64,000 nt of DNA. It comes from Antedon mediterranea. Its lineage: Eukaryota > Echinodermata > Crinoidea > Comatulida > Antedonidae. The stretch spans positions 20,424,001 through 20,488,000 of the forward strand of contig NC_092674.1 in the NCBI RefSeq assembly GCF_964355755.1. Reading direction: 5' to 3'. Below, piece after piece: positions 1 to 64,000 of this stretch. Within the stretch, counting starts at the first letter, position 1, and each line of letters starts with the position of its first letter. A program made the position numbers and the translations under genes. The notes under the pieces were generated by a model. The model did not search any database. It was not told where the DNA came from and saw only the letters and a program-made list of their open reading frames with translations.

Positions 1-210
1 GTACACGACTCCAAATGGAAACTCACCAGAGATTAGCAAACACGTTCATGCTTGCCCAGTATGCCTAATTTTTACACACCGGTGCTGTGTGCACAAGTCT
101 TTCTGCTATGTAACTCTTTCTAACATTGATATTCGGTAGATCACTGAAAAAAATACACATTATAGACATTAACTGTATGTTGAAATTAATAATGTATTTT
201 TGTTCAACAG

Positions 211-3200
211 TGGTTCCCGTTCAGGCGTAATTCACCAGCACGATGTTCGAATTGCAGACCACCATATTGGCACTCTGAATTACCACACACAAGAGGTTTG
301 TGGACTCAAATGGAGTCCGGATGGAAAGTATCTGGCCAGTGGTGGTAATGACAACTTGGTGAATGTATGGAATGGTACGATGATGAATGCCCCGTCTCCG
401 ATACACAGTTTCACTCAACACCAAGCTGCCGTTAAGGTCAGTTTATTATGTTACGTACAATTGTATTGAAAGTTGTTTGATCTGTTATGAAATGGTAGAT
501 CTCAAATAATGATTTTTTAAAGATAGAAAGAATGTTTTTTTTTGTAGGCGTTAGCATGGTGTCCGTGGCAACCGTATCTACTAGCTAGTGGGGGTGGTAC
601 AGCTGATAGGCACATTCGATTCTGGAACTGCAACACAGGTTCTTGCTTGAATGGAGTCGACACAAACTCTCAGGTACCGTACCATACAACATTCGATAAA
701 ATTGTTAGATTTTGTTGAAAAAACAACTCAGCAGAAACGGAATGACTGCGTCAATTTTTTAGAAATTGAAACTTCACAGTTCGATTTGACAACAATGTAT
801 TTCTATAATATGCCACATGATCAATACAATAGTGAAGCCAAAGAAGATCGGGTTTAGAAATTACAATAGGCAACATCATATCATTTAATTGACACTATTA
901 CTTTATACAGGTGTCGTCTATTATATGGTCACATGAACACCGAGAAATTATATCAAGTCATGGATATTCACAATTTCAACTGTCAATGTGGAAATACCCC
1001 ACGATGACGAAAATTACGGAACTCAAAGGTAAAATTCAATTACAATTTTAATCACACTGTTCTCACGCTCCCCTAATGTAAATATTCACTATCTACTAGT
1101 ATCTAGGACCACTCTCAAAAGACTAGAGTGAAGTATCAGTGGTTAACGAATTCCACTTTCACACCGTACCTAATCTATTGCATCATTTCAGACAATGTTA
1201 ACCCTAAAAGAGAACGTTTTCATTTTATTCCACATTGATTTAGTCATCAATTACATCATAATTGCAATACAACTGATAACAATGATCCTGCATAAAAAAG
1301 CTGTAGCTTCGTTTTTTTATAGGATCCTTTTACATAGAACAATATAAGTAAATAGAACTAAATAGATAAAACAGTCATTTCCCATAAAGAAAGGTGTTTA
1401 TAATCGACATATAGTGATAAAAAGTATTGTTTTGACCTGTTTTTTATACATTTATTTGGTTTCTTTAAAATAACCGGTTTATTACCACCATTGTGGTCCA
1501 TATGTGTATAAACTGTTGACTGCAAGTTAGTCTTGTGAAGGGAATTTCGAATTCAGTTTCTGTTCTGAGGTTATGAGTAGGCCTAATACTGTTACAGTAA
1601 TTAAAAATATTTTAAATATGATGTGTTAATTCATTGAATTTTACGTTTGCAATCCTATGACGTTTACTTTGTAAATATCATAAACGTTTAAAGACCCCTT
1701 CCCTGCAATTTTGGACGTTTTTTGGAAAATAATACATATATATCACTTTAAAAACATCAAACCATGTCATTCCTTGTCTTAAATGTACGTTTTATGGTAA
1801 ATTATGATAAAAAGTGAGAAACAATGCACTACCTAAGTAGCTCGCGGCGATCGACCTCTCGTGGACGGTCTTAGGCCTAGCCTGGCTAGGCTTAGTTTTG
1901 TAGGCCTAGCTGGTAAACATCGGTAACGTGCGAACATCGTACGCTAGCTATATACCTAGCCTGACGTTGTATAGTTGCTGCATTAATTGTCTTTCTATTT
2001 TTGCCAGACTCCGTTGATACAAATTGGGGAAAACCCGGTATTTTCGCTGAAAAGTTAGGAGTCTTCCATTTGTTTTGGCCTCACGATCGATCGAAAAGTG
2101 GGCGAATTACAGGTGAAAAACAAAAATATCAATCCGCACGCAATGCATTTTGGGATTTATAGCGGGCCGCTATAATTATTAAAATCGACTTATTTTTCAC
2201 ATTTTTAACCGTTTAAAGACGAAAAAAGTTATCGCAATAGGACCATATAGTATTATTTTTACATTAAATATAGTTTGTGATCTTAAATTAGATCTAAAAA
2301 ACGTAGGGAATGGGGCTTTAATATTTTTCTTCACTCTTTAATCAGAGTGAAAACTTGTTTTCTAAAAGAGCACGTTTTCCCTCTTAAACATTTTCAATAA
2401 TCGTAATGTCCATTCATATACAATTCCATAACCTCCTAATTTCTGTTTTTGTTAAATTAAAAATAAACATATTTCAATGTGTGAAGATTTGGTTTCCTCA
2501 ACTTTGCTATTCTCATCTTTAACCGTCTCACATTATTATTTGTTTTTACCCCATTAAATATGTATAATAAAATAAAACAGGACATAATATAAACTAGTCA
2601 AGTGCATCCGAATAACTCGTTTTTTTTACAATGAAACAACATGTTTTAGCACAATAACTGAGGTATTGTTGCATTTGTGTTGTTGCAGCTTAAACATATA
2701 TTAAAATATAAATGTAGATGCCAACCACAGTAGATTATTTTCTTAGATGTTGAATCCTATTTAGGAAATCCTTCAAATCGTCTTGCACTTGTTATGCAAT
2801 TGCTATTTGAACTTTATGTTTCTGTTATTTTTGGGCAATCGTTAATAGCTTCTTGTGATTGATCACCTAAAGTAGGTATCTCTAATTAAAACAATAATAT
2901 CTTGTATTGAATGGTTGATTGTAGCTTCGGTTATTTCGAGTAGATGGTTTAGAGACTGTGTGTCTTCAAAAAGCAAATTATCCATTATCAAAATGTTTTC
3001 GGTCAACACCGATTTACCGAACTAGAAATCTTATGGGTTTTTTCCTTTGCAGCAAAACTCAAAACTGGTATACAACCAATACCACCCTCACAACCAATCC
3101 ACCCCCTCCCCCACGACCGATAATCGCAATGTTGGTTCGCACTAGTACAACAAGTACTTGTTAACCTCTCTATTTTGCCAATCGGCATCAAAGAGGCAAA

Positions 3201-5354
3201 CTTTCACCATGTATCAATTTTGATAGCTGAAATTCGGCAACGGCAATTCCCGGTATTTGTTATTACTTCTTAATCAGATGGAAGAACTCCAAAAGTGTGA
3301 AAGATCATCCTTCCTTGCCAAAATAGATATGTAACTGTAATAACTGTAATTCTAAAGCTGATTATCATAAATATTCTCTTAAATTAACAACTTAACTTAA
3401 CTTTGTTTTTCTTAAACTTGGTCCTGTCAATGTAAACAAGTTAATTTACATCTACATCTATTAAGATGTTAATCGCATATAACATCCAACAAGTAGGCCT
3501 AACACATGTAAAATAAAGTAAAATACAGAAAGCGACAGAGGGCGTGCTATTTCACATTTCGGCCCTAATTGAAAATACAGACAACTCGAGTAATTAATAT
3601 GCATTTGTGACGACATCAATATATCGATTTTCTTGAATAATAATATTCATGGATCTATTGATTTAAAAAAAAAACAACAACAAATCAAGGAAAGAACTTA
3701 AACATTCCCGTACAAGAAAAAAACAAGTAATAGCCTAGGCCCATATTATGTAAATTAAAAACAATTTTGAAAAAAAGCACTCGGACTTCAATTATAGCTT
3801 AGGCATACACGTTCCATCATGCCATATATTCGGTTTACATTTTGATTTGTATTTTTTTGATAAACAATGAAACATAATTCCATTTTGAAACTGAGATATT
3901 CAATTTTGAAATGAGATATTTGATAAAAACAAAAAACATTAAAAATTGAAAATAATTAGCTTACATGTTGCAACACCGATAGACTTACATACTTGGTACA
4001 CATTTAAACATACTACAAACCATATATGTTTGTACATAAGGCAAGGGACATAGAGTACAATATACTTAATTAATTTAGTTAACCAATCAACGAACATTGT
4101 AGATTACCAGGTACTTGACTGTTTTGTCAAACATCTTGGTGGCCCTGATACCTCGTTATTTGAAGGTTTACCTTTGTTAGTTATAATGCCTCCTATAGTT
4201 TATTGGTAATCTTGTTCATTTATATCACAATAGATGCTAAACATTTTTCAAATAAATCAGTGTTATTTACAATGAAGACAACACACTTCTTCGGTACTAA
4301 TAGAAAAATGTAATTGTATAATTATAACTCCTAGTATATGTAATAATAGTGTTAGAAAGTATTTTCGGCCCATGAAGATTCAATTTTGAAAGTTCTCATT
4401 TCAAACAAGGACTCTACTTCCGATTAAGTGGTTCTAATTATCGTCTGTATATTTGAGTAATAATTATACTATTGTGTTTTTATGAACTTAAATAAGTTAA
4501 CAATAAACAATAAATAATTAAAGTTAGATTATATTAGAAATGACATGACGGTTTAGTCTACTATACAGATGTTACATTATTGGCCTAGTTCGTTAAGATG
4601 AAGTGCGGATTATGGCAACATTAATTTAAGCAATTATAAGTAATTTCACTCTTCCTGGTCATACACATGCTGTGCTATCCCTTACCAAGGCTTGGGTCGA
4701 CAGAATTATGCTATTTCGGAAAACGTAGGCCTAATAGGTCTACTGATTACAATACTTTCCGATTCTGGACATCTTGTGTACGCATTATATCTTACTCTCT
4801 GCTATACTTAATTATTGTTACAAAACCAATAACATAATTATATCTGTAAATACCATAAACAGTTAGTCCTTTGTAATAAAATAAGACAAATTGTTTTGTC
4901 TTATTTTAGATGTTTCTTAATAGTAAATACATTTGTTAGAAAGTGTAATAATGTACAGTATTATAAGAGATACTTCCTTAATTGTGAATGTTGTATCGGA
5001 AAAGATTCATTCTTCCCCTGGTTGTGATTTAAATCTCACACCCACGGCTGAGGATCGACAGAAAAATAATACTAAATAAAAGAAACGAAAAAGCCAAAGT
5101 TAAGATGTAAACATGTAGATGTTGCCGCAAGTGTTACATGTTAAATTAAAAAAAAAAAATCTTTATATTTTTTATTAGGGCATACAAATAGGATATTATC
5201 GATGTGTATGTCACCTGACGGTACAAAGGTCATGTCAGCAGCAGCTGACGAAACACTTCGCTTGTGGCGGTGCTTCGATGGCTTGGAAAAAGTGAAGAAA
5301 ACAACTTCAAAGAAACATGACAGAAGCAGTATTATAGCAAAAGGAATCCGATAA
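211..5354 (+). CDS. cdc20: Cdc20 (APC/C activator), C-terminal four exons
   Basis: Exons read 211-436, 548-673, 911-1028 and 5179-5354 (TAA 5352-5354); all junctions are AG/GT and keep frame. About 214 residues are encoded, the C-terminal part of the WD40 propeller. Landmarks include [56 protein letters not shown] and [14 protein letters not shown], which align closely with animal Cdc20. The protein ends in Gly-Ile-Arg: the C-terminal Ile-Arg tail of the family docks on APC3. Cdc20 activates the anaphase-promoting complex and recruits D-box/KEN substrates at mitosis. The N-terminal part with the C-box lies left of the window, and bases 1-210 are intron. An AATAAA at 5491-5496 would give a short 3' UTR. 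Fzr/Cdh1 is the alternative family, but the WD40 wording fits Cdc20 better. Confidence 0.95.
1029..5178 (+). other. Last intron of cdc20 (4.15 kb)
   Basis: AT-rich sequence without a convincing exon or element boundary. TAGGCCTA-type palindromes occur near 1870-1910. The short frame at 2958-3164 has no recognisable protein. Confidence 0.6.
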
Positions 5355-6477
5355 AAGACAAACCAAGTGTCATTTTCCAAGTATCATCATAACATTTCCG
5401 ATATAATAATATTGGAACTGGAATATAACTAGTAAAAAAAACCCAATACAATATGTTTATACATTAGATAATTGAAGAGAACAACTCTGAAATAAAATTT
5501 AAAATTATACAAACAGAACCGTGGTCTGATGAAGAAAAGTTATTATTTTGCTATATTTTGTATTTACTGTTTGTATCTTAAACCTTTTTTTCCGCCCCGA
5601 TTTGTAACGTATTTATTTTTTAATGGATTGTTTTAGTTTGACAGGTAATTAAGATATTATATACATATACTAGTATCACGTGTGTTCTGTTAGTTTTGTA
5701 TGTCAGTAATTGAGTATATCTAATTTTGTAATGTTATAAAAATATAAAATGAATACATTTGACATAGTTGTGCCAGCGTGATTTTTATCCTCATTTATGT
5801 TTATTACAGACATAGTTCAATGATGAATATCTAGAGCCTAGCATGATAAATCGCCTGATTGATCTCTAATTAATATTGTCATCATTAATTTCATATTACA
5901 AAGACAGCCAGGATACAACACACTTAGATTAATTTTTTAATTTACGTACCAAGCGTCGCAAACGACAAGGCGGCTGCGTCTGCATGGGAAGCGCATTATC
6001 GACCAGGCAATATAATTGAGTTTCTATGTCTTTAATTGTTGTAAGGTACGGGGCTCGACTTCCTCTCGTTAATACATATTTTCTAAGCCTAAACAGACAA
6101 CAAAATCGATGAATTGAAGTCTGTAAGTAGGTCGAGTGTTTTTTTTGGCGTTCCCAAATCTGAATAAACTTTAACGGAATTTTTTTTTTTTTTTGTTTCA
6201 AGAAACTAAGAAACATAAGAAGGAAACACCGGACCTAAATTATAATTTTATTTTGAACCAGTGCCACCTTGTGAAATTCACTCGCCTTTATTTCATATTT
6301 TTGTTACATACTCATTTTGAATAAATATATGTCTTTGTAATCAATCGGTTCTTGTTCTTTATTTGTTCTTATTTTGTTTTTGCATACAGTATATAATATA
6401 ACACCTCAGGCGCCAAACACCAATTCTGAACAGCCCGGGTGATACTCTCAAGAAATTGTATATGATAAACACTTGCA

Positions 6478-6625
6478 CTGATGAAGGGCTAGTGTTGCCC
6501 AAAAGCTCTGCTATCTTTTCTGGCTATTTTACTTTATCGTTTTGATTTAGCTTTTCGCTTTTTTCTTGTATGTTCATTGAGATCCGGCCACTGATACCCA
6601 CAGTAAGTTGCCTTTGGATTTAAAT
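6478..6625 (+). mobile_element. Penelope-like element 3' end fragment (copy 1)
   Basis: Begins CTGATGAAGGGCTAGTGTTG and continues through TTTTGATTTAGCTTTTC to CCACTGATACCCACAG and TTGCCTTTGGATTTA. The same ordered blocks occur at 40107-40275 and, inverted, at 37570-37767 and 44150-44310. The 40107 copy lies just downstream of a Penelope-like GIY-YIG reading frame, so this is read as a solitary end of that family. Confidence 0.7.
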
Positions 6626-7408
6626 ATAATATTTCTTTATATAGATAAATATAGATCAATAAATATATATTATAGAATTTATCATTAAAATTACATTATT
6701 TTTTTGTATTTAGTAACTCATTTTTTAAGGGTTTTGGGAGTTTTTTTGTGTGCATTATTTACGTTTATGCGCAGAATTAAATGTAAATAAGTTATTACTT
6801 TAATATGCATCAACAATTATATATGTTTTATATAAACCTTTACCACTTTTTTAAAAGATTTATAACTTTTAAAAGGAAGATGTTATTCTTGGATATATTT
6901 TCATCGAGAGAATGTTTTTTAAGAATCTAAATCCGGGATAGCTACATTAGCCCTAACATGAATAAACAGACATTTATTTTTATATTAATACTGTACTTAA
7001 TAAGGAAATACTTAAGTATTGAAAATGAAACATTGAAATAGTATCATGCTTGACCATGACCATAATATAAAAAGTACTACAATACGACAATATGAAATAG
7101 AACTGTTATGTGAAATATGACTAGAGAAACATGCATGGAATATGATAACCAGAGGACTAATACCATGGAATAGGAATGTACTGAAGACGGATGGCTATAC
7201 TATTTATAAACGACCATTATCATCATCATCTTCCTCTACTGTACAGAACCTTATTTGAGTATAGTCGCACATTAATTACATGGGTTGATTACATTTATGC
7301 AGCTGGCTCCATAATTCTCCTTAAATTTGTGTTCAACTCGTTTTTTATAATTGCATTATACATTTTCAGATAATTTCAGATTTCTAATTATTTATACATT
7401 TTCTGAAT

Positions 7409-7580
7409 CCCTCAAGTGATGTTGACTCCGCATCCTCTTGGGGCAGTTTGTTCCAAAGACGTATGGTGTCTGGAAGTGACCTGATGTGCGTTGTCCCTCA
7501 AGTGATGTTGACTCCGCATCCTCTTGGGGCAGTTTGTTCCAAAGACGTATGGTGTCTGGAAGTGACCGGATGTGCGTTGT
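7409..7580 (-). repeat. Duplicated 86-bp LINE C-terminal tail fragment
   Basis: Two nearly identical 86-bp units in tandem (7409-7494 and 7495-7580). On the minus strand each encodes IRLWNKLPQEDAEST, which resembles the 'R-x-WN-x-LP' tail of non-LTR retrotransposon ORF2 proteins. This is a short retroelement relic that duplicated locally. Confidence 0.55.
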
Positions 7581-8845
7581 TGATGTGCATACATACTTAA
7601 ATACCAATACCAACATTTTAGAATTTGAATAAAGATAATTTATTGAATTTAGTATATTTACTTCCCTAAAACAATTTCAAATTTAAAAATTAATAAAATA
7701 GTAATTATCTTCTTCTTTTACAAGTCGTCTCTCACGGTGTATTTATTTTCTTCAGACACAACAGATAGGCCTACTATATTAAATACATTACAATGAATAA
7801 ATGGTTTTATTAGTATTAAACAGACCGAGTAGTGTAGGTCGACGAGCGGAGGTGGTCACTCTGTACACTTATTTATCCTGATGTTTCTTTTTCCTTCCTC
7901 GTATACAATTATACATTTCTCATCATCTACTATTTGAACTTTTATTTTAACAATTGAAAATGCCAAAACGTTTGTTCTCAAACTTAATTTTCTATTAACA
8001 TTTAAAGTACCGTCATATGAAACCCGAAGGTTAAGAATCAGAGATAGAACGGAGGGCTATTTTAAGATTATTTAATTATGGTAATCCAAAAGTTTTAAAA
8101 TACGCTAACATTTTAATACTGTAGAGGGCGTAATACACGATTTTCATCCAGAAATTATCCAAAAACATTTGATTTTTATTGTTGGTTTTTATTAAATAAT
8201 ACACAACACAGTGATAAAAAAAAGGTTTCTTGTTTAATTGAGAACGAGTAATACATTTAAACACATCATTTTAAACTACTTGTATTTAGCATTAGAAGCT
8301 CTGACAATATTATCTTTTTGATATTATTGTCATTCTGTTGAGGGTTTCGTTTTAAATCACCGAGCATAACATAATGATTGTATGACATTAAAATATTTCT
8401 ATACGAATGTTGAGTCATCTTTTTTCTTTTATTTTTATAGTTGTGGTTCAAATATAAACTGTTATGAATCAATGTGACAGTCAGACGCAGCACCCAAACA
8501 ACTGTTTGGCCGTAGTGTTATCACATATATTTCTCCTTGTTCGTTTACACTGAATAGGAGTGTGAGGGGTTTTATTGTTTGAATCATGGTTTTTCAATCA
8601 TTTACAAATCACCATAACTAATTCATTGATTTTTCTTTATTGATCACAAATCTACTATATTGAGTTCCTCACTGTAGAATATTATGCCAGGAAGTCTTAT
8701 TTCTATTTTACAAATAAGACTTTATTTCAGTTTGATGGTGTCAATATATAATGTAAAATCCACAATGGTTTTCAATCTTTTTATGTTTAGATTCTTTTAG
8801 CTGATATTCACACTTTGGTAAAATCCACCAGAAATATTGAAGATG

Positions 8846-9047
8846 TTAGAAAAACAGACCTCGCATACGTCGGCCGATGCCTTGCCGATCATACAACACG
8901 TTGAATTATGTTAGAAAAACAGACCTCGCATACGTCGGCCGATGCCCTGCCGATCATACAACACGTTGAATTATGTTAGAAAAACAGACCTCGCATACGT
9001 CGGCCGATGCCTTGCCGATCATACAACACGTTGAATTTATTTACAAA
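8846..9047 (-). repeat. 65-bp tandem triplication of the cops6 terminal exon
   Basis: Three units start at 8846, 8911 and 8976 with period 65 bp. Each carries the minus-strand coding end of cops6 ([18 protein letters not shown] and stop). Only the 8976-9047 copy joins the splice acceptor and full FVNKF start; the other two lie in what would be 3' UTR. The units differ at one visible position (cctt versus ccct in the middle copy). Confidence 0.9.
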
Positions 9048-12000
9048 CTAGAAAAAAATAATATTAAAAGAGTAAGAATTACTGTTATGGCTTCAAAATA
9101 TGATTTACACACGCACACACATATCATTTATGTGAAATACTTATATAACTTGCGTATTTGATCAAATATCTCTCTAGTAGAATAGGCATGTTCTAATATG
9201 GTTACTAGAATGTGCCTTTTCATTATAAAAATGTTGTATGTAAGATTGACTTCCAACAAATCGGTCTTTGAATGGTAATATTTATTCTCCACATTCAATA
9301 AATTCAAAATATTCATTATTTTATTGCACCTACTGTTGTAGAGTAAACTTATATTCAATTTATTAGCCGCTTCTATCTTTGAATTAAATATCAAAGGCTA
9401 AGCCATTCAAAAAGTTAGCACATGGATTTTGTTTGGGATGTAGGGAAGTTATAGACAGTACACAGGTGGCTTCCTCATCGCTCAATAAGCTCTATTGTAT
9501 TTCCTAACAAGTTTATATTGTGAAATATCTTCAATCGTATAAATGAGAAATAAATAATGCCGGAGACATGATATGAAATAAATCAATCAAAAGGACATAT
9601 GTTTGTTTGTTATATTATGAGCAAAGATACCTATATACTTTCTTATAAATGTACTTTTAAAACTTCCAGGCAAAATTCTGGTCATTTTGTTATCCTGTTA
9701 CCTTCATGTGTATGGATACATGTAGTTGTACACCCTCACGAACTTTCTTATGAGATTAACCCTTTGAAGACGCAAGGTTTCTACCCAAGTGACTGAGGCT
9801 AAATAAGGTATTTTCAATAGGTTTAGGAAAAATGCAAAATACATTTTTATGACAGTAACTTTCAACTGCAATTGTTGGTTTTATTGTTATGTGAAATGTT
9901 TTGTCCTTTGCATTTTTAAATAGTTCAAAGGTCAAATGCGCAAAAAGTGCAATTCAGTGAACCCAAAAAGTCAACCGGTACATATACGGGCCTCGCGTCC
10001 TGGGACAGTAAATTACCCCGTATGGGATAGGGCCAAGTCTTCAAAGGGTTTAAGAGAAAAACTAATAAAATGTAAAACTTACTTGACTTGACAAGTGACT
10101 GAGGCTAAATAAGGTATTTTCAATAGGTTTAGGAAAAATGCAAAATACATTTTTATGACAGTAACTTTCAACTGCAATTGTTGGTTTTATTGTTATGTGA
10201 AATGTTTTGTCCTTTGCATTTTTAAATAGTTCAAAGGTCAAATGCGCAAAAAGTGCAATTCAGTGAACCCAAAAAGTCAACCGGTACATATACGGGCCTC
10301 GCGTCCTGGGACAGTAAATTACCCCGTATGGGATAGGGCCAAGTCTTCAAAGGGTTTAAGAGAAAAACTAATAAAATGTAAAACTTACTTGACTTGACAA
10401 GTGACTGAGGCTAAATAAGGTATTTTCAATAGGTTTAGGAAAAATGCAAAATACATTTTTATGACAGTAACTTTCAACTGCAATTGTTGGTTTTATTGTT
10501 ATGTGAAATGTTTTGTCCTTTGCATTTTTAAATAGTTCAAAGGTCAAATGCGCAAAAAGTGCAATTCAGTGAACCCAAAAAGTCAACCGGTACATATACG
10601 GGCCTCGCGTCCTGGGACAGTAAATTACCCCGTATGGGATAGGGCCAAGTCTTCAAAGGGTTTAAGAGAAAAACTAATAAAATGTAAAACTTACTTGATT
10701 AATAGTGTTGCAGCCTTTAGTAATGGCACCTAAGTATGCCATAAGGCATACATCGTTACATTGCTGAAAACAAAAACAATTTTTTAAATTAAGATTAGAA
10801 TTAATGGGACTGAGTCAAAAAGAAATAAAACAGTAATTTTTACTATATATTGTATGTCAGGCTGGTAGCATTTTTTCAAGCAATGAGCCTTAAATTATAA
10901 AAATAAAGGTTGGGAATAAATATCCAATGTTATATATTGATCAAACATGCAAGTTTGACCAATCACTTGCATTCACACGAGTCATACAATAACAATGATT
11001 TGAAAATTGTTTGAAAAAGAAACGTAAAATGTATAACGTTATACAGTAGACCCTCTCATTTAGAACACCCGTATTATATCTAGCAAACACTTTCTAATAA
11101 ATCAATGAAGGAAAACATATTTTCCTAAAAGTAACAAACAAACTTTTACTTACATTGTAGAAGTCCCCATTGAATTTGTCAGAGCTAAGAACTGGTAGTC
11201 TGTGACATAAGCTGTGGGCATCTCGCATGATCTCATGGTTAATAGGTACGTGTCCATTTTGCACCGCTTTTACATAATCTAGAATCAACTTGACACGGCT
11301 GTGAAGCATCTTGATGGCGTTGTGCTGGGCTTGAAGGTGCTCAGCGACTGACAAGTAAAAAACAGATTGAAACAGAATTGCAATTGGTACACTAGAAAAA
11401 TATTAGTTTTCAAAACCATTTTATACTATATTTTGAAATAAGGGACCCAGGTCCTAAAAATGCTAAAATCAGCTGCTGAACTTAATCTGATGTCCTATCC
11501 TTTTATACATTTGTTAAATTTGGGGTGGGAGGGGGTTAGGGAGGAGAGAAACTGACCGGCTGCCTTCAACCCACAGATACAGGTTATGGATCAAAATGCA
11601 AATCATTTTATACAAATTCCATTCAATTCGAAATGCAGACAATCTTTATGCTACAACTCATACATACCAGAGGCATGGACATTTTTATTTTAGAGTTGGG
11701 TGTCAAAAATATATTGATAATTGAATAATGCAGTGAAAACCATCCAAATAAGTTTGTAAGCAACAAACAGACATTTTTGGACATACATTCAGGTTTTAGA
11801 AAGACCATTAGGGTGAATATAAAGCGCACCAATATTTCTATTAGGGATTTCAAAAGTCAAATTTTGACCACCTGTAATTTAGCATACACAACCTTTTTAG
11901 CGTATATTTATAACAATTTTATTTATTGAATACCATAACTTTACTAATTAAGAAACAATAAAGATTGATGTTAATACACTACTTTACAAACCTTTTGAAC

Positions 12001-15000
12001 TTTCAGCAGCTTCAGATGAGGATAGCCTGGCTACATGGTCTACACCAATTCTCTCTGCTTCTTCTGTAGCTATTGTGTACTGTAATTCCACAAATAACAT
12101 GGTAGCTTGGCCATTCACTAAATCAATTACCGATTCACATATTGTTATTGGTAGCTAAAAACAACATAAAATAATATTAATGTTAACAAGTTTTAAATGC
12201 TGTGTTTTCCTCACAATGCTTTGGACATTTGGTACTTCAACCAGTATTTTTGTCTTCTGATGAATGACTTGAAAATGTAGAATAATGATTTGTAAGATAA
12301 TTATGATTCAAAGTAGGCATATAAGCTTTCTCTGACCTGAAACTGAAGGGAACTAAACTCAAAGAAACTAGTTGCAAAGAGTGCTTATGTCGACATCTGA
12401 GCAACTCAGCTGTACTATGCAAACTTTAATTTGTGATGCGATTCATACTTAAAAGAAACTAGTGTGGTTAATCACTTCCCATACAGCACACACGGCATGA
12501 AATTGGTCAGTTGCATCTAGTTCTTTTCAGTTCCAGAAAAGTAGAACATGTTCAATGCAATACAACAAAACTCAACTGCTTATATTGACATATTTTTAGT
12601 ATTTAGAATTTCTCAGAGTGCTTTATGTCTACAAGGGTTGTGTTGAATTCCTTATTAACAACCTTACAGTATTATTACCCACGCATTTGCTTTTGTTTTG
12701 ATGTATAGCAGAAACAAGGTAATACTGTAGGTGAAGTTTAATCACAATGTGTGTTATAACCCCTTTATACCGCCGAACTAAAAACAAGCCTGTGCCGTGA
12801 GCAGAAAAATGTTTTTCACACCTGATTCATTAACCCAGGATTGATATGGGTTACGTGTATTATACTGCCAAATGCCAACCAGTGTAAATGTTCTAGATTA
12901 ATTGAAATTTCGCCCTCTCATACTACATACAAAAACTGATAATTCAAATAACTAACTAACTTACATCTGTGTGTCGTGACATTGGGTTCAACTTCAGGAA
13001 AATCGGACTTTCATTTATCTCACAAATCTGAATTAAAAAAAACATACATATTTAATATTGTCTTTCTGTATAAACAAATGGTGATGTCAATGGTTTTAAA
13101 GTTACAGCAACAACTTTGATTGTGTTGGAATTGACTGTTAAAATCTTCTGCTATCATAATTGCAAAAAGAATATAAATCATTAAAATTGGCGTTTTTGAG
13201 AACTTTTGAGATGAACATAAAGATTTGTTAAGCACTTTTTGTATTTGAATGGTAAATTGTAAAATGATTGTGCTCAACATAAAATAATAACAAATACTAA
13301 ACTACTGTATACCCAACAGTAAAAGCTCAATCGAATACGACAATTTTAATACACCTCTATTTGGAGGACACCTTCACAACAAACTGTAGGCTTAGAATGT
13401 CAACACTAGAATAAGCCATGGTAATATAGGGGTCAATCCAGTAGTACTGCACTTACTTGTTTATGAACTTTTATGTCTGATTTACTTGGTGGTCCTCCTG
13501 ATGTGTACCATCCTATGCAATCATCTTGAAATATCTGTTTGACTGAAAAAAAAGATAAAAGAAGTTATACCAATGCTGCATGTAAGTTCAGTAAACTTAG
13601 TATCAGTGGGGTCCTTCTGGTTACAAATCTTAACTGGGATAGTACCTCATTGTAGTTTTTAACATGCATGATTTACATGGGAATAATGGTTTAAAGCACA
13701 GTGGTGTAATGGCTATGAGTGCTCCCTAACTAAACTCAGGGGCCCCAGAGCTTAAGAGGGCCCCAAAGCATGAGCAGCCCCAATACAATTACCCTGTACT
13801 GGAGGGCCCATTAGGTGTGCTAAACCAAGGGCATTTATCCCATGTGTTATGAATAAAGCATCTAACTTGCAGTTTGATGATGATAGGTGATACTCTTATC
13901 AATTGACTGTTTTATTCTTACACTGCTCCTCTTTTGTTTTGTAATATTCCCTGTCAATGACTATGTCGCCCTCTATCACTTCAAACATTAACTCAAATGA
14001 ATTCATTATTTCAATGTTGCGTCCAGTTTGTCTGCCAGTAATCGCTCCAAAGACTAAAATGAAACATTTTTATAAAGTTAATAATATTTGTTTGGCCTTT
14101 CTTTTCTATTTTTACTTATTAAATACTGCTTAAATACAGACATTCTAATTTCGCCGGAATCCTCAGCTGAATTTTCATTCAATTTCCGGATTTCCTCAAT
14201 ATTAAAATAAAACTTCCCGAAATTTTGGTTTTAGATAAAAACATTTTTTCAAACTCACATTTACTGTCTGAATTCTGTTTTTTAGTAAGTTTAATACATT
14301 ACATCTGATTTTGATAGTCTACTACTAGAATGTGCGAGATACACCTCTAAACTAGTAGTAGTAGTAGCCTAGTATGTAATGCACTTGTCAATTGTATGAC
14401 TCACTATACGACCCCCGGGAGAGGTGCGTCATGGGTGCGTCATTTACAAATAATTACTGACGCAGGGGTGCGTCAAAAAACCTAGATGGTACGTCACATC
14501 AATGAACAAGGTGTGTCAATGTCCGTCACTTTACCACCCACCATATCATAAACAACATGGTCACAGTGCGTCAAAATGGGTGCGTCATGGTCACCTAAAG
14601 GTAAGTCACCTTTTTGACGCACGGGTGCATCATGGTATTCAAAAGTATGACGCACATCGGACAAATGACGCACCTCTCCCGGGGGTCGTATAGTGGGTCA
14701 TACAATTGACAAGTGCATAAACATTGAGAGAGGGGAATAGGCATAGTTAGTAGAGAAGAATGCTGATCAGTTAATTTTAAAAAAAATTATAATTTATAAT
14801 AGCAATGTAGGCATATCTATATGATTATCAGGCGAATTTAATTGGCCTATCTAGCTAGGCCTGGCCCTAGGGAGGCTAGTAGGCCTATCTGAAAAACTGA
14901 AAAAGAAAAAAAAAAGGAAAATTATTGAACAGAAGTTACTCAACAGCTACCATCCTGTTTAAAGTAGGAGTAGTACTAGACTAGGCTAGTAGTAAACTGT

Positions 15001-15352
15001 CCTATCATCACAAACATAACTACTGTATAATATGCTAGCCTAGGCTAGGCCTAGTGACCATCACATGCCTTGTGCCAACCAACTCTGCGGTACAAGTGGC
15101 CACTACTTTCCCCACATCACACACAAACCGTGCCAGCCTAGGCTAGGGCCTACCTTGGGTTGGTTTTCCTTCTTGGGCTTTGGTACGTGTCCAATGCTCG
15201 GAAATATTCATAATTAACAATGGGTGTAATGATATAGTAACACTACCAGTTGTAGAACTACATGCCATCACAGAATCATCATTAACTGTCATATCTGAAT
15301 CATTTTTTGAGGTACCAGGTTTATTTTCCTCGTCGACTTCCATTTTCGACAT
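8976..15352 (-). CDS. cops6: COP9 signalosome subunit 6 (CSN6)
   Basis: Eight exons, in transcript order: 15352-15154, 14053-13922, 13542-13457, 13027-12965, 12154-11992, 11347-11154, 10763-10695, 9047-8976. All junctions are AG/GT and phases agree, giving about 325 residues, close to the usual ~327. The start is the ATG of MSKMEVDE (15350-15352). The MPN domain follows ([30 protein letters not shown]). The segment [13 protein letters not shown] lacks the JAMM zinc-binding histidines, as expected for CSN6, the non-catalytic MPN partner of CSN5. The rest, [47 protein letters not shown] and the RRMRGLFF end, matches animal CSN6. The signalosome removes NEDD8 from cullins. Introns hold a palindromic MITE (14380-14717) and the 306-bp triplication. 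Confidence 0.96.
9787..10695. repeat. 306-bp tandem triplication in cops6 intron 7
   Basis: Three head-to-tail units of 306 bp begin at 9787, 10093 and 10399 with AAGTGACTGAGGCTAAATAA and look identical by eye. Each unit ends in AAAACTTACTTGA, so each contains the minus-strand sequence TCAAGTAAGTTTT, the real donor of cops6 exon 7 (exon edge at 10695). Two extra copies of a splice donor therefore lie in the intron. No protein is recognised in the unit. Confidence 0.9.
14380..14717. mobile_element. Palindromic MITE with TGACGCA repeats
   Basis: Inverted ends of about 53 bp run from TGCACTTGTCAATTGTATGA (14380) to its near-complement ending 14717. Both carry CCCCCGGGAGAGG and TGCGTCA. TAA stands directly outside both ends, a three-base duplication as in PIF/Harbinger elements. 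The interior repeats TGCGTCA/TGACGCA many times. It lies in cops6 intron 1 and has no coding capacity. Confidence 0.75.
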
Positions 15353-15548
15353 CTTGATTGCGCCCTCAATCGGGATCCAATATTCTATGCATGCCAACCA
15401 CCGGCCGTGTTCATACTTACGACGTACTAGTCTGGGCTCCAGAAGGAGTTTTTTCAAATATTTTTGCACATATGGCGTTTCATACGTGTATTACTTGAGT
15501 TTGGATTTTCAGACAAAAATCGCGGTCGAAATAAAAACAAATAAATAA

Positions 15549-15757
15549 AAAACAAGGCCAACAGCCATAAGTCGCGTGCTCTCAGAAAAAAATGAACTTT
15601 CAAAAAGTATTGTACTTTAAAACTTTTCTGTACATCAAAACAGTTAAAAAAGTACAGAAAAGCGATAAACGCATAGTGATACCGGACCGACAGACAGACC
15701 GACCGACCGACCGACATAGTGAACTATAGAGTCGCGTCCACGCGACTAAAAAAACAA
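15549..15757 (-). repeat. Dispersed hairpin/CGAC-repeat element (copy 1)
   Basis: Runs from GGCCAACAGCCATAAGTCGC through GATACCGGACCGACAGACAG and a variable (CGAC/AGAC) tract to ACATAGTGAACTATAGAGTC and the hairpin AGTCGCGTCCACGCGACT. Both ends carry AGTCGCGTG and its complement. Related copies lie at 39838-39955, 55950-56045 and 56590-56686. Non-coding; class uncertain. Confidence 0.65.
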
Positions 15758-16109
15758 TACAGACTTGGGGCAAGTCTAACGACGTACCCTCAGCGAGATT
15801 AGCCTTCGCGGCTATATAAAATATAATTGATGCCAACATAATCTTCAAAATTCCAATTTCCCAAAAAACAAAAAATATGACAAAATGCTCTAACAATAAC
15901 TTAATATCAACTTAGTTTATTGTTTAAAAAACACGATCTGAAATAACAGGTAAACAGTAAACATTTTAAATAATGTAAATTTACAGTTTCGAAATTATTG
16001 TGCAATATTTTCTTTTTATAACAAGTATATTATCAGTTAGTTTTGTGGGTAAATATTGAAATTATAATGACAAATATTATTATTATATTTTATAATTGAG
16101 TGTATTGGC

Positions 16110-16370
16110 CTAGGTAAAATAATTCCAACTGGACTGATCAAGAATATGCCTAACTCCAATGAAGTGGCCTCTTACAGATTCGATTTTTTCCCACGATTCA
16201 TCGGGTGTAGGCTTGGCTACCGTACCAAAAACGAGAGTATATCTTCCTCTAGGTCTTAGTAAAACTTGTTTTACGCTATGACATTGGATGAAATCATAAC
16301 CAGCATAAATAAAACTCAACCACACATAAAACCACACATGAGTCGAGTGGGATCTCACGTAATTTCTCAC
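16110..16370 (-). CDS. Possible exon or small unrecognised gene
   Basis: An open frame ending TAG at 16110 contains LLRPRGRYTLVFGTV, KPTPDESWEKIESVRGHF and VRHILDQSSWNYFT, which have the composition of a real protein. I do not recognise it. There is no in-frame ATG before the upstream stop, so if real it is probably a terminal exon using an internal acceptor (for example near 16280). A reverse AATAAA lies near 15915. It sits between the cops6 start and the secreted-protein gene. Confidence 0.25.
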   Translation of the reverse strand: MRNYVRSHSTHVWFYVWLSFIYAGYDFIQCHSVKQVLLRPRGRYTLVFGTVAKPTPDESWEKIESVRGHFIGVRHILDQSSWNYFT

Positions 16371-16783
16371 GCGTACGACTGTGCATTACGAAATAAAATA
16401 CTCTTACGCAATATATAATTATCTTTTCTGTTCTGGTCATTCTATACAAATTACGTACTGGTCTCTGACAAACCAGTCACGCCGCAGCTGTTGTCATGTC
16501 CACGTCTCTGTTTCAAAAGACTACAATAAGTGGCAGCAATGTGATAGGTCTACTTTGTATTTATAATCATTCTTAACAATTGTCATTGTAAAACATGTTG
16601 CACACTAGTTGCCACGTGATACAATTGTGATAATTTAATATACACTCTCATATCATCCATTCGGACGGTTCGCAAGAGACTATAACCTGTGGCAGAAAAC
16701 AAAGTTTATAAAGTTTGATTTAGAGTAAAAACCAGCAGTTACACTATAATATTTTATCGTCTTAAATACAGTTTTCGAGCAAG

Positions 16784-19684
16784 ATGCATAGTTTGAATAT
16801 CTTATGTGTGGCGATAATGTGTCTGTCACCGTGTTTTTCGTTGCCAGTTGGTAAGTATTCAGTACACACCAGTGTAAACAATATTCATAATTAAAAATTA
16901 AAGTGTTTAGCTGTTTGAATGGAACGAACCGAACTGTTAAAAGTAGGCCTACGTGCAACTTATCTTTTTCTTCAAAATAATGATACTTTCCCAGCTAACT
17001 CGATCATAGACTCAGAAATTAAAGGATGTGACACTATATGACGAAAACGATAAATAGATAAACATTTCATTTATCTTATACATGTGACAAAAAGTGTTTC
17101 ATTGTCTCTTTGATAAAATAATATTTTAAAACATCCTATCAAATGACGTCATGATCAATATAAGAACAATACAATCTTTGCAGGAACACGATATTATTGC
17201 TTTTAATAATCATGGCGTTTGATTGGACATGTGGAAAAAAATATTGTTATCAAAGGCAGCATATAAGATTATACATACCGTATAGTTCTAGGATGAAAAC
17301 TGTTTTGATTTCCTTTTCTAGTAAAAATGCATATTTATCTATTAAATCGACGATCGTTATCGTCCTTAGTGTAAATGGGCCTCTCTACATTCAAAGGAAG
17401 GTAACCATTATTTATCTATTAATCGACGATCGTTATCGTCCTTAGTGTAAATGGGCCTCTCTACATTCAAAGGAAGGTAACCATTATTTATCTATTAATC
17501 GACGATCGTTATCGTCCTTAGTGTAAATGGGCCTCTCTACATTCAAAGGAAGGTTTACCATTATTTATCTATTAATCGACGATCGTTATCGTCCTTAGTG
17601 TAAATGGGCCTCTCTACATTCAAAGGAAGGTAACCATTACCATTACTTCATCGTTACGTAGCGCAGGCCACATTCCCAATGTTTAATACAGATTAGTTTC
17701 ATGTTTACAGATAGTTTTAGAGGAACGGTCATGTTATGTTAAACATTATCTGAAAATAAACACCCATTTCTTCGCAATAGAGGCAGTTAATGCCTAAATT
17801 TGCTGTGTATGAATATACGGATAAATCGTATCTACTGATCTCTAAAGAAACACGATAAAAGTCAATCAGTAGGCCTACCTATCAACCAAATAAAAATAAC
17901 TCACTCTAACATTATATAAAATACTCCTGATACACATTGTGGAATAAACTTCTAATCTCGATTTTAGATTCTGCCTCTGACAGTGTAATTTTTAAAATCA
18001 AAAATCTTTTCGAAATATAGCCAGATATATTTTGATCAGTACTTGTCTTTTCCATCAAGTCTTTATTACCTCCTTCGCCACAATTAAATGGCGAGAGTTT
18101 ATGTGGTCGATCGTGCCACAAGCTGTTGCTTTTTTTTTTATCTTTTCGGCCATCTGCCTTAATTCTGTGACTTTATTAAATTTCAGCTGCATATTATTAT
18201 TCTTCATTTCAAAGTATGTAAATCAATATTATGAAACTTAAACTTAAAATTATAATATGAATGAATAAATATGAATTGCAGGCCCAAGGATCCCAGACGG
18301 TAACTCTGGTTCATCTGTAAACGCGGAGTTTTACATGGACAGTGGCGTTGTTGGATTCCATGAGATCGAGGGCGTCAGCAAATATATCCGAGTTGGTAAA
18401 AATCCCAAGGAACAAACAATGTAAGTTGCTGCCGTCTTCGTTATTTTCCGGGGTTATTTTCATCTTATTGATTGCATTCAGTTGTATAATGTTATTTGGA
18501 TGAACCATTTTCACAATATGTGGTTGTAAATTGTCGAATTTTGCCATCATCTGGGATGGTTAAATCATGGATCACAAATTATGTTATAGATAGTACAATG
18601 GTTAAGGAACCCATTTTAAAAGGGGAAGGAAATCAACAACGAAATCAGAATAGTGTCGTAGTGTACACTCTTGTCTGTATTGATGAATATTTGACACAAC
18701 AAAGGCAAAAAAATAAAATAAATAAAAACAATGGTTTACGATTTTCACACATTTTTTAGATTAATATTATAGTTATTATGTTTATTGTGTAGAAATTAAA
18801 AAATTGTTAATAAATAACTTAATATATCATGCACAGGGTAGACTAAGCTTGGTTAAAAACTTGCCAGGACAAGACACAACGCAAGCGAGTTGACCAATGA
18901 CAACGACTATTCATCATACACATTTTTACTGCGTTATTTTTTTATAATCCATCACTTGTGATTGGTCAAATCACGTCCTGCGTTGCCCTTTACGTTCTTT
19001 CGTGAGCCCAGGTGGGAAAAAAAGATTTAGAAAAATCTAATGTAATTATACCTAGTTGTATAATATACATGAAATTATCCTTCTAAACGTTGAATTTGTA
19101 ATGTAAAATGCTATATAACTCAATGATGAGTTTCCTTCCAAAAAAAATATAGCTGCATAGCCAATTGAAGTTTAGCGTATACCTGTTTAATCATGTTTTA
19201 TTAAATCTGATACACCATCCATTTCAGTGAAAATAATGCAGCGGGGCAAAAATTGTTGGCGCCAGGAAGTGAAGATAGACAGTTATTAGTTGACGGAAAG
19301 CCCGAGGAATCATTTCTTACGTTTCTAAATCGTCAGATACTCAGTATTGCTGCAGAAGATGAGCCTGAAACGAAGAAACAAGGTTACGTTTTTGACAACC
19401 TAGAACCCAAGTTGGAAATCGAGTTAAAACGGATGACGTGGGAGTTTCAAAAGAGGGCACTTGCCGCGAAAGAAAGCCTAAAAAATGACAGCGAACGCGA
19501 AGAAGAATTACAGAAGATTGAAAGGGATATTGATACACAAATAGTAGAAATTAGAAATGAACTCGGTAATCCGGCGGAAATTGCCGAACAAGAATCGGAA
19601 TTAGTTACTGTAGGCGATGCCATTAAACGCCGAATGAGATTGATTTTTAGTCATAATGTTCATTACGACAAGGACAGTCTTTGA
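16784..19684 (+). CDS. Unrecognised secreted 220-residue protein
   Basis: Three exons: 16784-16850, 18282-18420, 19228-19684 (TGA 19682-19684). Donors and acceptors are consensus (GTAAGT twice) and phases match. The first exon encodes MHSLNILCVAIMCLSPCFS, a typical signal peptide with probable cleavage before LPVG. Exon 2 gives SVNAEFYMDSGVVGFHEIEG. Exon 3 is mainly charged helix: LEIELKRMTWEFQKRALAAKE, then ERDIDTQIVEIRNELG, ending in SHNVHYDKDSL. The mature part shows no cysteine, transmembrane segment or dibasic peptide array. AATAAA lies at 19894-19899. I do not recognise the family. The gene model is well supported; function is unknown. Confidence 0.8.
17330..17637. repeat. Four tandem ~76-bp units in intron 1 of the secreted-protein gene
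   Basis: The unit contains TCGACGATCGTTATCGTCCT and GTGTAAATGGGCCTCTCTAC; CGTCC landmarks lie at 17361, 17437, 17513 and 17590. Copies differ by single-base indels. Confidence 0.9.
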
Positions 19685-21854
19685 ATATTAAAGTGTTTTT
19701 TTTAAATTTTATTTTTCTCGTAATACTGTCGAATTCTCAAAAATGTGTTCTGTCTCTTTATTAGAAATGTGTATATTTACTATTATTATTTGTATTATTA
19801 ATAATGCAAATGTACCACCGTAATCTTTATAAATTTGAAATAGAGCAAACCGGCTGGTAAATGAGAACACTCAGTATTCAACGGACTTTCGAGAATAAAT
19901 CATAAAAGTATATTATAATTAATAGAACTATTTAACGGATGTACGCCTTTCCTCGGGACCCAATGATGTGTCCTCTTAAATGGGATTTTACCGTAGTGTT
20001 GGAAAGATATTTTACTCAAAGGAAAGTGTCCCTTTAATAGGGGTTCTAGTTTTTCATTTCTTTAGCTTCTTTTAATTTAAAAAAAGAATAGACCTTAGGC
20101 GCGCCTATGAGGAGATGATCTTTAAACTTGCGTGTTTGGTCAATGCTTGACTTTTCTTTAATTAGAAAATTTTCACGATGAACTTTCTTTCAACCAACAT
20201 GGTAATTGAAAATATGTAAAATACAACTCGGTAATATAAAAAAATAGCTAACTAGAATAGAACACATGTGTATTTGAGTTTCTTTTTATATTATTGTTTA
20301 TTACAATTTTTATTCTGATGATGATGTTGTCAACGGTGGCGACCTAAACTTGCCCTATGTATTATATTTGTTTCGTTGTTTGTCTGAACTAAATGAAAAA
20401 AATACGGTGATTATGATGTTTGCATTCTGGTAGTGGCCTGTTGAAGTCGCCGATAAAGAACGGTTATATTATGCTTATTGCTGATAATGTTGATGATGAT
20501 GATGATGATTATGATGATACTGGCCAACGAAAATGGTGACAACCCTTCAGGGCCGGTGGTTATATGGGACGGGTAATTAAGTGCACGCGGTGGACTAGTT
20601 CACTATTAGTTCACTCCTCCGCTCCGTTTCTTCTTTTTAGACTCGTGACATTTCCGTTGATATATAATATATATATATATTAATATTCTATGAGTTTGTC
20701 TTGTCACACAACAACCCGCACTGGTGGCTACGGCCCTGCAATGCGATACCAATGATCTCGACGATCAAAAGAAATGGTGGTATAGTGATGATGATAATTC
20801 TGGTGATGGCGGTGAAAATAATGATTTTTACCAAATGATGGCACGTCCATTTATGGTGATTTGGGTGTTGACGGTGACGTCAGGGAGGAGAAAACAGGAG
20901 GAATTAAAATGATGATGACGTCATATAATTAATGACATTTTACAAAGATTATGATAATAATCATGATAACCTATAATGTATGTGTATTTATTCTGTGATT
21001 CTGTGAATCGATGGCACTCTCGGCTATCTTAATTTGTTTTCATAATTTGCATTTATAAATAATGCTCATAGGTCATAATCATTACAGACGGTCAAATCAT
21101 TTTCTAGGTTTCTTAATTCTTCTTACTTGTCTTGTTTATGAAGCAGAGAGCAACGGTGTAGAAAATTTATGTTGACGGTACATTAATAAGACGACAGGTT
21201 TGTATGTCAAGTCTGGCTTTCCATTCAATAAGGAATTTTAAATTGTCTACTCTTCATTCAAAGCAGGGCGATAGAGTGCACAGAGGCGCCAGAATGCTAT
21301 GCAATTATATAGATTCTCTTCTTAACATTGCTTTTGCCGGGGTTTACTGAGCTATCATTAATTCATCGAATGTTAAAATAAACGTATTCAGATGGTAATA
21401 AGAGAAATAAACATTACTAACTTCGTTTTCAACAACGTTATTCAATTAAAGTTAATTTAAGTAGGCTATCACTTATTTAATAATCAGATATTTTAACGGA
21501 AAATGACTTAGCACAGTAAAATTTGATTTTATTTTTACAAAAATAAAAATATTATACAGACCACTTTTGGGACCCAGGTTTTAATAGTCTGTAGTAGCTT
21601 TGGTCTCCTCCAACTAAAGACCGACACTAAGTGCTTGTTTAATTATTATTTAAAGGGGAATTACATGTCGTGTCCTGTCCGTTTGTGTGGATTTAAACTG
21701 CATTTTTTTTTCAAAATTCCTATATGGCTGTTCTACCTAATATGGATCAATTATACAAATTTATGATCTTTAATTGGAGGAGGAAAAAATATGAAGGAAA
21801 ATGTTAAATTGAGTTTATCCCAATCCGGCCTTTGTTCTATAATTAGAGGGAGTC

Positions 21855-22199
21855 TTTAAAGATGTATTGTCCCTCAAAACATGAAAAATTAAGATTAATT
21901 AAATCAGACGTTGAATATGTTATTTGTAGTTTTAATAAAGGTTATCACTTCCGTAGAAAAAAAAAAATATGTTTTCATTTACAAGATGACAAGATAAATG
22001 GTTAAATTCAACCAAAAACCTATTGGCTGGCAGCCAATTTGACCATTTTTTGCTTTAAATAACAGTTTTTACAGGTAAATACATTTTTTTCCGATCCAAT
22101 TTTGGTCGAAGTGGATAACTATTATGTTACATTAAAATGGCATATTCATCAAACATTTTGTTAAGAATTATTTTATCAGGGGGACAATACATCTTTAAA
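21855..22199. mobile_element. MITE of the GATGTATTGTCCC family (copy a)
   Basis: Starts TTTAAAGATGTATTGTCCCT and ends GGGGGACAATACATCTTTAA, giving inverted ends of about 19 bp. The interior is AT-rich and non-coding. Related copies: 24387-24550 and 60512-61063. Confidence 0.75.
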
Positions 22200-22902
22200 T
22201 AGATACAGCAAATTAATGTAAACGATAGGCGATCATGGGTCTGCGGTACAGTGGTCTCAATTGGAAGGAGATATTTTGTATTCACAACAATGAATGTCAA
22301 TTGGTTAGTTTAGGTCTATCATAAACGACCAAGGTAGCATTCATCCTAGCATAAGGACGTAGTAGCCGGATTTGGACAACACAGATAATTCATGAACTAT
22401 AGAGGGGGCACAACAATTTATGATATTGAAAAGGTCAACCACACTGTCAGTAATTAACTTCATTCAAAATCAATATTAATTTCAAGGTGCATCACATTGT
22501 ACTAAACAAAAGAACAATAAGACAAAAATATCAACACTACACAAACAGAATTACCTTATAATATCTATTTAATATCCTGCTTACAATTTGTGAAAAATAA
22601 TCTGTAAACCACTGTAAATGTAGCCAAAATATACAGATCATTTATAATTTCTTTTAGAGTATTCTACAACTGTACAATTATTATTAATTAATAACTAAAC
22701 ACATTTTAAACTATTGATAAAAAGAATACAACAAGAATATACAATAAGTAAAAGATTATAATAATAATCTTTAAAAGACACATATTAAATAACACCCTGG
22801 GATTTTTTTAAAAGATTATTTTGACATTACATTTGCAATTTACAGTACTACTTAAGGGCAAAATGAATAATAAATTTATCTTTCTTTCCGTTTTAACCTT
22901 CA

Positions 22903-23190
22903 TTTGCTAAAATGCTAACTGTGTTTTTGTTTGAACCTTCCTTAGTAAAACTCTTAGACTTAACATACGACTGCAGTAGTAGATTCATTGAGAAAGGTGT
23001 TTGCTAAATGCCCACTGTGTTTTTGTTTCAACCTTCCTTAGTAAAACTCTTAGACTTAACATACGACTGCAGTAGGAGATTCATTGAGAAAGGTGTTTGC
23101 TAAATGCCCACTGTGTTTTTGTTTAAACTTTCCTTAGTTAAACTCTTTGTAACATACGACTGCAGTAGGAGATTCATTGAGAAAGGGGCT
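22903..23190. repeat. Three tandem 96-bp units
   Basis: Units include GTGTTTTTGTTT (22921, 23017, 23113), then AACTCTTAGACTTAACATAC and GACTGCAGTAG. The third unit has a short deletion. Non-coding. Confidence 0.85.
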
Positions 23191-24386
23191 TCTTCTAGTT
23201 TAACCCACTGGGTGGATACAGTAGTACACCTCATGGGGACACCTCCATGACCCAACCATATAGTGACATGGGAAGCCATTTGAAGAGAGGTTAGCGTAAG
23301 TGTTAAAACATATAATTTCTCCTCATTCTATTCCTTTACTGTAGGGGTGCTCCATTAGGAGTTTCACTGTATTACATTTAGCAAGTATAATGTATTGTCC
23401 CACTGTGCTTCTCTAGTACAGTACATCAGATATAAAATTTATTACAGATAGAAAGTTAAGTCACTTGTTTACTGTCCTTAAGATGCTTGTTTGTTATCAG
23501 TCTACAGTATAAATACCCAACAAATAACTATTAAACTACAATTATACAATTTAAGAATTAACATTTAATAATAATTATGCAACACATGATTTAACCTTTA
23601 CATTATAATTTTACAGTACAAGAATTTAGAGAGAAAATTTAATAATTATCAGTAATAATAATAAATCAGAACCTATATACAGTAATATTGTGCATTTTAA
23701 TAGTAAATTTTTAATTAACAAGAATATCAACAATTTCATGATGTTAAAAAAATCATTATTCATTAATATTACAATAATAATTACAATATTACAATTTCAG
23801 TAATAATATCTATGAAAATAATTAATAGTAAATTTAATGTAATATTACAGTATTAATATCACACACAATAGAAGATTTAACATACACATACAAATGGTAA
23901 TAATAGTATTTATGCAACATTAATAATAACTGTGTTTCTTCATCTAATGTAATATTTGGTTTATTATGCAATTCTCTCTAAAGCTGTGAATCATAATCAT
24001 GAATAATTATATAATATTTTGTACATATCTTTTATGAATAATCAAATATTTTAGATTTGACAGTACTTACAATACAACCTTTTACCCGATTTCTCTTCTT
24101 CTACCCTAATACACAGTCATTCAAACTCTTTTCTTTTGCATAGTTTCAGTTGATACCCAACCAAAAATATCTTTTAACTTGTATGGGACAAAATAAATCT
24201 ACAGTTTTTAATTTTACATTTCCATGTCATATAAAAAAATAGTTAACAATATCAATACTGTACTGTACATTAAATAATGCAGAAGTTATCAAATGAACAA
24301 ACAAAGTGGTCGAGAGTACATTAGATAATAGCAAGGAAAAGTGAAAACAATTCAACTCCTCCCTGATATTAATACTCTAGATACTG

Positions 24387-24550
24387 TTTAAAGATGTGTT
24401 GTCCCCAAAAACATGAAAAATGAAGATTAATTGAATCCGACTTTAAAATTACAGTTTTTTTAGGTAAATAAATTTTGTTTAGACTATAATATAAGATTAA
24501 AATCGCATTTATTTAATTTAAAAAATATTTTTCAGGGGACAATACATCTT
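24387..24550. mobile_element. MITE of the GATGTATTGTCCC family (copy b, short)
   Basis: TTTAAAGATGTGTTGTCCCC at the left and GGGGACAATACATCTT at the right, with AACATGAAAAAT next to the left end as in copy a. About 164 bp, shorter than copy a. Confidence 0.7.
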
Positions 24551-25017
24551 ATATATGCCTAGTTTGAGAAAGGAGATTGCAGCAGGTGGATCACAGCACT
24601 GCTGCCCACCTTCCTATGTACCCTAATAAAAACACATCACAATATACACAGTGCATAAAATAGTAGTACAAATGTGTGTGTACTGTAATGCTAACATTTA
24701 CAGTTAACTGTCATGTTCACTTTTTATACCTTTTCTTGCAACAGAATTAGATGACTACATTACTGAATTAAATACACCATTAAACTGTCAGTTTGGTGCC
24801 TAAAGGAATTGTTTGCCAAAATGCACAATTCTTAGCAGCAGAGTTGCAAGAAGCCTCAAATCGTTAGGTTAGAATCTCAAGTACGTTTCTTTGATATAAA
24901 TTTAACTCTTTATTTAAAATTTTCTTTCACACTTATGAAATACTGATTCTCAATGGGAGACCTTTAATTTGTAACCACACATCCCGATCATCTGCATAAT
25001 TAAAAAATGTGTGTTTT

Positions 25018-25190
25018 GTCAGCAAATAAAGAGTGTTGGGTGAAAAAATAAAGAGTGTTGGGTGAAAAAATAAAGATTGTTGGGTGAAAAAATAAACCAT
25101 GTTTGTTGAAAAAATAGACAGTGTTTGGTGAAAAAAAAAACCAAATTGTTTAATCAACAAATAAACAATATTTAGTCAACCAACAAACAA
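25018..25190. repeat. AT-rich minisatellite, ~26-bp unit
   Basis: Diverging repeats of AATAAAGAGTGTTGGGTGAA, clearest at 25025-25100 and decaying to the right into AATAAACAATATTTAGTCAA. Confidence 0.75.
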
Positions 25191-26023
25191 TTTTTAGTCA
25201 ACAAAAACGTTCTGAAATTTCATTTTAAAAAAGGCGATCACAAATGAGTATTTTAATAAAAGTGAAATACTGTGTATATTTTATTACATAAATTATTCAC
25301 TAATTTAATACTAAAATCCAACAATCCTAAAAAGCAATACTTTAATCAGCATGGGCAATGGTCATGTGACCTCTGTATGCAGACTATAAATCCTAGGAAT
25401 TGATACCTGTTGGGTTGAAGAATATGCTTATCAATTCAGCACATTAAATTTTATGTAAACCAAATTAAATTTATTTTGTAAGCTACAACAATACAGTTAC
25501 AGGTATTCCCAGGTGTCCTAAACAAGTGTGCAGGGGACACCTTCAGCACTGGCCTCTGAATAGGGGTGTATTCCAAAGGAGGAAATTGACCATTACTATC
25601 AGTAGTTGAATTTTGAAATTTCTTGATCTGGTTATTCTATGGCACCTACCGGTATGCCGTTTTGGCAATCTGCATTTTAAATAATATTTTAACAGTTTTT
25701 TAACATGTGTAGGCCTACAGTATAGTCTTTTAACATTGCCTTTTGAAATTTGATTGTTTTTGTTTTATTGTCTTAATAATGCCAAGCAAAATCAATTTCC
25801 ATTTCAAAGTGGACCAATAGTTAAATTTGTACCTACAGGTATTAGATTGACCTTGTAACAGAGGAATCAAAGGGATATTGACACTGATCAAATGGGTATG
25901 TCACCGGTAAATACAACTACAGTACTGTATAGAGAATGTAGTATTCAATGTAGTAAAATTAATTAATACAAATGTCTAAGTCAAATAAGGAAATTATAGA
26001 AACTCATCTAATGTATATGTAGA

Positions 26024-26439
26024 CAGTGTGGCCAGCGAGCGAAATGAAATTATGCTAGGTGGCAGCACAAAATTATGCCAGATTATGCCAGACACAATTA
26101 AGGCTAAAAGTGCACCAAAACAGTGAATAAGAGGGCGGTTTATGTGTATGTTTTATGTACCACAAAGGTGGGAAGCCAAAAAAAAAAAAAAACAAAAAAA
26201 AAAACAAAAAAAGCTCTTCTGGTTTTCAGCCAAATTATGCTAGATTGTGTACAAATTATGCCAGATTTTTTTCGCAATTATGCCAGATAATATGCTAAAT
26301 CGTGGTAAATATGTTGTATGTTTGCGTTTTTCGAATTATGCCAGATTATGCCAGATTTCCTAAAATTATGCCTAGCATAAATGCCAGATGGGTCAAAATT
26401 ATGCCGGACGGCATAATTATGCCAGATTTGGCCACTATG
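26024..26439. mobile_element. hAT-like MITE with ATTATGCCAGA subterminal repeats
   Basis: An exact 8-bp duplication, TATGTAGA, flanks the element (26016-26023 and 26440-26447). Ends are CAGTGTGGCC and the complement of CATAGTGGCC. The interior repeats ATTATGCCAGA or ATTATGC about a dozen times, as subterminal transposase-binding repeats often do. An 8-bp duplication with CA-starting ends fits hAT. An A-rich tract lies near 26177-26210. Confidence 0.8.
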
Positions 26440-29143
26440 TATGTAGATGTCTGGACTGAATGGGTATACTGATTATACAGCATTGGCAAGAATAACAGCA
26501 TTTTATTTTATTCAGTTATCAAAATAAAAGAAATAACAAATAACAAAAATCTCAAATACTGTGAGAAAGATGAAAAACTTCAATTTTACCATAAAAATTA
26601 GGATGCCAGCCTTTATAGCATACAGCCAGGAATGTGTGATACAGTACAGTAAATAGAAAATATACAATCAATCACACGCCATTGATTTTGGAAATCAGTG
26701 GTTCGGTGAACTTGCAATTAATTAGATTGCCAATTGAATTTTGTATCTCAATTTTGTATGAAATATTTCTTGGGAATGTGTTTGAAAGACCTGATCTATG
26801 ACCAACCAATCTTCTAATTCCATTTAATAATTAAGTCACCTACTGTACTACTATTTCATTAATTTTATAATAATATTAATAAATCTATTTTCGCATGATT
26901 ACAGTACAATCTAGTGGTATTCGATGATCATGACATAATAAATAATTCAGATATTTCAGAATTTCTAGGATAGTTCAGTAATATATTTTAGTAGCCTTAT
27001 ACTGTATACCCATTTTATAATATGGTTCTATGGTTACCGTATAAAACAGACATTTTATTTCTAAATTTGTTAAAAGACATGTAATAAAAATGTCTAGCTT
27101 ATTTCATGTTCTGCTGTTGTCGTCATAGTTAAGAACTGCTTTATATGCCTTAATCCCTTCAAACAAGATATTTAATGTGCAACTATAAATAATTTACATT
27201 CAATTTAGTGGACAAATTTCTTTAGCGATTACAATAAACTTCAAAATGATATCTAATACAGATGTTTTGCATGTCCCCTCTCACTTTGCTTGATGTCACA
27301 AACATGCAACAGGATTGCTTGTGTATTGACTTAATTTTACTGTACATTTCAATACTATATGAATGGATAATTTTAAATGGAAAAAATTATAGACCACCTA
27401 CAGTTTACTGTAGTTTACTGTAGTAAGGAGAAAAGCTCAATTAATGCATCTTTTACATTAAACTAATATTTTATTTAGGTGTTAGTTCATCTTACAATGT
27501 TCCTAATATGAATTCATTAAAATACAGTATGTGGTTGTGGGATAATCATTGATTTAGATAGAAAGCAATCTCTTAATATGTTTATACAGGTATTGATGCA
27601 TACTTACTGTAAAACCTTGAAAAGAAGTACAGTATAATTTAAGTACAGTAACATTGTCATCTTAATACTGCTCACAATACAGAGTACATGGTTTGCTGTT
27701 AATAAGAAATGTTACAGTCCACTAGTCTACACTCAGTGACATGCATAGCAAAAACTAAAATGCCTGAAGACAATAATTACAACTATCTGTTTGTTGCCCA
27801 GAAGGGAAACATGCAAACATTTTGAATAATTCATTGATCTTCCATTCCAATGGGTATTCAACGATGAATAAGGCAAATTTAACGGAAATTGTGTAAATAA
27901 AAAATTAATTTATATATCTGTACTGAAATGTTAAGATTGCAGACATGAACCAGTTGTCTACATTATTGTACAGTACTAACATTAATTTAGAATTTGCAAA
28001 TTTACATCTCTTTTTAAACTTTGACCTTGATTATTTATCTGCATAAGTAGTAGAGTAAGCATTTACATAAGTTTGGGTGATCTAAACTGAACTTGTTGAT
28101 TGTGTGTGCTGTATTTTAAGATACTGTACCACTATCAGACAAAAATAACAGAAAGCACGACTCTCTTCCAAACATTAAAGCCAGTTATCATGAATTACAG
28201 TATCGCAATACCGCTGACTAACATTACAGTACATCTGGGGGCTTATGATTATGAAAAAATATTATTATGGGAAAAAAAGAATTAAAGACATAATATCCAC
28301 GATAAAATCCTTCCATAATGAAAAATCATATATTACTTGAGCTGCAACGGTCAAGAATATGATTAACTGTAAACACCTTTTCTTGACACTAAGTGCTCTT
28401 ATCATATTTAAATTGAATAAGAATCAATACACCTAAATTGGTTTAAAATCCTAATTCCAATGGCTCCAAGTTGCATACTACTCTACTGTATGTATTACTG
28501 TAAATTCAAAAACACATCAAAATCCAGGTAAAGTAGATCTTGAATCAAATACAAGGGTGAATTAATGTAGGGCAAAGGTCAATTCACAATCAAACATGAC
28601 TAAAACATTAGTAGAAAAAAATATACATTTTAAAGTTAGGAGTATTTTTTTTATGAAAAATATTATTCAATAAAATTATGGGTACAGTAATTTAAGTTTA
28701 ATAACCAACACCAAAGTACCTCAACAATTAAATTTGTTATTCCAGATCCTTTTACAGGGTACTGAAGATGCATCATCATATTTAAATTGCTGTTGCAATG
28801 CATTGTAACATTGGAATAGTTACACCTGTATGGTGACGTTATGGGGAATAAACTGTTTGAAATCTTATATCTTCGAATTTATAAATTGGGGCTAAATAGT
28901 TCAATTTCATCCTAATGTAAATTTGGATACAAATAATGTTCAATTACTAGTTGACGATGATTTTTCTAACATTTTCAAGACTGCATTGTCTTTTAATATA
29001 AAACATATTCTGAGTTTTACCACAGAGCTAAATGTTGAAGATCGGCAAATGCTCTACAAACCATGTTTGAACATTAAAATAATCTAACATCCCGTGTGTA
29101 ATGGTTGCGTGTGGTGTACAATTTGAAATAAATCTGCTGTTTC

Positions 29144-29171
29144 AAAAATCCACCTCATGAGGTGGATTTTT
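29144..29171. other. Perfect 28-bp palindrome
   Basis: Two 14-base arms (AAAAATCCACCTCA and its exact complement) meet without a spacer. No gene ends nearby, so a role is not evident. Confidence 0.8.
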
Positions 29172-30376
29172 CAATTACACCTTAAACCGCAAGCTGATTT
29201 ACCGCAAGATAAGGAGCAATTTTACCTTTAAATAGTGTAAAGAGATGCATGAAATATGACCCTGCTGGGTATTTTCCACGTGTAAATTGTTCTTCCGAAC
29301 AATCACTGATTACACATGTAACTGATTTTACGTCCGACCACAGCCTATAAGTGTGCACTACTATTACATTACAATTTAATACTAAAGTACTGTAAGTCTG
29401 TAGGCCTACAATGCACTGTTGCATTCATAATAACAGTCATTACAAAGTCACTAAGTAAAATCTAAGTGTTCTACACAAGCATTTACAAAAATGGAATTTA
29501 ATTTACATATTTGGCCCACTTGAAAATATTTCTATAGAAAACAAAAATTCATTGGAAATATAAAATCAAAACATGTCGCATGCAAGCAATTACAATTGTT
29601 GGAAATAATACATTTGTATACAAAAGTACTGCAGGCAGAGAAAATCAATTTAGTATGACATGCATTTCAGTATGTAGGCGTCCAGAATACAAATTATGTG
29701 ATAGTGACAGAAGTGAAGCTATGTACAGTACACGATGACTGCAATTTATAATGTTTCATTTAAATCCTGTGGGATGGGATGTGTATAGTTTGTGTGTAGA
29801 TTGAAATAGATTTGAAACAGTTGAGAGAAAAGTACTAACTGTACGGTGACAGACAGACGTAATTGTACACTAATAAAATGTAGTAAAAAATACACACTAA
29901 ATCACATTTTATGGTATTGAAGAAATACAGTACAACATTTGAACATACAGTAGTCAATACAAATTGAATGATTTGAAATCAAGTGCACAATCCTAATGAC
30001 AGCCGAGTATTTATCTTAATGCAAAAGAAGATATGAAGGATTATTTACCGGAATATTTAATAATTGTAATGAGATGAGTAATTAATTCTCTTAATAAAAA
30101 ACATACTGAACAGAAACAAAGTTGCAAAAAACTTGACACTTTGTAGAATATTGTAATGGTTGTGTTTACAAAAACATGCCGATTAAAAAAAAACTAAAAA
30201 GAACAAAATGCCTTATTCAATCTTTACGTACAGTACAGTACGAAAAACAAGGCATTGGATACCGTAATAATTTGTTGCGGTGAAATTTGTTGAGAAAAGT
30301 AACATAATTTGATTCTTTCTTTAACATCTGAAAGGACACTACAGTTAGCAGTATCAAATGATCATATGTACCATTA

Positions 30377-32561
30377 GGGCAATTCCATGCAAACATGGAC
30401 ATGACCAAAAAAATTCAAATTAATTAGTCAGCTCAAAATTTGTGTTTATGTTACTCTTTGAATATGTGGGAACTAGGTTTTTAACTTTTTCAATTCATTT
30501 ATGACTTTTTGCAGCCAAAAAATTACGTTTATTCAATGTTGAATATATATTTTTTTTTAGGTGTGAAAAATAGGTAATTACGTTAACTGATTATTATTTT
30601 CCCAACAAAGCAATATTTATAAAGTAACATGTCTAAGTAATACGGTAGTACACTTAAGATATATGGAAAATATGATATAACTACAAATGTTGAATATCCC
30701 ATATAGGAGTGCTGTGTATATTCTGTTATATATTAGGGTATGTAATGCGAGTGACAAAAAAAATGATTTTTTTTTTTTATACCATCATGATGATAATTTT
30801 TTTTAATGAAATTTTATAATTTAGCTATACTACTTTGAACAATTAAAATTTGACAAATAAAAATAAAAAATCCCCGTAAATACAAAATTGTTGAGACATT
30901 GAAAAGTGAAATGCGAGTGACATGTAATGCGAGTGACGTTAAAAAATGGACAATGTAATGCGAGTGACATTACTAAAACTCTTTTTTTTGTAAAGTAAAA
31001 TAGTAATTAATCTATCATTAGTTATGAATTAGTCCCAGAATTAGTATATACATTAATTTCATAATACAATGTGTGATTTGGCCCTTATTTGGAGGCACTA
31101 CAGTATAATAATTATAGCATTAGGTTTGTTGAGGGCACAATCCCTAGCAACGACCTTTTTGCAGTTAAATCATTTGAAAAATCAAATCATTATAAGAGCT
31201 CATTAAATAAAAAACACTAAATCTGGTGAGATTTAACAAATTTGGTACAATCTTTTGTGAAGATAAGAAGGTAAGAATAAGTATACATTTATATTTAATC
31301 ACAATTTTTAAGTTTTTTTTTCTTATATTGTTAGTGTTAATTATTTCAAATTCTATAATTTGAAAACACCGCATAGGCCTAAGGCTATAATAATTTATTT
31401 ATATATTATTATTTATATATTATTATTTACTAGGCATATTTTAAACCACCAGGTCTAAAGCATTGTAGTTTTAAAAACAAAATATATAATTGCTTATTAT
31501 TTAAAAATAATTTTAAATTATCATTCACATTTGCATCCTGCCTTTAGAAATGGCCGAACGACAGAGAAAGTACCTAGAAAAACTGAAAGCCGAGGGAAAA
31601 TACACCTCATACAGAAACAAACAAAATGAAATTTCGAAAAGAAGTAAAAAAGTAAAAGAAAAGAGAAAATTCTAGCTCTGCCACCAGCTTTGAAGAAGCA
31701 GAAGATTGATGCTCTTAAAGTTGCTAATAGAAAACGTGTGGCTATTAGTTCAGAGCAAAGAAGGCTGCTTTGGCATCAGACGGGCCATCACCTTTTAGAA
31801 GTGCTATGGCTTTGCTAAAGCCACTACCAGGGCAAAAAGAATGCTTGATGCTGGTTTGCGAAGAACTTTGAGTTCCATAATTTGTAAAATGGCTGTTTGA
31901 ATTTTCTATTTTCATTTTTAGTGACCGTATAAGTGTTCTGTTACTGTGTTTGTAAAAAATCAAGATGTTCTGTTAGTGTTCAAAATAGATGATGTCCTTT
32001 AGAACTTCATCCAAATGAGTTGAAATAAAAGTTTTTACTTGAAAATTGATATAACATTCTTTGAGTGGTTTAATGTTGCATTATTTAATTATTGTCTACT
32101 TTTCTTTCTGCTTTGCTTAGTAAATACTAAGTTCACTTCTTACGGTAATGCGAGTGACAGTAATGCGAGTGACGGGACTTTTTTGTTAAAATGTAAAATA
32201 TTTTTAAAATCTATGTAATGTTGAATTTTTTTATTATCCTATTTTATACTTTGAAAGTACAGCAATTAAAAATATAAGATCTTTTGATTCATATATTTTT
32301 AGTTTAAGGACACGTTCTTATCAAATCTAATCAAATTTTTGTTGTGTCCTTTTTGTGTAATGCGTGTGACAGAATTTCGCAATGGCGTCATTGTCGAAGT
32401 AAAAGACATACAATTTTTTTTATAGTATTTTATTAAAGACTTGCACCTAAAGTATGTTCATATAAAACATTGACTTAAAAATCCAATTAGTATAGAAAGT
32501 ACAAAGCTTAGACTAACAAAAATGACTGTAATGTGTAATGCGAGTGACCATGGAATTGCCC
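30377..32561. mobile_element. 2.2-kb DNA transposon with TAATGCGAGTGAC repeats
   Basis: Ends are GGGCAATTCCATG (30377) and CATGGAATTGCCC (to 32561), a perfect 13-bp inverted pair flanked by ATTA on both sides (30373-30376, 32562-32565). Subterminal repeats TAATGCGAGTGAC occur near 30738, 30910, 30924, 30957, 32145, 32159, 32355 (variant) and 32535. A short broken frame lies at 31550. Four-base duplications occur in several superfamilies (Sola, Ginger, Academ), so I do not assign one. Confidence 0.8.
31550..31870 (+). pseudogene. Broken reading frame of the TAATGCGAGTGAC element
   Basis: ATG at 31550 opens a 41-codon basic frame (MAERQRKYLEKLKAEGKYTS, then repeated Lys/Arg) ending TAG 31673-31675. 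The adjacent frame continues ILALPPALKKQKIDALKVAN, indicating a single-base frameshift. It is highly basic, perhaps the N-terminal DNA-binding part of a transposase; no catalytic motif is visible. Confidence 0.5.
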
Positions 32562-33030
32562 ATTACAGTATCCTGCAAATTTGCCAGGTAAACTCTAGTC
32601 TCAAAAGCTCCGTTAAAATCAGGCAGACAGCAATTAAAAACTAAGAACTGATTAATGACAGAGTTAAATCTGGGAATGTCTCCAGAATTAAGTTGTAAAC
32701 GCATACTGTGTCATGTGTGGGACCCAAATTGTGGAATGACTTGAATTACGAACTACAAAGTACCAAATCAATATATATATTTAAATCATTGTTTAAAGAA
32801 CATTTATTATCATTTTACAAATAATTTTAAAAATTATACTTGTTGCAGGATTTAGCTTTTTTATTATTTATGTTTTAGTTTTTTAGGCTAGTTAGGGACA
32901 TAGGGGGACACAACTAATCAAGCTCTTTTGAGTTTTTATGTGTTTCCTTTTCATCTTTTTTATGTTCTCATATATTGTTGTTGTATATTTTCATGATAGA
33001 GGATGAATAAAGAATATTTGAATTTGAATT
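32562..33030 (+). pseudogene. LINE ORF2 C-terminal tail and 3' end
   Basis: Frame 32720-32824 encodes GPKLWNDLNYELQSTKSIYI, then FKEHLLSFYK and TAA, the usual C-terminal signature of CR1/L2-type ORF2 proteins. A 3' UTR follows, ending in GAATTTGAATTTGAATTTGA-like short repeats near 33005-33035, as in LINEs with microsatellite tails. The 5' part is missing or degraded. Confidence 0.65.
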
Positions 33031-34686
33031 TGAATCCTAAGTACATAATTTCAAAAATCAATTAACTGTTTGTACCTTAAAAAATATATTAATCCATTCT
33101 ATTTATACTTTAATCTGAACAATAAATTTTATTTTAGTTTTTTTTACCATTAAAAATCCAATGCAATGTCAGTTAAACTAAGCGCCTAATTTAATTGAAA
33201 CTGTGATCGCTTTTGGAAATATTCAAATTTGTTTTGTCAACATACTGTAACTGTTGTAAAAAATGTTTGTTGACTTTTAAGTACAGTATCATGATACTGT
33301 ACTGTATTACTATTAGCATCAACATTTAACTTAATTAGGCCATAATCTATAATTAAAAAAAACCTTATATTAAATAATAATTCAACAAGGATCCTTGCAA
33401 TGGGAACTATTCTATTTAAAACCCATTTTTCAAGATTGTAATTCTTTCCAATAATGTAGAAATGGGTAATCAAAAAAGAACTGATCTTGATCACCAAAAA
33501 CCATTTCAAAACGCAACCAGTCTCAATTTGACCTCATGTCAGGCCTTGATGAATAGCTAGAACATAACTAGTGTACACTCTGTGGATAATACAGTCATCT
33601 GTCACAGTTATCCATAAATTAGGTCGCAGAGTGAAAAATATTACACACCGATTTTGCCAGCAAGATTGGGGCAAGAAAATTATACATAAAATAAATACGT
33701 AGTATGAGTAGTAGAATAGGCCTAGCCATTAAAATCATAGACCAGACATTGCTGGACTTTTCTGTACTTAGATTAGTTGACATACTGTATATCAATAATT
33801 CGGTACTTTGCTTAATTTGCCGGACTTGATTTTTGGGCGAACACTAAACAGGCCCTACAGTATGATACAGCCAGCGGAACCTGACAGGTAACTTAATATT
33901 AATACAGAGTGCGTCAGGAAATCTACCGAATGGTATATTGTTTTGGCAGGAAGCATTAGTGTGTATATTCTCTATAAAAGGATAAAGCTGGACAAGGTGT
34001 TGTTGTACTTAAGAATTACATAAGTACATAATTCTCATTTCGAAACCATTTTAGACTGCAACCTAGATTCATTTTGTAATGTTTTTTTTATTGTATAATG
34101 TGTAAATCTATACTAGAAATTTATATGAAGACAATAAAACTGATATTCAAATGTTAAATAAACCACTGAAAATATCAAAGACAATTTCAAAACCCATGAA
34201 AAATTGTCTTAGGTTGTGAAAACAGGGCACACAACATCCTTTTAGAATTTAACCCTCCACTGCAGTACTGTAGGCCTACCTTTTCACATGCATGTTTAAA
34301 GCGATACTGTGGTTGCTGTTCTATCAATGTTTGCAAGGTCATTGGATTGATTCTTCTTTTAGTCATATCCGCGTTATATTATAGCGCTGCTTTGTCCTCT
34401 GAACTCCCAAGAGTGCTGACAAACTCTAAACTCATAGGACTTTTAATTCAGCATTAACAAGGTTTTTTTTTTTTTCAATTTCTGGTATTTTGCAATTAAA
34501 ATTGTTCCTACAGATCAATACATTTTAAATCTTCTTTCCGGTCATATTTTACATGATTGATATGATGAACAAGTTTATTTGGCCCAACATCAATTGTTAT
34601 GGATCAATGTCCATAATACTTTTCCATTTTTACTTAAAAGTTATTCCTGAGACTGGGAATAAGTTCATGGTACAATAAACAATGCA

Positions 34687-35942
34687 TCATCCATCTACAG
34701 GTTCTCCTAAATATACCATGGCTACTTCTGTGTTGCCATACACAGCCGATATGGCTGGGTAGAGAGTTTCATTTGGAAGGCCGCGGAATGCAACTCCCAT
34801 AAATTCATACCCTCGTTCAAATGCTAAGTAATTGTCTTCCATATCCAGTATAACCCGTATTCGTTCTCCAACCTGAGGAAAATAATTTCCAGTTTTAATC
34901 TGTATTCATAGTGACTGTATAACATTTTATAATGACTGGTAATTAACAGGACATAGGATGATGTTAACTGGATAGGACAGTCACTTTGTTTGATTTCCTT
35001 TCTTGTGAGTGGAAAGGAAGGTTCAGGATTCGAGAGGTTTACAGTTAGGTTCTTTAAGGGAAGGTTCCCCATTAATATACATTCTTTCTATGTATGTTTA
35101 TGTACCGGTACTGTGTGTAACTTTATTATTTTCTGTGTTTTCTTGAGTTTTGAGGGTTAGCCTGGCTTTCCCCACAATTCATTATCTTTTTTGCGCTCCA
35201 TATACAATGTGTACAAAACAAATAAAAAGTAATAAAATTTTAATTTGATCACAAACCAAAATATATGCGAACAATCCTAAACCCTGTAATTTGAACTAGG
35301 CTACAAACAAGTTTTATTATTAAGAACAGCGATTAAAGAAATAATAAATGGGCTTCATACCTCATATTTCGGTGGATTATTGCACTGGGGGAAATTTCCT
35401 TGTTGGTCACCATTGTGTAAAAGAAAATTGTCCACAAGATTCCAGCCCCAGCTTTTGTCATTGCTACCAAGTAATCCTGTGTAGCCAGGACATTGCATCG
35501 GGGCATCTTTGGTTGCAATGCCGACAACAGCTACCGTTCCAAGTGGACCTTCCCACCAAATTTCCCAAGTGTGTCGACCCGTTTCAAAGCCACGTTTTCC
35601 CCTTGCACCATCTGTACTTTGTGCAACTGGACTTCTATGTAATACAAACCCATTCTTTTTTACAAATACATTTTGTGAGCAATCGTTCGGGTTCCAAGTG
35701 TAGTAGAGCGCTCGAAGTTTAGATTTGTACGTCGGGACGTTTGACAGAAAGTCTCCGTTCAAAACATCTTCTGCGAGTCTTTTTAGACATTGCACCCGCC
35801 AGATCATACTGTCTTCATCATTTAGATGATTGTGCCAGTGTTTACAAACAAGCGAAACATTTAAAAGATCTGGTAAATCCAGTAGAGAAAAGATTATTTC
35901 TAAGCAAGTTTTAGGAAGATCCGCCCATGAGGATACAGCCAT
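34687..35942 (-). CDS. fbxo45: F-box/SPRY protein Fbxo45
   Basis: Two exons: 35942-35361 and 34872-34687 (TGA 34687-34689), 255 residues, equal in length to the insect orthologue Fsn. The start is the ATG of MAVSSW (35940-35942); a TTG upstream is ignored. The N-terminal F-box reads [28 protein letters not shown]. The SPRY domain carries [71 protein letters not shown], then [23 protein letters not shown] and [17 protein letters not shown]. Fbxo45 binds Skp1 and the RING ligase PAM/MYCBP2 and is known from synapse development. A reverse AATAAA at 34574-34579 suggests a short 3' UTR. Confidence 0.97.
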
Positions 35943-36629
35943 CTTGAATTGACCCAAAAAAGGTCACTCAACAAAACTTCATACATTTTCAAAACAATAG
36001 AGGGCGATAAAATATTTGTATCAATGCCTCCCTCTCTGTCATTTCCTTTTTTCGAGGTACAGAGTACAGTATTATAGATTCATTGATAGTTGTTGATAGT
36101 CATTTCTCAAACAATACCACACAGATAAAAATATAAATATTTTGTTTTATTCAGCTGTATTTCAATTTACACACACATTTATATTGCATTCGATGAATGT
36201 TTGCAAATCATTGTTTTAGACCGGCAGCCCAGAGACATTTGGTTAGATGAGCTAGGTACCAATATCTGACTATTTGAGTGTGTTGGGGGTCACTTGAAGT
36301 GAATGAAAATGGGAGTCTGTCGGGTACCCCCTGCTGCGTCTAGACCGGGGGGACCCCGAAACGTGCTAAAAAATCGGCACAGGTTAGATGAGAGAGATAC
36401 CACCTAATTTTACCACCATGGGATGCCCATTGGCATCCTTATAACAGTATCACAAACGACAGACTTTTTCTCTGCTGCAAAAGGCCCGCCAGACCCCCCG
36501 GGGGAGGGCCTAAAATGGGGTTAGCATAGATGAGTGAGGTACCACTCAAAATCAATTCCAAACGAACAAGTTGTGTTCATACAACACTAAATGGATAACA
36601 ACAGACTAATTGTCTGCTGCACCGCAAGT

Positions 36630-37175
36630 GCCAGACACCCTAAAGTTAGACTAGAGGCCCCCCTTCCCCCAACTAACCCAGCTTAGATATTGTAGATACC
36701 ACCAGCAACCAATGTTATATGATTTAGCACATTGTAAGCAATACCAAATGACCTATTACAGACTATCTGAACACTGCCCTGGCCCTGGCAGACCCCTCTA
36801 AAGTTAGACTAGAGACCCTCTTTCCCCAACTAGCCCAGCTTAGATATTGTAGATACCACCAGCAACCAATGTTATATGATTTAGCACATTGTAAGCAATC
36901 ACCAAATGACCTATTACAAACTATCTGTACACTGCCTTGACCCTGGCAGACCCCTCTAAAGTTCGACTAGAGACTCCATTCCCCCAACTGGCCTAGCTTA
37001 GATATTGTTGATACCACCAGCAACCAATGTTATAATTATGATTTAGCACATTGTAAGCAATACAAAATGACCTATAACAGACTATCTGTACACTGCCTTG
37101 GCACTGGCAGACCCCTCTAAAGTTCCCCCATTTACCCCAAGTATATAGCCTACCTTAGATATTGTAGATACCACC
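36630..37175. repeat. ~150-bp tandem units, left arm
   Basis: About four units with GATATTGTAGATACCACCAG, CAATGTTATATGATTTAGCA and CCTGGCAGACCCCTCTAAAG. Mirrored at about 40735-41285 in the right arm. Confidence 0.85.
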
Positions 37176-37569
37176 AGCAGCAAAAAAATAACCACCCAAA
37201 ACAACATGTTTAATTGAATAAAGTTTAACTTTAATCGAACTAACACAAAACAATTGAAAATATATCACATCAATGACGATAAAATGACCATTACCATTCT
37301 AAAGGGGAAAATAGTTTAAGAGTTTCAATTAAAACTTATATATTATAAGCCAAATATATATAACAAGTATGGATTCGGGTAAATTTAGAATTCCTTTCCT
37401 TTGGATGTCAAAGATACATCCGTCTGTAACTCTTGGACATATTTTGAGAGAAAGCTTAGTAATCACCCTAATCAAATTCAGGATTGTAGTAACTTAATCT
37501 TAAGTGATTTGATTAATTAATAGTGGGTAATTTTAAATGCTGTATATTATAATCTTAATCCTGTATTCA

Positions 37570-37767
37570 TATGTATATATATATATTTATAAATCCAAAG
37601 GCAAATTACTGAAAAAATGACAATGCTGTGGGTATCAGTGGCTGGATCTCAATGGAGATACAAAAAAAAGCGAAAAGCTAAATCAAAACGATAAAGTAAA
37701 ACGCCAGAAAAGTTAGCAGAGCTTTCGCGCAACACTAGCCCTTCATCAGTGCAAGTCTTATATAGAT
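37570..37767 (-). mobile_element. Penelope-like 3' end in left arm, inverted
   Basis: On the minus strand it reads GACTTGCACTGATGAAGGGC, then TAGTGTTGCGCGAAAGCTCTGC, the TTTGATTTAGCTTTTCGC block and CCACTGATACCCACAGCA. This is the inverted partner of 40107-40275. Penelope elements may carry their terminal repeats in direct or inverted orientation. Confidence 0.75.
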
Positions 37768-38019
37768 GCGTTGAGGCTGCAAACGTGCTCAATTGGAATC
37801 AAGAGCGAATATATATTTTTATAAAGTAGATGGAACACGGACGTCTATTACACGGTGTTTCACGTTAAACGATCTTCAGATAGACTGAACAATACCGTAT
37901 CTCGATCGAAAAAAATATAAAAAAAAAAATTATAAATATATATAATTTTTTTTTATGTACTTTATTTATGTAGATATGTAGTACTGTATCTATTAAAAAA
38001 GGTATTTGAACAAAATTAG

Positions 38020-39778
38020 AGATCTCAATGAGATCCAAATTGACAATTGCCGCAAAATCCTCACTGAGTTTGACGTTGAAATTCACTCTAGAACTAAGAA
38101 GTTGAAAAGAGAACTTCCTGCATCGATCCTAGTTTCAAAACAAATTCAGGATTATCGCCAATGACTGCCGTAAACAATCAACGGTAATGGCCCGAAGGGA
38201 ACATCACAAATTTGGTCTACCATGCAGACTTGGTCATTTCAACACAAATGACTCTACCTTCGGATGACTTCAGGGCTTTTAGGAAACCCTGCAGAAGGTT
38301 CGTTGGGACATATAACAAGAATCAGAGCAACACCTCTGATTCAGTTGTTGAAATTAATTGTCGACTTTCCGAAGGAGAGAAAAAACTTCCTTCCCGAGGA
38401 CTTAAATTCTGCCCAAAACCAAGGCAGGTCGGCGGACAACAACTATCTTTGGATATAGAGTCTTTTTCTAGAAGATTACGATTACGTGAATATTTTGCTG
38501 ATTCAGACAGCAGCACCACGCAAAACGAAGGCAACGTTAACAAGTTTAAACCAAAAAGTTCCTGGAATCCACCTAAAAATCGTTGTCCAGCTTTAGAAAC
38601 ATTTATCCAGGCTATTGAGGAGGATGTACAAAACTACGCCCCGAGTCCAGATAAACGTGACAATCTCAAAACAAGAGAGGCAGGCCATTGCCAAATTGCG
38701 TCAGCGTAATGATATCATCATTAAACCCGCTGATAAAGGTTCTGCCACTGTTGCTATGGACATCAAATTTTATTAAGAGGAATCCTTAAGACAGCTTCAT
38801 TATATATCGTAAACTCACAACGGAACCCACCCCGGAAATTGCGGATAAGGTGGCAAAATCTGTTTCTGTGATGGTAAAAAAAAACACTCCATCGATCCTA
38901 AGATTTACAGTTACCAAATCCACTAGTAGCGTTGATTTTGTGGACACTATAGTGACCATAGAAAATGGTACTCTCAAAACTGACCTATTCCGTAAATCCA
39001 CTGATAAAAATATGTACCTGCTCCCTAGCAGTTGTCATCCCCAACATTGTACTAAAAACATACCGAACAGTAAAGCATTACCTATCAGACGTATCTGTTC
39101 TTCAGATTTAGATTTTCAGAATCGTACCGAAGAACTAACCGGACATCTCCGGAGTAGAAATTACAAACCTATCAACCTAGGTTGCCTCCATTACGGGGCT
39201 ATTAATTTATTGAGAAACATATGCCCATTCTACAGTCCACAGAACGTCTCAGGACTGTTTTTCCGGAACCACCCATTATTGCATTTCGTAGACCTCCCAA
39301 CCTTCGTGATATATTAGTCAGATCCAAATGTAAGAGTGAAATTAACTCTCATGACAGTCAAAATTTGGGCAGTCACCTTTGCGGCAAATCTTGCAAAACT
39401 TGTTCATTGGTTGATTCTACTGAAAAATTTAGGAGTAACCAAACTGGCCGCATTTTTCGGATAAGACAATCAATTAATTGTCTAACCAAAAACGTCATTT
39501 ATCTCAATATTTGTGGCAAACAGTACGTCGGAGAAACAAAAAACACTCTCCGTATGAGAATGACACAACACAGATCAGCTATCAACACATTAAAGCTTGT
39601 TCAACCTGTAGCCGAACATTTTAATTCATCTGGTCACAAATTTCAGAGTTATTGCAATATTCCATGTGTCAAATGGAGCGACAAAACTTGCAAAGACAAG
39701 GAAAACCACTGGGAATTACAACTTAAACCCACAAAACCTTTTGTACTTAACATTAGAAACATACTCCCAGGTTGGTAA
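38020..39778 (+). pseudogene. Internally deleted Penelope-like element (RT/GIY-YIG)
   Basis: Three frames with breaks between them. 38212-38709 shows the Penelope N-terminal region (LPSRGLKFCPKP, FSRRLRLREYF, KSSWNPPKNRCPALETFI); NDIIIKPADKGSATVAMD follows after a shift. From 38850 the frame jumps to a block resembling the RT thumb side (FVDTIVTIENGTLKTDLFRK, STDKNMYLLPSSCHP), so the RT palm with its catalytic aspartates is absent. 39221-39778 encodes the C-terminal endonuclease: LCGKSCKTC, then VIYLNICGKQYVGETKNTLR (GIY-YIG-like), MTQHRSAI and VAEHFNSSGHKF, ending at TAA 39776-39778. Immobile without help. Confidence 0.85.
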
Positions 39779-39837
39779 AATTATTCCATTGTCTACCTAA
39801 ATTTAAGTTTCACTATTAACCACCATTTAAGCTGTTT

Positions 39838-39955
39838 TTAGTCGCGTGGACGCGACTCTATAGTTCACTATGTCGGCGGTCGGTCGGTCTGTCGGTCTGT
39901 CTGTCGGTCCGGTATCACTATGCGTTTTAGCACGCGACTTATGGCTGTTGGCCAT
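39838..39955 (+). repeat. Dispersed hairpin/CGAC-repeat element (copy 2)
   Basis: Begins with hairpin AGTCGCGTGGACGCGACT, then TATAGTTCACTATGTCGG, a (CGGT/CTGT) tract, CCGGTATCACTATGCG and GCACGCGACTTATGGCTGTT. Opposite orientation to the copy at 15549. It lies 60 bp after the GIY-YIG stop. Confidence 0.65.
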
Positions 39956-40106
39956 GTTTAGTTTCATTCCAAAATTGTTTATACTGTATCTCTACCAAGC
40001 TACCTTCTTTGTTTTCTACTCTTATTCAGACTCCACCCTGTCTCCTTTTGTTGTATTTCTTTTATTCCTGTCCACCCAGGCAGCACTTGCCAGCTCTTAT
40101 CCTTCA

Positions 40107-40275
40107 CTTGCAATGATGAAGGGCTAGTGTTGCCCGAAAGCTCTGCTAACGTTTCTGGCTGTTTTACTTTATCCTTTTGATTTAGCTTTTCACTTTTTTT
40201 TTTGTATCTCCATTGAGATTCAGCCACTGATACCCACAGCATTGTCATTTTTTCAGTTATTTGCCTTTGGATTTA
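40107..40275 (+). mobile_element. Penelope-like 3' end in right arm
   Basis: ACTTGCAATGATGAAGGGCT, AGTGTTGCCCGAAAGCTCTGC, TTTTGATTTAGCTTTTCACT and CCACTGATACCCACAGCATT follow the endonuclease frame on the same strand. The core reads AATGATGA where copies 1 and 37570 have CTGATGA. Confidence 0.75.
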
Positions 40276-40734
40276 TATATATAAATATATATAGAGGATT
40301 AAGATTATAATATACAGCATTTAAAATTACCAACTATTAATTAATCAAATCACTTTGGATTAAGTTACTACAATCCTGAATTTGATTAAGGTGATTACTA
40401 AGCTTTCTCTTAAAATAGGTGCAAGAGTTACAGACGAATGTATCTTTGACATTCAAAGGCAAGGAATTCCAGATCCTCACAATTCTTCGCAGGAATGCTA
40501 AATTTACTCGAATCCGTACTTGTTTATATTTGGCTTATATAAGTTTGAAGTGAAACTCTTAAACTATTTTTCCCTTTAAAATGGTAATGGTCATTTTATC
40601 GTCATTGATGTGATATATTTTCAATTGTTTTGTGTTAGTTCGGTTAAAGTTAAACTTTATTCAATTAAATATGTTGTTTTGGGTGGTTTTTTTTTTGCTG
40701 CTGGTGGTATCTACAATATCTAAGGTAAGCTATA

Positions 40735-41285
40735 TACTTGGGGTAAATGGGGAAACTTTAGAGGGGTCTGCCAGTGCCAAGGCAGTGTACAGATAGTCTG
40801 TTATAGGTCATTTGGTATTGCTTACAATGTGCTAAATCATAATTATAACATTGGTTGCTGGTGGTATCTACAAGATCTAAGCTAGGCCAGTTGGGGGAAT
40901 GGAGTCTCTAGTCGAACTTTAGAGGGGTCTGCCAGGGCCAAGGCAGTGTACAGATAGTTTGTAATAGGTCATTTGGTGATTGCTTACAATGTGCTAAATC
41001 ATATAACATTGGTTGCTGGTGGTATCTACAATATCTAAGCTGGGCTAGTTGGGGAAAGAGGGGTCTCTAGTCTAACTTTAGAGGGGTCTGCCAGGGCCAG
41101 GGCAGTGTTCAGATAGTCTGTAATTATAGGTCATTTGGTATTGCCTACATGTGCTAAATCATATAACATTGGTTGCTGGTGGTATCTACAATATCTAAGC
41201 TGGGTTAGTTGGGGGAAGGGGGGCCTGTAGTCTAACTTTAGGGTGTCTGGCACTTGCGGTGCAGCAGACAATTAGTCTGTTGTTA
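40735..41285. repeat. ~150-bp tandem units, right arm
   Basis: Inverted counterpart of 36630-37175, with GGGGTCTGCCAGGGCCA and GGTTGCTGGTGGTATCTACA repeated four times. Confidence 0.85.
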
Positions 41286-41819
41286 TCCATTTAGTATTGT
41301 ATGAACACAACTTGTTCGTTTGGAATTGATTTTGAGTGGTACCTCACTCATCTATGCTAACCCCATTTTAGGCCCTCCCTCGGGGGGTCTGGCGGGCCTT
41401 TTGCAGCAGAGAAAAAGTCTGTCGTTTGTGATACTGTTATAAGGATGCCAATGGGCATCCCATGGTGGTAAAATTAGGTGGTATCTCTCTCATCTAACCT
41501 GTGCCGATTTTTTAGCACGTTTCGGAGTCCCCCCGGTCTAGACGCAGCAGGGGGTACCCGACAGACTCCCATTTTCATTCACTTCAAGTGACCCCCAACA
41601 CACTCAAATAGTCAGATATTGGTACCTAGCTCATCTAACCAAATGTCTCTGGGCTGCCGGTCTATTTGTGATATAAGTATAATAAACATTCGAGTAGAGT
41701 ATAATAGGTCTGTTGATAAAGTATACCTGGTCTTACATTTACGACAAAGTCTAGGCTTAATACCATATTGTAAGTGTTTTTTACTTTCTGTAAAATAAAA
41801 TTTGTTTAAATATCATTAA

Positions 41820-42020
41820 ATGATCACATTTCAAATTGCAAAAGTATGCATAACAGTTCTTTCCAAATTCTATATCATTAATTTGGCCAATTTAAAAAAT
41901 AACATTTCCAGTCTGAAGTCGGAGATGCTACCTAATCGTGGTAGACTGGTACGTGTCAACATCATTGGCATCAACACAAAATGGTACCAAGGATGGCTAA
42001 CAGCATCACGCTTAACCCAT
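41820..42020. repeat. ~200-bp repeat flanking the unknown gene (left copy)
   Basis: Shares TTTCCAGTCTGAAGTCGGAG, ATGCTACCT-ATCGTGGTAGACTGGT and GGCTAACAGCATCACGCTTA with 45775-45975 in the same orientation. The copies have diverged by substitutions and small indels. Origin and coding status unknown. Confidence 0.75.
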
Positions 42021-42159
42021 TATCAAACAAGGACTGTTTCTTTTTGTTTACTTTACATAAATATAATTTATGCCTATATTTTGAATTCCTTGCAGAACAA
42101 AAAATGTTGAAAAAGAGAAATAATTCTTAATCATAGAAACATGATTAGGCCTATAAGTA

Positions 42160-42430
42160 AAGCCTGGTTTCCATAAAATCGCTACACGACAGAGCGTAGC
42201 GATTCTATGGAAACGCTAGAATGTGTATCGGGGATCTAGTACGCGAGTGCTAAATATTCTTTGGTACGCTTATACGATTCATCGCCGACAAAATCGGCAA
42301 AGTTGAACATGGTTGAACTTTGCCGATTTGACTGCGATGAATCGGGAGCCTTCCCGATTGCGTCGGCGACATCTGCGCGTGTAGCGATTTTAATGGAAAC
42401 GCTGTAGCGATTTTAATAGAAACCAGGCTT
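42160..42430. mobile_element. Foldback MITE (copy A)
   Basis: Ends AAGCCTGGTTTCCAT and complement ATAGAAACCAGGCTT. Nearly the whole 271 bp is self-complementary: TGTAGCGATTTTA blocks at both sides and TTGCCGATTTTGTCGGCGA-type arms in the centre. Non-coding. Confidence 0.8.
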
Positions 42431-42545
42431 AACTAGTAACGATGGTTCTCGGAATGACTCGAGTAAAAAGATTTTAAAAGAATGTTTTGTCTTGTTGGAC
42501 GTTTTCGGTCGGTGAATTATTGAAATGCTTGAAATAAAGAAAATT

Positions 42546-42793
42546 AAGCCTGGTTTCCATTAAAATCGCTACAGCGTTTCCATTAAAATCGCTACACGCG
42601 CAGTTGTCGCCGACGCAATCGGGAAGGCTCCCCGCGATTCATTGCAGTCAAATCGGCAACTTTGCCGATTGTGTCGGCGATGAATCGTATACGCGTTCCA
42701 AAGAATATTTAGCGCTCGCGTAATTGATCCCCAATAAATTCTAGCGTTTCCATAGAATCGCTACGCTCTGTCGTGTAGCGATTTTATGGAAAG
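42546..42793. mobile_element. Foldback MITE (copy B, inverted)
   Basis: Same sequence as copy A in the opposite orientation, 115 bp away; the right end is cut short after TTTTATGGAAA. Confidence 0.8.
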
Positions 42794-43008
42794 GCGCATT
42801 GTATATAAGATATCATTACCATAGCAATAAGGCACACTTACGCTCGCGTAAACAATGTATTATTGTGACGTTTATTCTATATCTATGGTAGAGCGTAGAA
42901 TAAACAGACGCCATTTTCTGTTTGATATTTCTCACAGAAGCTCCTTTCAAAAAAGCTCGTAAATTATTTGAATAATACCGATACATTTATAATATCATAC
43001 TAAGAAAT

Positions 43009-44655
43009 ATGATCGGAAGTAACAAGGAAAAGGTCAAGAACATCTTTAATGGTACAATTACTTCAAAAGGTAGTGAACAATATCTTAAATTGCAAATTTT
43101 ATTACACACTTTTCTTATTAAGCCACCACCGCTGATATGATTTCCAAAATCGGTTCATAAGTACCGCGGCACAAAAATGGCCTTTCGGGTGTTGACAGAC
43201 CAAACTTACGCTCACACCAAATAAAATACACCATCGGCATCGTCCACAGCCGCCATATTCTCGCCCACCCAAATTTGTGTTGTATAGGCCTATACCCTAC
43301 TATATATTATGCATACCAAAATTACTCAAAATTTGTATCATTAATTATATTAATATTAGGCCTAGGCCAATTCGCATTGTTTGTATTGTCATTGATTATT
43401 CATTCGAAGTTTGGGGTTTCAGTCACGTCTAATTATGAATTACATTTTTAATTAGCCTGGCCAACGTTATAACTAATCCTAAACATTAATACTAAACATA
43501 TGATATATTGACATGTGATAGATTCTGGAGAATTCCGCAATGTTCGTTCAACGGATGACGGAAAGTCCCATTCTATTAATGACAACAGAAAGAAGCGAAA
43601 ATGGCGAAACTTGAAGTCATTAACATCAGTCATAAGCCACAAAGGTCCAATCAAAATCAAGCGGCCATGGCGGGAAATCAATATTACTAATGAACTGAGA
43701 AGTTCAACAACTACACTGAAGGTGAGTGGTTTTTAGCATTGCATTTTATAGAAAGATTGTACAGTAGACATACAGTAGGATTGTTTCAAAATGTGGACAG
43801 CAGTTTAAGATAAGGTTATACACTGTACATTTTTGTGTTCTTTTCAATACTTTCTTATACTTTTTGTAATATGTCTTATTAGTTAATTTATTTATAGGTT
43901 ATTTATCAATACATAGAAAATACAATAGAAAAAACAGGAAAAATATAAAGAAATTTTATTGTAGAAAAATGAATCTATAAGTCATGTTGTTGAAGAAACA
44001 TTAAAGATGTACCGCGCAGCTTCTAAGATTGACCACTTTCCACAACTTTCTGACAGTAAGTTACAGTACAGTCTTATAATGTAAACTGTATTTCTGTATA
44101 ACCAGGGAAGAGTGAAAACGTTCACTCTTCTCTGTATATAGTGTATATATAATCAATCCAAAGGCAAATTACTTATAATAATGACAATGCTGTGGGTATC
44201 AGTGGCTTGATCTCAATGATGGAGCTACAAAATAATAATATAAGCAAAACGTTAAATAAATCAAAACAATAAACAGCCAACACTTCTTTTTCAATCATGG
44301 CAATTGAGGATGTTTTGTTTGTAAGCCCTAATTTAATCTCGTCTCTCATGTGTAACTTTTTTAAAGACCAAAATGCCATTTTTCAAAATTGTGTTTATTT
44401 TAGGTATCCATGAGGAGAGGCCGAGTTTTGTCTACAGCGACGGAAGTGATACCAATTTATGTGCATCCTCTCGTTCACCAGCTAAGAGTCTTCATGATGG
44501 TAAAAATTTGAATGTAAAAAAAGATATAATAATTACAAATATAGTTCATCTTACTTTTTATTACAGATCTCTATCGCCACTCTCTCGAGCTTCGCGTTGC
44601 AAGAAACGATACGATAGAACCATCCACTCTATCCAGAAGTCTAGGAAATGTTTAA
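43009..44655 (+). CDS. Unrecognised five-exon gene
   Basis: Exons: 43009-43069, 43522-43721, 43965-44055, 44404-44499, 44567-44655 (TAA 44653-44655). Frame and phase are kept at all four junctions; donors include GTGAGT and GTAAGT. The ATG start gives MIGSNKEKVKNIFNG. Exon 2 is basic (NDNRKKRKWRNLKSLTSVIS, KIKRPWREI), which could be a nuclear localisation signal. Later parts are polar: HVVEETLKMYRAASKIDHFP, FVYSDGSDTNLCASSRSPAK, DLYRHSLELRVARND. About 178 residues to the TAA. The same frame reopens directly after it (see 44656-45189), so this stop may be recent. I do not recognise the family. Introns are short, and a Penelope-like end fragment sits in intron 3. Confidence 0.7.
44150..44310 (-). 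mobile_element. Penelope-like 3' end fragment (degenerate)
   Basis: On the plus strand CAATCCAAAGGCAAATTACT, TGACAATGCTGTGGGTATCA and AACAGCCAACACTTCT match the inverted end at 37570-37767, but the ribozyme-like core is lost. In intron 3 of the unknown gene. Confidence 0.6.
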
Positions 44656-45289
44656 AGACTAACTAACCGTACCGTGGCTGGTGCCAAACCAAACAGAAAG
44701 TTCATACGTACATTTCTGAGTAGTATTAAAGACATTGCTAAGTTTAATTCTGAAAGTATAGCTGGTAAGTATGCATCTCCTAACTGCAAGTCGGAAACCC
44801 AAGAAGTAGGTATAAACATTGATAGACTCTGTAATGAAAACAATGTTAGGCAGTCAACAGCTTCTATTAGCCATACCAGGAGATCCAAACGGGTATGTTT
44901 CAGCACTCGTGACACGCCAGACCTACCGTCAGTTGATGAAATGCTTGATAATGCTGATCAGAGTTGCAGGAGAAAGTTGTCACTGCGTAAGAGGTCCAAT
45001 AGAAGCTGCAGTACCATCATGTTACCAACACTCCTGTATAGCAGCTCAACTAGGAAATTTAAACGAGTGTGTTTTAACATTCACGACACACAAGAGCTAC
45101 CATCAATTGACGACATTTTTTATGCTGATCGGAGTCGTCAAAGAAAAGTGCCACTGCGTAGAAAAGAGAGAGCTGTAGTACCGTCATAACACCAACGATC
45201 ATACATAACTCTACTAGACATGATGTAATACTTTATGATGCTGATCGGATTTGCACAAGAAAGTTTCCATTGCGTAAGTAGTTTGATAC
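44656..45289 (+). pseudogene. In-frame continuation with KRVCF repeats after the TAA
   Basis: The exon 5 frame stays open from 44656 to the TAA at 45187-45189 (177 codons) and holds two protein repeats. One runs RRSKRVCFSTRDTPDLPSVD, ADQSCRRKLSLRKRS; the other RKFKRVCFNIHDTQELPSID, ADRSRQRKVPLRRKE. A third, shortened copy at about 45165-45289 (YDADRICTRKFPLRK) is out of the main frame and broken. Many differences between repeats 1 and 2 keep the protein pattern, which suggests past selection. KRVCF fits the loose RVxF consensus for PP1 docking; this is inference. Confidence 0.6.
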
Positions 45290-47250
45290 AGTAAGTCTAC
45301 ATGTTTAGTTAAGGTGCAATATCAGTGGCTAATTGAACTACGGAAGAATTTTAAAACAACATAACGAACATAAATATGAGAAGGATATTTAGTTCTTATA
45401 GATCTAAATTCATTGGCAGACATTAAGGCATGTTATATTCACTAGGTAGTAGTAGGCGTATCCTGTAAGGATGGTATACACCCACGTGTAGGTTTTAACA
45501 TTTATTTGAAATCTTTTGCTACGTAAAAGCAAGGCAACTAAATCCTGAATTGGAAACACACTTTTATCTGTACAGTACACTAGAAAACCTACTACCTCTT
45601 GATAATAGACATGCGAGTAGACATATACTGTAGTATAATGATAACATATTTAATTAGATCTTACTATACTAACGAATAGTAAATTTTACTTTTCGAGATT
45701 ATAGATTAGGCCTACTAATAATCGCATATAATTATTGTTTATAATTATCTGATGTTGTTTTACTTACTGTAAAATGATCACATTTCAAATTACCAAAGTA
45801 AGCCTACAGTTCTTTTCAAATATTATTCCACTAATTTGGCCAATTTGGAAAGAAAAACAAAATTTCCAGTCTGAAGTCGGAGATGCTACCTCATCGTGGT
45901 AGACTGGTGTCAACATCGTTGTTATCAACACAAAATGATACCAAAGATGGCTAACAGCATCACGCTTAACCGATCCCAACCAACGGGCTCGCATTTTCCC
46001 TATTTCTAGCTTGCAAATAAATATTATTAAATTAAATAATATTAGATGGTACATGAGCGAAGCGAGCGTACCATTTAGGTCATGCCCACAGATGGACGTA
46101 TATCTCGAATACACAGTAATTTCAGCGTAAAAAAACTGGCGATGTCAAATGTGTACCACACGACTATAATACATAATTGTCATTGATTGAATAAATAGAC
46201 ACAATTATTTATGCAGTCAACTAATAGCACCCTGGGAATTACTTCCAAAAGAGAAACCCCATTTTTTATTTTTGGACTCATTTAAACAAATCCAATTTGT
46301 GTTTTGTTCATAACATAAACGTTGAGGGAAGGTATAAAGAGGAACCATTTTAAAATATATTCTTTATCCACTCAGCAACGAAATATTGTTTTCATGTTTT
46401 ATAGGCCTATAAATAATATACCACTAAATACAGTAAAACATTTGCGATTTAATACTTTGTTAACTGTCACTGTCATAGTCGATTGAAATAGTAAAGTACA
46501 TATTGTGACGATACACCACTACGACGTTTATATTTTTGGTAATGATTAATTAGCACAAACGTTGAGAAACAATAAATAATATAGTTTATTTGTATATTAT
46601 GTGTTTATAATCTAACAGTGGGGCCTCCAACACTCACAGTAATACAGTTTATATGTTTATAATATATCTAACAGATACTACCAACACTCACAGTAAGAAA
46701 TTTGCGATTCAAAAGGCAACCACAGTATTGTATGGTAGTATTGCAATACTATATCTTAAGGTTTTAAGTTTATTCCCATAAATGTACATACTTGTGTTAA
46801 ACCATGGAGGTATACTCAATGGTTAAACCAAATAATTAGGAATGTACTTCCATTTATCGCAAATCAATACATTTGTATAAACGAATATTAAATCTATCAA
46901 AATAGTATTTTTTAAAGAAAATCGGCCTGTCTTTAATATTACGATGCTGTACTCGAGCTGTTCAACCGGTTTTCATCCATTAAAAACAATTATCGTAGGA
47001 GATAGATAGATAGGAAAATGCGAAGCATCCAGCTCGTAGGCATATTGATGAAGAATTGTTAGATTAGTTAGTACGTACGTTTGTTGACGGCTGTTGTACG
47101 ACGACGGAGGTTCGTGGGAAATTATCATTTTTGTTGACTTGGGTATGAGTGGGTCACTCAAACCTTAGAAAGTATTGCTCCTACTATATACCCGGAATAT
47201 GCATGTTATGTTTTTTGTTCTATACACAGTAGGCCACGGACTTGAAAAAG
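45290..47250. other. Intergenic stretch
   Basis: Contains the right copy of the flanking repeat (45775-45975) and a small stem ATGGTAC/GTACCAT around GAGCGAAGCGAGC near 46045-46073. I see no gene. Confidence 0.6.
45775..45975. repeat. ~200-bp repeat flanking the unknown gene (right copy)
   Basis: Direct, diverged copy of 41820-42020. The two copies bracket the foldback MITE pair and the unknown gene. Confidence 0.75.
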
Positions 47251-48922
47251 GTTCATTATTATTATTATTTACAAGTTGGAATGCAAAGCATATAAAGATA
47301 TGCTAGATCTAGCAAAATGCAATTATCATCGCAATGAAATCGCTAATGCGGATGACAAGAACCTTTTCCGCATCATAAGTAAACTGTACTCGGTCGATTC
47401 TTCTCCTGTTCTGCCAAAACACACATCTTCAATGGATCTCGCAAACCAGTTTGGCTGTTTCTTTAATGAAAAGATTCTGAAAATTTGCAAGAAACTTAAC
47501 TCCATAAACACTCCACTAATAACTGTCAACGTCGACGAGTCATGTAATAGTAGTTTCGCTGAATTTGAGCAAATATCAGAAGATACGGTACGCAAAGTCA
47601 TCGCTGAAAGCGCATCTAAGTCCAGTAGACTTGACCCAATTCCAACACGGTTACTAAAAAACTGCATTGACGCTCTACTACCGCATATCACTAAAATCGT
47701 CAACATGTCGCTGTCATCAGGTACTGTACCATCTGCATTTAAATTGTCCCTCGTTATGCCACTGTTGAAAAAGCAAAATCTCGACTCCAACGTCCTACAA
47801 AATTATAGACCAATAGCAAATCTTCCCTTCCTTTTTAAAGTCTTGGAAAGAATTGCAACTGCTCAGATAAAAGCATATATGGATGAACATTTCCTGTTTT
47901 CAAAAGTCCAATCAGCCTACCGCCGCTTCCACTCAACTGAAACCGCTTTATTACGTGTTACAAACGATCTACTACTTGCTTTAGACAAAGGTAATGAAGC
48001 GGTACTTATTCTACTCGACTACTCCGCAGCATTTGACACTATCAATCATGATTTATTATTTCAACGTCTTCATAAAAGACAGGGGTGGCGCCAGGATCTT
48101 CCCGACGCGGGGGCTACATTCCCCGACGAGGGGGCTATGCGAGCGAAGCGAGCATCACTAGGCTGGGGGCCAGGGGGCCGCCAAGGGCCCCCGGAAGCAA
48201 CGCGTTCTAGCGTCATTTGAGGTCATTTTAATCAGATTTAGGGTAGCCATTTTTTCCACATTTTATAATGCATAAATAAAATACTGCGTGCAAAAAAACG
48301 ATGCGCGATGACTGTTTCAATCCACATTTTTCAATTTAAAAAATAAAAGTTCAAAGAAAATTTAGAAAAATAGAGTTGGAGGTCCCGGAAATTGGACTTA
48401 TTATACTTCAAAACATGAAACAAAATATATAAGTCCCTATCATGGTTGTGACTGAGCTAAGAAATGTTTGAAAAATAGAGATGTTAGGTCCCGGAAAATG
48501 CACTTCTTGTACTTGTACGAAATATGACCAGCTTTATTATTGGGGCTGAGCTAAGAAACTGTTTAAAACTAGAGCTGCAGGTCTTCAAAAAATTGCATTT
48601 TATACTTTGGAAACATCAGGCCTAGAGGCTTAAAAAAGCAAGCGTAGACCTTTTTCAGTCGGGGAAATAAATTTATTCCTCCCAAGTGTATGCGTGCGTA
48701 CCACCATCTGGACTTCCGAGTGGTGAGAAATTCATGACATACATGACATTGAAAATGTAATAACTTAGCTATAATAAGATGTTGGCTAAGCGAAAATGGC
48801 ATGTTTTTTTGTTTAGTAATGGATGAAAAATTTATTTTAGGTGCCCCACGGTAGAGAAGGTTGCTTGTAAATTAAAAAATTGGTGAACATACGAACAATT
48901 AACATAATTCGTTTTTGCTGTA

Positions 48923-51253
48923 CACACTAAAAAAAAAAGGTGCAAATCTCTACCTAAAAAGGTGCAAACCGATGCAACAATAGCAGCTCCCTTTAAGGTG
49001 CACAACTGCACCTTTGACGGAAGGTGCAATTTTGAACCCTGATAAAGGGTGCTATAATGCTCCTTTGGAGTTCACATTTGCACCATATAAGGTGTAATTT
49101 TCTACCCTAAAAGGTGCAAACTAAATGCAACAATAGCAGCTCCCCAAAGGAGCAAAATTCAACCTCTAAATAAAGGTGCAACTTTACACCCTAATAAAAG
49201 GTTCAATAATGCTCCTCTAAGATTCAAATTTCTGTTAAAAAGGTGCACAAATAAAAATCACTAAAATACAAAAAATATTGATTAAGCTTTGTATAATTTT
49301 ATTCAACTTTAAAACATTACATTATTCAATTCAACTGCTGAATTAATGGATGGCAATTACCAGTCTCTGCACCTTAAATAGAGTGTGGCCATCTCTTCTC
49401 AAACCAACAATAGGCCTATTGTTAAAATTATCTAATGATGACATCTTTGGCAGTATTCTCTTCTTATCCCCATATATCTGAAACAGTGTTCTTGATGTCT
49501 GGTTCACCTTTTCCGAACATTTTCACCTGATTATGTACTTTCCTAAAAAGCATGAAATAGGAAGGGAAACTATTATATATTATCATTAATATGACAACAT
49601 CATACAATACATTATTGACATTGTTCTGATTTTTAAAGTCAAATTACCTTGACCACATGCTTTACATACTTTAAAGTATGTTCCTCTCCCTTTCCTCAGC
49701 TCGTAGTATAGTAGGCCCTATATACTAGAGTATTACAGTACATGTGGTCACATTTCTTTCTCCTTTTCTGAACATCTTTATTGCTGCTGATTAGAGCAGA
49801 GGTGCTCTTTCATGTTTTAAACTTATTTTATCCCTCCATGACATCATGTAGGCTGTAACTATAATTAAAAATAATGATAATGTGTATAAGAATTTAATAT
49901 AGGCCTAGGCCTAATAATACCCAGCTACTGTAATAACTAATATTAATAACTAGGCCCCTGGCCTGCCTAGCTAGGCCTATTATTAATTATAGGCCTAGCC
50001 GGCTAGCTAGGCCTAGGTAGGACTGCTTTTAATAAGTTTAAGGTCTAGGCCTACCTAGGCCTAGTAACCTTTTAGGCATAGCTAGCCTATTTATGCCTAA
50101 CCTACTAGCTAGACCCAGGTAAGTAGGCTAGGCCTGGTCTAGGACTATCCCCCACCCGAAAGGCTACTGTAGGCTAAGTAGGCCTCTAGACTGCCTACTT
50201 TAGGCTTAACCTAGCCTAGGCCTAATAGAGGCCGCCTAGATAGGTAGGAGGCCTCTAGCTAGCCATATTTATTTATTTATTTAGCTATCATTTTTAAGTT
50301 TTAGGCCTAGCCTAGGCTTATAGGCCTATACAATAATTAATCTAATAAAAACAACCAAACTACATGCCTATATAAAGCTTCGTTACTTACTTTTAACAGC
50401 TATCCTACACTGGAGAGGTGTGGGAGCTAGGCCTAGTTTAATTTTATAGCCTGATTTTTTGGGCGCAAACTCCTCAATTCAAACTGCATGTTTAACAACC
50501 GCACGCGCTTAAAATTATTGTTCAATTCCTGTTTCAAATAAATTTAGAACAGATGCCTACATTATGATATTAGATATTCTAATAATATTGTTAAATATGA
50601 AAGAAAAGTTTACTTATTCTAGACTTAAGCAAACCAGAGTAAATAACCTCTGAAATTCAATATTTTAACAATTGTTTACAGACATCTTGCGTGCGCATAC
50701 GGTACGAAAATTGTACAAAAATTGTACAAAAAGGTGCTATTATGCACCTTTTAACTGATGTTAAACCTTATAGGGTGCCCAGTTGAACCTTTGAATTTAT
50801 CATGTTAAAGGTATTAAACTTTAATTTTCAGTTACAAGCCAGCGACTTTCTAATGTTCCGTAAAAAAAAGATTTGTTCGAATTCCGATAGCTGTCCCCAC
50901 AAACCTATCTATATTATTATTAATCTTTCTTATTTTTGTTTTAACTTACCACAATAATGTCATTCTAAAAAAATTGTCCTTATTATCACCTTTTAAGCTT
51001 TTAGAAGCCCTAAGTTAAACATATCAAGAAGCGTTCATTAATCTAATAGGTCTTATTTGTCACACAGTCACCATGGCCTACTTGGGCCTTTGCGGTGCAG
51101 TTCTGCACCTTTTTATACTTGTCTGCATTTTGCGATATAAAAGGTGCAAAAATAAACCTTTTATGAACTCTGCACCATTTTATGAGAAAAAGGCGCAAAT
51201 TAGCACCCTTTTATAGGTTTGCACCTTTTATTGCACCTTTAGTTTTAAGTGTG
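48923..51253. mobile_element. 2.3-kb element with GGTGCAAA subterminal repeats
   Basis: Inverted ends CACACTAAAA...AAAGGTGCAAA (48923) and its complement ending AAGTGTG (51253), flanked by TA on both sides. AGGTGCAAA, or its complement TTTGCACCT, recurs many times in the left ~350 bp and right ~550 bp. The centre is TAGGCCTA-rich. No transposase is seen. A TA target fits Tc1/mariner-type or related elements. Confidence 0.75.
49890..50340. repeat. TAGGCCTA-rich block
   Basis: Dense, irregular runs of TAGGCCTA, CTAGCTAGGCC and AGGCCTAGCC. Similar shorter patches occur at 54405-54600, 15030-15055 and 14850-14890. Simple palindromic repeat, non-coding. Confidence 0.8.
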
Positions 51254-51289
51254 TAGTGTAGCGTACGTCGACGCAGTACACGACGTAAC

Positions 51290-51915
51290 CGTCAGTAAAC
51301 TTCGCCTGGAAAATAACTACAGTACACATTTTTGGTCCCTGGATGGAACATGATATCACGCGTCTCGACCCAACGTTGAACGATTCGTACAAAGGGATAC
51401 CGCCAGACAAGTGCGAACCTAGCTATTGTTTAGTAGTAAGTTAGATCGCTGGCAATAATGGATGCATAGAAAATGCATAATATCACTCTGACGTACTCTC
51501 ACAGTCAATGAAACGTCGCGGTTTTCTAGGCGCTGAAGCTAGCTACGAAGTAAACGCGAACGCTTTTTACTGTATATTATATTCCCCGACAAAAAGTACC
51601 CGTGTTCCCTTCGGTAACCTTCGCCTGGAAAATAACTACATTACACACTTTGGTCCCTGGATGGAACTTGATATCACGCGTCTCGACCCAACGTTGAACG
51701 ATTCGTACAAAGGGATACCGCCAGACAAGTGCGAACTAACTATTGTTTAGTAGTAAGTTAGATCGCTGGCAATAATGAATGCATAATATCACTCTGACGT
51801 ACTCTCACGGTCAATCAAACGTCGCGGTTTTCTAGGCGCTGAAGCTAGCTACGAAGTGAACGCGAACGCTTTTTACTGTATATTATATTCCCCGACAAAA
51901 AGTACCCGTGTTCCC
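51290..51915. repeat. ~310-bp tandem duplication inside the hAT-like element
   Basis: Two units share TTCGCCTGGAAAATAACTAC, CTCGACCCAACGTTGAACGA, GGGATACCGCCAGACAAGTG and CGTCGCGGTTTTCTAGGCGC. The frame at 51508-51750 spans the junction and matches no protein I know. Confidence 0.8.
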
Positions 51916-53159
51916 CGACGGGGGGGCTAGGCTCCCCGACGAGGGGGCTAGAGCCCCCTTAGCCCCCCCGCTGGCGCCACCACTGATAAAAGATACGGCA
52001 TAAGCGGAACCGCATTGAAATGGTTTATTTCATATTTTGAGAATCGTAGACAAGCAATCATTGTGGGTGATTCGATGTCTGATGAGTTCGCTCTACCCTG
52101 GGGTGTACCACAGGGATCCGTAAAAGGTCCACTCGATTTCATCTTATACACTGGACCACTCAGCAACATCATTGATTCCCACCCGGAAGTTCGTCCTATG
52201 ATCTATGCAGATGACACTCAACTATATTTAATCATGAAACCTACACATCACTCTGAATCTGTTAACAGCCTTGAATCATGCATTGCAGATGTTCGGTCAT
52301 GGGCCATTCAAAATAAACTCATGCTCAACGACTCCAAGACTGAAATGATCCATTTTCATTCAAAGTTCCGTGAGGCATCATCATTTCCTTTGGTCCATAT
52401 CGGAGATACTAGTGTCTCTACCTCCAGCTCAGCCAGAAATCTAGGCGTCCAACTAGACAACAGCCTCGGTTTAAAAGAACACATTCGTAATGTTTGCCGT
52501 GGTGCTTCCTTTGGAATTTACCAGATCGGCCAGATTCGTAAGTACCTTGACAAAACATCAACTGAACGTCTTGTTCATGCTTTTGTTTCATCTCGTCTGG
52601 ACTGTAATAACTCGCTTCTGTACGGCCTACCAACTTCTTATCTGTCTCCTCTTCAACGAATCCAAAATTCCGCCGCAAGACTTATCACTGGCACTAAACG
52701 ACATGAACATATTTCTCCCGTTTTACGTGACTTACACTGGTTGCCTGTTGATCAGCGCATTCGTTTTAAAATCCTGTTGCTGACATATAAGGTCATCAAC
52801 GGATGTGCTCCAGCCTACATATGTGACATCATTACTCCGTCAACCAACTCTTCGCTTCGTTCATCCAGCAGACTTCTTCTAAAACCTGGACCCCGTTCCA
52901 GAACTCGGTTTTAAGGTGATCGTGCTTTCGCTGTCGCAGCCCCAAAACTCTGGAACACTCTACCACTCGAAATACGCTCATCAAAATCTGTTTTCACATT
53001 TAAAACTAAACTCAAAACTCATCTCTTCAGAGAAGCATAATCGCACGCTACTACTTGCACTGATCTTGGAAAACACAGCGCTTTGAAACCTTTGTCTCTT
53101 GCGCTTTATAAATGTTATTTATTATTATTATTATTATTTGATTGATTAATTGATTGATA

Positions 53160-54044
53160 AGCTTAAACTACAGATTGAAAACTAAATTAAATCCGAATTT
53201 ACACAATCTCAAAACATTTATGTTATATAAAGTATTTAATATACCCGTTTATAGTTAGTTTTACCTCACAACATGTTTACTACAGTGATTTTTTTTACAA
53301 AAATAATTTATTATAAATCATTATTAAATAGAATAGCCTTTCTTATAAAAAAGCCACTCGACGGATCGGACGAAATAATTTTAAGAATTGTTCTTCTTGC
53401 TTTCCATATTATATTCATATAAAGTAAAAACAATTATTTTAATTTTTTTTTCCAATAATTTCTGCTTTTTTTTTTGTTTTTTTTTTTTTGATGGGATTTT
53501 AGGCCTACTGCTGATGCAAAAATGCACAATCTGACGACGATAAATAAAAAATGACCAAAGAGGATCGGACGGAAGGACTGTCGTTTTGGACTCGACCAAT
53601 ATTCAATGACTAATCTGACAGAGACTTATTATAATTCCGGCCTAGAGGTTAACAGCCAAAACGAAGTCATTGCATATGCATATCTCTACTCATTTTTTAT
53701 CAGCAAATGTTTTCATAGACTCTCTTTTCCCAGACGTGCCCTGGGGTGTGCGCATGCCCAGTCCGAATTTACCTATTTTTGTACAACTTTAAACTATAAT
53801 ATGCCTATAATGCACGGCTAATGCCTAAAGGAGCGACACGAAAAGCATCATATAAAACAATGTCAACTCTTTTTTCATCAACAAGAAATCGAGAGGGCTA
53901 AACTCACTCAGCGAGGTGTTTCGAGACCATCTTCATTGTTTTGTGAAGGCAATTTGTATCTAAACATCAGCCATTTTACGCCGATGATGTTGTGAAAGTG
54001 AAATCATGATGGCCCTTTTCATGCAATAGATATACAACGCTGGT
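53160..54044. other. Upstream region of wdr44
   Basis: AT-rich sequence with poly-T/A tracts near 53460-53490, then GC-richer sequence toward the wdr44 start. I see no clear TATA box; the promoter cannot be fixed from sequence alone. Confidence 0.4.
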
Positions 54045-57000
54045 ATGTCTTCAGAAAGTGACTCAGAAGAATTCTTTGATGCTACTGAAGATGTCGGGGT
54101 TACAAGTCCAGGAAGGTATTACTATTTAAAAGTGTAATTGAAACTGGCTAGCTAGGCTAGGCTGACCTCACCCACTTTATACGGTTGATTGTTGTCATTG
54201 TCAAATGTCAGCAGCGCGCAGTAGCCTGCCTTTGTCCCCTTCTCTCCGCTTAAGTGGACTGGAAAGGGCCTAGCAGCGTAAAATATATTTTTAGTAGCTT
54301 TTGTAAACTTTGCAGATTTTAGTTTGATGACATGGTCATGGGTGTATTGTATTTTAGCCTCTCTTGGTAGGCACTCTAATCTGACAGAAGCATTACTTAC
54401 AACAACAATAGGCCTAGGCCTAGCTAGCTAGTAGGCTAGGCCTAGCCTACATTAAAATTAATGATATTGATAATAAATAAATATAATAATGGGCCTAGGC
54501 CTATATTATTAAATAATAGGCCTACTGCTACTATCTAGTAGGCTATACGGTATTTATTATCAATATGCCTAGCCTAGCTAGCCTACTATGCCTATTATTA
54601 TAATATTCGTAACTGTACTTTGTTAACTTTTTTAAAATGTTGAAAAAAGACTGGGTCGTGCTAATCTTGACCCGGTAGGCCCATTATCGATGATATAAAA
54701 TGTTAAAAAACTGCTAACTAAGATAATTTAATGCTATTGTGATATTGAATTATTTTAATTGTACATTTCATTAGAGATGGTTTTACACACGAATGAAAAG
54801 TTTTAACAATATTTTAAATGATTTTAACTTGTACTGTATCTGGAAAGAAAAATATATACGACTAAAGCATCTTTAAGATGTACTTGACATCAATTTATAT
54901 GAAATAACCCTATAGTACCAGGCAATTCCAGGCCCCTACTTGGCGATACCGAGCCCTAGAGGGCGTACCGGGCGAAGATTAAGTATGACTGAAAAGACCT
55001 CTCACGATTCTACTACACTACAGTTCTAACTTACTACGTCTACAATACCCTTAGCCCTAACCTACATACTGAAACCTCTTTTTCAATTAAAAAGTAAATA
55101 CATTTTGTTTTACATTACACTGAAAAGGAGAAGCAAAGAAACCATACCAGTTAAAGAAATCAAGGCCCCTCCTATAGTTGATGCCTACAAACATGAAATT
55201 CAACAACTAGAAAAGGAACGTATTGAAGCTGCCATAAAACGAAGAGAGGAGGATGAAAAGCGAAAACATGAAGATGAAGAAATGCAACGGAAATTAAATG
55301 AACTAGCTGATAAAAAAAGAAAAGAAGAGAAGGTTTAATTAAAATTATTTTAATTATAATGTATTATTTACAAGAAGCCTATTTTGTAATCAATAATAAT
55401 ATTGTCTGAAAATGAAACCCTTCTGTTACTATTGCATTATGACAAGAGAATTAATAATGTAGATGAAATAGTGTAGTTACTATATACAATGTAATTCATT
55501 TGAAAAAAAAAATAGATTAGATTGGTTCAATTATTTAGGACAGAAAAAAATAATAATCATCATAATAATTTGCTAATAATTTACCAATGAATTCAGAATC
55601 AGTGGATGGTTCAGACTTTGTTATTTTCTGAGGTCTTCTAATTTTAAAGTATTATTCTATCCATAACTGCACAAGAAATGCATGGTGACCATACAACTTA
55701 GGTTGATTGATTGATTGCAGTTTATTTTAAAGATTATAAAAATTTTGCATTTGAAATTAATTTTTTTTTAAATTCTTTTAGAAATTATTGGAGGAACAGA
55801 TATTGCGATTGAAAGAAGATGAACGAAGGCAGAAAGAGGAAGAAGAATGGAAAAAACAAAAACAGGTACGATTTTAAACTCCTAACAATACCACAGTTAT
55901 TATGATTTTTACCAATATTATAATTAATAATCGCTCCTCGATTAAACAAGGCCAACAGCCATTAAGTCGCATGCTACAATGCATAGTGATACCGGACCGA
56001 CAGACAGACCGACAGACAGACCGACCGACCGACATAGTGAACTATACTGACCGAAATTACTAAACATGTTTAAAAATGTTGAAATGTTTAAAAACATTTA
56101 TATTTTTTAAATTTACACGTGCGTAGCCTGTCACTTTTGACGTGCTTGTATAACGTAATTTCGAGTTGAAAAGTAAGTCAAGAAAACAGAAATCGGGCAA
56201 AAAGAGTGCGCAATAACATTTAACGCGTAGTGCGCGCGCAAAAATATGCGCACTCATGGCAATTTTGTAAACGCTTAAAATTGCCTGAAATGTACTCTTA
56301 TTTCATCGAAAATAAATTTTGAAAATTTTAAGCGCGCGTACGCATGCGTTACGGTAATTGTATTGCCATATGATGATTTATGCCCTGAAATTTATGAGTA
56401 CCAAATTTTATTTAATTGTGATTCATGGTTGTGAAGATATGATTACAAACGTGATTTCGTTAAATCATGCGTAGACCGCGTAATTTTTTATTGCGCACCG
56501 TGAAAACATAACCACATCGATTCCTGGCCATAAGGAATATACTGTGAAAAATTGACCTAGCTAGATTAAACTGATATCAAGATAAGGTCAGAAAGCGATA
56601 AAACGCATAGTGATACCGGACCGACAGACCGACAGACCGACCAACCGACATAGTGAACTATAGAGTCGCTTCCACGCGACTAAAAATTATGAAAACTAAA
56701 TGATATACTTTGACAATACAGGAAGCCGAAAAACGAAGAATTGAGGCAGAAAAACGTAGGAAAAAACTTGAAGAACGACGGAGAAAAGAAGAAAGTGGAT
56801 TGGATGAAGATAGTGACTCTGAAAGCCAACAACCTGTTGCTGATGAAACTCGAGCACCAGTTGAAATACCTGCCAATGATGAACCTAGTGATGCAGAACC
56901 AGAGGTAGAACAACATAAAACCAGCACCATTCCAGATGTTGTTGCCAGTACAACGGGACGACCGGCAGTTTTGCCACTGGATTCTGCTGCACAGGAGATG

Positions 57001-60000
57001 CCGCCTCCAGCTGCACCACCTGTGGCTCCTCCTCGACGCAAGAAAAAACAAAAGAATCCAAAGAGTGCAGAACAAAAGGTTAATAATGTTACATTGTAAT
57101 GCAATAATTATAATGCACCTTAGTATATCCTTGCCATTTGGTTGGTTGGTTATGTATATCACATATGACATCGGTATCCATCCTGGCAATTCGGTGATTC
57201 AGTGCACGTTCATCTTTTCTATAACATTTGACCTTTGGGAGGTTTCGCATTTGGACGGTAAACGAAGGGGACGATAATTTACTAGAGTTTGATGAATATT
57301 TCAAGACAGAAGCGATGGCATTTGGCCCCCTCATCACATAATCCGTAGACCCCTGTATATGTAGACCATGTATGTAAGGCTCGGTGTGTGTGTTTGAAAA
57401 GTTTCTGCATATTTTTTAAACATGAATCTAGAAGAATCAAAGTGAATTCACAGTCTACACATACTATTATAATATATAAAATATGTTTTAGCTAATTTTC
57501 AAACTAAAATTGAGAAATTTGGGCCGACCGTCTACATGCACTTTGTACTGATGATGTCATAAATTTTGCTCCATCTATCGGGACCCAACGTTAAGTTGAC
57601 CAATTATAATCCTGATACGAGTGGAATAGAGTATACTGGGCTTACACGCATGAACAGATTAATATTTTGTATAAATTACTGTATCTTTTCATATTTATCG
57701 TCTACTGTCCTGTTGCAAAAGCTCACTAATGATAGTCAGTATTTTAACTAATTTAAATTTGCATAGCAATTGCTTTCTTCAACAGTATGTTTCTGTTGCT
57801 TTTAGATATCAGATGGAATGGATACAACAGAAGGACTCGATGATATACCAGTAGTAGTTGGTGGTTTGCCATTGGATCTTAGTAGTGGTAGTCGTCCAGG
57901 GAGTGGCATTTTAACACCAACCACAACCATCGCTAGTATCACTAAAGAGTTGGAACATTCTTTAGATCTGGAGAGTGCTTCCCGTGGTCACTCACATGTT
58001 AGGCATCATGTAAGTCCATTCTTTTTAAAAAATGTTTTAATTATTATAAAAAGTAATGGTTATGGTACAAACAGTTGTGGCTTGACCAAACCAATACCTT
58101 TAGTTATAAAGATAGCACCCTTTATATAACACCTAAATAGATTCCTGTCATTTTATTGGACAATTGTGGGTCATCACTCACTCACACTCACGTCATATTG
58201 CGAATTTTGGACAAAAAGTGTTTTGAGAGCGCTTTTGATTTAAACATTAGCGCAAGCCTATCTTACCGCTGAGAATTGTATTGAGAAACCCGAAGACTTC
58301 ACGCGAGCGAGACGAACTGACTAAGAACATTATTACTATAGATTTTCACTTCATACACGCTTATTATTGAACAATAGTTAGTATAAATAACTGCTAGTTA
58401 ATTAGAGACATTCAATGTTACTAAGAATACTAAAGAAATTACTTATAATACAAATTTAAAAGATTTATAACGATTCTAGTTTAGGTAACATTCGCCCATT
58501 AACAATGAAAACAAACAAATCCTGCGTAGGAAATCGCGGAACTCTAAAAAGTTTGTTTTAATATCACGCTAAAATTGTTTCCGAATTTTTAAATACATAT
58601 TTGTAAATAGCATGTTAAATTTCAATATCTTTACTTTTAATCCTCAAAAAATCAAAATGTTGATATTTTTTAAAAGAATTTTATGATCATTTGAAATCGG
58701 GTATATTTACTATCGATCGCGCTCCGCCGGTGCCCGAGTAGGTGTGTACGCGTCGCTTTTGCAGGTTCTATTCCCAGTAGCGAGTTTCGGTCGCGCTAAC
58801 ATAAGCAATGTTTTCTACATTTACATGCATTAGGGGTAAATTATGTTTAATTGTTTTTACCGCATAACAAAATTCCCAAATTTATTTCGTTTCTTGCCTA
58901 ACCGTTTCTGTCACCCTAAAATCAAATACTTTAACTGCATAATTTTAAGCGACAATAACATACAAATAGGCCTACTATAATTTGATCACTTCTTCGCAAT
59001 ACTTTAAAGTTGTTGTATACAATTATTTTAAGAATATAAATAAAAACACACAGAAACTAATAAAATGGCAACTAATTGAAAAGTCAAACTCATTTATTTC
59101 ATCAATTAAATATTTGAAAAAAATCAAATCAAGTAAGGTACTGCTGTGTAGGCCTTAAATATGATTATTGTATTTTTTAGTTTTAATTTGTATAATGGCC
59201 TAGGCCTAATAATATAGTACTAACAACATGTTTATTTCTAAAGGCAAGAATAACAAACAGCTTTATTTATTTACCTTCAATATTAAATCTATGAGAAACC
59301 TCAATTATGAGAATCATTTAAATTTCTGTCACCGTACATTTCATTATAATGAAAACCTTTAATTTAAAAGACATTTAATTAATAAGAGCTGGTCAAATTT
59401 TTTTGAATGTCAACATGCTGTCCATAAATAGCCGCTTTCAAGTGATGCAAATGTTTTCTGGAGTCAGATCCTATAAAAAATATAGAAATATAAAAAGTAT
59501 CTTAATTTAAATATGTATTTGAAAGATGGGCTAGAGGTATACTGCATGATAAATTAGGCTGAAAAACCTAACATGTGGTCCTAGGCCTACTACAAGGCCT
59601 AGCTTATTTGTTTTAAATCCCATAAAACGTTTGAATTTAATACATGTACAAAATCTAATTTATATAGAGTTGTAAAGTGTGGTACATTCAGTACATTAAT
59701 TAAAATAAATGAGAATGGGGCCTAATATTAATAAATAAACATGTAAAAAACTGGCCTAAACGACTACGTGTGTATCTATACGCATTGATTAACACACAGT
59801 ACGCGTTGGACCATCAAGGCTAGGCCCAGCTTCGCACAAACCACCGTTATACATGTGATTTGTTTACCTATTTCAATCGCCATTTAAAAAATACCTGAAA
59901 ATATCAACATGCCCATTTTTTGTCAAACGAATATTTACATTACATAGTAACTTTTTATTTAGTCACTCGTTTACTCAAAAATTGAGGAATTTTTTTATGG

Positions 60001-63000
60001 TCTCGTAAAAATGTACAATATTATTATTGATAAAAACCGTATAAAATCTAACAAAAAGAAGAGCAAATTCAATGATTACCTGACACGATCATAACTGCTA
60101 TCCTGTTCCAAAAACCAAGTCACATGCTTCTTCAACCCTTGCTTTAATTATTGTCATGAATTATTCATAAGGAACTATAATTTAAGGCTTTCAATTGGTT
60201 AAAAGAGTTTAACCCTATTAACATTTTAAATTCACATCATTTCCGGGTGATGTTGTCGCGCTTCGATGAATCTCAGAAATCACAAATGACCGCTAGAGGG
60301 CTCACTACTTTTTGTCTAGTCTAAATGAATGTGCACTCTACATGGTTTGTTTAAATGATATATCGGATGAAGCCCAGGCAGTATGACTCCTTAATGACAG
60401 CATAACAACAATGCTTGCTTCATCAGCTTTGCAAATGCTCCATAATAAATAGTGATGCCATAAACATCTAACGAAAATCTACTAACTCTTTTTCTCAATT
60501 GATGCTTTGCCTTTGATGTATTGTCCCTTGAAACACAAAAAATGAAAAAAAAAATATTCTAATTTTAAATTGGCCATATCAAAGTAATATTAAAGTTATT
60601 CACTTTAAGTCGAAAATTCGAGCCAAAAACAACAGTTTACGTAATTAACAGGTAAATTAATTAGATTACATTTTGTCTGAGAAATCGTCGCAAGCGAAAA
60701 TAAACAAAGATTTCAAACCATGAGTATGCATTATGCATGATGCTAATTAGGATTGTTTACAGAACTCATCACGGTTGAGAAGGTGTTTTCACACAGATCG
60801 CGAGGAAGTTTTATGATTATGCATACAGAGTAGCTAAACAAGTGCATTGCATTATGGGATATGTTTTGATTGAAAACTTTGACTGGAAGTCAAAGTTATT
60901 TTTTGAACAAAAAAACATCTGTATTTCGGTTAAATTATTTTTTTTTGACTAATTTTTTGTGAAAGTTAATAACTATTATGATACTTCAAAATGACCCACT
61001 TTTTTTCGAAATTAAAAAAAAAAATGTTTGTTGGAATTAGTCAAAGGGACAATACATCTTTAATTTGAGCAAGATACTCCAAAAAGACTTTCCAGTGATA
61101 TTCTGGACAGGTGGCCAACCAACTAACTCTGTTTCTCAATTGATGATGTTCTTGTTGCGTTGACCCCTTTGCATGCAGCTCATAACAAAGCTATACTGGG
61201 ATTGGGGGTGCATGAGAAGAATCATCAGAGCCTAAATGTGCAGAAATGTATTACAAGAAGAACTGAGGAAAAACATTAATGCATTAAAACTATTGATTGA
61301 GAAACGACAACAATGAACGTGTTGTAGGCTAGTCTGTAGTAAACATGTAAAAAATAAATTAAATATACTTTTATTTATTTTCATTTAGGAATCATCACTT
61401 AATGAAAAGACTACTAAACTGGAGCAAGATCCTCCAGAAAGACTTTCCAGTGATATTCTAGGAGACATGCCACCTGAGTGTGTACATGTTGGCTTACCTC
61501 CCGAAAGCTCAATAGAACATTGGGACGAAGCTAAAAGCAGCACACCAGAAATGGAGAAACTTTTGCGGTATCACTTACTGATGCAGGGACAGAGCCGTAC
61601 TGGAGACATCTTAACAGATGACGTAAGTTGGTAGAAAAGTCCTCTAAGCTACTGTAGAACTGATAACTTTGGCACCTGTTCGGAAAATGTATAAGCTAAT
61701 TTAATTAATAATTAATTAGTTGTGTATGCAATACAAAAAGTGTTTATACAGGTTTTTGGAAATATTTTAAAATGTAAAATTTGAATAAATAAATTGTTTA
61801 TATTTGGTTTGAGAAATTTAAATTTTTTGCTCTGTAAAAGTCTTTGGAAAGTTATGGAAATTGTTGTTATGTAGTAAAAAATAGAACAAACTAAGTTAAC
61901 TGCAACTGAAAATTGTGTCATCCCTGATAACTATTTGAGGCTAACTTTGTGTTGCCTTAAAAGAGGCAAATTCTTCTGTGTTGCCTTATAAGAGGCCAAC
62001 AAAAGTGTTAAAGAGTTAATTGACCCAGAGATGCAATATCCTATAGTGGACTTTACATCTCAGTGGCTACTGCATACTGTACAACTGCATAAGAATAAAT
62101 TTACCATTAGACTAGCGAGAGGGCATAATATTGAAATATCATAATTATGTTAACAGCATAAGTTTTTCTTCTTTAACAGGAAGTTCTATCTCAGGTGATG
62201 GTTAAGAACCTAGATACAGGTGAACAGGTGTCACTACTGCAAGCAGAAGATAAACTACCAGCTTGTATCAACCCACTATCACTTCACATTATGAGACTTA
62301 CTTCAGAATATGTCAGGTTTGTTTATGTACTATATATTTATTCACATTACACCAGCAAACTGTATTTTCCTTTCCGTGATAAAAGGACAAAGAATAATAA
62401 CATTCTGGATTTATAAAGCGCCTTGTGAAACCTCTTAGCATAGCACTGTACATATTACTGTATTACATTACATCATTTTTTATACTCCCATAATGCAGCT
62501 AGTAATCAGTGCAAAGTTGATCTCTTGACCATACCAGGTATCCATTTGTACACCTGGTTGGAGAGAGGTAAACGTAAGTGTCATTCCTAAGGATACAAGC
62601 AATGCGATGAGCGTTGGATTCGAACCCACAATCTTGCAATCAGTACTCCAACGTGCAACACATGTGCTCACCTGTATAAATATAATGTAATAAGACTGTC
62701 TGTATTTATTATAGTTTAAAACTTCCACAGTACAATTCGGTAATTTTGATACTCCATTACCGTCAAATGACAGCTTCCAACCAACCATGACCTAACCATG
62801 CAGACATGTCAAGTTTTTCAAATTTACTTTAAAATCTTCCAATTATGATTTTGTTCGTTGGTTTTGTATTATTTATTTCAACTGGGTGACCTCTTCAGTC
62901 AAAAACTAGTCTCCCAGTGGGCCCAGTTATCATAAGTGGCTGTGACTAGTACACTGGAGTAACTCCCTACTTGTCTTGAAAGATGTACTAGGTTCTTTAA

Positions 63001-63914
63001 AGTGCACATGAGCTAGATGTGTACACTGGACCGTTTATATTCCTTTTCCGAGAAGACTCGTTCTTCCACCAGAACCATGGAGTGAGTGAGCCTTGAACCC
63101 TTGTTGATGTTATGGCTACGTAATTACGGTTCCACTGTCTTGACCACTCGGCCACTAACGGTTATGTGTATGGACTCATCATACGTGGGGACAAATTTGA
63201 GAATGTGACTGCTATATTGGATCCAAAATGGCAGATTGAACCTTCCAAACACAATTCTGTTCTTTTTGATATTCATGTGTATTAGTAGATGTGTGCAATA
63301 ACACAAATGGTATGATAACAACTGTACAAATTCTAGATAGATATTTACTGGTATTTTGCCATTAATTCTATTTAGTAATGGAAGTTTGGACAAGATGGAA
63401 GGAAGTGACACGGAACAGAAAAAGGAAGATTCACCTGTTGCACAACAACTCAAAATTAAATCGTTAGTCATACTTCTTTATATCCACTTTTAACTATTGT
63501 ATCTTAAGGTTTAAATATGGTATCTGTTTGTAAGGCATCCTACTAAAAAAAATACAAACCTTTTACAGCATATTCCTATGCAAACAAAATACTTTATATT
63601 ATTGGTACATTCTTGTTTCATAATTGTAGACGGCACACTTTTGTATGAAAAAAAGGTTTTAAAAATGTGTTTACCCAAACTTCTATCCATAAAACAATAA
63701 TAAGCAGGTGGTATGAAAGGGGGGAAAAGAAATTATCATTGATCAGTTTTCAAACATATGGTTTACATTAATTTTTAATGCGATTAGGAACAAGTTAAAG
63801 AAGTTTACCAAAAAGATGGCCCAAAAAGTGAAGACAGTCGCTGGCGACGCATTTAAACACGAAGAACAAGCTTCCAGTGATGACGAATCATTACCAGATA
63901 CAAAGACAGTTAAG
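54045..63914 (+). CDS. wdr44: WDR44 (Rab11-binding WD-repeat protein), N-terminal nine exons
   Basis: Exons: 54045-54115, 55128-55332 (start could be 55131), 55782-55865, 56722-57078, 57806-58009, 61389-61622, 62180-62316, 63376-63462, 63788-63914, with matching phases; the gene runs off the right edge before the WD40 domain. The N-terminus SESDSEEFFDATED holds a canonical FFAT motif (EFFDATE) for VAP binding at the ER. Exons 2-4 encode a long charged helix, then PPPAAPPVAPPRRKKKQK, like the proline-rich region of WDR44. Exon 7 (DEVLSQVMVKNLDTGEQ, INPLSLHIMRLTSEYV) matches the Rab11-binding region. Exons 8-9 (LKKFTKKMAQKVKTV, SSDDES) match the next segment. WDR44 acts at ER-endosome tubules and in Rab11 recycling. 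Confidence 0.93.
54405..54600. repeat. TAGGCCTA-rich patch in wdr44 intron 1
   Basis: AGGCCTAGGCCTAGCTAGCT and relatives, as at 49890-50340. Confidence 0.75.
55950..56045 (-). repeat. Dispersed hairpin/CGAC-repeat element (copy 3)
   Basis: GGCCAACAGCCATTAAGTCG, GCATAGTGATACCGGACCGA, a (CGAC/AGAC) tract and ACATAGTGAACTATA; it lacks the terminal hairpin. Confidence 0.6.
56590..56686 (-). repeat. Dispersed hairpin/CGAC-repeat element (copy 4)
   Basis: AACGCATAGTGATACCGGAC, (CGAC/AGAC) tract, ACATAGTGAACTATAGAGTC and AGTCGCTTCCACGCGACT with one stem mismatch. Same orientation as copy 3; the two may be ends of one ~740-bp insertion in wdr44 intron 3. Confidence 0.6.
60512..61063. mobile_element. 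MITE of the GATGTATTGTCCC family (copy c, long)
   Basis: TTTGATGTATTGTCCCTTGA at the left and AAAGGGACAATACATCTTTA at the right. At about 550 bp it is longer than copies a and b. Confidence 0.7.
61067..61118 (+). pseudogene. Degenerate duplicate of part of wdr44 exon 6
   Basis: GAGCAAGATACTCCAAAAAG and ACTTTCCAGTGATATTCT match exon 6 at 61424-61473 with a few changes. Neither a proper acceptor nor an open continuation is seen. Confidence 0.7.
62480..62700 (-). mobile_element. tRNA-derived SINE
   Basis: On the minus strand it has a pol III B box GGTTCGAATCC (62616-62626) preceded by TTGGAGTACTGATTGCAAGA and followed by a body with CCAACCAGGTGTACAAATGG. The arrangement is that of tRNA-derived SINEs. 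The A box is degraded. Confidence 0.6.
62880..63155 (-). mobile_element. tRNA-derived SINE, Leu/Ser-like head
   Basis: Minus-strand head begins GTGGCCGAGTGGTCAAGACA (A-box region, about 63135-63154), with B box GGGTTCAAGGC at 63090-63100. A non-tRNA body follows to about 62880. In wdr44 intron 7. Confidence 0.65.
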
Positions 63915-64000
63915 GTCAGAGTTCATTTCAATTTACTGTAGTTATTTTTATGTCTTGATGCACATCTGGCCAAGAATTACCAATATTAAATTAATCACTA

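Follow-up and report, generated by a model that had tools for sequence, protein, structure and literature searches.

Very long, internally repetitive inverted ends are known from foldback DNA transposons of Drosophila. Galileo, a member of the P superfamily, has inverted ends of up to ~1.25 kb built with ~210-bp repeats that contain secondary transposase-binding sites (PMC3573991). The Tetris foldback of Drosophila virilis has three-part inverted ends, composed of a flanking domain, tandem repeats (~220 bp) and an inner domain, around a middle of variable composition (PMC4079207). Target duplications of AcademX transposons measure 3 or 4 bp, a length that has been related to the nuclease encoded by these elements (PMC10045372). 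Among retroelements, the Penelope-type endonucleases prefer AT-rich DNA (PMC11167929).

We analysed a stretch of 64,000 nucleotides (the window) on contig C5 of Antedon mediterranea, a eukaryotic genome of 354 Mb in 18 contigs. The original prediction placed a large foldback here, and the foldback was confirmed: inverted arms lie at 36217-37756 and 40106-41664, far beyond chance. The element, E, spans 36217-41664 (5448 bp), reads TAGACCGGCAGCCC...GGGCTGCCGGTCTA and is laid out in Table 1; adding 36216 to a position in E gives the window position. Gap-free blocks between the arms measured 527, 516 and 204 nt at 98, 99 and 92% identity, with outer arms matching at 98–99% and the deeper arm at ~92%. 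Arms of 1.55 kb are present as predicted, although the last ~0.2 kb of each is a separately arrived Penelope pLTR. The predicted "unique block" of each arm is indeed mirrored, but it contains a LINE 3' tail. The broken Penelope-like element expected in the loop was recovered, with a GIY-YIG frame and without the RT core present in fuller copies elsewhere. We conclude that E is very probably a non-autonomous foldback DNA transposon with dead Penelope passengers, and that a partner most likely of AcademX type would move this transposon with a 3-bp duplication.

Table 1. Features of element E and its flanks in window coordinates.
Feature	Position	Strand	Remark
Left target-site duplication TTT	36214..36216	.	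3-bp flank identity
Left outer arm: tip TAGACCGGCAGCCC and seven units of 141-158 bp	36217..37186	+	inverted end common to autonomous relic
Motif TTAGATnnnnnAGRTACCA, left arm (36243..37173)	starts 36243, 36384, 36526, 36683, 36840, 36998, 37155	+	
Left inner arm, with an AT-rich block and the 3' tail of a LINE	37187..37566	+	
Left (TA)n tract, split by pLTR	37567..37590	.	unsplit in L062 and L063
Left Penelope pLTR, separate later insertion, inverted	37591..37756	-	hammerhead-like core 37714-37749
Loop spacer	37761..38024	+	37978-38019 resembles the autonomous relic's 3' tail
5'-truncated Penelope body	38024..40099	+	RT core deleted ~38904; ~110 bp more missing ~39166
GIY-YIG endonuclease remnant reading frame of Penelope	39206..39778	+	
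Right (3') Penelope pLTR	40100..40293	+	hammerhead-like core 40113-40148, first core base changed (ATGATGA)
Right inner arm: inverted copy of AT-rich/LINE-tail block	40299..40694	-	LINE reading-frame end 40340-40534 (-)
Right outer arm, mirror of left	40695..41664	-	gap-free arm matches
Mirrored motifs, right arm, first four	41620-41638, 41479-41497, 41337-41355, 41180-41198	-	
Mirrored motifs, right arm, last three	41020-41038, 40862-40880, 40705-40723	-	
Right target-site duplication TTT	41665..41667	.	3-bp flank identity

The foldback lies ~280 bp upstream of the start codon of an FBXO45-like first exon, an F-box and SPRY frame at 35361-35939 on the minus strand (F-box-like, E=1.8e-10; SPRY proteins in PDB, E~1e-31), and it may therefore occupy the promoter or 5' region of that gene. 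Elsewhere in the window, a 306-bp unit is repeated three times at 100% identity (9786-10698), which could reflect either a very recent duplication or the assembly. At 42380-42596, two pairs of 23-bp direct repeats, one of TGTAGCGATTTTAATAGAAACGC and the other nearly its reverse complement, lie opposite one another at a distance of ~130 bp and resemble the ends of a small inverted-repeat element.

Each arm carries a 158-160-bp minisatellite. The pattern TTAGATnnnnnAGRTACCA (≤2 mismatches) was found seven times in each arm, at mirrored positions with a spacing of 141-160 bp, and was absent from the rest of the 64-kb window. Diverged units thus make up the outer arm over its full length, including the tip, and by analogy with Galileo they are candidate transposase-binding sites. 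The outer arms of the window copy are 99.3% identical over their outer 415 bp. Across 13 copies, outer arms within one copy were 99.5% identical, the same as between copies, and inner arms within one copy were 94.4% identical (left-left and right-right comparisons, 98.7-98.9%). Side-specific differences in 12 copies were absent from the first 550 bp, numbered three up to 950 bp and became frequent beyond ~1.1 kb. These patterns indicate that the inner arms diverged before the family spread, and that the outer ~1 kb stayed or became alike. Arm-to-arm or copy-to-copy exchange would most simply keep the outer arms alike, and recent common descent together with constraint could contribute in part. 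The inner block includes the LINE 3' tail, relatives of which occur in long open frames elsewhere in the genome. LINE tail and (TA)n stand on both sides in the same order, so copying of this stretch between the arms is likely.

Many other copies with these ends were found. The outer 583 bp of the arm gave 40 full-length matches at 97-100% identity among the candidates scored, and a 31-base tip probe (≤3 mismatches) gave 150 matches, 70 forward and 80 reverse, compared with 0 for the reversed control. Among 100 matches listed there were at least 36 facing tip pairs, spaced 331 bp to 16.7 kb apart and mostly 5.2-5.7 kb; all copy counts are lower bounds. Dozens of copies with differing flanks are distributed over all eleven large contigs, and members of 331, 784 and 1662 bp have the same ends and no Penelope sequence. 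The family is a young, many-copy cut-and-paste DNA element with very long inverted ends. The 16.7-kb pair (L039 and L040, C7:10434130-10450800) was considered as a full autonomous element and rejected: two elements are fused with loss of their inner tips, an autonomous relic adjoining a second, E-type element. At 2516-3106, L040 also contains part of another Penelope-type endonuclease, distinct from the first.

For 24 of 28 copies, the left and right 3-bp flanks outside TAGACC...GGTCTA were the same, while flanks of different copies agreed in 6.9%, the chance level for 3-bp identity. No 4-bp flank match occurred among the 28. The duplications are mostly A/T-rich (TAG, TAA, GTA, CTA, TAT, TTA, ATA, TTT and others; TTT in the window). 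One of the four copies without matching flanks is the 16.7-kb copy, whose mismatch is due to its being two adjoining elements. The element at C2:10761485, also without matching 3-bp flanks, sits in a copy of the 306-bp tandem repeat that occurs at 51295-51915 of the window; this repeat is ~87-96% like the DNA on both sides of that element. Empty sites were found in three cases, one of them partial (C5:3295622). The 5.4-kb Penelope-bearing element at C4:18331549 matched the empty site L068 (C4:16321690) in 150/150 and 150/150 bases, with one GTA, and it has a second empty counterpart, L069, at C4:19066980. The 1662-bp copy L048 lies inside a Penelope copy; the uninterrupted relatives of that Penelope, L066 and L067, have a single TAA at this point. 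All are paralogous repeat sites, and thus document exact insertion boundaries but not the ancestral sequence of the occupied locus itself. Together, the flanks and empty sites indicate that the TA once thought to be a duplicated target is part of the inverted end, and that the target duplication is 3 bp. Duplications of this length and varied sequence differ from the TA target-site duplication of Tc1/mariner elements, and a duplicated TA was rejected.

Retroelement insertions in DNA transposons are common. The passenger here has free-standing relatives, L066 and L067, with RT, GIY-YIG and pLTRs. In L067, which has tandem pLTRs, Pfam placed RVT_1 below its cut-off (E=1.8e-4) and GIY-YIG above (E=3.2e-5); the Penelope-like combination of an RT and a C-terminal GIY-YIG is thus found in free-standing L067, and in the window copy the RT core is deleted. 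The free-standing Penelope locus L066 contains one 1.5-kb part of itself twice, in inverted orientation and at 96% identity (1-1486 and 1986-3462). Compared with L066 and L067, the close copies of E share common breakpoints: one at E 2687/2689, where ~0.58 kb of RT core is missing, and one at E 2950, where ~110 bp are gone. Since all have the same RT deletion, the close copies spread as DNA. At least part of the RT core is kept, with stops, in L060, L062, L064 and a 12.6-kb copy, and L063 has lost the core and retained the 110 bp, so that the copies form a structural series from RT-bearing to RT-less composites. The left pLTR is absent from all five; L062 and L063 have an unbroken (TA)n between the LINE tail and the spacer. 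In E, by comparison, an inverted 190-bp pLTR lies within the left (TA)n tract. At the same site the 16.7-kb copy has a different Penelope fragment and a direct pLTR, and L064 has tRNA-like sequence (~1000-1270). L044 carries six tRNA-like units in an array there (1503-4250); ARAGORN assigned the units of L044 and L064 to Asp, anticodon atc. In a pLTR tree, left pLTRs grouped with those of free-standing Penelope (99% to L067) and right pLTRs formed another group (94%), with support of 99/98. The hammerhead-like core CTGATGA...GAAA...GCTA, a pattern match, is intact in free-standing pLTRs; in E the left pLTR has a helix II mismatch and the right pLTR a changed first core base. Rfam gave no hammerhead match for the pLTR core.

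Several other origins for E were weighed against these data. A one-off inverted duplication or misassembly, the outcome that would have undone the original prediction, has essentially no chance of being correct: the copy search left it without support, given dozens of copies with different flanks on eleven large contigs and the existence of empty sites. The original prediction also offered a Penelope retroelement with its own inverted terminal repeats that took up flanking DNA; such a unit would spread by reverse transcription. The Penelope body with pLTRs at the centre of E, and the inverted copies in L066, fit such an origin, yet we regard it as very improbable and rejected it because the family has exact DNA-transposon ends, 3-bp duplications and precise empty sites, because members without Penelope share those ends, and because close copies have common internal deletions that remove the RT core. 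Somewhat less remote, but still improbable, is an origin of the mirrored Penelope ends in an inverted duplication, or in copying from one arm to the other, that would have extended the arms inward to 1.55 kb. The LINE tail and (TA)n, in the same order on both sides, agree with copying; for the pLTRs themselves, however, the left and right copies of one element are not sisters in the tree, and the left site is unsplit in L062 and L063. The tree and the uninterrupted (TA)n together argue for two independent insertions, and the Penelope end can no longer be counted as a duplicated part of the arm. Of the alternatives in the original prediction, the supported one is capture of a Penelope by a DNA transposon whose inverted ends are very long; it agrees with the many copies, exact ends, duplications and empty sites.

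The identity of the partner leaves more room for a competing assignment. An 8-kb copy, L043, has ends like E over 650-770 bp at ~90-91%, four to five TTAGATnnnnnAGRTACCA motifs per end and a coding region of ~4 kb disrupted by frameshifts; a second relic of this type is present in the 16.7-kb copy, and both autonomous copies found are broken. In the loop, E 1762-1803 retains 42 bp (93%) of the L043 3' tail, which makes descent of E from an L043-type element probable. The partner protein has many paralogues in the genome, some with open frames >1500 aa (1550 aa in L065). Pfam and single-sequence PDB searches with it yielded nothing useful: Pfam returned no XPG match, no P/THAP transposase and no DDE transposase domain, only DUF6589 below its cut-off (E=4e-4). 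P-superfamily target duplications are longer than 3 bp. A profile of eight paralogues matched Exonuclease 1 best in PDB (XPG/RAD2-family nuclease; E=0.017, statistically weak), with two collinear aligned stretches, one at DxYxxSxKxxERxxR and one at GCD. The acidic residues follow the pattern ID..., DxYxxSxKxxERxxR, EEADT, SxDTDV, GCD, and we take EEADT, DTD and GCD to be what is expected of XPG/FEN metal sites. Since two relics sharing the ends of E code for this protein, with its putative XPG/EXO1-like nuclease region, an AcademX-like DNA transposon is the likely partner. A partner from a different superfamily that also makes 3-bp duplications, for instance Harbinger or EnSpm, is unlikely, but its chance is appreciable, because the placement depends on the profile match and motif order and because Pfam identified no DDE core. 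Against it stand the XPG/FEN-like acidic pattern and the 3-4-bp duplications that AcademX makes with a nuclease (PMC10045372). On profile match, motif pattern and the 3-bp duplications with their empty sites, AcademX is most likely the best placement, and the window copy a likely non-autonomous relative, an assignment that rests on the partner.

On the preferred reading of E as a non-autonomous foldback transposon, a transposase from related elements, most likely of AcademX type with an XPG-like nuclease, would recognise the TAGACCGGCAGCCC ends and move the element in trans with a 3-bp duplication, probably assisted by the seven-unit array of each arm. The ancestral element would have had arms of ~1.35 kb of inverted sequence in the order tip, units, LINE tail, (TA)n, then a short loop and the mirror image. 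A first Penelope presumably inserted next to the right (TA)n, and the left (TA)n afterwards received a second Penelope end, oriented the other way. Landing in (TA)n fits the endonuclease preference noted above (PMC11167929). The composite, once its Penelope RT core was deleted, would then have been amplified as a single piece of DNA. More tentatively, it is possible that the (TA)n tracts serve as a recurrent, independent landing pad for Penelope and tRNA-like DNA, that the transposon acts as a shuttle multiplying dead retroelement pieces, and that the unit ends are kept identical as a transposase-binding array.

The architecture is already known from Galileo and Tetris (PMC3573991, PMC4079207), and E falls within the foldback class by its long inverted ends with internal tandem repeats. 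Galileo and the E family are also alike in taking inner sequence into their ends, in having many non-autonomous copies and, probably, in exchange between copies (PMC3573991). Unlike Galileo, the E family has 3-bp duplications, a putatively XPG-bearing partner and Penelope cargo, and no P-type transposase was found. Tetris is alike in its three-part ends and variable middle (PMC4079207), a likeness of architecture; E differs in its ~158-bp units, its Penelope middle and its probable partner. The E family resembles AcademX in 3-bp duplications and in a partner protein with a putative XPG-like nuclease region (PMC10045372), whereas the window copy encodes no transposase and its ends are ~1 kb of repeat units. 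Free-standing relatives here are like Penelope/Poseidon in RT, GIY-YIG, pLTR, a putative hammerhead-like core and AT-rich insertion (PMC11167929); the window Penelope, in contrast, is a 5'-truncated passenger with its RT core deleted, and is not the mobile unit. No composite of Galileo-like foldback, AcademX-like partner and Penelope landings was found in the literature searched, and as far as searched the combination of this architecture with an AcademX-like partner, and the succession of Penelope insertions into a single mirrored (TA)n site, are new.

A Galileo-like foldback architecture, described from Drosophila, is thereby found in a family with a probable AcademX partner. The family preserves a graded series, from members with no Penelope, through those whose Penelope has an RT core, to RT-less members with a second pLTR. 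With this series, two ways in which mirror-image arms can arise may be told apart: exchange from arm to arm, and separate insertions at mirrored landing sites. The unit array supplies precise candidate transposase-binding sites for a poorly studied superfamily.
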